40,559 nucleotides of DNA from a bacterium (GTDB taxonomy: Bacteria; Zixibacteria; MSB-5A5; WJJR01). The first letter of the stretch is position 1, and every line of letters begins with the position of its first letter. The notes beneath the pieces are model-generated. The model worked only from the letters and a program-made list of their open reading frames with translations. It was not told where the DNA came from and made no database searches. Below, piece after piece: positions 1 to 40,559 of the stretch. The DNA is taken from assembly GCA_021813505.1 (NCBI GenBank), contig JAKAKI010000077.1:1-40559 (forward strand), written 5' to 3'. A program made the position numbers and the translations under genes.

Positions 1-137
1 AGGATATCTTTGTTCACTTCTCTGCGATCCAACGCGATGGGTTCAAGACTTTGCGCGAAGGGGAGACTGTATCGTTCGATCTGGTTGAGGGTCCCAAGGG
101 CCTTCATGCCGCCAACGTCGCATTGCAACCAGCCTGA
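1..137 (+). CDS. Cold-shock protein, C-terminal part (5' end outside window)
   Basis: The frame beginning at base 3 reads 44 residues to a TGA at 135-137. It starts with [10 protein letters not shown], the RNP-2-type nucleic-acid-binding motif of CspA-family single-domain OB-fold proteins, and continues with the family's usual ending ([25 protein letters not shown]). Known members bind single-stranded RNA or DNA and act as RNA chaperones in the cytoplasm. About the first 22-25 residues, including RNP-1, lie upstream of the window, so the start and promoter cannot be seen. A hairpin with a T-rich tail follows 20 bases after the stop, consistent with a monocistronic unit. Family assignment is secure; the paralogue type is not. 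Confidence 0.93.
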
Positions 138-156
138 CAATCCCGAAATTGATCTT

Positions 157-193
157 CGCGGGCGCGTGTTATCATGCGTCCGCGATTTTTATT
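157..193 (+). terminator. Rho-independent terminator of the cold-shock gene
   Basis: A ten-pair stem (157-166 with 175-184, two G-T pairs) with an eight-base loop is followed directly by ATTTTTATT. It begins 20 bases after the cold-shock stop codon and ends just before the putative lon promoter, so it would separate the two units. Confidence 0.82.
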
Positions 194-194
194 C

Positions 195-223
195 TTGCAA
201 CTAATTGTCTATCATTGTATTAA
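195..223 (+). promoter_or_regulatory. Sigma70-type promoter ahead of the Lon-like gene
   Basis: TTGCAA (195-200) and TATTAA (218-223) are separated by 17 bases, a good match to a housekeeping promoter. It would give a leader of about 170 bases before the ATG at 399. No other gene lies in 138-398, and no further structure was recognised in the leader. Confidence 0.55.
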
Positions 224-398
224 GAGAGTTTTCTCAAGAACAACTTCAGGGTTGAATCCCTCAGATTTTGTCACGATCTTGAAGCGAAGGACCGCAGCCT
301 GCGCGCAAAGCTCCTGCCGTCCGATCTGAGTTATATAGGTGGAGAGTGGGCTAACAGACGTTGCTGGGACCGCAAGATTCTGATACCGTCGAAGCGAT

Positions 399-2885
399 AT
401 GGTTGAAGGCAACACCGATTCTCGCAAGATTCGCAGCGCCTCGATCGATTTGGCGAGTATCCCCGGGGAGCTTCCTCTCCTGGTGCTGCAGGGGGACGTT
501 CCGCTTCCCCTGTCCGTCATCTCCGCCGTCGTCACCGCCCCGCAGACACTGGAACTCCTGGCGAAAAGCGACAAGTCGACGTCGATTCTCTGGAGCATTT
601 GGGCGCCGACGGAGACATCGCCGAGCGAGGAGGATCTCGATCTTCCGAGCGTGGGCGTCGTGGTGCGGCATCTGTCCTCCCGGTCACTGGGAAGCGGCGG
701 TATGCGCGTCGATCTCGAAGGCCTGTGCCGCGCGCATCTGGTGGGCATGGCCGGCGTCGACAGCGGAATCAAGGTTCACATCGAACCGATCAAAGAGCCG
801 GATGAGCCGTTTCCCGGTGCCGACGAAAAAGTCCGCGATTGCCAGAGGCTTCTTGATGAACTGATTCGCAAATCCGGAAAGTATCCCGCCGATCTGCTCC
901 AGTTGGTCGATTTGGCGAGAGAGCGGGCCGGCCGGTTTTCCGATCTGGTCGGCGGTATTGTCCATTTGAAACTCGAGGAAAGATGGCGTCTGGTTCAGGC
1001 GATCGATCCATCGGCGCGGCTGGATCTGCTGGCCGAATTCCTGCACCGCCAGGTAATCGAGGTTGAGACTGGTAATGACCTGCAACGCCGGGTCATGGCC
1101 TCGATGGAGCGGCGGCAACGGGCCGATTTCCTCCGCGCCCAACTGACCGAAGTCAGACGCGAGCTTGAATCGATCGAGCCGGGCGTTAATGAGCTTGATC
1201 AACTGGCGAATGAAATCGCCGATGCGGCCCTGCCACCGACTGTCGCAAGGCGGGCACGCGCCGAACTCGAACGTCTGCGCCTGATCTCGATAGCCTCGGC
1301 GGAGTATGCCGAAATCCGCAACTACATCGACTGGCTGATTCACATCCCATGGACGGCCTCGGTTCATGAACGGACCGACAGCGCCGGCATCCGGCGCGTG
1401 CTGGATGATCAGTTCTACGGCCAGCGGCGCGCCAAGGAGCGAATTGGCGAGTACCTGTCGGTCCTGCACCGCACCGGCCATGCGCCGCGCAATGCCATTT
1501 GCCTGATCGGTGCGTCTGGTATTGGCAAGACCCAATTGGGGAAAGCCATTGCCCAGGCGCTGCGCCGGCCTGCGATCACGTTGAATCTGGGAGTTTTGCG
1601 TTCAGAGTCGGCACTCAAAGGGAACCGGCGGACACTCCCCGGTGCGATGCCCGGACGGTTGCTGCGGCAACTGCGCGCCATCGAGGTCGTCAATCCCGTC
1701 TGTCTGCTCGAGGGAGTGGATCGTCTGGGTGGTTCAAGCGACCGGCCCGATCTCTCGGCGATTGTTCTGGAGATTTTCGATCCCACCCTGAATAAGGAAT
1801 TCTGGGATTCGTATCTGGGATTCCCCTACGATCTGTCGTCCTGTCTTTTCGTGTGCACGGCCACCGATCCGGAGGACATCCCGGAAGTGATGATCGAGCG
1901 CATGGAGTTTATCGAGATGCCCGGGTACCTCGAGGAGGAAAAGGTCGAGATCACCTTCAAGCATCTTTGGCCACGCCAGCTAGCAGCCCACAATCTCTCG
2001 CCCGAGGAATTCGGGCTGACTGTCTCGGCCGTTCACAAGATCATTCGCGAATACACGATGGAAGCGGGCCTGTCGAATCTCGATAAGGCACTCGAGGTGA
2101 TCTGCCGCAACATTGCCGCCCAGCGCGCCAGTGGCCAGCGCGGGTTTGTCCGCGTCGGGGCGCAGCAGATCGAGAAGTTCCTCGGTACGCCGATCTTTGT
2201 GCCCGAGAAAGCGGAACTCAAACCCGAAATCGGCGTTGCGATGGGCGTGGCCTGGACCCAGACTGGCGGCGATATCATGCTGATCGAAGCGCTCAAGATG
2301 CGCGGATCGGGCAATGTGATCTCGACGGGATCACTCGGCGATGTGATGCGGGAATCGATCCAGGCGGCCCACTCCTATGTGCGTTCCCGGGCCGAATGGC
2401 TGGGGATCGCGCACACCGATTTCGGCAGCTATGACATTCACGTGCATTTCCCGTCGGGCGCCATCCCCAAAGACGGACCGTCGGCGGGTATCACCGTATC
2501 CCTGGTGATCGCATCCGTGATGTCCGACCGTGCCATCCGCAATGATATCGCGATGACCGGCGAAGTATCGTTGCGCGGCAAAGTGTTGCCGGTGGGCGGG
2601 ATCAAAGAGAAAGTCGCCGCCGCGCACAGGGTCGGCATTCACAAGATGATCGTCCCGCGCCAAAACGTGAAAGATCTCAAGGACGTGCCGCGACTGATCT
2701 CCAAGGAAATGACGTATATCCCGGTCGACACCGTCGATGAAGTTTTTGAGGCGGCGCTCCTAAGATTTGACCCCTCCCGTGCCAGTCTGGAAAAGCTCTT
2801 GCGTCTCGAACTGGCCAAGCGCGGTACCTCCCGGCGGACAAAGCCCAGAGAGCGCTCCATGGCGCCGAGAAAAAGGGCCCGTTGA
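399..2885 (+). CDS. lon: Lon-family protease with degenerate ATPase motifs
   Basis: An 828-residue Lon-type protein: N-terminal LON substrate-binding region (about 1-200), helical linker, AAA+ module (about 340-600) and C-terminal S16 protease domain. Protease residues are intact: Ser695 in PKDGPSAG and Lys736 in GGIKEK. The Walker A loop GASGIGKT (371-378) keeps Lys377. Other ATPase positions are eroded. Walker B is CLLEGVD (435-441) instead of LLLDEID; the pore-loop aromatic is Leu413; the sensor-1 Asn is Thr489; the sensor-2 Arg is Ser559. The arginine finger (IERME) remains. Family Lons degrade damaged and regulatory proteins using ATP; this copy may be ATP-independent or poorly active, and a canonical paralogue probably exists elsewhere (inference). 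ATG 399 is the first start after an in-frame TGA at 381-383; no strong ribosome site is visible. Confidence 0.93.
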   Translation: MVEGNTDSRKIRSASIDLASIPGELPLLVLQGDVPLPLSVISAVVTAPQTLELLAKSDKSTSILWSIWAPTETSPSEEDLDLPSVGVVVRHLSSRSLGSGGMRVDLEGLCRAHLVGMAGVDSGIKVHIEPIKEPDEPFPGADEKVRDCQRLLDELIRKSGKYPADLLQLVDLARERAGRFSDLVGGIVHLKLEERWRLVQAIDPSARLDLLAEFLHRQVIEVETGNDLQRRVMASMERRQRADFLRAQLTEVRRELESIEPGVNELDQLANEIADAALPPTVARRARAELERLRLISIASAEYAEIRNYIDWLIHIPWTASVHERTDSAGIRRVLDDQFYGQRRAKERIGEYLSVLHRTGHAPRNAICLIGASGIGKTQLGKAIAQALRRPAITLNLGVLRSESALKGNRRTLPGAMPGRLLRQLRAIEVVNPVCLLEGVDRLGGSSDRPDLSAIVLEIFDPTLNKEFWDSYLGFPYDLSSCLFVCTATDPEDIPEVMIERMEFIEMPGYLEEEKVEITFKHLWPRQLAAHNLSPEEFGLTVSAVHKIIREYTMEAGLSNLDKALEVICRNIAAQRASGQRGFVRVGAQQIEKFLGTPIFVPEKAELKPEIGVAMGVAWTQTGGDIMLIEALKMRGSGNVISTGSLGDVMRESIQAAHSYVRSRAEWLGIAHTDFGSYDIHVHFPSGAIPKDGPSAGITVSLVIASVMSDRAIRNDIAMTGEVSLRGKVLPVGGIKEKVAAAHRVGIHKMIVPRQNVKDLKDVPRLISKEMTYIPVDTVDEVFEAALLRFDPSRASLEKLLRLELAKRGTSRRTKPRERSMAPRKRAR

Positions 2886-3051
2886 CTCTCGCACGACTTA
2901 TCCCACTCACTCCGTCAGGGAATTCTCGACCAATTTGGCCGTCAATGCGTATCAAGCGTGATCCTGATGCACCTGGTGTCCTCACCGCCCTTGTATCAGG
3001 GAGACGACGTGGTAAATCAGGGAGTATTCAAGAACCTTCAGGGAGGAATTG

Positions 3052-4782
3052 ATGGGTAATATCCTGGCCCGCCGGATGATTCCGGCCATCGTGCTCCTGG
3101 CCACAGTGGTTTTCGCGTTTCCGATCGCCCGGTCCGAGGAACAGGACGACGATCCCATTCTCAACGGCTTGACCGGCGAATTGGATCGCTCGGCATCTCG
3201 TCTGGTGATGAAGGACTTTGAGAAGCCGTATTTCATCTCCTACCGGCTGACCGATGTCAAATCGCTGTCGGTGCGCGGATCCTACGGGGCGCTCGAGGCG
3301 ACTGGGGGAGACTCGTATCGTGGCGTCGCCGTCGACGTGCGCGTCGGCGATTACAAAGAGGACAACACCTCGGATGACGAGGGATTCTATTACGACCCGC
3401 ACGATGATGACGCGTACGAGTTCGCGCGCGCCTATGCGCCGGTGGACAACGACATCACCGCCATGCGGCAGAAGCTCTGGCTGCTCACCGACTATCACTA
3501 CAAGCGCGCGCTCGAAGATTACATTGGCAAACGCGGCCGGAGCATCCAAAAGGTGACTCAGGAAGATCAACCGGAGGATTTCTCCAGGATCGAACCGGTC
3601 AAACGGCTGGATCCGGTCGATTCGCTCAGGGTCGATCGCAAGCGCTGGGAGAATCTGGTGCGCGCAATCTCGGCCCGGTTCAAAGCGCAGCCATTGATCT
3701 ACAATTCTTCCGTCGACTTCAAAGCAATTTCCCAGGCCCGTTACCTGGTGACGACGGAGGGAACGCGCATACGCACCGGGCAGCACAACTACTCGATGGC
3801 GATCTCCGCTGACGTGCGGGCGGATGACGGTATGCCGCTCGAATTGGAACGCGTCTTCAAGTCGCACCACTACGGAGAGTTGCCTGATTCGAACGGTCTC
3901 GTCTTGGCCACCGATTCTCTGATTGATTTGCTCCTTGCCTTGCGCGCCGCCCCAGTGATGGAGCCGTATACCGGTCCGGCGATCATCAAGAGCGGGGCAT
4001 CCGGCGTGTTTTTTCACGAAGGACTCGGGCACCGTTTGGAGGGGCACCGCACCCGGCGCGAATCCGAAGGGCATACCTTCAAAGACAAGGTTGGATCGCG
4101 GATCATCCCTGATTTCCTGAGTGTCTATGACGATCCGACAGCGGACAAAGTGGGGAAGACCGAGTTGTACGGGAAGTATGACTTCGACGAAGAAGGCGTT
4201 ATCGCCCAGCGGGTGTCTTTGGTCGAAAAGGGAATTCTCAAAGGATTCCTCATGAGCCGGACGCCGACCAAGACTCAGAAAGTATCCAACGGCCATGGGC
4301 GTGCCGACATCTGGAGCCGGCCGGTCAGCCGCATGGGCTCGCTTTTTGTCAGCTCCGCTGCTCCGGTTTCCTATGCCGCACTTCGGAAGCAACTCGTCGA
4401 TGAGTGCCGCAAAGCGGGCAAGGACTATGGACTGATCTTCGAAGAGATGGTTTCCGGCGAAACGAACACGGCTTCTGCGGGAGTGCAGACACTGAAAGTG
4501 CGTCCGCGGGTCGTGCGTAAGCTGTTCGTGAAGGATGGCCACGAGGAATTGGTCCGGGGCGTGGAACTGATCGGTACCCCTCTCAATTTGCTGGAAAACA
4601 TCAAAGCGGCCGGCGATGATGCCGGCGTCTTCAATGGTGTGTGCGGGGCCGAATCGGGGTGGGTGCCGGTCTCGGCGATCGCCCCCAGCGTGCTGATTCG
4701 AGAGGTGGAAGTCCAAAAGACGGACCGGAATCTGAAGCGACCGCCGATCCTCCCGCCGCCGCTGCATGACCCGGCCAAGTAA
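3052..4782 (+). CDS. Exported TldD/PmbA-family metallopeptidase
   Basis: A 576-residue protein of the TldD/PmbA (modulator of DNA gyrase, peptidase U62) family. The signature HEGLGH (HExxxH, His322-Glu323-His327) is followed by a LEGHRTRRESEG stretch, as in TldD catalytic subunits. The C-terminal half has the usual beta-rich segments (GVFNGVCGAE). Unlike the cytosolic E. coli TldD of about 480 residues, it begins with a clear signal peptide (basic MGNILARR, hydrophobic IPAIVLLATVVFAF, then a cleavage region), so it is probably periplasmic or lipid-exposed. The start at ATG 3052 is chosen because GGGAGG (3041-3046) lies five bases ahead; the TTG at 3049 is also in frame. No TldE/PmbA partner is adjacent. 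Function in the envelope is unknown. Confidence 0.9.
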   Translation: MGNILARRMIPAIVLLATVVFAFPIARSEEQDDDPILNGLTGELDRSASRLVMKDFEKPYFISYRLTDVKSLSVRGSYGALEATGGDSYRGVAVDVRVGDYKEDNTSDDEGFYYDPHDDDAYEFARAYAPVDNDITAMRQKLWLLTDYHYKRALEDYIGKRGRSIQKVTQEDQPEDFSRIEPVKRLDPVDSLRVDRKRWENLVRAISARFKAQPLIYNSSVDFKAISQARYLVTTEGTRIRTGQHNYSMAISADVRADDGMPLELERVFKSHHYGELPDSNGLVLATDSLIDLLLALRAAPVMEPYTGPAIIKSGASGVFFHEGLGHRLEGHRTRRESEGHTFKDKVGSRIIPDFLSVYDDPTADKVGKTELYGKYDFDEEGVIAQRVSLVEKGILKGFLMSRTPTKTQKVSNGHGRADIWSRPVSRMGSLFVSSAAPVSYAALRKQLVDECRKAGKDYGLIFEEMVSGETNTASAGVQTLKVRPRVVRKLFVKDGHEELVRGVELIGTPLNLLENIKAAGDDAGVFNGVCGAESGWVPVSAIAPSVLIREVEVQKTDRNLKRPPILPPPLHDPAK

Positions 4783-4821
4783 TCGCCGCCAGCCCGGCTG
4801 ACGAATTGTAAAGAAGGGGGA

Positions 4822-4849
4822 TTGACAAGCGCGCAGAGTGGGTTATGTT
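4822..4849 (+). promoter_or_regulatory. Promoter of the M1 aminopeptidase gene
   Basis: A perfect TTGACA (4822-4827) is followed after 16 bases by TATGTT (4844-4849). An in-frame ATG at 4845 lies inside this -10 box and so is an unlikely start. The leader from about base 4856 to the ATG at 4938 is roughly 80 bases. Confidence 0.68.
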
Positions 4850-4937
4850 GAGGACGGGGGTTTACTGGTCTCGTTTGACCGCGGAAGTGTCCTCGGTCGC
4901 GCGTAGGATTGCAGGCTGTTCGGTGTGGAGGTTCTCG

Positions 4938-7172
4938 ATGAACGTGCGGTTGAGGCGTTGCGGCGTGATTGGTCTTATCCTCGGAATAGCCCTGTTTCTC
5001 CCTTCTATTGGTCTGGCGGCCGCCGGCAACCAGATGGCCCCACAGCCCAATCCGGTGGAGATGCACCGGGTGATGGGCGCGGCCAAAGCTGCCGCATTGG
5101 GACAACAGCGTACTCACCAGGCAGCGACAGTGGCAGCGGTGCTTCTGGATCAGGCCGGCTTTGATGCCACCCATTACGATCTCAACATTCGAGTCGACGA
5201 AGTTGCGCTGCTCATCTACGGCCAGGTGTCCATGCGGGCGAAAGCGCGGATCAATGGCTTCCAACTCCCGACGCTGAATCTCACGAATGGGCTGTTCACC
5301 GATTCCGTGAAGTCGTTTGGCCGGACGGTTTCCTGGGCTCACGCCAGCGGCTTCTTGAATGTGACGCTCGACTCGGTTTACAACCTGGGCGAAGAATTCG
5401 ATGTGACGGTGTTCTACCACGGACACCCGCCGGAAGGCGGATTCCAGGGGTTTCTATTCACCACTCATGGCAGCCCCGCAGTGCCGGTGATCACAACGTT
5501 GTCCGAGCCGTATCTGGCGCAGTCGTGGTGGCCGTGCAAAGACACACCGTCCGACAAAGCCGACTCGGTCGACGTCCGCATGCGGGTGAATTCGGCATTC
5601 TACGGAGTTTCGAACGGCACGTTGCGTGATTCGATCAATAATCTCGACGGCACCACGACCTACTGGTGGCACGAGCAATACCCCATCACCACCTATCTGG
5701 TTTCCCTGGCGATATCGAACTACTCGCGATTCGACCGGTATTACCACTACGGCGCGGACTCGATGCCGGTCCGTTTCTATTCCTATCCGGAGCGGCTCAC
5801 GAACGCGCTGGCGAGCTGGCCAATCGCGGTCGACCAGATCGGCTTCTATGCCTCCCAATTCGGCGAATATCCGTTTATCAACGAAAAGTACGGCATGGTC
5901 CATTTCCCGTGGGGCGGGGCCATGGAGCATCAAACAGTTACCTCCGCGACCAACGGCGCATTCGGTTTCGATCAATATCTGATCTGCCACGAACTGTCCC
6001 ATCAGTGGTGGGGCGATCTGATCACCTGCCGCAATTGGAACCACATCTGGATGAACGAGGGTTTCGCGTCCTACTGTGAAGCGCTGTGGTCCGAACATCT
6101 GGGTGGGTCTACTGCGTATCGAACGTACATGAACAGCATGACCTACCTGAGCGGTGGGCGAATCTACATCGATGACACAACCAATGTCGGCAACATCTTC
6201 TCCAGCCGGGTCTACGACAAAGGCGCGTGGGTGCTCCACATGTTGCGCGGCTACATCGGCGACTCCGCCTTCTTCGCCACCCTCCGTTCGTATTACGACG
6301 ACCCGCGCTACAAGTGGAAAGACGTTGTCACCGAGGAATTCCGCGATATCGCGGAAGGGATCTCGGGAGTGAATCTCCACAACTTCTTCAATGAGTGGAT
6401 TTACGGCTACTACCACCCGATCTACTACGTCTCGTTCGCGTACCAGGCCAAGGCCGGTGGCGGATACTCAGTGTACGTTCATCTGCGCCAGTCTCAGGGA
6501 ACGGATCCGCAGGTGTTTCACCTGCCGGTGGAGTTGAAGATCAACGGGGCGGGCGGTGTCAACTCCACGTTCCGGGTGATGGACACGCTGCGCGAACAGG
6601 ACTTCGCGTTTGATTTCTCTGTGCTGCCGTCGAGCGTTACGGTGGATCCGAATAACTGGATTTTGAAGGAGACGCTGACCGAAGCCTACCAGTTGAACTT
6701 GTTCACCGACTCGGTGCGCGCAGGAATGCAATACGCCCCGTACGCAGACACCCTGAGGGCCCAGGGAGGCACGCAGCCTTACCAGTACATCGTTGCTATA
6801 GGCGATCTGCCCGCCGGCCTTTCGCTGAACGCGGGGACAGGAATCCTCTCGGGGACCCCGACGGTTTTCGGAAGTTTCCCCCTGACGTTCGGTGTCTGGG
6901 ATAACGGGCACGTCCACTTCGATCAGAAGCCAATGACCTTGAATATTGCAGAGTCGCCGCTGATGCTCGGTGACGAGAATGGAGATGGGGCTGTTGATGT
7001 CTTCGATGTGGTCTTTTTGATCGATTACGTTTTCAATGGCGGACCCGCACCGGCGCCGCCGAGTCTCGCCGATGTCAACCGCGACTGTGCGGCCAGCGTT
7101 TTCGATGTCATCTATCTCATCGATTATGTGTTCTCGAGCGGGCCGGCGCCGCTGTTCGGCTGTCTGCCTTAG
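4938..7172 (+). CDS. Secreted M1-family aminopeptidase with Ig-like and dockerin-like C-terminus
   Basis: A 744-residue exported zinc peptidase. Signal peptide: MNVRLRRCG then a hydrophobic core to about residue 26 (GLAAA). The M1 domain carries HELSH (His351, Glu352, His355) and the third zinc ligand Glu374 in MNEGF, exactly 18 residues on. The substrate-recognition motif reads GAMEH (327-331) rather than GAMEN. After the peptidase comes an Ig-like putative domain (LPAGLSLNAGTGILSGTP) and then, from about 677, two dockerin-type EF-hand-like repeats (GDENGDGAVDVFD and DVNRDCAASVFD), each followed by a LIDYVF segment. ATG 4938 is preferred: GGAGG at 4927-4931 is correctly spaced and the hydrophobic signal follows at once. 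The dockerin-like tail is typical of secreted proteins in Zixibacteria-like genomes; its partner is not in this window. Confidence 0.93.
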   Translation: MNVRLRRCGVIGLILGIALFLPSIGLAAAGNQMAPQPNPVEMHRVMGAAKAAALGQQRTHQAATVAAVLLDQAGFDATHYDLNIRVDEVALLIYGQVSMRAKARINGFQLPTLNLTNGLFTDSVKSFGRTVSWAHASGFLNVTLDSVYNLGEEFDVTVFYHGHPPEGGFQGFLFTTHGSPAVPVITTLSEPYLAQSWWPCKDTPSDKADSVDVRMRVNSAFYGVSNGTLRDSINNLDGTTTYWWHEQYPITTYLVSLAISNYSRFDRYYHYGADSMPVRFYSYPERLTNALASWPIAVDQIGFYASQFGEYPFINEKYGMVHFPWGGAMEHQTVTSATNGAFGFDQYLICHELSHQWWGDLITCRNWNHIWMNEGFASYCEALWSEHLGGSTAYRTYMNSMTYLSGGRIYIDDTTNVGNIFSSRVYDKGAWVLHMLRGYIGDSAFFATLRSYYDDPRYKWKDVVTEEFRDIAEGISGVNLHNFFNEWIYGYYHPIYYVSFAYQAKAGGGYSVYVHLRQSQGTDPQVFHLPVELKINGAGGVNSTFRVMDTLREQDFAFDFSVLPSSVTVDPNNWILKETLTEAYQLNLFTDSVRAGMQYAPYADTLRAQGGTQPYQYIVAIGDLPAGLSLNAGTGILSGTPTVFGSFPLTFGVWDNGHVHFDQKPMTLNIAESPLMLGDENGDGAVDVFDVVFLIDYVFNGGPAPAPPSLADVNRDCAASVFDVIYLIDYVFSSGPAPLFGCLP

Positions 7173-7174
7173 GC

Positions 7175-7215
7175 AAGATCAGAGGGTCAGCTCCGGAGGC
7201 CGACCCTCTGATCTT
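7175..7215. terminator. Bidirectional hairpin between convergent genes
   Basis: A perfect 14-base inverted repeat (7175-7188 with 7202-7215) encloses a 13-base loop, directly after the M1 peptidase stop and before the 3' end of the leftward repeat-protein gene. There is no T-run on either side, so termination is inferred from position and stem strength only. Confidence 0.6.
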
Positions 7216-7265
7216 CGGTGCTGTCCGCACGGTGCGACCGACCCTGTCGCCGTTCGACAAAAATC

Positions 7266-9299
7266 TCACCAATCGCCGCCGCATCCTTTTTCCTGCCGCA
7301 ACGGTGCGGCGGTATTCAACCCCCGCTGAACCCAGGACGTGTCATTCCCGGCGAAGGGCATTTCCTTCGGATAGGTGTCTTTTCCGCTGGTGTCGAGAAA
7401 CACGCCGAGGGTGAGGATCGAATCACGCAGCGAACCCCGGCTGGTGAGATTGGCCCGGCCCAGAGTGGTTGCCTCTTTCACGCGGTATTCGTCATTGCCG
7501 GTCTTGTCCCAAAACAGGCCGATGCCGTTGTCATTGCCGCCACCCAATGAGAGATTGGGGGCGTCGTGCACGTCGTCACCCGCCTCGTCGACCAGATAGC
7601 CGATTGTCAAGTCGTGCCCCGCTCCCTGGGCCATGTTCATGGTCGCGATGTAGTGATCATTGCCGGCTTTGTCGTCGAGATACCCGACGCCAAAGTGCGC
7701 TCCGGACCCCTGCACATACCAGATCCCGTTGTACTTGTCGTTGCCCGCCTTGTCCCAGAGCACGCCGAGGCCATACCAATAAGCGCAGCCCTGCGCAAAC
7801 AAACCGGCGGAGTACTCATCATCACCCGCACCATCGATCAGGTAGCCGATACCGCCCGCAAGAGAATACCCATCGATGAAATCACGTCGCGCGCCGAATC
7901 CGCATCCCTGAGACATCGCATCATTGTGTTCCCTCGACTGGGACGAGGGAAAACGAATGTCTTTGTCGTTCGACGTGTACTTGTCGTCCCCCGACAGATC
8001 GAGCAGGAGCCCCATGCCCTTGGTGAATCCGTATCCCTGGGAACTCAGGTAGACGTCGTAATGATCGTTGCCGGTTGAATCGATCAACACGCCAAGGCCG
8101 AATGTCCCGGATCCTTGTGATGCCATGAACGCCGTGTACCGGTCTTTGCCCTGATCATCCATGAGCAATCCGACACCGAGGAGTCCGGCCCCCTGCGTAC
8201 ATTTCACTCCGTGGTATTGGTCGTCACCGCTGCGGTCGAGCAGGTACGCATAGCCCAGCACGCCACCGCCGAATGAGGGGAGAAGCGAGTCGCCGGCGGC
8301 ATCGTACTTGTCATCCCCACCGTCGTCGATGATCACGGAGACTGGATTCTTGTACGACCGATTGGCCGCGCCTGCGGCGTAGTGATCGTTGCCGCCCAAT
8401 TCGAGGATGATGAAATAGTCGCCAGCCGGGTAGTTGTCATTGGCGGTACCGCCGATGGCGATCAATCCCCAGGGCGTTTGGACGTTGCAGTGGAAGTCGC
8501 CCGACGATTGACCGGCATTGATTGTGTCGGCCGCCCAGCGGACGGCGCGCGCCAGGTCCTGGGCGCCAGCATACATGTATTTCCACTTCGGCCAGTGGAG
8601 AAACTCATAGAACGCCGGATCGTACGAGTCGTCCTTCTCCGCGTTGAGTCGGATCGCCCGATCGAACATCGTGTCCATCCTGCAGTGACGCTCCGCCTCA
8701 GCGAAGGTGAGCTTCCGCCACCGATAGGCGTCCATCGCGGCAAAGATGATCGCCGTCAAGGCGCACTTCGTCGGCCCGGGAAGTGTCATGAGATTCGACA
8801 GGGTGTCACCCGACAGGGTATGCCACCCGCGCCAGTCGGCGACGATGGCCAGTGAGTCCAGCGCATCAGCCGGATTGAACTCCTCGACGTACTTGCGATA
8901 GACAGTCAACGGGTCGCCGATCAACCCGCGGCGCGAGCCCTCGTTGATGCGCTGGGCACAAAAGCCCAGGACCGCCGATGGATTCTTCCAATTGTTGAGC
9001 AGGTAGCCGGCATGGAAATCGGTGTAGTACGGAATTCGAAACGGATGCTGATGCAATGTCTTGAACAGCGGCAGCACAAACTCGTCACCGCCGAAGTTGG
9101 ACATGTCCGCGGCATCAAAAGCGACATCGTCCGGCTTCATCCCAACCTGAGCGAGCACGCGTGCCCAAGGGTCAGCCGGCTCATTTGTCAGCGGGGGAGG
9201 GGCTTGTGGGAAGGCATTGCCGGCCAGCAACACCACAAGGAGTAAGGAGAGTCCCAATCGAAGGACGAATCTACTGTCACGCGGGAAATTGAATGTCAT
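7266..9299 (-). CDS. Exported protein with about twelve GxDxY repeats (unknown function)
   Basis: A 677-residue exported protein of unrecognised family. The signal peptide (FVLRLGLSLLLVVLLAGNAFPQA) follows the ATG at 9299, which has GGAGG nine bases upstream. Residues of about 30-290 form a helical, Trp/Tyr-rich region without known motifs. From about residue 300 to 640 a unit of roughly 30 residues recurs: GxGxLxDxxG(D/N)DxY followed by small residues and (S/A)QGxG. I count twelve copies, for example LDRSGDDQY, IDSTGNDHY, WDKAGNDKY. The regular Asp/Gly/Asn spacing suggests a parallel beta-helix or beta-roll, possibly calcium-binding as in RTX proteins, but the unit is longer than an RTX nonapeptide. 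The last repeats (LDTSGKDTY) are degenerate. Likely a surface or periplasmic structural or binding protein; enzymatic function cannot be claimed. Confidence 0.85.
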   Translation of the reverse strand: MTFNFPRDSRFVLRLGLSLLLVVLLAGNAFPQAPPPLTNEPADPWARVLAQVGMKPDDVAFDAADMSNFGGDEFVLPLFKTLHQHPFRIPYYTDFHAGYLLNNWKNPSAVLGFCAQRINEGSRRGLIGDPLTVYRKYVEEFNPADALDSLAIVADWRGWHTLSGDTLSNLMTLPGPTKCALTAIIFAAMDAYRWRKLTFAEAERHCRMDTMFDRAIRLNAEKDDSYDPAFYEFLHWPKWKYMYAGAQDLARAVRWAADTINAGQSSGDFHCNVQTPWGLIAIGGTANDNYPAGDYFIILELGGNDHYAAGAANRSYKNPVSVIIDDGGDDKYDAAGDSLLPSFGGGVLGYAYLLDRSGDDQYHGVKCTQGAGLLGVGLLMDDQGKDRYTAFMASQGSGTFGLGVLIDSTGNDHYDVYLSSQGYGFTKGMGLLLDLSGDDKYTSNDKDIRFPSSQSREHNDAMSQGCGFGARRDFIDGYSLAGGIGYLIDGAGDDEYSAGLFAQGCAYWYGLGVLWDKAGNDKYNGIWYVQGSGAHFGVGYLDDKAGNDHYIATMNMAQGAGHDLTIGYLVDEAGDDVHDAPNLSLGGGNDNGIGLFWDKTGNDEYRVKEATTLGRANLTSRGSLRDSILTLGVFLDTSGKDTYPKEMPFAGNDTSWVQRGLNTAAPLRQEKGCGGDW

Positions 9300-9704
9300 T
9301 TGTCGCAACCTCCATCCTGGTTCGATAAGCGGATAAGGTAGCGATTCTGAGGGCAACCATGACACGCCAATTTCGGGTCTCGTCGACCCAGTTCTCAGTA
9401 ACCTCTCAAGGAGGCGCCTCTCCAAGATCGTCGCAACGATGCGCCGAGGGCGCTTTTTCTTGCCCGCATGTCGCGCACACGGAGCTGGTCAGCGGGTCAA
9501 CGGGGACAGCCTATTGACGATGCCCCCTCACTGGATCGCATGCCCTGAGGCACGGAATCGCCGCCTGTGCTGGTGCAAGTATGCGAATTCGCGTCTGGAA
9601 CCCTTGGATTTGGTGACCCTATGAACTGGGACTTCCCCACGTCAAGAGACAATTGTCAGCACGCTCCATCTGGTGCAAACGCTGCTCTCAAAATCGATGA
9701 CTGG
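9300..9704. other. Gene-free interval between two leftward genes
   Basis: No convincing gene. It contains the leader of the GxDxY repeat gene, a GGAGGCGCCTC palindrome around 9411-9421, a short GCGCC/GGCGC hairpin with T5 on the plus strand (9441-9458), and the palindrome GACAATTGTC near 9649-9658. No clear promoter for the leftward gene was found. Confidence 0.5.
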
Positions 9705-12263
9705 CTACTTGATGATGACAATCTTCCCTATTTGCGATCCCGACCGTGAGTCGACCCTGTAAATGTATATGCCTGATGTCACCGGCTGCGCGTTGCGGCT
9801 GATCAAATCCCATCCGACTTCTGAAGAATACGTGGTCAGGAAACGGTCGGGATGATGGATCTCACGAATAAGGTCTCCCGCCAGCGTGTAGATTCGGATG
9901 GTGGCTGTGTCTGGAAGATTGATGAAGTGAATCCGCCGGTCGTATTCCGTCATCACGGGGTTGCCGTACCCCTCGTATCCCTCGGCGAAGTAGTTCGTCC
10001 GATGGCCGAACGCGTCATTGTAGGCAATTTTGTATGGATTCGGATACACTGACACTTTGATCCCGGAATCCTTCACCACATCAGCAGAGTAGATCGGCTG
10101 TCCATATTGGCTGTTGTTGGCGGGGGATGATTCCATCGGCTCAAGGTTTTTCTCGTAGTCGCCAAAATCGAACGTCGTGATCGCAAAATACAGCGGTACC
10201 GATGCTTGCAGATTGCTCAAACTCACTTCGTAAACGCCATAGGTCAGTTGCTCACCATCCACTATTGTGTCCCGTTGCGCCACCAGTTGGATGATGTTGG
10301 TCTCCGGACGGCCCTCATCGAGGTACTCATTGGCCCGGTTGGCAGCCTCGATCGCCCAGTACGAATACCGTTCTCGCTGCTGCACATTGATGATTTCTCC
10401 CGTCAACGTCCGCGTCGTGTCCCAGAACGAATCCACATAAGCGTCCCGCATGGAAGGTTTCACGAACCGCTGGGGTGCAAACCCCGGATTCCCCAGCACG
10501 AGCCGCCACTGGTCAACTGTCATCGGATCAGATATCTGCTGCCAGTCATTGGAACCCGCCTGATACGCCAGCCGCTTGAAGTCCTCCCGGTCCCAACTGG
10601 CGACCAGCGAAAGCTGGTCATCTGTGCTGAACCTCCCTGCATAGATGCGATACCCCTCGAAGTCACGTTTGCGGGAGATCGGGTCCCTCTCGAGTTCGGT
10701 CAAAGCGCCGTTCCAACGAAGGGCGGCCTTGCCCGGTCCAGTGACCAACTCGAAGCGTGGTGGGGTCGGTGCATGCGGTCCATTCCAGTCTGGTATCCCG
10801 TCCCCTTTGAAGAAGACCGAGTCACAGTGGGTGGAGTCCTGACCAGTGCAGTTCACTAAGTATGCTCGCCCCCGATTGCCGTTGTGATCGCTATCTACGC
10901 CGGGGTTATCAAACACCCAGTCCGCCCAGCGCGCGTTGGTGATCAGATCCGAGAAGTTTAGGTGACTAAGGTATGGCTGAGGATCTCTAGGGTTGAAGCG
11001 GTCGGCGAAGTTGTATGGGTCAGTGTGGAAGTTGTCTCCGGCAATAAGGGCCACTGTGAATGCGACTGAATCACCAATGGCAATGCTGGAAAGGGGCCCA
11101 TACGAGAGCAGGAAGTCTGCATGAGCACCTTCGGCAATCTCACGTGCGCCCTTTTCCATAAGAAGCGGTGGGCTCCATCCGTTCGGGGACATGTCGACAG
11201 CAGCGAAAGCCTGATCATAATCAACTTCACCGTTGAGCATCATCCTGTACCGATAACGATCTCCGTACGGCGCCCCGAGAGAGCCGCTTGCGCCTGCAAT
11301 GACCCCCGCTCCTCTCGGGCCCCAACTGCCTCCATCAGAAGTGTAGGCCCACCAGTTGAAGCTAGGCAGTCCGCCGGAAGGGGAACGCAGCGCTCGAACA
11401 CCCAACACACCACGCACGCTGTAACTCGCGAAGGTTCCATCGGCAGCAGGGTCACCGGTTGTGCACGCCGCCCAAGCGATGTTGACTGTGTCCTCCATTC
11501 CCTTGACTATTCCTTCAGCGACTGGCAGGAATCCGCAAATATTCCCTAGAGTCCCAACATCATGAGGCGTGCGATCAGAGTAGATTGCCGGATTCACTTC
11601 GAAACCAATGGCCACATTCTCGATGGGGACCTTACCGATGTTCTTCAGCCAGTAATTCACGATAATGAATCTGCTGGCGAAGCCGTTTGACCATGAAAGA
11701 CTGGTTTGGTGAATCTCAAGTCCGATGGGCTTATGCCTCCTGCCGTCGGCCGCGTCGATGAAATTCGGAAACACCGTGGTGTCGAAGAACACCGCGTAAT
11801 ACTCTTGCTCCGCCAAAGCGGAGGCATCGTATGCTGACGAGGCGGGAGAATTAGAGAGTTCGCGAATCGGCTGGTACGAGATGAACTCGACCTGCGGTTC
11901 ACCGAAGCGATCAGCAAAAGCGCTTACAAGAGTGTCCGTTCCCCTTACGCACCCGAATACCAGGCTTGCTGTGTACAGATAATCGTTGCGGGTTCCCGTC
12001 GGGAACTCAAATGACGGAATCCAATCGATACCCAGTTTCGCTCGGTCCATCACAGGGTCCGGGATGTTTCGCGGGGTGCTCAATGGTCCACGGCCCCCAC
12101 CTACAAATCCCACATTGCTCACGGCTGCCCACACTCGGCCGACATAATGGAGTCGACCGTCAATCGTGAATTGGGTCTCAGGTCCTGCGGGAAGAACTTG
12201 CCCGCGGTTCAAGGCAGCAGGCGCCGAGCGATGGCAGAAGAGGAGCAACATCAGAAGGCCCAT
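9705..12263 (-). CDS. Large secreted protein with C-terminal sorting-like (FlgD-Ig/Por-tail type) domain
   Basis: An 852-residue exported protein of unknown function. ATG 12263 is preferred: GGGGGAG lies eight bases ahead and the next residues (MGLLMLLLFCHRSAPA) look like a signal core. An alternative in-frame ATG at 12326 would add a basic 21-residue extension. The body is rich in aromatic and Gly/Asp residues and includes fibronectin-like strand patterns (PPRFELVTGPGKAALRW, YRIYAG). The last ~110 residues match the sorting-like module of FCB bacteria: VYPNPYK, then IHFINLPDTATIRIYTL, AGDLIREI, WDL, SGIYIYRV and the terminal IGKIVIIK. Such tails resemble the T9SS/FlgD-Ig class and suggest export to the surface or medium. 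It stands divergent to the thioredoxin-like gene. Confidence 0.85.
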   Translation of the reverse strand: MGLLMLLLFCHRSAPAALNRGQVLPAGPETQFTIDGRLHYVGRVWAAVSNVGFVGGGRGPLSTPRNIPDPVMDRAKLGIDWIPSFEFPTGTRNDYLYTASLVFGCVRGTDTLVSAFADRFGEPQVEFISYQPIRELSNSPASSAYDASALAEQEYYAVFFDTTVFPNFIDAADGRRHKPIGLEIHQTSLSWSNGFASRFIIVNYWLKNIGKVPIENVAIGFEVNPAIYSDRTPHDVGTLGNICGFLPVAEGIVKGMEDTVNIAWAACTTGDPAADGTFASYSVRGVLGVRALRSPSGGLPSFNWWAYTSDGGSWGPRGAGVIAGASGSLGAPYGDRYRYRMMLNGEVDYDQAFAAVDMSPNGWSPPLLMEKGAREIAEGAHADFLLSYGPLSSIAIGDSVAFTVALIAGDNFHTDPYNFADRFNPRDPQPYLSHLNFSDLITNARWADWVFDNPGVDSDHNGNRGRAYLVNCTGQDSTHCDSVFFKGDGIPDWNGPHAPTPPRFELVTGPGKAALRWNGALTELERDPISRKRDFEGYRIYAGRFSTDDQLSLVASWDREDFKRLAYQAGSNDWQQISDPMTVDQWRLVLGNPGFAPQRFVKPSMRDAYVDSFWDTTRTLTGEIINVQQRERYSYWAIEAANRANEYLDEGRPETNIIQLVAQRDTIVDGEQLTYGVYEVSLSNLQASVPLYFAITTFDFGDYEKNLEPMESSPANNSQYGQPIYSADVVKDSGIKVSVYPNPYKIAYNDAFGHRTNYFAEGYEGYGNPVMTEYDRRIHFINLPDTATIRIYTLAGDLIREIHHPDRFLTTYSSEVGWDLISRNAQPVTSGIYIYRVDSRSGSQIGKIVIIK

Positions 12264-12354
12264 AATCCGAGCTCCCCCCGAATTATACAAGCCAAACGTG
12301 GAATAATGTAAGTGCCGACTTATCACTTCAACATCTCGTTATACAACAATTCCC

Positions 12355-12387
12355 TTGACAAGGATAGGGGGGGGGGGGGGGTAAACT
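12355..12387 (+). promoter_or_regulatory. Possible promoter with a 15-G spacer tract
   Basis: TTGACA (12355-12360) is followed by AGGATA, an uninterrupted run of 15 G (12367-12381) and TAAACT (12382-12387). Spacing between the boxes is 21 bases; loss of four G would give 17. The layout resembles phase-variable promoters where a homopolymer sets the -35/-10 distance, as in neisserial porA. The tract length may also be a sequencing artefact. Confidence 0.45.
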
Positions 12388-12438
12388 GTCAACAGGTAAT
12401 TTCTATTTGGCGCAATCGTGCAAGATGGGAGAACGCGG

Positions 12439-13038
12439 ATGGTTTCAATTGGTTCATTCGGTCGAGTATTGCGCTCAATCATACTTCTAGCCGTAGTGCT
12501 AGTACTGGGATGGGGTGCGGGCTCATTGTTTGGGCGCAAGCAGGTGCAAGGTCTGACCGCTGCTCGAAAGGAGGCGCAGGCCAAGGATGTGCGTGCAGGA
12601 GTCGTCGGAATCGCAATCGGCGCACCATTCCCTCCACTGGTTGTCTGGTCACCGGACAATCTGAACTCGCATCGTCTTCGTGATCTGGTCACTCGGAACA
12701 CTGTGGTGCTCTTGGCATCTCCAGGGTGCGATGTCTGCATCAGCGCCGCCGAAAGTTTGCGCAGCGTTCTACTGGGGGATGGACCATATCCGGCCAAAGG
12801 CATTCTACTAACTGATAAGGCTTCCGGGACCCTTGAATTTGCGGGCCTTGTGAAAGAGCGCGGGATCAAATTCGATGTGTACTCGGACTCACAAGAATTG
12901 CTGCGCGGCCAGCATAAGGTCTACGCCAATCCGGTCTACTTTTGTCTGGATAGCGCAAGTACCATTCTAGATCTCGGAGTTGGCGTGCCGGATGCTGCCC
13001 GCTTGAAACAGGTATTCAATGCTGGGAAAACACCCTGA
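12439..13038 (+). CDS. Membrane-anchored thioredoxin-like (redoxin) protein
   Basis: A 199-residue protein with an N-terminal hydrophobic anchor (about 10-30, VLRSIILLAVVLVLGWGAG) and a periplasmic thioredoxin-fold domain. The domain order fits AhpC/TSA or TlpA-like proteins: GAPFPPL entry strand, VVLLASPGCDVC with the redox pair Cys97-Cys100, then a Pro-containing ANPVYFCLD segment in the cis-Pro position. A third cysteine (in YFCLD) is not part of the active site. ATG 12439 is preferred over an in-frame GTG at 12418 because a GGGAGA lies just upstream. The gene is 35 bases ahead of an eight-cysteine exported peptide, suggesting a role in forming or reducing its disulfides (inference). Transcription may depend on the poly-G promoter. 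Confidence 0.8.
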   Translation: MVSIGSFGRVLRSIILLAVVLVLGWGAGSLFGRKQVQGLTAARKEAQAKDVRAGVVGIAIGAPFPPLVVWSPDNLNSHRLRDLVTRNTVVLLASPGCDVCISAAESLRSVLLGDGPYPAKGILLTDKASGTLEFAGLVKERGIKFDVYSDSQELLRGQHKVYANPVYFCLDSASTILDLGVGVPDAARLKQVFNAGKTP

Positions 13039-13073
13039 CCGCTATGCGCCTTTTTGGGAGGAGGTGAGATAGA

Positions 13074-13307
13074 ATGAAGAGGAATCTGGCAGGCTCTACA
13101 AAGGTGCTACTGATCGCGTTCGTATTCGCGTTTGGAGTAGGGGCAGCATATCAAGTTGCAATAGCAGACATTAATCATTGCACTTGCGGATGCACCTACA
13201 CATGTCCCTACTCAGGCAGTATCAAGATCGGCAAACCCACGGACTGTACTAAGCCGCAAGAAACCTGCGCCAATAACCCTCTTTGTGATCTGTGCGTACC
13301 GAATTGA
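13074..13307 (+). CDS. Small exported cysteine-rich peptide (8 Cys)
   Basis: A 77-residue precursor. Basic MKRNLAGSTK, a hydrophobic core (VLLIAFVFAFGVGAA) and AIA before the mature part look like a Sec signal with cleavage near residue 31. The mature peptide of about 46 residues has eight cysteines (36, 38, 40, 44, 58, 65, 71, 74), with the cluster CTCGCTYTC and the ending CDLCVPN. An unusually strong ribosome site (GGGAGGAGG) precedes the ATG. No family is recognised. Four disulfides or metal binding are both possible. The preceding thioredoxin-like gene is 35 bases away in the same direction, so co-transcription is likely. Although short, the ribosome site, signal peptide and cysteine pattern argue that it is real. 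Confidence 0.75.
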   Translation: MKRNLAGSTKVLLIAFVFAFGVGAAYQVAIADINHCTCGCTYTCPYSGSIKIGKPTDCTKPQETCANNPLCDLCVPN

Positions 13308-13803
13308 TCTCTTAGAGTGGTGTTCCGATGGCGGTCGGGAAAGGGAAGCCGGGCCATCCCGGCTTCTCCTGCTTGGTGCCCTGCAGCTCCGGGACGCATT
13401 GAAAGACCGGGCAGACAAGAGTGTCTGCCCCACTCTTGGTCATGGGAGTTCTTGTCTCTCGGTGGCGCGGACACTCCTCTCCGCGCTCTCGTCAGCCGAT
13501 GCTGGGGTTCTTCAACGCGTCCCGGAGCCACGGGGCACCTGGGTCGTAACGATTACTGGCTTTGAGTACTGATTCATACACGGGTGTCCGCTGGAGGGAC
13601 ACACACAATACCGCCGGTGGGTTCGGGCGGCCCTGGCAGCCGCAAAGCGAGCGATCTGCTGTTTCGATACACCGGTCCAAATCACGTTCCACCGCCATTG
13701 CCCTCCGGTCCCGCGTGTCATAGCTTTGGGTTCGACCGTGGACGGTGTGGCTAACTGAGTATGGTTGGGTGGCTTGATCCGAACCAGGAAGTGGGAGGGG
13801 ATT
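13308..13803. other. Gene-free interval holding a 123-bp palindromic repeat
   Basis: No convincing gene. It contains repeat copy 1 (13396-13518), flanked by GCTCCGGGAC/GTCCCGGAGC arms, and a GTGTCC/GGACAC hairpin near 13585-13603. The rest (13604-13790) is unassigned; a minus-strand open frame there has no recognisable domain or ribosome site. Confidence 0.5.
13396..13518. repeat. Dispersed 123-bp palindromic element, copy 1
   Basis: Same length as the copy at 36444-36566, with about 16 mismatches by eye. Ends are imperfect inverted repeats (GCATTGAAAGACC against TTCTTCAACGC) and here the pairing extends about ten bases into the flanks. Internal stems include CAAGAGTG/CACTCTTG and the GCGCGGA...TCCGCGC region. 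No coding capacity for transposition; a MITE-like or REP-like element. Confidence 0.8.
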
Positions 13804-14010
13804 ATGAAACCGGCATCCCTGCTTGCGACGCTCTTTCTCGGGCTCGTCAGTCTTGGACATCTGCTTCGACTTGTGCTCCATCTCCAAGTGACGGTGGGCA
13901 GCTTTCAGATACCGATTTGGACGAGTCTGGTTGGATTTGTGTTTACTGGAGGTCTGGCGGTAGCGCTATGGCTGGAAATCCGCCGGACGCCACGGAGCAG
14001 GCACGATTAA
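13804..14010 (+). CDS. Small two-TM membrane protein (unknown function)
   Basis: A 68-residue protein with two hydrophobic helices: KPASLLATLFLGLVSLGHLL (about 2-21) and WTSLVGFVFTGGLAVALWL (about 38-56), separated by a short LHLQVTVGSFQIP segment and followed by a basic tail RRTPRSRHD. ATG 13804 is chosen because GGGAGGGG lies directly upstream; an in-frame ATG at 13765 would add residues without a ribosome site. The pattern (SLxHLLRL, VTVG, IPxWxSxVG) resembles a widespread family of very small membrane proteins of unknown role that I cannot name with certainty. It lies 100 bases ahead of comB in the same direction. Confidence 0.75.
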   Translation: MKPASLLATLFLGLVSLGHLLRLVLHLQVTVGSFQIPIWTSLVGFVFTGGLAVALWLEIRRTPRSRHD

Positions 14011-14110
14011 GAGGTGGCACCCCCGGCGTCCAAGGACCGACGGGGCGGCGTGCGACGACCCTTGTCAACCGGAATACTCGCGATGGTAACCTCTGCGAGC
14101 AAGGCCGCGT

Positions 14111-14833
14111 ATGGAATTCGACCAAGCTGAATTCGACGTCCGTTGTGAATGGGGCGAACGGGGCGTCGCGCATCTTGCACCCATCAGCGACGCCGTCATC
14201 ATCGTTGACGTCATGTCGTTTTCGACATGCGTGTCAGTGGCGGCGGCACGGGGTACCATCGTCTATCCCTGTCCCTTGATGGACGATGCCGCGATAGAGT
14301 TTGCTCGATCCGTCGGCGGCGAACTTGCCACGGCACGAGGCAAGGGCCGCTACTCGCTGTCACCGCGTTCTCTGGTCGATCTGCCGGTTGGCACGCGCCT
14401 TGTGCTGCCATCACCGAATGGTTCCACCTTGAGTCTTGCTACAGGGCAAACTCCGACGTTTGCTGGTTGCCTGCGCAACTCCAGGGCGGTTGCCGAGGCC
14501 GCCCAGAAGCGCGGCCGTAGGATTGCCGTCATACCGGCCGGAGAAAAATGGAAGGAGGACGCAAGCTTGCGTCCCGCTATCGAAGACTTGATTGGTGCCG
14601 GTGCCATCATTCGACATTTGATGGGCAGACACTCACCTGAAGCCGAACTCGCGACGAGTGCATTCCTGAGCGCAGCGCCTGAGCTTAACAACAAACTCCA
14701 GGCATGCTCGTCTGGCCAGGAGCTTGTGGCGATGGGGTTTGAGATAGACATTGCGTTGATTGCTGCCCTCGACGCAGACGACTGTGCACCGATCCTGAGG
14801 GATGGAGCATACAGCAAAGCAGAACAAATGTGA
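14111..14833 (+). CDS. comB: 2-phosphosulfolactate phosphatase family protein (ComB)
   Basis: A 240-residue ComB-family protein (2-phosphosulfolactate phosphatase, Mg-dependent). In methanogens ComB dephosphorylates 2-phosphosulfolactate on the way to coenzyme M; bacterial homologues are common and often of unproven substrate. Visible family features are VIIVDVMSFSTCVSVA near the start (the DVxxxST motif), LPSPNGSTLS in the middle, and the VIPAGE...LRPAIEDLIGAGAII segment, typical of the active-site region. No other coenzyme M or sulfolactate gene is nearby, so a role in coenzyme M synthesis is unlikely here. Its length is usual for the family. The start lacks a strong ribosome site but nothing better lies upstream. 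Confidence 0.85.
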   Translation: MEFDQAEFDVRCEWGERGVAHLAPISDAVIIVDVMSFSTCVSVAAARGTIVYPCPLMDDAAIEFARSVGGELATARGKGRYSLSPRSLVDLPVGTRLVLPSPNGSTLSLATGQTPTFAGCLRNSRAVAEAAQKRGRRIAVIPAGEKWKEDASLRPAIEDLIGAGAIIRHLMGRHSPEAELATSAFLSAAPELNNKLQACSSGQELVAMGFEIDIALIAALDADDCAPILRDGAYSKAEQM

Positions 14834-15044
14834 TGTCACTCGGCATTGGGCGCGCGGGAGTCTCGAGTTAGGAAGAAACCCCGATTATCCCGTCGTCCCG
14901 CAACCAGGCTGCCATAGTGAATTCCGTCCCCGCCCTCAGTATCCAATGAGAGACGCGGCCGGAGCTGTTACTGAATATGTGAAAACTGACTTGCTGACAG
15001 GCGAGCCAGGGCCTTTCTTGCAGTCTAAAAGGAGGCACCGCATC

Positions 15045-16781
15045 ATGAACGAGGCGAGTTCTGCCAATCAGGAAGAGCGTCTTCGGAATATCGAGGAACG
15101 GCTCGCAGCTCTTGAGGCGCGCCAGCCCCAACTCCAACCCCAGCCCCAAGCCCAGCCCCAAGCCCAGCCCCAACAACAACCACGACCAATTCCCCCAACG
15201 CCGCTACCGCAGAGTAAACCGATTGTTCCACCAAGAGTGGAGGTTGCGGCCCCCCCACCTCAGTCCATCGAGAGTGAAGAGTCAGGATCGCCAGTAACCA
15301 CAATCATGGGATGGGGAGGTGTTGCGGCCCTCGTCCTCGCGACGGCTTATATGATCCGGCTGGCGATCGAGAACGGTTGGCTGACTCCTGCCCGCCAGGT
15401 GGCGATTGACGGGGCATTCGGGCTGGGACTAATCGTTGCCGGAATCGCCATCAGGAAGTCCTATCGCTGGTATGGCAGCCTGCTCCCCGCGGGCGGGATC
15501 GTTGTGCTCTTCCTGACGGTGTATGGCGCTCATCTGTACCACCGGATCATCGGTGCCTGGCCGGCGGCGGCAGGAATCCTGCTGATCTGTCTTGGGGCAT
15601 TGGCGTTGAGAGAATTCTATAAGAACGATCTGTTCACGTTTTTCGCTGTCGTAGGTTCGTTCACGTGCCCTCTACTGTTGCACCTTATCGCGACGCGCCC
15701 CGCAGATCTGGTCATATACTTTGGCGCGTGGGATCTCGTGTTCTGCGCGTACGCGTTCCGGGCTCGCTCGCGCGCGATCTACCTGGTGTCCGCCTACCTC
15801 GCATTCGTCGTGTTCGACGCCACCTGGCGAATGAATTGGCGAATGGGAGGGTCGATCGATTGGACTTGGGCATTTGGTTTCCAGACAGCACAACTCATAC
15901 TCTATGCCTTGGTAACAGCCCTTTACTCAATCCGTTCGCGAACGCCGCTTCGTGAGGGCGAGGGAGTGGCGCACTTGCCGGTGCTGCTGTTCTACTACGC
16001 GACGCAGTATGCACTGCTGCACCAGAATGTGCCTGAGTGGGCACCATGGATTGCCATCGCCAGTATTGTGCCGCTCGGCTTGGCCTATGCCGTCGCTCGC
16101 CGCCGCCTCGGCGACAATGCCAGGTCCGGAGAATTCATCATCACCGCCTACACGGCCGTGGTGCTCTTCCACGCCGTCTACATGGAGCTGGTGCCCAGGG
16201 AGTGGGAGGGGCTGGTTTCGCTTCTCGCAGGAGGTGCGATTCTGGCTGTCTTGCTTGTGCAGTCCGGGTGGATTCAACGTTTCTGGCCGCTCACGCTGGT
16301 GTTCGCGGTCGCGATTCTCCAGGGGTATGGGCGCCTGGTCAGCGGAATCCACCTGGAGCAGATCGTGGCCTGGCAGCCGCTCATCATTCTCCATGCCCTG
16401 GCGTTCTACCTTGCGTACGCGCTACTCCGGAAACGCGCGCGCGAGGCGATTCTTGCCGGTGCGCCGCTCTATTTGGGACACCTCGGCGTTATGGTGGGCG
16501 CAGTGCACCTGTTCGACAGCCGTTTCGTAATCTCCGTCGTGTGGGGGCTGCTGGCGGTTGCGACACTGATCTGGTCGACAAGGATCCGGGATCGCACCCT
16601 CGGACAATCCGCCCTGGTCGTATTCGCCGCCTTCGCCGTCAAGGTACTGTTGCTCGATTTGTCGGGAAGTTCCTCGCTGGTGCGGATCGGTTGTCTGGTC
16701 GTGCTCGGAGTCACACTTTACGTTGGTGGACTGCTCTACCAAAGAATCGAGCGACGAGCAGAGGCGACGCCTCCTAAATGA
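15045..16781 (+). CDS. DUF2339-type multi-pass membrane protein
   Basis: A 578-residue membrane protein. ATG 15045 is preferred: AGGAGG sits eight bases ahead and the N-terminus (MNEASSANQEERLRNIEERLAALEARQ) is a short coiled coil typical of DUF2339 proteins. A Pro/Gln linker follows, encoded by tandem 12-base units from 15141. From about residue 85 to the end I see roughly fifteen hydrophobic helices, starting at GWGGVAALVLATAYMIRLAIENGWL, another DUF2339 hallmark, and including AFGLGLIVAG and GSLLPAGGIVVLFLTVYGA. The function of the family is unknown. The basic C-terminus (ERRAEATPPK) is probably cytoplasmic. It is 211 bases after comB and 63 before the NAD(P)-binding gene. Confidence 0.85.
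   Translation: MNEASSANQEERLRNIEERLAALEARQPQLQPQPQAQPQAQPQQQPRPIPPTPLPQSKPIVPPRVEVAAPPPQSIESEESGSPVTTIMGWGGVAALVLATAYMIRLAIENGWLTPARQVAIDGAFGLGLIVAGIAIRKSYRWYGSLLPAGGIVVLFLTVYGAHLYHRIIGAWPAAAGILLICLGALALREFYKNDLFTFFAVVGSFTCPLLLHLIATRPADLVIYFGAWDLVFCAYAFRARSRAIYLVSAYLAFVVFDATWRMNWRMGGSIDWTWAFGFQTAQLILYALVTALYSIRSRTPLREGEGVAHLPVLLFYYATQYALLHQNVPEWAPWIAIASIVPLGLAYAVARRRLGDNARSGEFIITAYTAVVLFHAVYMELVPREWEGLVSLLAGGAILAVLLVQSGWIQRFWPLTLVFAVAILQGYGRLVSGIHLEQIVAWQPLIILHALAFYLAYALLRKRAREAILAGAPLYLGHLGVMVGAVHLFDSRFVISVVWGLLAVATLIWSTRIRDRTLGQSALVVFAAFAVKVLLLDLSGSSSLVRIGCLVVLGVTLYVGGLLYQRIERRAEATPPK
15141..15176 (+). repeat. Short tandem repeat encoding a Pro/Gln linker
   Basis: Two exact copies of a 12-base unit, CAGCCCCAAGCC (15141-15152, 15153-15164), and a partial third. 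They encode repeated Gln-Pro-Gln-Ala in the linker between the coiled coil and first membrane helix of the DUF2339 protein. Copy-number change would stay in frame. Confidence 0.8.
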
Positions 16782-16844
16782 GCAACGGAGATGTTGCCGG
16801 GCCGAGCAGCGATGGTTCATCCCCACACGTTAGGAGAGGTAGAC

Positions 16845-17588
16845 ATGTCCACACAGCAGACGGTTCTTCTCGTTGGCGGTACCGGTCGTACGGGTGGGCG
16901 TGTGTTGCAGCAACTCCTGGGCCGCGGCATCAGCGTTCGCGCCATCGTGCGATCGCGCGGGAAGCTCCCGTCCGACGTCGTGGGCAACCCCAATCTGACG
17001 GTGATCGAGGCCATCCTGTTGTCGCTTCGTGATGAGGAACTGCAGCAGCACCTGTACGGGTGCGATGCGGTCATCTCCTGTCTCGGTCACGTCCTCAGTC
17101 TCAAGGGCATCTACGGATCGCCGCGCGACCTTGTCACGAGAGCGGCGGCGCGTTTGTGCCGTGGGGTCGAAGCGCTGCAGCCCCCAACGCCGGTCAAGTT
17201 CATCCTAATGAGCAGCGTCTCGGTGAATCGTCCAGGCGGCCTCGATACGCGCCGTGGCGCCTTCGAGCGGATATTTCTCTGGGTGCTGCGTGGCCTGCTT
17301 CCTCCAGCCAAAGACAATCAGCGTGCCGCGAACTTCCTGCTTGAGAAAGTCGGGCCGAACAACACGTTCGTTCAGTGGGTGGCAGTCCGGCCAGACACGC
17401 TCCTCCAGGGCGACGTCTCAGAGTACACGCCGCACGAGGGCCTCGTAAACAGCCTCTTCGCGCCCGGCAGCACGAACATGGCCAACGTCGCGCACTTTAT
17501 GTGCGAGTTGGTGACGAACCCGGAGACGTGGGCCGTCTGGAAAGGCAAGTTGCCGGTGGTCGTCAACGTCTCTTCGAAATCCGCATGA
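16845..17588 (+). CDS. NAD(P)-binding protein, atypical SDR/NmrA-like
   Basis: A 247-residue Rossmann-fold protein. The N-terminal LLVGGTGRTGGRVLQQLL is a glycine-rich dinucleotide-binding loop, followed by the second strand VRAIVRS whose Arg residues suggest NADP preference. Later landmarks are CDAVISCLGH (end of strand 4) and KFILMSSVSVN (strand 5 with Ser), typical of atypical short-chain dehydrogenases of the NAD(P)H-binding (PF13460-like) class. The YxxxK pair is not in canonical form, so it may be a regulator or reductase of unknown substrate. ATG 16845 is chosen for the GGAGAGG just upstream. A palindromic repeat follows the stop. Confidence 0.82.
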   Translation: MSTQQTVLLVGGTGRTGGRVLQQLLGRGISVRAIVRSRGKLPSDVVGNPNLTVIEAILLSLRDEELQQHLYGCDAVISCLGHVLSLKGIYGSPRDLVTRAAARLCRGVEALQPPTPVKFILMSSVSVNRPGGLDTRRGAFERIFLWVLRGLLPPAKDNQRAANFLLEKVGPNNTFVQWVAVRPDTLLQGDVSEYTPHEGLVNSLFAPGSTNMANVAHFMCELVTNPETWAVWKGKLPVVVNVSSKSA

Positions 17589-17621
17589 TTGCCATAAGCT
17601 GGTGCCCTGCAGCTCTGGGAG

Positions 17622-17823
17622 TATTGAGAAGCCCCGATCTCTCGAGCCGAAGGCCTGACTATTCGGGTGCCACGGACAAGGAAGACCGAGCGGCTTCTCT
17701 GCTCGGTCTTCCTTATCCGTGTCTTTTTCTGTCTGCGAGAAGAAGACACGGACAAGCAGATTCTCCAAAGAGCCGGAGAATCTGCTTGTCCGTGGCACCC
17801 CGCTGGGGAACTTGGTTTCTCAA
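17622..17823. repeat. Palindromic dispersed element (hairpin family B), copy 1
   Basis: A 132-base core (17667-17798) begins GTGCCACGGACAAG and ends with its reverse complement CTTGTCCGTGGCAC. A nearly identical 132-base core lies at 39033-39164. Inside are two strong hairpins: AAGGAAGACCGAGC with its complement, and GACAAGCAGATTCTCC with its complement. Outer ends TTGAGAA (17624-17630) and TTCTCAA (17817-17823) are also inverted and resemble the ends of the 123-bp family. It lies 3' of the NAD(P)-binding gene and may end its transcript. Confidence 0.82.
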
Positions 17824-17903
17824 CCTGCGGCGTATGCGCTCCTGGTGGGCCACCAGGGGATTCATACTTCCGTCAAAATCCCCCGCCGGCCCCCCGGATT
17901 CAC

Positions 17904-17933
17904 TTGACCATCTTGCCAGCTTGAGCGTACATA
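17904..17933 (+). promoter_or_regulatory. Probable promoter of the riboflavin operon
   Basis: TTGACC (17904-17909) and TACATA (17928-17933) are separated by 18 bases. Initiation near 17940 would place the transcript start just ahead of the first FMN-aptamer helix, as expected for a riboswitch-controlled operon. Confidence 0.55.
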
Positions 17934-17947
17934 CTGGTGGCAATACG

Positions 17948-18075
17948 GCCTTCGGGGCGAGGTGGAATTCCTCGACCGGCGGTGACAGCCCGCGACTCGT
18001 CGCGCGAACGAAAAGCGTTGACGACTGAGCCGGTGAAATTCCGGCGCCGACGGTAAAGTCCGGATGGGAGAAGGC
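17948..18075 (+). promoter_or_regulatory. FMN riboswitch (RFN element)
   Basis: The conserved core of the FMN aptamer is plain: CTTCGGGGCGAGGTGGAATT, then CGACCGGCGGTGACAGCCCGC, then GAGCCGGTGAAATTCCGGC, GCCGACGGTAAAGTCCGGAT and GGGAGAAGG. The closing helix pairs GCCTT (17948-17952) with AAGGC (18071-18075). FMN binding to this class represses riboflavin genes, matching ribD immediately downstream. Confidence 0.97.
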
Positions 18076-18152
18076 GCGGTAGTGGACCATCTGGTCAACG
18101 GTGGCCCGCGACATAAGTTCTTACAGGCCATGGCGTTTGGCCTGTCAGTTAA

Positions 18153-18206
18153 CCCCGCGCTTTATCTCGGACGAAGGTCCGGTGAAGCTGCGGGGATTTC
18201 GTTTTT
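18153..18206 (+). terminator. Putative expression-platform terminator of the FMN riboswitch
   Basis: CCCCGC (18153-18158) can pair with GCGGGG (18190-18195) around an inner CGGAC/GTCCG hairpin, followed by ATTTCGTTTTT. It ends 11 bases before the chosen ribD start. A second hairpin, ACAGGCCA/TGGCCTGT, lies just upstream (about 18123-18145). Which of them switches on FMN binding cannot be decided by reading alone. Confidence 0.5.
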
Positions 18207-18217
18207 GGGACAGACCG

Positions 18218-19426
18218 ATGGTCGCGAACATGATGGATCAAAAAGACATCGACCGGCATTGGATGACCGAGACATTGGAGCTCGCTGAGAAGGGCGCCGG
18301 ACTGACCAGTCCGAATCCCATTGTCGGTGCCTTGATCGTCAAGAACGGTGAGGTCATTGGGCGCGGATTTCATCACCGCGCCGGCGGTCCTCATGCTGAA
18401 GTGCTGGCACTCAAGCAAGCCGGTGAGCAGTCCAACGGCGCGACGCTCTACACCAACCTGGAACCGTGCACGCACTATGGCAAGACGCCGCCGTGCATCG
18501 AGGCGATCATCGCGGCCGGAATCTCGACCGTGGTGTGCGCGATGGTTGACCCCAATCCAAAAGTCAACGGCCTCGGCGTGCGCATTCTTCGTGAGAACGG
18601 GATCGGCGTGCGGGTTGGCGTGATGCAGGATGCGGCGGTGCGTCTCAACGAGGCGCACGTCAAGTATATCGTGACCGGCCGTCCGCTGGTGACGCTCAAA
18701 ATCGCGCAGACTTTGGATGGGAAGATCGCCCCAATCGGCGGCCGTGGCGTGACGCTGACCGGCGACGAGTCACAACGATTTGTCCATACGCTGCGGTCAC
18801 GCTCCGATGCCGTACTGGTCGGCAAGAACACGGTGCTCGCCGATGATCCGCGTCTGACGGTGCGGGCGATCAAGGGCCGTGATCCGATCCGTCTGATTCT
18901 GGATTCGTGGGGAAAGATCCCGACGTCCGCGAAAGTCTTCGCGGGGAATGATGATAAGAAAACGGTGCGCATCGGCCTGACAATCGGCCGCCGTCCGCCG
19001 ACCACGCCACACCCCGATTGTTTCGACTGGTGGGTGAATCCCGATGACCGTCATCAAGTGAACCTGCATGAAGTGCTGGAGACCGCCGGGCGCAACAACA
19101 TCACCAGCATTCTGGTCGAAGGCGGCGGTGAGGTTTTCGGTTCCTTCCTGCGCGAGAAGCTGGCGGACAAAATCCATCTGCTGATCGCCGCACGTTTCCT
19201 CGGCAGCGGAGTCAATTCGCTGGGGAAATGGAAGGCAACCAGCCCCAGCGATGCGGTGCGTCTCACCGATGCCAACGTGCGCTGGCTGGGACGCGATCTG
19301 CTCGTGACCGGCTATCCGGATTATGACCCGGAGCCGGAAGCTCCACCCGCGAAAGCGGATGCCGCCGAGCGCGAGTCTGAAGTCGCTGTTCCAGCGGCAA
19401 GCCCTGAAGGGGAAACGGCAGCCTGA
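18218..19426 (+). CDS. ribD: Bifunctional riboflavin deaminase/reductase RibD
   Basis: A 402-residue bifunctional enzyme for the second and third steps of riboflavin synthesis: deamination of the pyrimidine intermediate, then NADPH-dependent reduction of its ribosyl side chain. The N-terminal deaminase has zinc ligands His59-Ala-Glu61 and Cys84/Cys93 in PCTHYGKTPPC; SPNPIVGALIV is also typical. The reductase domain starts around RPLVTLKIAQTLDGKIA and includes ILVEGGGEVFGSF. A C-terminal tail of about 35 residues rich in Pro, Ala and Glu is not part of the usual enzyme. Start choice: ATG 18218 has GGGA seven bases ahead; ATG 18230 or 18233 are alternatives. Earlier starts would lie inside the expression platform. 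The stop shares one base with the ribE start. Confidence 0.95.
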   Translation: MVANMMDQKDIDRHWMTETLELAEKGAGLTSPNPIVGALIVKNGEVIGRGFHHRAGGPHAEVLALKQAGEQSNGATLYTNLEPCTHYGKTPPCIEAIIAAGISTVVCAMVDPNPKVNGLGVRILRENGIGVRVGVMQDAAVRLNEAHVKYIVTGRPLVTLKIAQTLDGKIAPIGGRGVTLTGDESQRFVHTLRSRSDAVLVGKNTVLADDPRLTVRAIKGRDPIRLILDSWGKIPTSAKVFAGNDDKKTVRIGLTIGRRPPTTPHPDCFDWWVNPDDRHQVNLHEVLETAGRNNITSILVEGGGEVFGSFLREKLADKIHLLIAARFLGSGVNSLGKWKATSPSDAVRLTDANVRWLGRDLLVTGYPDYDPEPEAPPAKADAAERESEVAVPAASPEGETAA

Positions 19427-20070
19427 TGTTCACCGGACTCGTACAGGAAATCGGGACGATCACTCGCGTGCAGCGCATGGCCGGTAATTTGCGCTGGACA
19501 ATCCGTGCGCCCGAGTCCGTGAGGCAATTGCGCGCCGGCGATTCGACTAATGTTGCCGGTGCATGCCAGACAGTGGAGACCCTGGACAAAGACTCGTTCA
19601 CCGGCGCCGCTATTCCGGAAACCCTGGCCAAGACGACGTTTCTGGAATGGCGGAGCGGTACACCGGTCAATCTCGAGTTGGCTCTGCGGGCCGGTGATCG
19701 CTTGGGCGGGCACATCGTCACTGGTCATGTGGACACGGTCGGAAGTGTGGTTCACATTCGGAGCGATGCCCGAGGAACCCGATTGAGCGTCGCGTTCGAC
19801 CGGCGTTTCGCCAACTTGGCCCTGGCCCAGGGGTCGATTGCGCTCGATGGTGTCAGTCTCACGATTGCCGAGAGGACACCCGGCATGGTTACGGTGGCGC
19901 TCATTCCTGAAACACTGAAACGCACGACGCTGGGCGGCCTTGCCGCCGGCGACATGCTCAATATCGAATTCGATCAGGTGGTAAAGGCGATTGTCCAGCA
20001 ATCCAATGGTCAGCCGGGACAGAAATCTCATATCGATTCAAACCTTCTGGCGAAGGCGGGATGGATCTAG
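19426..20070 (+). CDS. ribE: Riboflavin synthase, alpha subunit
   Basis: A 214-residue riboflavin synthase that dismutates two molecules of 6,7-dimethyl-8-ribityllumazine into riboflavin and the pyrimidine intermediate. The start [10 protein letters not shown] is diagnostic. The two lumazine-binding repeats are visible: the first with [13 protein letters not shown] and [10 protein letters not shown], the second with [13 protein letters not shown] and [24 protein letters not shown] links the two domains. The first repeat departs slightly from the usual NGVCLTV but keeps the Cys. It overlaps ribD by one base (TGATG), implying translational coupling, and ends 20 bases before ribBA. Confidence 0.95.
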
Positions 20071-20090
20071 CCGGGAGAAGGAGTCTGACA

Positions 20091-21338
20091 ATGTCAGGTG
20101 AACTTACGATGAACAAGCAACCCGAATCGCTCCTCGATCCTGTGGAGGACGCCATTGCGGCAATCGCGCGCGGCGAGATCATCATCGTGGTCGATGATGA
20201 AAATCGCGAGAACGAAGGCGATTTCGTCATGGCAGCCGGGAAGGCCACACCGGAGAAGGTGAATTTCCTCGTCAAACATGGGCGGGGACTGGTTTGTGTG
20301 CCGCTCGAAGCCGAACGGCTCGACCATCTGCGGTTGCGTCCCATGGTGACCAATAACACCGCGCGTCTGCAGACGGCGTTCACCGAATCGGTGGATTTCG
20401 TTCATGGCACCACCACGGGCATCTCGGCATTGGATCGCAGCCTGACAATCTGTGCACTCGCCGACACCGAAACGCGTCCCGGCGATCTGGCGCGTCCCGG
20501 CCACATCTTCCCGCTCCAGGCGCGCGAGGGTGGGGTGCTTGCACGTGCCGGCCACACCGAAGCGGCCGTCGATCTGGCACGGATGGCAGAGCTTGTGCCT
20601 GCCGGAGTTTTGTGCGAAGTCATGGATGATGATGGATCGATGGCGCGTTTGCCGAAACTCCTGCAGACCGCCCGGGAATTCGGACTCAAGATTATCTCGA
20701 TTGCCGATCTGATCGCCTATCGCCGCCGCACCGAGAAGCTGGTGGAGAAAATCGAGGAGATCGATCTGCCGACGCGCAACGGCCAGTTCCGGTTGCATCT
20801 GTATCAGTCGACAGTCGATCAGGAGTGCCACGTGGCGCTGGTGCGTGGCGATGTCCGTGGCAAACAAAGCGTGCTGGTGCGTGTCCATTCGCAATGCCTG
20901 ACCGGTGACGTGTTCGGATCGGATCGTTGCGACTGCGGATCACAACTGGTGAATGCATTGCGCATGATCGAAACCCAGGGCGAGGGCGTGTTCCTCTACA
21001 TGCGCCAGGAGGGACGCGGGATCGGCCTTCTGAACAAGATCCGCGCGTACCATCTGCAGGAGCAGGGGCGTGATACGGTCGAAGCGAATGCCGATTTGGG
21101 ATTCGCTCCCGATCTGCGTGATTACGGCATCGGTGCTCAAATCCTTCTGGATCTCGGGTTGTCCACGGTGCGCCTCCTGACCAACAATCCGCGCAAGGTG
21201 ATTGGTCTCGGCGGCTACGGGCTGCAAATCACGGAGCGGGTGCCGATCGAAATCGTCCCGTCGGATCGCAATCGCCGCTACTTGATGACCAAGCGCGACA
21301 AACTGGGCCACTGGCTGGGGGCGCTGGAGAGAGTCTAA
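20091..21338 (+). CDS. ribBA: Bifunctional DHBP synthase / GTP cyclohydrolase II
   Basis: A 415-residue fusion supplying both riboflavin precursors. The N-terminal half (about 20-215) is 3,4-dihydroxy-2-butanone-4-phosphate synthase, with [11 protein letters not shown], the acidic Mg-binding loop, plus TGISALDR and HTEAAVDL. The C-terminal half (about 220-415) is GTP cyclohydrolase II, with the zinc cysteines in [19 protein letters not shown], the GTP-binding RQEGRGIGL segment, and LLTNNPRKV near the end. ATG 20091 is chosen because GAAGGAG lies just upstream; an earlier ATG at 20061 would overlap ribE and lacks a ribosome site. Order ribD-ribE-ribBA-ribH is the classical Bacillus-type operon order. 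Confidence 0.96.
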
Positions 21339-21408
21339 GCGCAACGGAAATCGAAACGCTGTTCAACGATCGCTCGAATGAACTGTTAGGGAAGGTGGAT
21401 CTGGAATC

Positions 21409-21876
21409 ATGCCGAACATTATCGAAGGTCAGTTGAGCGCCACAGGGATGAAGTTCGCCCTGGTCGTTTCGCGCTTTAACCATTTCATCACCGATCGATT
21501 GGTCGAGGGATGTCTTGACGCGCTGGTTCGTCACGGCGCCGCGGACTCCGATATCACCCTGGTGCGCGTGCCCGGATCGTTCGAAGTTCCTCCGGTCGCC
21601 AAACGTCTGGCAAAATCGGGCCGGCATGACGCTGTGATCGCGCTGGGCGCAATCATTCGCGGCGATACCCCGCACTTCGATTATCTCGCTGCCGAAGTCA
21701 CAAAGGGCCTCGCGCAGGCGGGCATGGAGACCGACACACCGGTCATCTATGGCGTGATCACGACCGACACTCTCGAGCAGGCGATCGAACGCGCCGGCAC
21801 AAAAGCGGGAAACAAAGGCGCTGATGCCGCCAAGAGCGCGATCGAGATGGTGGACTTGAAGAAACGGCTCAAATAG
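21409..21876 (+). CDS. ribH: 6,7-dimethyl-8-ribityllumazine synthase
   Basis: A 155-residue lumazine synthase, the penultimate enzyme of the pathway, which forms 60-mer or pentameric shells in known members. Family motifs are the N-terminal [13 protein letters not shown] (substrate-binding Phe and Asn), [30 protein letters not shown] with the catalytic His in TPHFD, and [15 protein letters not shown] followed by the C-terminal helix [21 protein letters not shown] upstream supports ATG 21409. It is the last gene of the operon, 70 bases after ribBA and followed by a nested inverted-repeat cluster. Confidence 0.97.
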
Positions 21877-21904
21877 ATGTTGTTGTAAACGACCACGAAT
21901 GGCC

Positions 21905-22232
21905 GTAGGGGCGGCCCTATGTTGTGGCCGCCCGCGTTCCGCCGGATCGTCTGAATCGCGCAACGCCGGTGTGACCCCAGCGGGGCGCACCAACAGCCGG
22001 ACACCCCCCGATTGCGGACAAGGGGCTTTCAGCCCCTTGGTCTCCTCTCCAAATCAGATCAGTTGGTGCGGGGCAGCGCAAGGGGCTGAAAGCCCCTTGT
22101 CCGCATCCGGTTTCGCGCGGCCCGGTGTCGTGACGACGCTGGGTCGTACGGGCGGCCCTATGTGGCCGCCCGCGTCTCGCTGAATCGACTGAATCGCGTG
22201 ACACCGGGGCGGCCACACAGGGCCGCCCCTAC
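21905..22232. repeat. Nested inverted-repeat cluster between convergent genes
   Basis: Outer arms GTAGGGGCGGCCCT (21905-21918) and AGGGCCGCCCCTAC (22219-22232) are perfect complements. Inner arms of 26 bases (22013-22038 and 22080-22105) are also perfect complements, and each is itself a hairpin (AAGGGGCT/AGCCCCTT). A further GGGCGGCC...GGCCGCCC hairpin lies at about 22150-22170. It sits between ribH and the leftward propeller gene and could end both transcripts. Confidence 0.85.
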
Positions 22233-22256
22233 AGGTCACCACATCGCGAGCGACGT

Positions 22257-25200
22257 CTACTTCTTCTTATCGAATTCTTCTTTCGTCATCACCTTGATCG
22301 GCGTCAGATTCTTCGTCTGAAGCTGTGTGTTGATCTGCGCCAGATCTTTGCTGGTCATCGCTTCGAAATCGGTGTTGGCTTTCTCGATATTCTTCTCGAG
22401 CACATCCATCCGTGACAACTGCGATTCTGTAGGCCGGCCGCCGTAGCCGCTCACGCTTCCATAGAGATCAACCACACGTTCGCGCAATTGCACTTCACCA
22501 GTGAGGAATCCCTCCTTGGTGGCCACGAGAGTCTTGTGCAGTGAATCCAATCGTCGCGAAAAGGCCGTGAGTGTCTTTTCCAGTGCGTCGCCCTTTTTGA
22601 GACTGTCGGAGCGCGATTTCGCATCATCACGCACACCCACGATCGCATCGTTGATGAACGCCAGCCGCTCCTGCATTTCGTAGAGCTTCCAGACCGTCTT
22701 CTGCTGCAGCTCGCGGTCCGCGGCGGAGTGCGGCAGCGACGGATCCAGCACCACCTGCACCTGGCCAATCAGCGTGTCGGATGGGCGTTCCACTTTTACC
22801 GTGTAAGTTCCCGCGGGCACCATTGGCCCGAAGAGCGCGCCGCCCGCGAGTTCCGGCGATGGTGGCACTTTGGGCGGTTTCATCCGCATGAACCAGAGGA
22901 CGCGATTGATCCCGCGCCGTTTCCCGCCGGGAAGCGTATTGAGCAGTTTGCCGTTGGCGTCGAAGACCTCGACTTTCAGGTCGCCGAACATGTGGCGCTG
23001 TTTGAGGTAGTAAGTGATCGCGGCGACCTCCGGCGGGTTGTCACCGGCGAACACTTCATCTCCCGGGAAATTCTGCTCGTACGAGGGAATCGTGATCGGT
23101 GTCGGGCGGGCGCTGAGCATATGGGCATCCGACTCCAAAACCTTCGGCGTGAGCTGGCGGATCGGTGTGATGTCGTCGATGATCATGATCCCCCGTCCGT
23201 GCGTCGCCAGAATCAAGTCCGACTCGCGCGGCTGGATTACCATATCGAACACGCCAACGTTCGGGAGTTTGCCGGTGAAGTGCGCCCACTGTGCGCCGCC
23301 ATCGACCGATACATAGAGGCCGAACTCAGTGCCGAGGAAGAGCAATCCCGGATTGACGAGGTCCTCGCGAATCACATGCGCGTACCCTTTGATCGAGTCC
23401 GACGCAATTGATGTCCAAGTCTTGCCGAAATCCGTGGTTTTGTACACATGCGGCTTCATGTCGCCCGTGCGATGGCCATCGAACGTCGCGTACGCCGTCG
23501 CGCGATCATGGTGGCTCGGCTCGACACTGCTGCACCAAGTGCATTTGGGCAGGCCGGTAATCTTGGCCACCGTGTTGGTCCAGCTCTTGCCGCCGTCCTG
23601 CGTCACTTGCAGGTTTCCGTCATCGGTGCCTGCCCAGATTACACTGCTGTCCCTGGGCGACTCGTTAATCGTGATGATCGTGCAATGATTCTCGGCGGTT
23701 GAGTTGTCGATAGTCAGGCCGCCCGATTCGTCCTGCCGCAGTTTCTTCGGATCATTGGTCGTCAAATCGCCGGAGATTCGCTGCCATGAATCGCCCTTGT
23801 CTGTCGAGCGGTACAGGTACTGAGAGCCGATATAGATCGCTTTGGGATTGTTCGGGCTCTGGGCAACCGGGGTGTTCCAGTTGTAGCGGAGTTCCGGTTC
23901 GCCCTCTTTTGGGAAGGGCCTGATGTCTTTGGTCTCACGCGTTGACTTGTGGAGTCGGATCAGATTCCCGCCCTGGTATTCGGCGTAGATGACGTCGTGG
24001 TCGGCCCGATCCGGGAGAACATAGAATCCATCACCACCGAGCAGGGGTTGCCAGTCGCGGTTTTCGATTCCATTGGGACTGCGCGAGGGGCCGTACCACG
24101 AGCCATTGTCCTGAATGCCACCATAGACATTGTAGGGACGATCGTCATCACAGGCGACATGGTAGAATTGGGACACGGGCAAATTCTGCAGGAAATTCCA
24201 AGTGTTCCCCTTGTCGTGCGAAGCATACACGCCGCCGTCGGTGCCGATCAGAATCTCCTTGGTGTCATTGGGATTGATCCAGAGCGCATGATGGTCCGGG
24301 TGGATGTTGCCGCCGCCACGGAATGGCGTTGTGAAAGCCTCACCACCGTCATCGCTGACCGAAAGTGTCAATCCGGGCTTGTAGACGCGGTTGGAGTCGA
24401 GCGGGTCCACAGCGACATGCGCGAAGTAGAAGGGGCGCATCTGCACGTTGATCGAAGTGCTGACCGATGTCCAGCTTTGCCCGTAGTCGACAGAGCGATA
24501 GAGCGCGTTTTTCTCCGACTCGACGACAGCATAGACATGCGATGGGGCGGAGGGCGCTACGGCCACGCCGATTCGACCGAGTTCTCCACTCGGCAGGCCT
24601 TTGGACAGCCTGGTCCACGTCGTGCCGCCATCGGTCGTCTTGTACAGCCCGCTTCCCTTGCCACCCGACGTGAAGAAATAGGGGAGACGCCGGAATTCCC
24701 ACATCCCGGCGTAGAGCGTTCCCGGATTCTTAAGGTCGATAGCGACATCGGCGCAGCCGGTGTTTTGGTCCACGTACAAAATGCGCGTCCACGTCTTGCC
24801 GCAGTCAGTTGTTTTGTACAGTCCGCGTTCTTCATTGGCGTTCCACAGGTGGCCGAGAATGGCGACGTACACAATGCTCGTATTGGAAGGATCGATCACG
24901 ATGCGGCTGATCCGCTCTGAATCTTTGAATCCGATGAACTCCCATGTCTCACCGCCATCGGTTGTGCGATAGAGGCCGGTTCCGACGGACACACTGTTGC
25001 GCACGCATGATTCGCCGGTGCCCACCCAGACCGTGTCGGGATGTGATTGATCGATGGCAATCGCCCCAATCGATTGCGTGTACTTATCGAAAATCGGTTT
25101 GAAAGTGGTGCCTCGGTTGGTCGACTTCCAGATGCCGCCGCTCGCGGTTCCAACATAGACAATGCGCGGGTCGGCCACGACCGCGTCAATGGCCATGATC

Positions 25201-25355
25201 CGGCCGCTCATCACCGCCGGGCCGATGGGACGCGCTTCGAGGGCGCCGAATGTGTAGGAATCGATTGAAACGGCCGCCATCGCTGCCGCCGAGTGGGCGA
25301 GCGTGATCGCCGCGATGATGACGCCCAAACGCCGGATGAATCTATCTGCGCGCAT
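22257..25355 (-). CDS. Exported Asp-box (BNR/VPS10-like) beta-propeller protein
   Basis: A 1032-residue exported protein of the VPS10/BNR-repeat, glycosyl-hydrolase-like class common in Bacteroidetes and relatives. Signal peptide: MRADRFIRRLGVIIAAITLAHSAAAMAA. At least ten Asp-box motifs (S/TxDxGxTW), for example TTDGGETWEF, TTDCGKTWTR, STDKGDSWQR and TTDFGKTWTS, mark one or two beta-propellers across about residues 40-700. The segment ending in ATHGRGIMIIDD is characteristic of the family. A C-terminal helical region (about 850-1020) with charged heptad-like stretches follows. Catalytic residues of a sialidase are not evident, so enzymatic activity is uncertain. ATG 25355 has AAGGAG eight bases ahead; starts further upstream give no signal peptide at the N-terminus. 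Confidence 0.88.
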   Translation of the reverse strand: MRADRFIRRLGVIIAAITLAHSAAAMAAVSIDSYTFGALEARPIGPAVMSGRIMAIDAVVADPRIVYVGTASGGIWKSTNRGTTFKPIFDKYTQSIGAIAIDQSHPDTVWVGTGESCVRNSVSVGTGLYRTTDGGETWEFIGFKDSERISRIVIDPSNTSIVYVAILGHLWNANEERGLYKTTDCGKTWTRILYVDQNTGCADVAIDLKNPGTLYAGMWEFRRLPYFFTSGGKGSGLYKTTDGGTTWTRLSKGLPSGELGRIGVAVAPSAPSHVYAVVESEKNALYRSVDYGQSWTSVSTSINVQMRPFYFAHVAVDPLDSNRVYKPGLTLSVSDDGGEAFTTPFRGGGNIHPDHHALWINPNDTKEILIGTDGGVYASHDKGNTWNFLQNLPVSQFYHVACDDDRPYNVYGGIQDNGSWYGPSRSPNGIENRDWQPLLGGDGFYVLPDRADHDVIYAEYQGGNLIRLHKSTRETKDIRPFPKEGEPELRYNWNTPVAQSPNNPKAIYIGSQYLYRSTDKGDSWQRISGDLTTNDPKKLRQDESGGLTIDNSTAENHCTIITINESPRDSSVIWAGTDDGNLQVTQDGGKSWTNTVAKITGLPKCTWCSSVEPSHHDRATAYATFDGHRTGDMKPHVYKTTDFGKTWTSIASDSIKGYAHVIREDLVNPGLLFLGTEFGLYVSVDGGAQWAHFTGKLPNVGVFDMVIQPRESDLILATHGRGIMIIDDITPIRQLTPKVLESDAHMLSARPTPITIPSYEQNFPGDEVFAGDNPPEVAAITYYLKQRHMFGDLKVEVFDANGKLLNTLPGGKRRGINRVLWFMRMKPPKVPPSPELAGGALFGPMVPAGTYTVKVERPSDTLIGQVQVVLDPSLPHSAADRELQQKTVWKLYEMQERLAFINDAIVGVRDDAKSRSDSLKKGDALEKTLTAFSRRLDSLHKTLVATKEGFLTGEVQLRERVVDLYGSVSGYGGRPTESQLSRMDVLEKNIEKANTDFEAMTSKDLAQINTQLQTKNLTPIKVMTKEEFDKKK

Positions 25356-25372
25356 ACGCTTCACTCCTTGAG

Positions 25373-25398
25373 CAAAAGGGCGGGTCTGCGACCCGCCC
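25373..25398 (-). terminator. Terminator/attenuator between the LolA-like and propeller genes
   Basis: On the minus strand GGGCGGGTC, a three-base loop and GACCCGCCC are followed by TTTTGCT. The hairpin is 3' of the LolA-like gene and only 18 bases ahead of the propeller start, so it may reduce read-through between the two genes. Confidence 0.65.
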
Positions 25399-25456
25399 TG
25401 CGAAATCCTGTCCCTGAACGATGACATGGATCGATGCCGATTCAATTGGCTTGCTG

Positions 25457-26257
25457 TTACTTCTTCGTGGAATCCGGTTTTGCCTCAGGCTTGGCGGCCG
25501 CATCGGCCTTGGCGGGGGCTTTCGCCGTGCTATCCGCCTTGGCCGGCATCTTAAAGAGCGAATCCGGCAGATCACCATTGAGGTCAATCTTGGAGATCGT
25601 GATCTGCGACACAGTCTGGTCTTTGACCTTGCTTTCCATCGCGTGGGGCAGCATCAGTCCGCCGACTTCTTTGTAATCGCTCATGTAGGTGTCGATTTCG
25701 ATTTCGGCGCCCTGGGTCTTGCGCTTGGAGGATTCCTTCACTTCGAGGAAATTCTCACCGTCAATAAAGATGTCGCGGATGTCGCCGCTCTTGAGAGTCA
25801 CACGGATCTTGTAGACCGGTGTTCCCTCCATGTCTTCCTTGCCGACGAGCTCAACCTTGTTGCCTTTGTCCTTGTAGTCGACGAGGGGTCCGTCGAAATC
25901 CGACTGCTCCTCGACGTCCTTGGCATCCTCGGCGGTCATCTTCTCGGCTTCCGTCTTGCCCATGAACGGCATGATCATCCACGCGGTCGTGCCGTCGTAG
26001 GCCTGGATGCCGGTCATTCCCTGGAGGGTGAATTCGATGCGCACTTTGCCCGGCCGCTTGAACATCAGGGTTGCCGGGGCTTCCATGCCCTGCATGAACA
26101 TCTTGGCCGAGATCTTCATCGTCTTTGCCGCTTTCAGCTTATCGAGGCCGCCACGCGCCTTGTTGTTCTTGGCGATGACATCATCGACGGACTGCGCCGA
26201 CGCGAGGCTGCACAGCAAGACGGGAATGGCCAGGGCAAGCAAGATTCTGCGAAACAT
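25457..26257 (-). CDS. LolA-like outer-membrane lipoprotein-sorting protein
   Basis: A 266-residue exported protein. After the signal peptide (MFRRILLALAIPVLLCSLASAQ) comes an N-terminal helix with the family pattern DDVIAKNNKARGGLDKLKAAKTM, then beta strands with KRPGKVRIEFTLQGMTGIQAYDGTTAWM and FIDGENFLEVKESSKR. These fit the LolA/LolB half-barrel used to carry lipoproteins or lipids through the periplasm; members with GG at this position are usually annotated 'outer membrane lipoprotein-sorting protein'. A low-complexity Ala/Lys/Pro tail (about 240-266) follows. GAGGAGG upstream supports ATG 26257. It is the promoter-proximal gene ahead of the Asp-box protein, with a hairpin between them. 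Confidence 0.83.
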   Translation of the reverse strand: MFRRILLALAIPVLLCSLASAQSVDDVIAKNNKARGGLDKLKAAKTMKISAKMFMQGMEAPATLMFKRPGKVRIEFTLQGMTGIQAYDGTTAWMIMPFMGKTEAEKMTAEDAKDVEEQSDFDGPLVDYKDKGNKVELVGKEDMEGTPVYKIRVTLKSGDIRDIFIDGENFLEVKESSKRKTQGAEIEIDTYMSDYKEVGGLMLPHAMESKVKDQTVSQITISKIDLNGDLPDSLFKMPAKADSTAKAPAKADAAAKPEAKPDSTKK

Positions 26258-26362
26258 TCGGTTCCTCCTCTTCGGGCCGCAAGCCCGGTTTGAATATGGA
26301 TGAGTGAATGATTCCATTCTTGGCGGGAAGATTCGATCCTGAAGGGCCAACTTCCCGGTGAA

Positions 26363-26391
26363 GATATGCGCTGACGGCGCGCCCAAGTCAA
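26363..26391 (-). promoter_or_regulatory. Probable promoter of the LolA-like gene
   Basis: On the minus strand TTGACT (26391-26386) and CATATC (26368-26363) are separated by 17 bases. The leader to the ATG at 26257 would be about 100 bases. Confidence 0.5.
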
Positions 26392-26446
26392 TCCCCAGAT
26401 TCGCGCCCTAAGCCAAACGCGCTGGGATGGATGCGAGGTGTCGGTA

Positions 26447-26467
26447 CCATGGGCATCCTGCCCATGG
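26447..26467. repeat. Short perfect hairpin 3' of the thioredoxin-fold gene
   Basis: CCATGGGCA (26447-26455) and TGCCCATGG (26459-26467) pair perfectly around a three-base loop. It lies 44 bases beyond the stop of the leftward thioredoxin-fold gene. No T-run follows, so it is either a weak terminator or a small dispersed palindrome. Confidence 0.6.
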
Positions 26468-26510
26468 CCCAAGGGGGAGAGCATCCCGTTGGCGGGAAAT
26501 CGCACGTCCG

Positions 26511-27032
26511 CTACTTCGCCGAATCCGGTTTGTAGAACCGATCCAGCATGGCCAGCAGATCGGCCATCACCTTATCGCCCTCGTGTCCGTCGAGCACCGA
26601 CCGCGCGCTGTCGGCGGCCATGATCGTCTCGCCTTTGTGGAAGAGTATGACGACCGGAATACCCGGCAGACCGAATCGCTTGCGGAACGTCTCATTGCCC
26701 ACAGTGCCGTCAATGTCGGCGTACGCCCAACGGATGCCGTGATAATTGGGCATCGCCGCGGCACTGTCGTAGAATGGCCGAAAGGCGCGCGAATCGGGGC
26801 ACCAGTAGGTCGAGAAATTCACCGCGAGCCATTCGTTGTTGGCCAAGAGGTAGTCGATATTGTCTTCGACGTACCGGTCACTTCCAAGTTTGGTCGTGTC
26901 CGCCGTTTCACCGCGGACTTCGACAATGGGGGAGTCCTGGATGATCTCGCGGTAGCGCTGGGCTAGTGACGGTAGTGCTGTCACCGCCACAGCCACTAGC
27001 GAAAGCGTGGCAACAAGTGGAATTCGTTTCAT
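26511..27032 (-). CDS. Exported thioredoxin-fold protein with CxxS active site
   Basis: A 173-residue protein with a signal peptide (MKRIPLVATLSLVAVAVTALPSLAQ) and a thioredoxin domain. The expected WCxxC site reads WCPDS (Trp77, Cys78, Ser81), so the resolving cysteine is lost. The cis-proline segment GIPVVILF and the ADIDGTVGNE stretch are as in thioredoxins. Monothiol CxxS members in other systems act as isomerases, traps or adaptors rather than as disulfide reductases. ATG 27032 has GAGGAG eight bases ahead; the in-frame ATG at 27038 is too close to that site. A dispersed repeat lies upstream. The gene's partner is unknown. Confidence 0.85.
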   Translation of the reverse strand: MKRIPLVATLSLVAVAVTALPSLAQRYREIIQDSPIVEVRGETADTTKLGSDRYVEDNIDYLLANNEWLAVNFSTYWCPDSRAFRPFYDSAAAMPNYHGIRWAYADIDGTVGNETFRKRFGLPGIPVVILFHKGETIMAADSARSVLDGHEGDKVMADLLAMLDRFYKPDSAK

Positions 27033-27091
27033 TGGCATGTCTCCTCATAATGATTGTGCGCCCAGGGATGGAGTCTCCCGTTTGGGTAGAG

Positions 27092-27178
27092 GGGCGTATG
27101 CGATACGTTCCTACGGCCGGCATCTCGATTCCTTAGTGGTTTGCCACGGCCAACGGTAGGGGCGCATTGCATACGCCC
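27092..27178. repeat. Small inverted-repeat element
   Basis: GGGCGTATGC (27092-27101) and GCATACGCCC (27169-27178) are perfect complements 67 bases apart, with related sequence inside (GGGGCGTATGCGATACG, GGGGCGCATTGC). It lies upstream of the thioredoxin-fold gene. It resembles the short GTAGGGGCG-type palindromes common in many environmental genomes and its GTAGGGGCG core is shared with the cluster at 21905. Confidence 0.7.
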
Positions 27179-27221
27179 ACCCCCACCCCCCGAGCACGGC
27201 GCAAATCCGATTTCACCTGAT

Positions 27222-27869
27222 TCATGGATGTCCACGGCGCGCTTCCGCATTCATTGTCCTCAACACCGCCCGCACCGGCGAGCCATCCATGCCGGCGAAC
27301 TTCAGCGGTAGCGCAATCAGTTCGTACATTCCCGCTGGCGCGTCGGCCAGGTTAAGGTTTTCCAAGATCGCGATGCCGGCGTCGCCCAGAATCTTGTGGG
27401 TTTCCATCGCTTCTGAGTGGGCGCTATCTACCGAGGGCGTGTCGATCCCCACCAACTTCACGCCACTCCGGACGAGCAAGCTCGCCGCGTCAGTCGCAAT
27501 GTAGGAAAACCCCGGATCGAATTGCCCGGCAGGGGAGATGCGTGTGCGGAAGAGAACCCTCGGTGGCAGACCTGCGGTGAGTGGCTGAAGGTGACTGGCC
27601 TCAACCGATCCCGCGTTGAGTGCGTCGATGACACACGCTTCTCCGATATAGAGCGACAAGTCGACATCGGCGATGGATGTACCGTTCTTCTGGAAGTGCA
27701 ACGGGGCGTCGACATGCGTCCCGGTGTGGAGACTCATGAGGACCCTGCCGACGTTACAAGGTCCGCCATCTTCGATGCGTGCCACCCATGACGGCTGAAA
27801 CTCGGTGTCGCCGGGCCAGACGGGCATCCCGGTTCGCAGGAGTTGAGAGATGTCAATGATCTGAGACAT
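27222..27869 (-). CDS. kynB: Cyclase-family protein, probable kynurenine formamidase
   Basis: A 215-residue member of the metal-dependent cyclase family. The signature HTGTHVDAPLHF (His48, His52, Asp54) supplies the metal ligands. The C-terminal AGMYELIALPLKFAGMDGSPVRAVLR closely matches bacterial arylformamidase KynB, which hydrolyses N-formylkynurenine in tryptophan breakdown, and the length is right for KynB. No tryptophan dioxygenase or kynureninase is adjacent, so the pathway role is inferred. ATG 27869 is the start of the family-typical MSQIIDISQLL; the nearest AGGAG is about fifteen bases upstream, farther than normal. Confidence 0.82.
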   Translation of the reverse strand: MSQIIDISQLLRTGMPVWPGDTEFQPSWVARIEDGGPCNVGRVLMSLHTGTHVDAPLHFQKNGTSIADVDLSLYIGEACVIDALNAGSVEASHLQPLTAGLPPRVLFRTRISPAGQFDPGFSYIATDAASLLVRSGVKLVGIDTPSVDSAHSEAMETHKILGDAGIAILENLNLADAPAGMYELIALPLKFAGMDGSPVRAVLRTMNAEARRGHP

Positions 27870-28258
27870 GATTGCGTCCGACGGCTCCTGAAACTCGAGA
27901 CGCCGTGTGCAAGATGCGGCATTCGCTGGCTGAGTGCAAACCCGATCGAATATCTGGAAATCCCTCAAAGCGGCGACAGTAAGCGATTTGTTGCAGAATC
28001 TCGAACGAAGACTCTGGTCTGGGCGAAATCCGATTCCCTCTGCCGCGCCGGTTAGTCAGTGCCGGCGAAGGAGTCCTCACTATCCTCATCTGTATCACGA
28101 CCATAAATTCGCTTGACACACACTCTCCGCGCTATTAACTCTCCGGCGGTGAGAGCATAGGTTGATGGCGTTTGCAGCAGGATAATCGACTCGGCCGTTA
28201 ACGTCCGGTGGCGGCTGCCATCCGGCGGGTCAAAGACGTCAGTTCTACGGAGGTGGCC
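27870..28258. other. Divergent intergenic region between kynB and the phosphoesterase operon
   Basis: No gene was recognised. The right half carries a probable promoter for the rightward operon; no clear promoter for the leftward kynB gene was found. Confidence 0.5.
28113..28140 (+). promoter_or_regulatory. Probable promoter of the three-gene operon
   Basis: TTGACA (28113-28118) with TTAACT (28135-28140) after 16 bases; TATTAA (28133-28138) is a closer -10 but gives a 14-base spacer. The leader to ATG 28259 is about 110 bases. Confidence 0.5.
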
Positions 28259-29338
28259 ATGCCCTTGGTCAATTCGCCGCTGCTGAGCACCGTGCTCGCT
28301 CTGGCCGCAACACTTCTGGCTCTGTCCGTCGTAATTCAGATCTTTCAGGAGATCTACAAGTATCTCAGCCAGAGCAAATCCCGTGCGTACGCGAATTCGC
28401 TGAAGGACTTTCTGGGTCCGTGGGCGGATCTGTTGTACCGCCCCGGCGTTCTTTTCAATCTGGAAGTCCGAGGGCCTTTCCAATTCAAGCGAATCAGTCC
28501 CAAAGGATCGCTCCAGCCGCTTGCGAAGGATGATCTATTGCGGGCGATGGAGCGAACCTGCCCGCCCTGGGTGCAACGCGCTACCAAGGCGCTGGAACTT
28601 GAGTGCCGGCTGGATCAACGCACCGAATTCGGAGCGTCGGCCAATTGGAATCAACTGCTCGCGGACTTAAGCAAGGTGGAGCGCGCGGAGACTGGATATT
28701 GGGACGCGTTCGAGGTCGCCCAATTCCTCTCCGCCTGGGGGCACAATTGGGAACCGGGTTCGTCGGAGGGCGCTATCGGTGTGATTACCGTGGCGGGGAA
28801 CCGGTTTGACCCTGCCAACGTTCGCATCGCGTTCCGGCAGCGATTCATGCCTCATATCGAAAAGGCCGCGACCGACTACCCGCAATTCGAGCGCAATCTC
28901 GACTACTCCTACCAGCGCCGAAACCTCCGCCAGACCTTTGTGCTGGCGTTTCTGCTGGCACTGCTGTTCGATCTGCCATTCTACCGGCTGTACAATATGG
29001 CTAGAGCGGTGACCCCAGACCAGGCGGTGGCCATGGCAGAAAACGCGCTCCGGGCCGACTCCACGTTTCAACAGGCGATCCGCACAGATTCCGTGACCGA
29101 GGACATGGTCCGCCAGTGGACCGCACAGGCAAAGCAGATCATGGCAGACAGCACGCTCGACGCGGACGACCTCGTCAGTCCGGCCCGGCTGGAGGAAATC
29201 GGGCGACACGGGTGGTTTTCGCACGTGTTCTCCTGTCTGGTGACCGCTTTGCTGCTCAGCTTTGGCGCCCCATTCTGGAACGATCTGACATCATCACTCC
29301 TGCAGTTCCAACGCAGCCGCAAGCGCGGCACCGCTTGA
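28259..29338 (+). CDS. Membrane protein of unknown function, first gene of operon
   Basis: A 359-residue protein not assigned to a named family. Three hydrophobic segments are visible: about 5-28 (LLSTVLALAATLLALSVVIQIF), about 227-247 (FVLAFLLALLFDLPFYRLY) and about 319-339 (FSHVFSCLVTALLLSFGAPF). Between the first two is a soluble domain of about 190 residues with no known motif. The ending GAPFWNDLTSSLLQ before a basic tail recurs in membrane proteins with cytosolic N-terminal domains, but this does not identify it. ATG 28259 has GGAGG five bases ahead. The next gene begins 17 bases after the stop, so it is probably the membrane partner of the phosphoesterase and amidohydrolase. Confidence 0.78.
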   Translation: MPLVNSPLLSTVLALAATLLALSVVIQIFQEIYKYLSQSKSRAYANSLKDFLGPWADLLYRPGVLFNLEVRGPFQFKRISPKGSLQPLAKDDLLRAMERTCPPWVQRATKALELECRLDQRTEFGASANWNQLLADLSKVERAETGYWDAFEVAQFLSAWGHNWEPGSSEGAIGVITVAGNRFDPANVRIAFRQRFMPHIEKAATDYPQFERNLDYSYQRRNLRQTFVLAFLLALLFDLPFYRLYNMARAVTPDQAVAMAENALRADSTFQQAIRTDSVTEDMVRQWTAQAKQIMADSTLDADDLVSPARLEEIGRHGWFSHVFSCLVTALLLSFGAPFWNDLTSSLLQFQRSRKRGTA

Positions 29339-29355
29339 AGGGAGGTGGGCTGACA

Positions 29356-30720
29356 ATGGCGAAACTCAAATTCCCTCGCATGGCGAGCGACCGTGGTCCC
29401 GGTTATTGGATGCGGCCCGGTAATGTCTGGGCGGCGCGACGGAAGCTCTCCCGCCCCGATCAGTCGACGATATGGCGCGACAGCTTCTCGGGGACCCTGC
29501 GCACGAGCCGGACCGTGCCTTTTGCCGATTTGCTGACGCCCGAAGTGGCCGGGGGTGATCGCTTCCGCTTCCTGATACTCGGCGACACCGGTGAGGGAGA
29601 TCGCTCGCAGTACGGGCTTCTGCCGTTGATCCGGGCATTGCATCCCGATTTCATGCTGATCGCCGGCGATGTAGCCTACCCCGCCGGGCGCACCAGCACG
29701 AATCCCGACCATGATGACTACATCTGCGGGCTGTTTCAACCCTATCAGGGATTGAACTGCCCGATTTGGGCGGTCCCCGGCAATCACGAATACTACTCGG
29801 AGTCCAAGGGATTTGAGTTCTACCAGGTCTTCTGCACCGATACATTTGCGGACTATTGGCATGGGCACGGACTGCACTTTGTTTCTCAGCCGGGTACATA
29901 CTGGGAGCTGGCGGACGCCAATGCGTCGAACGACCTGGTGGTGATCGGAGTCGACACCGGCCAATGCGCCAATCTCGACGGCGGCAAACCATGGTGGCAG
30001 ATCTGGAAGTCGAAACCCAGGCGCGATGACAAGCAGTACAACTGGTTGAGCGAACGCCTGACACGGGCGGACGAGCGCCGGCAGAAGGTGATCGTCATCT
30101 TTCACATCCCGGGGTTGGTTCGCGGCGACCACGATAAGAGCACGCGCTTCGTGGAATTGCACCAGATGCTGGCCTCGCACCCGTGTGTGCGGCTGATCGT
30201 CACCGGGCATGAACACAATTTCCAGGAATACGAATCGGCCCAATTCACACGTTACCTGGAGGTGGTTCATGGCGCCAGGCCGGCGCCCGGAGTCGCGCCC
30301 CGGTATCTGGTGGCCGGCGGGAGCGGCGCGTATCTCACGGCCACCGATTTCAAACCCGGACGGTTCCAATGTGCCGCTTATCCGGCACCCGACCAGTGGC
30401 AGGAGTATGCCGGTATCGGACGCCGATTCATCGCCAAGATGGGGCTGGATAAATCCCCAGTGGCCAGAGCCGCCGCCCTGGCCGAGAAGAATGTTCTGAC
30501 CGATGCCGATGCCGCCAACTACCTGAGCTTCATCCTTGTGGATGTTGTCAAAGCGTGCGCCGCCGGACCAGCGGTAACGACTGTGACTCCGGTCTTCATG
30601 GATGATCTGGAAACGCTGTATCCTGGCGACATGGACGTGGATGTCCAAGCCGGTATTCCGCCGCTGGCGCCGCACTTTGTCGACAAGTGCATCCAGTCTC
30701 ACCGCAGTTTCGATTTGTAA
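29356..30720 (+). CDS. Calcineurin-like metallophosphoesterase
   Basis: A 454-residue cytosolic protein of the calcineurin-like phosphoesterase superfamily, which hydrolyses phosphomono- or diesters at a two-metal centre. The five conserved blocks appear in order: GDTGEGD (Asp77), GDVAYPAG (Asp105), GNHEYY (Asn143-His144), FHIPG (metal His) and GHEHNF. The first 60 residues and the last ~120 (with a MGLDKSPVARAAALAEKN helix) are extensions not needed for the core fold. No signal peptide is present. ATG 29356 is supported by GGGAGGTGGG upstream. It is 17 bases after the membrane-protein gene and 14 before the amidohydrolase gene. The substrate is unknown. Confidence 0.9.
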   Translation: MAKLKFPRMASDRGPGYWMRPGNVWAARRKLSRPDQSTIWRDSFSGTLRTSRTVPFADLLTPEVAGGDRFRFLILGDTGEGDRSQYGLLPLIRALHPDFMLIAGDVAYPAGRTSTNPDHDDYICGLFQPYQGLNCPIWAVPGNHEYYSESKGFEFYQVFCTDTFADYWHGHGLHFVSQPGTYWELADANASNDLVVIGVDTGQCANLDGGKPWWQIWKSKPRRDDKQYNWLSERLTRADERRQKVIVIFHIPGLVRGDHDKSTRFVELHQMLASHPCVRLIVTGHEHNFQEYESAQFTRYLEVVHGARPAPGVAPRYLVAGGSGAYLTATDFKPGRFQCAAYPAPDQWQEYAGIGRRFIAKMGLDKSPVARAAALAEKNVLTDADAANYLSFILVDVVKACAAGPAVTTVTPVFMDDLETLYPGDMDVDVQAGIPPLAPHFVDKCIQSHRSFDL

Positions 30721-30734
30721 GAGGGGAACAAACC

Positions 30735-31868
30735 ATGCCGCCGCTGCCCATTGTCGATGCCCACGCCCATGTTGGCCTGCTCGGCGACCGCTGGCCGCAG
30801 TGGGGCCGTCTCTCGCCATGGTATCGCCAGCAAGTGGTCTATCGCATCTTCCTCTTGTATAGCCGGATCGCGGAAGATCGCGTCTGCGACCGCGCGTTAC
30901 GGGACGCAACGATCGAAACCATTGCGCGCAGTATGGTCGACAAGATCGTCTGTCTGGCGCTTGATCCGGTGTACGATGAACACGGGGCTCGCCGGGAGGA
31001 CCGCTCGCACATTTGGGCCGACAACGACTACGTCCTGGATTTGCGCCGTGAACTGCCCGACAAGATCCTCTTTGGCGCTTCGGTCCATCCCTACGACTGC
31101 CTGTTCCGTGAGCGGTTGCGCCAATACGCTGACGCCGGTGCGGTCCTGATGAAATGGCTGCCATCGGGACAGCAGATTGATCTTTCCCGGCCCGAGGTTC
31201 GCCGTGCCATGATTGATCTGGCTACCGCCGGTCCCGGAGGGAAGGCGCTACCGCTGCTCTTGCATGTGGGGCCGGAGTACGCCATCATCTCCTCCGATCC
31301 CTCGACGACGTCATACGATTTTCTGACCTGGACTGGCTGGGACAAGTTCTGGAATTGGTGGCGGGGCAAGAAGCGCTGGCGCGCACCGAAGCTGGAGCTC
31401 ATTCACGATAACATCCACGCCGCCCTGAGCGAGGGTGCGGTGCTCATCTTTGCCCACTGCGGACTGCCGTACTTTTCGACCGGCTTATTCGGAAACTTGC
31501 TCGAGCACTCCGATTTCAAAACCGTGAAGGACTACATAGCGCAGAATGCGTCGGAGGGGCGGCCTGGCAGATGCTACACCGACATTTCGGCCTGTTGTAC
31601 GCCGTTTCGCAAAAAGTTCTTCAAGGACATCGCGGTACTTCCAAAAGAATACGTGCTGTTCGGCAGCGATTTCCCGACACCGTCGTTCGAATTGTCCAAC
31701 GACTTTGCGGACCTCAAGTCCGATCTGGAGGCGGTATTGGCGGGATATCTGGATCGGATCATTGTCCCCGATGGAAATCTGATTGACGTCAACTACCGGG
31801 AACTCGAGCACTACTTCCCCGGCCACCCACTCTTCACAAATTTCAACACGCTCCTGCCAGCTCCCTAG
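30735..31868 (+). CDS. Amidohydrolase-family TIM-barrel protein
   Basis: A 377-residue protein resembling amidohydrolase-2 (PF04909-type) enzymes, metal-dependent hydrolases or decarboxylases. The first strand has the metal site VDAHAHVG (His10, His12); later conserved elements are GASVHPYD, LLLHVGPEY, LIFAHCGLPYF and LFGSDFPTP (Asp of the last strand). An insertion with Trp-rich sequence (TWTGWDKFWNWWRGKKRW, about 208-225) is unusual for the family and could contact membrane or partner proteins. GAGGGGAA ahead supports ATG 30735. It closes the operon and its 3' end faces the flavoprotein gene with only 20 bases between them, so no independent terminator is visible. Confidence 0.85.
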   Translation: MPPLPIVDAHAHVGLLGDRWPQWGRLSPWYRQQVVYRIFLLYSRIAEDRVCDRALRDATIETIARSMVDKIVCLALDPVYDEHGARREDRSHIWADNDYVLDLRRELPDKILFGASVHPYDCLFRERLRQYADAGAVLMKWLPSGQQIDLSRPEVRRAMIDLATAGPGGKALPLLLHVGPEYAIISSDPSTTSYDFLTWTGWDKFWNWWRGKKRWRAPKLELIHDNIHAALSEGAVLIFAHCGLPYFSTGLFGNLLEHSDFKTVKDYIAQNASEGRPGRCYTDISACCTPFRKKFFKDIAVLPKEYVLFGSDFPTPSFELSNDFADLKSDLEAVLAGYLDRIIVPDGNLIDVNYRELEHYFPGHPLFTNFNTLLPAP

Positions 31869-31888
31869 TTCGATCCACTTCGTCCATG

Positions 31889-33151
31889 CTAATCCCGTTC
31901 CGCCGCGGCCCAGCCCGCAACATGGCCGCTCGACCACGCCCACTGGAAATTGAAGCCGCCGATGCGTCCATCGACGTCCAGAATCTCGCCACACAAATAG
32001 AGCCCCGGAATCTTGCGCGACTGCATGGTGCGCGGATCGATCTCATGAAGATCGACCCCACCCGCGGTTGCTTCAGCGTGCGAGTAATCACGCGTCCCGG
32101 TAACGGGCAGGGGCAGGTCCGACAGCATTCCCGCCAATCGCAGTCGGTCCTCGCGAGTCAGATGGGCGAGCGTGCGCACATCGCCTAATTCGGTAGCCAG
32201 GGCTTTCGCGAATCGCTCGGGAAACAGTGTCGCGAGAATTGTCGCAAGATGCTGCCGGGGATGCTTCGCAGATTGTTCGATCAGCCACTGATCCGCCGCC
32301 TCCGAAGAAGATAACGTCGGCGATCCCATCGTCACATGCAACGCCGCCCGCTCGTCTTCCAACTTTGCACGGAGCCAGTGGCGGGACAGATTCATCGCGA
32401 CCGGACCGCTCACGCCAAAATGCGTGAACAAAAGCGCACCTGTCAGTTCGGCAGTCACTTGACGGTTGCGCCTGAGTCGCAGACGCACATCCATCGACAC
32501 GCCCGAAAACTCCGAGAACCGTCCACCGAGATCCGAACTCTTGCCGAGGATGAGCGGCGCCAGTGCCGGTGTTGTGGGAACGATCGTGTGTCCGAGGCTC
32601 CGCAACATCGAGATACCAGCGCCATCACTCCCGGACTTCGGGAGTGCCAGTCCCCCGGTAGCGATGATCACACGATCCGCGTGGATTGGGCTGCCCTTCG
32701 ACAAACCAATCTTGAAGTGGTTCGTGAGGGGTTCCACGCTAATCACCCGCGTCCCGGGAATCAGTTTGATTCCCAGTGTCGCGACCCGTCCCAACAGCGC
32801 ATCCAGCACGGTTTGCGCATCATTGGTCACCGGGAAGTACTTGCCATCGGGCTCAAGCTTGAGCCGCACGCCGAGTTTCTTGAACCACTCAATTGTGCGG
32901 GGAACGTCGAACGCGCCGAGCACTCTTCGAATCGTTGGATGCGGCCCGCCCCAGAAATCTTCCGGAGAAACCACTTGATTGGTCACATTGCAGCGCCCGC
33001 CGCCGCTCACCAGAATTTTGGCGCCCGGCGTGCGGGCGCCTTCGATGATCGCGATTCGCAGCCTCGATTCGGATGTGGCCTCTCCTGCGGCAATCGCCGC
33101 TGCCAGACCGGCCGCTCCGGCGCCGACAATCGCGATATCGTACTCACTCAT
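31889..33151 (-). CDS. HI0933/BaiN-family FAD-dependent oxidoreductase
   Basis: A 420-residue flavoprotein of the HI0933 family (often annotated as aminoacetone oxidase or NAD(P)/FAD-dependent oxidoreductase). The N-terminal Rossmann motif GAGAAGLAAAIAAGE is followed by KILVSGGGRCNVTN, the family hallmark, and by IIATGGLALPKSGSDGAG. The C-terminal FAD-contact segment GLYLCGEILDVDGRIGGFNFQ is intact. Biochemical roles vary; the physiological substrate here is unknown. A 25-base-arm palindrome lies just upstream, between this gene and pepF. Confidence 0.9.
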   Translation of the reverse strand: MSEYDIAIVGAGAAGLAAAIAAGEATSESRLRIAIIEGARTPGAKILVSGGGRCNVTNQVVSPEDFWGGPHPTIRRVLGAFDVPRTIEWFKKLGVRLKLEPDGKYFPVTNDAQTVLDALLGRVATLGIKLIPGTRVISVEPLTNHFKIGLSKGSPIHADRVIIATGGLALPKSGSDGAGISMLRSLGHTIVPTTPALAPLILGKSSDLGGRFSEFSGVSMDVRLRLRRNRQVTAELTGALLFTHFGVSGPVAMNLSRHWLRAKLEDERAALHVTMGSPTLSSSEAADQWLIEQSAKHPRQHLATILATLFPERFAKALATELGDVRTLAHLTREDRLRLAGMLSDLPLPVTGTRDYSHAEATAGGVDLHEIDPRTMQSRKIPGLYLCGEILDVDGRIGGFNFQWAWSSGHVAGWAAAERD

Positions 33152-33172
33152 TTCAGAAGATGGAGAGGGGGA

Positions 33173-33242
33173 GGGAGGGCGAGGCTCCCGCCGAGCCTTT
33201 TTCCCGCGCGGACGCAGGGCTCGGCGGGAGCCTCGCCCTCCC
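33173..33242. repeat. Perfect 25-base inverted repeat with 20-base loop
   Basis: Bases 33173-33197 and 33218-33242 are perfect complements (GGGAGGGCGAGGCTCCCGCC... against the reverse). The element lies between pepF and the flavoprotein gene, both leftward. Its sequence type (the frame reads GEAPAEP) recurs in many planctomycete and other environmental genomes. It may terminate pepF or act as a REP element. Confidence 0.85.
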
Positions 33243-33277
33243 GGCGCGCATGATTCTGCAACGTCATTCGCAGCCCG

Positions 33278-35095
33278 TTACTTCTCGCACAACGCCACAA
33301 ACTCATCCACGTCGGCCATCGTGCGCGCCACTGCCGCATCCCAGAAGTCGTTCTTCGACAGGTCGACGCCGAGATGTTTCTGCGCCACCTCATCGGTCGT
33401 CATGCGGCCGGTGTCAGACAGAAGCGCCCGATAGCTCTTCGCGAACGACGGTCCCTCCTTGAGGGCGCGATCGTACACGCCCTTGGCGAAGAGGAAGCCG
33501 AATGTGTACGGGAAATTGTAGAACGGCGTGTCGGTGATAAAGAAATGCAGCTTCGATGCCCAGAATAGCGGGTGGTAGCCGTCGTTGGGGTCCAGGAGGC
33601 CGTAGAATGCTTCCTTCTGCGCCTCGGTCATCAGCGCATCCAGTTGCGCCCGGCCCACAATCCCCTTCTTCCGTTCGGCGTAGAATCGGCAATCAAAGAT
33701 GAAGCGCGCGCGAATGTTCGAAAAGAAGACGAACGCCGACTGCAGTTTCTGATCGAGCAAGGCCAGCTTCTCTTCACGTTTCGCGGCCGTGGCGAGAGCG
33801 GCATCGGTAACACGAAGCTCATTGAAGATCGAGGCTGTTTCCGCCAGGGTCATCGGATACCGCTGGGCATAGGCAGGTTCATCGCGCAGAACGAATCCGT
33901 GGTAGGCATGGCCGAGTTCATGCGCCAAGGTCGAAAGGCTGTCGTAGTTCTCGGAGAATGTCATGAATACGCGCGTCTCTTTGCGGATCGGCACACGCGA
34001 GCACCACGCGCCGGCACGCTTGCCCGACCGGTTTTCGGCTTCGACCCATTTCTTGTCGATCGCCATCCGGGTGAAATCGCCCATCTCCTTCGAGAAACTG
34101 CCCAGGTGTTCCACCACGAAGTCACCGGCTTCGGCGAAGGTAAACGACTTCTCGAGTCTTCCCACCGGCGCATCCTGATCGTACCAGCAGAAACGGTCGA
34201 TCCCCAGGAACCGTTTCTTAGCGGCGACATACTCCGCGATCTTGCGCCCCCCAGTCTGGATCGCGTGCCACATGGCGTCGAGCGATTCACGTTTCATCCG
34301 GCAGATGATCAGCGGTTCATCGAGAGGGGAGTCCCAATTGCGGTTGCGGTAAAGCGAGAGCCGGAATCCGCCCTGGGCGTTCAGTGTCATCGCGGCCAGT
34401 TCGGCGCGCGATTCCCACGCCTCTTCCATTTTCGCAAAGGCATCGCGGCGAACGGCCCGATCCGGACTGGACAGCCGCGCCGAGTTTTGGCCAAGCGAGA
34501 TGCGCTTTTTCGCACCGTTGTCATCGACCTCGACCCGAAGGTCTCCGGCCATCTTCTCATAGAGCGTGTTCCACGCATGATAACCATTGACCGCCAGCTC
34601 CAAAGCCAGCTTCTCCTGAGTTTCCGGCATTTTGATGCGGGCGATGCGCCGCATCTCGTCGAGATAGAAACGGATCGGGGCGATTCCGTCGGCGGACATG
34701 AGCCGGTCCCAATCGGCGTCGCTCTGGGATTTGGCAAACGACTCCAGCGTCGCCTTGATGATATCGAGTTTCGATTTGAGCTCGGTCGTGTGCGACACCC
34801 ACGCTGTCGCGCCGGCGTCATCCACATTCTGGCTCACCAGGCACAGCGCGAACATCGCGGCCAGGTGGATCCGTTCGGAGATCCCCTGGAGTTCGAGAAT
34901 CCACGCCGCCCAGGTGCGCTGTCCCGCATCGTTCAGTTGACCGGGCAATCCGGGAACCTTCGATTGCGCCGTGCCCAGATCGGTCTCGATCTTCGCGCAG
35001 AACTCCCGGTACGCTTTCGATTCCGATCCGCCGGGGAAAATCGAATCGATGTCCCACTTGGGTGACTGGCTGCCGTTTGATGTGGAAGGTGTCAA
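33278..35095 (-). CDS. pepF: Oligoendopeptidase F-family (M3B) peptidase
   Basis: A 605-residue M3-family zinc oligopeptidase, cytosolic, cleaving short peptides. The active-site helix HELGHAYHGF (His392, Glu393, His396) lies about two-thirds along, and EEAETASIFNE-like sequence (LAETASIFNELRV) supplies the third ligand. N-terminal helices (EFCAKIETDLGTAQSKV, FAMFALCLVSQNVDDAGA-type) fit the M3B lobe. The start is TTG 35095 with AGGAG eight bases ahead; an in-frame TGA lies two codons upstream, so no longer form is possible. It follows the M23 gene in the same direction, 179 bases away. Confidence 0.93.
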   Translation of the reverse strand: MTPSTSNGSQSPKWDIDSIFPGGSESKAYREFCAKIETDLGTAQSKVPGLPGQLNDAGQRTWAAWILELQGISERIHLAAMFALCLVSQNVDDAGATAWVSHTTELKSKLDIIKATLESFAKSQSDADWDRLMSADGIAPIRFYLDEMRRIARIKMPETQEKLALELAVNGYHAWNTLYEKMAGDLRVEVDDNGAKKRISLGQNSARLSSPDRAVRRDAFAKMEEAWESRAELAAMTLNAQGGFRLSLYRNRNWDSPLDEPLIICRMKRESLDAMWHAIQTGGRKIAEYVAAKKRFLGIDRFCWYDQDAPVGRLEKSFTFAEAGDFVVEHLGSFSKEMGDFTRMAIDKKWVEAENRSGKRAGAWCSRVPIRKETRVFMTFSENYDSLSTLAHELGHAYHGFVLRDEPAYAQRYPMTLAETASIFNELRVTDAALATAAKREEKLALLDQKLQSAFVFFSNIRARFIFDCRFYAERKKGIVGRAQLDALMTEAQKEAFYGLLDPNDGYHPLFWASKLHFFITDTPFYNFPYTFGFLFAKGVYDRALKEGPSFAKSYRALLSDTGRMTTDEVAQKHLGVDLSKNDFWDAAVARTMADVDEFVALCEK

Positions 35096-35274
35096 CGTTC
35101 ACGCTCCTGCGATTGGTTCACGTCTCAGGGTCACGATGAAGGAAGAAAAGCATCTGCGTGGACGGAATAAAGTGCAATTGCACGGTGCTTAAGGCAACTG
35201 CCCCCACCGGGGCCATTGATACAACTCTCAAGAGAAGGATGGTCTGCGCCCGATGGCGGCTGCCCCGGAGCGCG

Positions 35275-36624
35275 TCAGGGGATGCGAATCACTTCATCCC
35301 CCGATGGGATCTCCCGTTTGTGCACAACTTCGAGATTCTTCCCATCGCTGACGGGGAGACGTCCGCTCGACAGGACTCCGTCCAATTCCTCCGGTTTTAC
35401 GGAGGAGAGGACGGTGAATTCGGTGAAGACATAGGGAATACCTTCGGATGCCAAAGGCGCCGGGCCAGCGATGGCATGGATGTGCAGGTGTGGGGCATCG
35501 GAATTTCCCGAATTGCCGATGTGGCCAAGCACGTCGCCCTTCTTCACCTTCTGACCCGTCTTCACGGTGATTCCACCGGGTTTGAGATGGCCGAGGAGAA
35601 CGAATTCACCTTCACGCAGTTTGAGCACGACAAAGTTGCCGCAGATATTCGCCCGTGTCATCCGCACGGCACGAGTGGGGGTTAACGGCGTGTTCTCCTG
35701 GATGCTGTCGCAGACTTGGACGACATCGCCATCGTCGACAGCAAGCACCTCCTGCCCGTAGCCGTACCAATTCTCGTTCTTGGACGGGTCGGTGTGCCAG
35801 AGCCGCCCGTCGTCTCCCACCTTCATCAGGTCGAGGGCGAATCGTTGCGCGACAAATGTGCGGCCATCGAGCGCATGCATGGCCCGGCGGTGGTCACTAT
35901 TCACGCTCGGCCCATTGGCCTCCAGCCATTGGCCGCTACGAATCGGCCAGGAATAGGGGACCATGTCCCGGTCGTTCACCGGTGTAATACCGCCCTCCAC
36001 CATGCGGGCGACGCGCCCGCCCTTCGGATCGGCGATCGTGAAGATCAAACGATGTGTCAGCGTACGCGGCACATCCCGTCCCTGCGGCAGTTGCAGCCAG
36101 AACAGGATCACAATCCGCTGCCCGCCATGGACAATGCGGGGATCTTCGGTCTCTGCCGGCGGCGCACCCGGATGCCAGACTTTGGCGATCGGGCCATCAT
36201 CCGGATACCGGGCGATCGGCTTCACCGAGTCGGCCACGTCGTAGACCAGCACATGTTCGAGCGAAAGATCCATCGCCCGGAAGTTCGTCACATGCAACTC
36301 GTACGACAGGACAACCGATCCGTTCGCCTTCACCGGAGTGGGCGGTGTCTGCACGAATATTTCCACGGGCAGATCGGATTCGATGACGGCAACTGCGGCC
36401 ACGGGGGAGAGGAGCAAGAGCACGAAAGCCCAGAGAACGCAGTGTGTTGAAAGGCCGGGCAGGCAAGAGTGTCTACCCCACTTTTGGTCCTGGGAGTTCC
36501 TGTCTCTCAGTGGCGCGGACACTCCTGTCCGCGCTCTCGTCAGCAGATGCCGGGATTTCTCAACACCCCCAGCGCCGGCGAGCTTCGATCGTATCGCGAT
36601 TTCAATCCGGAGTCTGTTTCTCAT
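35275..36624 (-). CDS. M23 (LytM-like) peptidase with repeat-derived insertion in its signal region
   Basis: A 449-residue exported protein. The C-terminal M23 metallopeptidase domain has QRFALDLMK (Asp ligand), GHLKPGGITVKTGQKVKKGD, GHIGNSG and the HxH pair in PHLHIHA; these enzymes cut peptidoglycan cross-bridges or act as regulators. A beta-rich domain (about 90-250) precedes it. ATG 36624 overlaps the rubrerythrin stop (ATGA), suggesting coupling. The next 20 residues are basic, then the 123-bp repeat (36566-36444) is read through in frame for 41 codons, and only then comes the hydrophobic signal core (VLWAFVLLLLSPVAAVA). The original signal peptide was probably MRNRLR...VLWAFVLLLL. Whether export still works is unknown. 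Confidence 0.83.
   Translation of the reverse strand: MRNRLRIEIAIRSKLAGAGGVEKSRHLLTRARTGVSAPLRDRNSQDQKWGRHSCLPGLSTHCVLWAFVLLLLSPVAAVAVIESDLPVEIFVQTPPTPVKANGSVVLSYELHVTNFRAMDLSLEHVLVYDVADSVKPIARYPDDGPIAKVWHPGAPPAETEDPRIVHGGQRIVILFWLQLPQGRDVPRTLTHRLIFTIADPKGGRVARMVEGGITPVNDRDMVPYSWPIRSGQWLEANGPSVNSDHRRAMHALDGRTFVAQRFALDLMKVGDDGRLWHTDPSKNENWYGYGQEVLAVDDGDVVQVCDSIQENTPLTPTRAVRMTRANICGNFVVLKLREGEFVLLGHLKPGGITVKTGQKVKKGDVLGHIGNSGNSDAPHLHIHAIAGPAPLASEGIPYVFTEFTVLSSVKPEELDGVLSSGRLPVSDGKNLEVVHKREIPSGDEVIRIP
36444..36566. repeat. Dispersed 123-bp palindromic element, copy 2, inside an M23 peptidase gene
   Basis: Ends GTGTTGAAAGGCCGGGC and, on the other strand, GTGTTGAGAAATCCCGGC are imperfect inverted repeats. 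A perfect GCGCGGACA/TGTCCGCGC hairpin lies inside. The length is 41 codons exactly and there is no in-frame stop in the reading direction of the peptidase. Compare copy 1 at 13396-13518. Confidence 0.83.
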
Positions 36625-37121
36625 GAGATCTCGTTGAATTTGGCCTTGGAGGCGCCGCACACCGGGCACTTGTCGGGGGCGTCGCCGATCACCGTGTGGC
36701 CGCAAACCTCGCAAACATAGATCCGTTGGCCGGTCAAGTCTGCTCCCGCCTTGACGGCGGCCAGTGCCTTGGAGTAAAGCTCGTGATGGATTCTCTCCAC
36801 GGCAAGGGCATGTTTGAAGGATGACACCGCAGCGGAGTTTTGCTCTTGTTCACCTGTGGCCACAAATTCGGGGTACATCGTCTGGAATTCGTACGCCTCG
36901 CCGGCGATGGCATCCTCGAGATTGGAAATGGTGGTCTTCACTCCCCCCATGACGCGGAAGTGGGAATGCGCATGGACGGTTTCGGCCGCCGCGACGGCGC
37001 GAAACAGCTTGGCGACTTGAGCGAATCCTTCATTGTCGGCCTTCCTGGCGTAGGCCAGGTATTTCCGGTTGGCCTGGCTTTCGCCCGCAAACGCCGCCTT
37101 GAGGTTTTCCGAAGTTGGCAT
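36621..37121 (-). CDS. rbr: Rubrerythrin
   Basis: A 166-residue rubrerythrin, a cytosolic non-haem diiron peroxidase that protects anaerobes and microaerophiles from hydrogen peroxide. Diiron ligands are visible in GESQANRKY, AAETVHAHSHF, GEAYEFQTMYPEF and VERIHHELY. The C-terminal rubredoxin-like site has two knuckles, Cys137/Cys140 and Cys152/Cys155, for a single iron. AAAGGAG eight bases ahead fixes ATG 37121. Its stop overlaps the M23 start. The protein implies oxygen-sensitive metabolism in the host. Confidence 0.95.
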   Translation of the reverse strand: MPTSENLKAAFAGESQANRKYLAYARKADNEGFAQVAKLFRAVAAAETVHAHSHFRVMGGVKTTISNLEDAIAGEAYEFQTMYPEFVATGEQEQNSAAVSSFKHALAVERIHHELYSKALAAVKAGADLTGQRIYVCEVCGHTVIGDAPDKCPVCGASKAKFNEIS

Positions 37122-37787
37122 GGTGAATGCTCCTTTCTGACTACGAAGTTGGTCATAGGCTCCTTGGTACGGGCTTGGATTGAAAGGAACCTCCGGCAGC
37201 ATGATTCTGTCGACCAACAAGTGCGGGGGATGGCCCAGAATTGTCACAGACTTGACGAGACGAGTTTATGGCTGTCACGCTGAGCGACCGAAGGGAGCGA
37301 AGCATCTGCATTGCTTGCCGCAGGCGCGGGGACCGGACAGCAGACCCTTCACTCGCTTCGCTCGTTCAGGGTGACAGCGCGAGCATTGTAGGCCGTTTTG
37401 AAAGAACTTCAAAGTCTGCTAACGGAGGAGAACGAAAGTGGGCAAAGCCCACCTACCTACTTCGCACGGAATTGGCAGGGCGGGCTCGGCCCACCGGTAC
37501 TTGCGGGAAAAACGCCCGCGGCGGTATTTCAACACACTCTGGCAGCTTGGTGCGCCTGCAGACCGATGGGCGACATCCGTCTTTTCCTGTGGGGCGACTC
37601 ATTTGAGAAAGAAGGCACAAAGTAGTTGACGTTATGCTCTATGCCGCCGTTGCAATCTGTTGGAGGGGCCGCTGTGAAAAACGTTGTTAACCCTGGAATA
37701 ACTTAGCGTAATTTATCACAATCTCGTACAACAGTTGGACAGACAAAGACCGGATCACCTGCGGGGGTGACGGTCAAAGGAGGGGTC
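37122..37787. other. Gene-free interval between divergent genes
   Basis: No gene was recognised. It holds the repeat at 37271-37378, a GTGGGC/GCCCAC hairpin (37438-37452) and an AT-rich stretch (about 37680-37730) that may contain a promoter for the SBBP gene; no good -35/-10 pair was seen. Confidence 0.5.
37271..37378. repeat. Inverted-repeat element of the GTCACGCTGAGC type
   Basis: Left end GCTGTCACGCTGAGCGACCG and right end GCTTCGCTCGTTCAGGGTGACAGC-type sequence are imperfect complements. This GTCACGCTGAGCGACCGAAGG-like motif is a common dispersed sequence in environmental bacterial genomes. No coding role. Confidence 0.65.
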
Positions 37788-38990
37788 GTGCGACGCCTGT
37801 GGGCGCTCGTTTGGGGAGTCGGGATTGGCTTCGGGATTGTTGCCATTCCTGCCAGTAGCTCGGCCCAAATCGAGACCGCCTGGATGAACCACTACGATGG
37901 CTTCGGACGGGGCGGCACCCTTCCCGATGCTATCGTGACCGACCGAGCCGGAAACGCGTACATCACCGGACGAACCTGGAATGGGTCGGCATTCGATCAG
38001 GTTCTGCTGAAATACGACCCGAATGGAATGCTCTTGTGGGAGCGCAAATACACCGGCGTAGCGGAATTCAGCGGTGACGCGACGAGTCTGGCCATCAGCC
38101 AATCCGGCAACATCTGCATCACGGGCTCCAACTCCTTTGGCGGCAGGCACCACGGATACTGTGTTCTGACGTTCGATCCTTCAGGGGGTCTCATGGCCGA
38201 GGACTGGCGCAACTGGCCTGATTTCGGACCCACGCACATTCAGGCGGTACAGAGTGATGCCGCCGGGGCGGTCTATGTGATCGGTTTGCATGAGACATCG
38301 GTGGGGGACACCGACTGTTTTGTGAGGAAGTACTCCGCTTCCGGCAAACTGCTTTGGGATAACCTGTTTGATGCGACGAGCAGCGCGAGCATGGCCACCG
38401 CTCTGAAAGTCGATACGTTCGGCCGGATCGCTGTCGCCGGCGAATGCCGAAACCATGGCGTGAGCCAGTTCCTGACGATCGAGTACAACCAAGATGGAGA
38501 CTTGCTGTGGAAGGAGCGTTTCCACCCCGAAAAGGACGTCCGGGCGGTCCCGAGGCAGATTGAAATCGGCGGGGCCGGAGAAGTCTATGTGACCGGCTGC
38601 AGTCATGGTTCGCGACCGGACTGCGATATTGTCCTGGTCAAGTATACCGGTGACGGGCGCCGGGACTGGCATCGAACATACAGCGCCACCGGACACTCGC
38701 CGGATCGTGTCGCCGGGATGGCGGTCGACGCTTCCGGCAACGTGTTTGTGGCGGGATTCAGCCGCGATGCGAAGACCGACTTCGACTATCTGACCTTGAA
38801 ATACGACTCCTATGGAGGCCTGGTGTGGGAGACGCGATACAACGGACCGTCCGATTCGCGTGACCAGGCCCGGGGAGTGGCCATTGACCCCCAGGGGAAT
38901 GCCCTTGTGACGGGAGCCTCGTGGCTCAACGGGCTTGGCTATCGGTTCGTCACCGTGAAGTACTGTGCGGATGTCCCCGCTGGACGGTGA
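37788..38990 (+). CDS. Exported SBBP-type seven-bladed beta-propeller protein
   Basis: A 400-residue exported protein. Signal peptide: MRRLWALVWGVGIGFGIVAIPASSSAQ. Seven repeats of about 50-55 residues follow, each with a pattern like D..GN.Y(V/I)TG ... (L/V)KYD..G.L.W: for example GNAYITGRT...LLKYDPNGMLLW, GEVYVTGCS...LVKYTGDGRRDW and GNVFVAGFS...LKYDSYGGLVW. The pattern matches SBBP/delta-60-like beta-propeller repeats of secreted bacterial proteins; seven copies suit one closed propeller. No catalytic motif is visible. The GTG at 37788 is chosen because AAAGGAGG lies four to five bases ahead; an in-frame GTG at 37767 would place that site inside the gene. A palindromic element follows the stop. 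Confidence 0.85.
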   Translation: MRRLWALVWGVGIGFGIVAIPASSSAQIETAWMNHYDGFGRGGTLPDAIVTDRAGNAYITGRTWNGSAFDQVLLKYDPNGMLLWERKYTGVAEFSGDATSLAISQSGNICITGSNSFGGRHHGYCVLTFDPSGGLMAEDWRNWPDFGPTHIQAVQSDAAGAVYVIGLHETSVGDTDCFVRKYSASGKLLWDNLFDATSSASMATALKVDTFGRIAVAGECRNHGVSQFLTIEYNQDGDLLWKERFHPEKDVRAVPRQIEIGGAGEVYVTGCSHGSRPDCDIVLVKYTGDGRRDWHRTYSATGHSPDRVAGMAVDASGNVFVAGFSRDAKTDFDYLTLKYDSYGGLVWETRYNGPSDSRDQARGVAIDPQGNALVTGASWLNGLGYRFVTVKYCADVPAGR

Positions 38991-39032
38991 GGACATATTG
39001 GTACCGGAGCCTGACGAAAGTCTGACTATCCG

Positions 39033-39164
39033 GTGCCACGGACAAAGAAGACCGAGCGGCTTTTTGCTCGGGCTTCCTTGTCCGTGTCTTTCTTCCGTCT
39101 GTGAGAAGAAGACACGGACAAGCAGATTCTCCAAAGAGCCGGAGAATCTGCTTGTCCGTGGCAC
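39033..39164. repeat. Palindromic dispersed element (hairpin family B), copy 2
   Basis: The core has the same length as 17667-17798 and nearly the same sequence, with the same GTGCCACGGACAA/TTGTCCGTGGCAC ends and two internal hairpins. Similarity extends right to TTTCTCAA (about 39181-39188) but the left outer end is missing. It lies 3' of the SBBP gene stop, as copy 1 lies 3' of another gene. Confidence 0.82.
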
Positions 39165-39189
39165 CCCGCTGGAGAGCTGGGTTTCTCAA

Positions 39190-39510
39190 TACACACACAA
39201 CGGCAGGTTCTGCCCATCACAAGCGTGCGGCTCGTTTCATACATTGTGAATAATAGTGCAATCTTGTTACCGTACTGTGAGATATCGCCAAATTGATTCT
39301 GTCGGGGATCGGTCTTGTCCGTCACGATCCCGCTACCTCGAACGCCCCATCTGCACCTACGAGACGTTGACTGGATGGCGCTCCAATTGGCAGCGGATTT
39401 GCGCATGGCATCCTATCAGATGCTTGTGACAAAATGTACAAAATTGCGTTTGCTTTATGGATTGCCGCCGTAGATAGTGTGTGGGAGCTCGGCCCGCAAC
39501 ACTTGGCGAC
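39190..39510. other. AT-richer interval without a gene
   Basis: No gene was recognised. It is less GC-rich than its surroundings (for example around 39230-39300 and 39420-39460) and probably contains the promoter of the iron-sulfur gene, but no clear box pair was seen. Confidence 0.4.
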
Positions 39511-39627
39511 CGGGCACCAATGCGCGGAAGACCGCGCGAGCGCAGGCCAGGCGGCCTGTAGCGGGTGTGCCGACTGAGGCGTCGGTAAGCGGGTGGGTCA
39601 CGCGCCCCCAGGGCGGACCCACCCCGC
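39511..39627 (+). ncRNA. Candidate structured leader RNA of the iron-sulfur gene
   Basis: Consecutive stems: GCGCGG/CCGCGC closed by AAGA (39522-39537), CAGGCC/GGCCTG (39543-39558), both inside GGCAC/GTGCC (39513-39517 with 39567-39571) as a possible three-way junction, then CCGAC/GTCGG (39570-39585) and a long GCGGGTGGGTC/GACCCACCCCGC stem (39589-39627). No known family was recognised. It ends 40 bases before the SD of the next gene. Confidence 0.4.
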
Positions 39628-39678
39628 AAAATACCGGCCCGGCGGCCGCCCCGCTTGTGATTCCTCCGGAGGTCCCGC

Positions 39679-40559
39679 ATGACGAGTTCCCTCACGGCAA
39701 GTGCGCCTGTTTCTGCGCCGGAAATGACGCTGGAAACTCTGCGTAATTTCCCCGAAGGACGGGAAGTGTGGACATGCATGCAGTGCGGCATGTGCGCCGG
39801 CACCTGTCCCTACGGCGATGTCATGGATTACCCGCCACGCCGCATCATCGCTATGATGCGCGCCGGCTTGCTGGAAAAGGTGTTCGAAAGCGAGAGTCTG
39901 CTTGCGTGCGTGGCATGCTATGCCTGCATGGCCAAATGCCCCCGCGGCATCCAACTGACCGAGGTGCTCCTGCCTCTGGTCAAAGAACAGGTCTTCGCCC
40001 GGCTCCCCGAACTTCCGGCCGAATTGCAAAGGGCCCTCGGCAACACGCTCCGCTATGGGAATCCCATGGCCGAATCGGCGCGAAAGCGTGCCGCCTGGAC
40101 GAAGTCGGCAGAGGTTCCCATCCGGGTACTCTCGGAGGATCCGGCCCCGACCGACGTGCTCTGGTTTGTGGAATGCCATAACTCCTATTACCAGCGCGGC
40201 CAGGATGTCAGCCGCGCCACCGCGCGTGTCTTCAACGCCATGGGAATCGATTTCGCCATCCTCGGCAATGAAGAGAAATGCTCCGGCGAAGGTGCCCGCC
40301 TGCTGGGCGAAACCGGGCTGTTCGATACGCTCATGGATTACAACATGGCCGTATTCCAGAAGTACCAGTTCAAGCGCATCGTGACCTCCGGCGCTCATGC
40401 TTACGACGCATTCAAACACCAGTACTCCAGTGCCGGCTTCAATTATCCGGTCGAGCACACGACTCCCTTCCTGGCTCATCAACTGGATTCACTGCGGCCT
40501 CTCATGCGGAAGAAATTGAACTACAAGATCACCTATCACGATGCCTGCGCGCTGGGACG
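39679..40559 (+). CDS. HdrD/GlpC-type (Fe-S)-binding protein, N-terminal part
   Basis: At least 293 residues, running off the window end. Two ferredoxin-type [4Fe-4S] motifs, CMQCGMCAGTCP (Cys33 first) and CVACYACMAKCP, are followed by a CCG-type domain: the EEKCSGEGARLLGE region and, at the window end, YHDACALG. This order (2x[4Fe-4S] then CCG domains) is that of heterodisulfide-reductase HdrD, GlpC and glycolate-oxidase GlcF-like subunits, which pass electrons between membrane or flavin partners and a thiol or quinone site. The CCG motif normally reads CCG; here it is KCSGE, so the first cysteine pair is altered. GGAGG (39668-39672) and the frame fix ATG 39679. The partner gene is presumably downstream. 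Confidence 0.88.
   Translation, partial: MTSSLTASAPVSAPEMTLETLRNFPEGREVWTCMQCGMCAGTCPYGDVMDYPPRRIIAMMRAGLLEKVFESESLLACVACYACMAKCPRGIQLTEVLLPLVKEQVFARLPELPAELQRALGNTLRYGNPMAESARKRAAWTKSAEVPIRVLSEDPAPTDVLWFVECHNSYYQRGQDVSRATARVFNAMGIDFAILGNEEKCSGEGARLLGETGLFDTLMDYNMAVFQKYQFKRIVTSGAHAYDAFKHQYSSAGFNYPVEHTTPFLAHQLDSLRPLMRKKLNYKITYHDACALG

Follow-up and report, generated by a model that had tools for sequence, protein, structure and literature searches.

A 15-G tract between divergent genes of a Zixibacteria genome is a candidate promoter-spacer switch for a secreted module

Introduction

Phase variation through altered promoter spacing is known mainly from host-restricted pathogens such as Neisseria, Treponema and Haemophilus. 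In Neisseria meningitidis a poly-G tract (11G in the strain studied) lies between the -35 and -10 boxes of porA, and its contraction to 9G or 10G alters expression of the surface protein (PMC3639595). Poly-G tracts are also present in promoters of outer-membrane protein genes of Treponema pallidum, tp0126 and tpr, with tp0126 being optimal at a 17-base spacing (PMC7864442). In H. influenzae the divergent fimbrial genes hifA and hifB share a promoter region containing a TA repeat which is proposed to alter the distance between the -35 and -10 boxes (PMC2651432, citing van Ham 1993 and Geluk 1998). A literature search for phase variation in Zixibacteria found nothing relevant.

Here we describe a tract of 15 Gs (G15) on a 40,559-nucleotide contig of a Zixibacteria genome, analysed at its full length and termed the window. 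As in porA, the tract is a poly-G within a -35/-10 spacer, but porA is read in one direction only, and expression change and antibody escape have been shown for it, whereas the window is known from its sequence alone. The same limit applies to the comparison with hifA/hifB, which in the account cited above likewise have a short repeat in a promoter region common to two divergent surface-structure genes; there the repeat is the dinucleotide TA and the genes are fimbrial, while in the window a mononucleotide G tract separates a type IX-secreted protein from a thioredoxin-like/cysteine-peptide pair. The tp0126 and tpr promoters share the poly-G but belong to other gene families in another phylum, and their length variation has been measured by fragment analysis. 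The mechanism is known, and it is the module, the phylum and the breadth of occurrence that appear to be new.

Results and discussion

The G15 tract lies in the spacer of a forward promoter and of a candidate reverse promoter

The features of the locus are as follows.

9705..12263, minus strand: divergent 852-aa secreted protein, with a type IX-type C-terminal sorting domain at 9714-9968
12355..12360, plus strand: -35 box TTGACA of the forward promoter, recurring at paralogues and relatives
12361..12366, minus strand: -10 box TATCCT of the candidate reverse promoter (AGGATA on the plus strand)
12367..12381, plus strand: G15 homopolymer, spacer of the forward and candidate reverse promoters
12382..12387, plus strand: -10 box TAAACT of the forward promoter, 21 bases from TTGACA
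12387..12392, minus strand: -35 box TTGACA of the candidate reverse promoter
12439..13038, plus strand: membrane-anchored thioredoxin-like protein with a CDVC motif, 199 aa from the ATG, resembling ResA/StoA-type proteins
13074..13307, plus strand: 77-aa peptide with a hydrophobic leader and 8 cysteines
13345..13366, plus strand: GC hairpin GAAGCCGGG-CCAT-CCCGGCTTC without a T run, 3' of the cysteine peptide, read by eye

A preliminary description had placed TTGACA, G15 and TAAACT, with a 21-base spacer, upstream of a thioredoxin/cysteine-peptide pair. Boxes, order and spacing are all present, but the tract does not follow TTGACA directly: six bases, AGGATA, had been left out. G15 is the sole run of at least eight Gs or Cs in the window and starts 51 bases 5' of the first start codon of a 206-aa thioredoxin-like open reading frame. 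The 3.89-Mb genome has 23 runs of at least nine Gs on both strands together, several of which are contig-end junk, and its remaining long G runs are mostly such junk or in-frame coding runs. All promoter boxes discussed here, in the window, at paralogues and in relatives, are consensus matches. A standard promoter scan called no promoter in the region because it permits spacers of 16-18 bases only. Folding of the tract region as single-stranded DNA gave no better result than shuffled sequences, and Rfam, Pfam and NCBIfam provided no name for the promoter region or the cysteine peptide.

The tract is flanked by genes for predicted secreted and membrane-anchored proteins

The reading frame of the thioredoxin-like gene is open from GTG 12418 (206 aa), with GGGAG at 12427-12431 preceding ATG 12439, the probable start. 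Its profile matches ResA/StoA-type thiol-disulfide oxidoreductases (PDB entries 4nmu, 1st9 and 3erw, E 8e-9), and like those of the TlpA/ResA type the protein combines a CxxC thioredoxin domain, in which C104 and C107 are invariant, with an N-terminal membrane anchor read from the sequence. It differs from them in being the dedicated neighbour of a cysteine peptide and in having no Pfam or NCBIfam match, the Pfam family cut-off not being reached; the homologue in G008 passes Pfam AhpC-TSA. A structure model built without an alignment was poor. Hairpins similar to the one 3' of the cysteine peptide, a possible transcript end, also follow the peptide in relatives.

The divergent 852-aa protein scores 27.1 bits against TIGR04183, above the curated cut-off of 23, and SprA of the type IX translocon is encoded in the same genome (641 bits). 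Its sorting domain scores 22.9 bits in a protein-level scan and falls under the cut-off in Pfam, and we regard the protein as a marginal member of the type IX cargo. Among local matches of its model (pLDDT 71) were beta-rich carbohydrate enzymes, the YidC periplasmic domain, PorU and PorZ, all of them weak (TM about 0.2) and not taken as a guide to function.

Further out, a 719-aa open reading frame at 7266-9425 on the minus strand contains many GNDxY/GGDDxY repeats and has no match in Pfam or NCBIfam, while 14111-14833 on the plus strand encodes a 2-phosphosulpholactate phosphatase family protein (PF04029), followed by a DUF2339 membrane protein.

A single tract probably separates the boxes of two antiparallel promoters

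On the minus strand, TTGACA (12392-12387), the 20 bases GTTTA-C15 and TATCCT (12366-12361) face the gene for the 852-aa protein. Reverse boxes were also found at G000:C70 (TTGACA-16-TAGTAT), G000:C82 (TTGACA-18-TAGACT) and G001:C121 (TTGTCA-20-TATGGT), and at G004:C11, where the -10 is weak. Same-strand tract promoters that we inspected were without minus-strand boxes. We conclude that two antiparallel promoters probably share one tract as their spacer, the reverse one serving the 852-aa gene.

Alternatively, only the forward gene pair might be switched, the minus-strand TTGACA/TATCCT being a coincidence or the TTGACA...TGTCAA dyad a regulator's site. The reverse boxes are indeed missing or weak at three other divergent loci, G004:C4 (L049), G048 (L071) and G014 (L130). 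However, the four loci with minus-strand box pairs (the window, C70, C82 and G001:C121) are all divergent, and the dyad is absent from the same-strand promoters, which fits a second promoter rather than an operator. We give forward-only switching substantial weight, well short of even.

The reading that we consider probable is that G15, as spacer of a sigma-70-type promoter and most likely also of a second, antiparallel one interleaved with it, is prone to slippage. Slippage at replication would add or remove Gs, and since a tract of n Gs gives spacers of n+6 bases forward and n+5 in reverse, each change would move both spacings together through a 17-base optimum, reached at n = 11 in the forward direction and n = 12 in reverse. 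At n = 15 both promoters would be weak. Changes in tract length would thereby produce random, heritable changes in expression of a surface or secreted module, the forward output being the thioredoxin-like gene and cysteine peptide and the reverse output the divergent type IX-secreted protein. We infer that the tract slips in the living population, that this affects transcription and that the reverse promoter is used. Several of its features are those of described systems: the homopolymer lies within a -35/-10 spacer, the products are predicted to be surface-exposed or secreted (a leader-bearing cysteine peptide; a type IX sorting domain together with SprA), and, as in combined divergent promoters, consensus boxes occur on both strands at four loci.

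The arrangement recurs upstream of thioredoxin-like genes across the class

A search of 132 genomes of the class for the pattern TTGACA-N(0-14)-G8 located 51 distinct sites in 34 of them, while a reversed control pattern gave at most 20 raw matches, so that the arrangement is not due to chance. Examples upstream of homologues, some with G and others with C runs, are listed below.

G000:C70, G run: TTGACA-N11-G9-CAATTT
G001:C121, G run: TTGACA-N7-G14-CATTTT
G004:C11, G run: TTGACA-N10-G8-TACGCT
G051, G run: TTGACA-N7-G13-TATTAT
G008, C run: TTGACA-T-C13-TTGGTGTAAATT
G092, C run: TTGACA-N5-C9-TGGG-TATATT
G014, C run: TTGACA-G-C13-N7-TAAAAT

Seventeen G or C runs of at least 8 were found in the 20 kb upstream of 60 homologues, compared with four in the remaining 172 kb of the same loci, a 36-fold higher density, and most of the upstream runs sit between TTGACA and a TATAAT-like box. 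Two observations count against a switch: 43 of the 60 homologues have no upstream run of at least eight, and the forward -10 is weak at some paralogues (CAATTT, CATTTT). Class-wide, TTGACA-Gn sites often lie 5' of leader-bearing or lipoprotein-like genes, as judged by eye and without statistics.

These comparisons bear on whether G15 could be a sequencing or assembly artefact of two-colour poly-G, or have a meaningless length. Poly-G junk is indeed evident in this assembly, both within C23 and where contigs C10 and C21 end. The window tract, by contrast, is internal with unique sequence on both sides, and its position and orientation relative to TTGACA and the gene family are repeated in separate assemblies, in some of them as C runs, which makes an artefact very improbable. 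Since similar unstable runs accompany this gene cluster in many relatives, the tract probably acts as a random on/off switch, as in Neisseria and Haemophilus. The earlier proposal of a porA-like spacer tract, for which comparison with related genomes had been recommended, thus gains support from paralogues and from many genomes of the class, and the locus is a strong candidate for such a promoter.

Spacings suggest that the tract moves promoters away from 17 bases

For 78 distinct sites in the class where TTGACA precedes a tract, the best-scoring -10 beyond the tract clearly exceeded control windows lying further downstream (P 1.4e-10), the enrichment holding for G sites (P 5e-10) and C sites (P 0.008). 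As in our other tests, related sequences are among those compared. At thioredoxin-like loci with a usable TTGACA promoter, to which this comparison of small samples of related sequences is confined, tract-bearing spacers measured 16, 18, 18, 20, 20, 21 and 21 bases, while tract-free spacers ranged from 15 to 19 and were 17 in 8 of 14 (P 0.003). This contrast suggests that promoters of this group work at a spacing of 17 and are shifted away from it by the tract. Over all 78 sites, however, the best spacings peak at 19-20 rather than 17, which counts against a switch; these may be snapshots of weak states or may reflect a different rule.

Tract lengths and positions differ between lineages

Length differences were seen between paralogues, between orthologues or at contig ends, none being one locus in two strains, and they come from a set of one genome per species in which poly-G lengths of draft assemblies are unreliable. 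Two near-identical upstream regions in G080 have C9 and C10, and G022 and G077 differ at an orthologous promoter, with G12 and G9 respectively. In a G041 lipoprotein family TTGACAACTC-A/C-TTGA is followed by G9, G9, G10 and G11; the small lipoprotein paralogues L140, L141 and L142 of this genome each have their own TTGACA-G9/G10/G11 promoter. Two contigs of the source assembly, C64 (end, L026) and C62 (start, L025), carry G12 and G10 in identical flanks (15 bases before, 116 after) upstream of a lipoprotein-like gene; this is either tract heterogeneity or sequencing error, at a locus other than the window tract. Our contig search for a second strain yielded a single relative (a Candidatus Zixiibacteriota groundwater MAG) and no second strain.

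In five loci the tract lies at the 5' coding end instead, in each case out of frame with the thioredoxin-like domain. The G034 gene starts GTG CAA CAC TCG C9 TGA, with the domain in another frame, and three copies in G022 and one in G064 have G7, G7, G6 and G6. These copies could be off-phase or decaying. That an unstable tract is differently placed in one operon across lineages is the strongest argument for selection on switching.

The same variety bears on a reading of the tract as a fixed regulatory element. Its G-rich spacer would be long, 19-21 bases, and in practice invariable, with an activator compensating by MerR-like distortion or a protein that reads G tracts binding to it. The peak at 19-20 over the class-wide sites is what such an element would give. 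Yet the runs extend from 7 to 15 at offsets of 1-12 from TTGACA, some are G and others C, the spacer is without a dyad, and in five homologues tracts lie inside coding sequence; we consider a fixed element unlikely.

The associated genes form a recurring module

Homologues of the thioredoxin-like protein are encoded in 68 of the 132 genomes, although the weaker matches among these may be general thioredoxins. At 39 of 55 loci a hydrophobic-leader peptide with at least three cysteines follows 3' of the gene. The cysteine number is even in 35 of 38 peptides (P 3e-8; the frameshifted G001:C121 copy omitted), as expected for disulfide-bonded peptides. A large secreted protein is encoded divergently or downstream at 30 of 60 loci, and in most pairs of its paralogues DNA identity is about 40-60% in the N-terminal part and about 80-95% at the C-terminal end. 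This contrast suggests recombination or gene conversion and resembles polymorphic surface proteins. The paralogues compared with the 852-aa protein were L199-L204 and L214, with a fast-diverging N-terminal and a nearly conserved C-terminal half. Judged by sequence character, the module would pair a secreted, disulfide-bonded peptide with the thioredoxin-like protein as its thiol-disulfide partner, and would further include a secreted protein whose N-terminal half changes fast. Decayed copies also occur: the C70 peptide has an in-frame TAG (L041, about 2238-2250), and at G001:C121 (L033, 1460-2300) the membrane anchor is lost and the peptide frameshifted.

The decayed look of G001:C121 counts against a switch, and decay of this kind would fit a neutral relic, in which the tract came from slippage at a weak promoter while its gene family was decaying, and plays no part in switching. 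The window copy, though, is intact, and without selection it is hard to explain why runs should be 36 times as dense at this single gene family, in many families of the class, and why tracts should occupy two different functional positions. We regard a neutral relic as quite unlikely.

Extending the preferred switch reading beyond the window, a class-wide contingency system may exist: through two interleaved antiparallel promoters, one homopolymer would switch the disulfide-rich peptide and its own thioredoxin-like partner together with a type IX-secreted protein that is polymorphic. The unstable tract would have changed place as lineages diverged, lying in the promoter spacer (as G or C) in some and at the 5' end of the coding sequence of the same operon in others. 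Such movement would be a sign that switching is selected, perhaps by phage or by competition among kin. We give this extension slightly less than even weight. If it is correct, an uncultured phylum of the environment repeatedly applies spacer switching to a single secreted module, itself uncharacterised, which would suggest that phage, predators or neighbours, and not host immunity alone, can drive promoter-spacer phase variation. The analysis also points to a family of disulfide-type peptides, as yet unannotated, that has a thioredoxin-like partner of its own.

Among other long G runs of the source assembly, those at G000:C10:7507-7525, C21:6234-6255 and C23:20091-20202 lie at contig ends or in G/T-rich debris and look like two-colour artefacts. 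Contig C21 also reads TTGACATG-C22, possibly another tract promoter, truncated where the contig stops.
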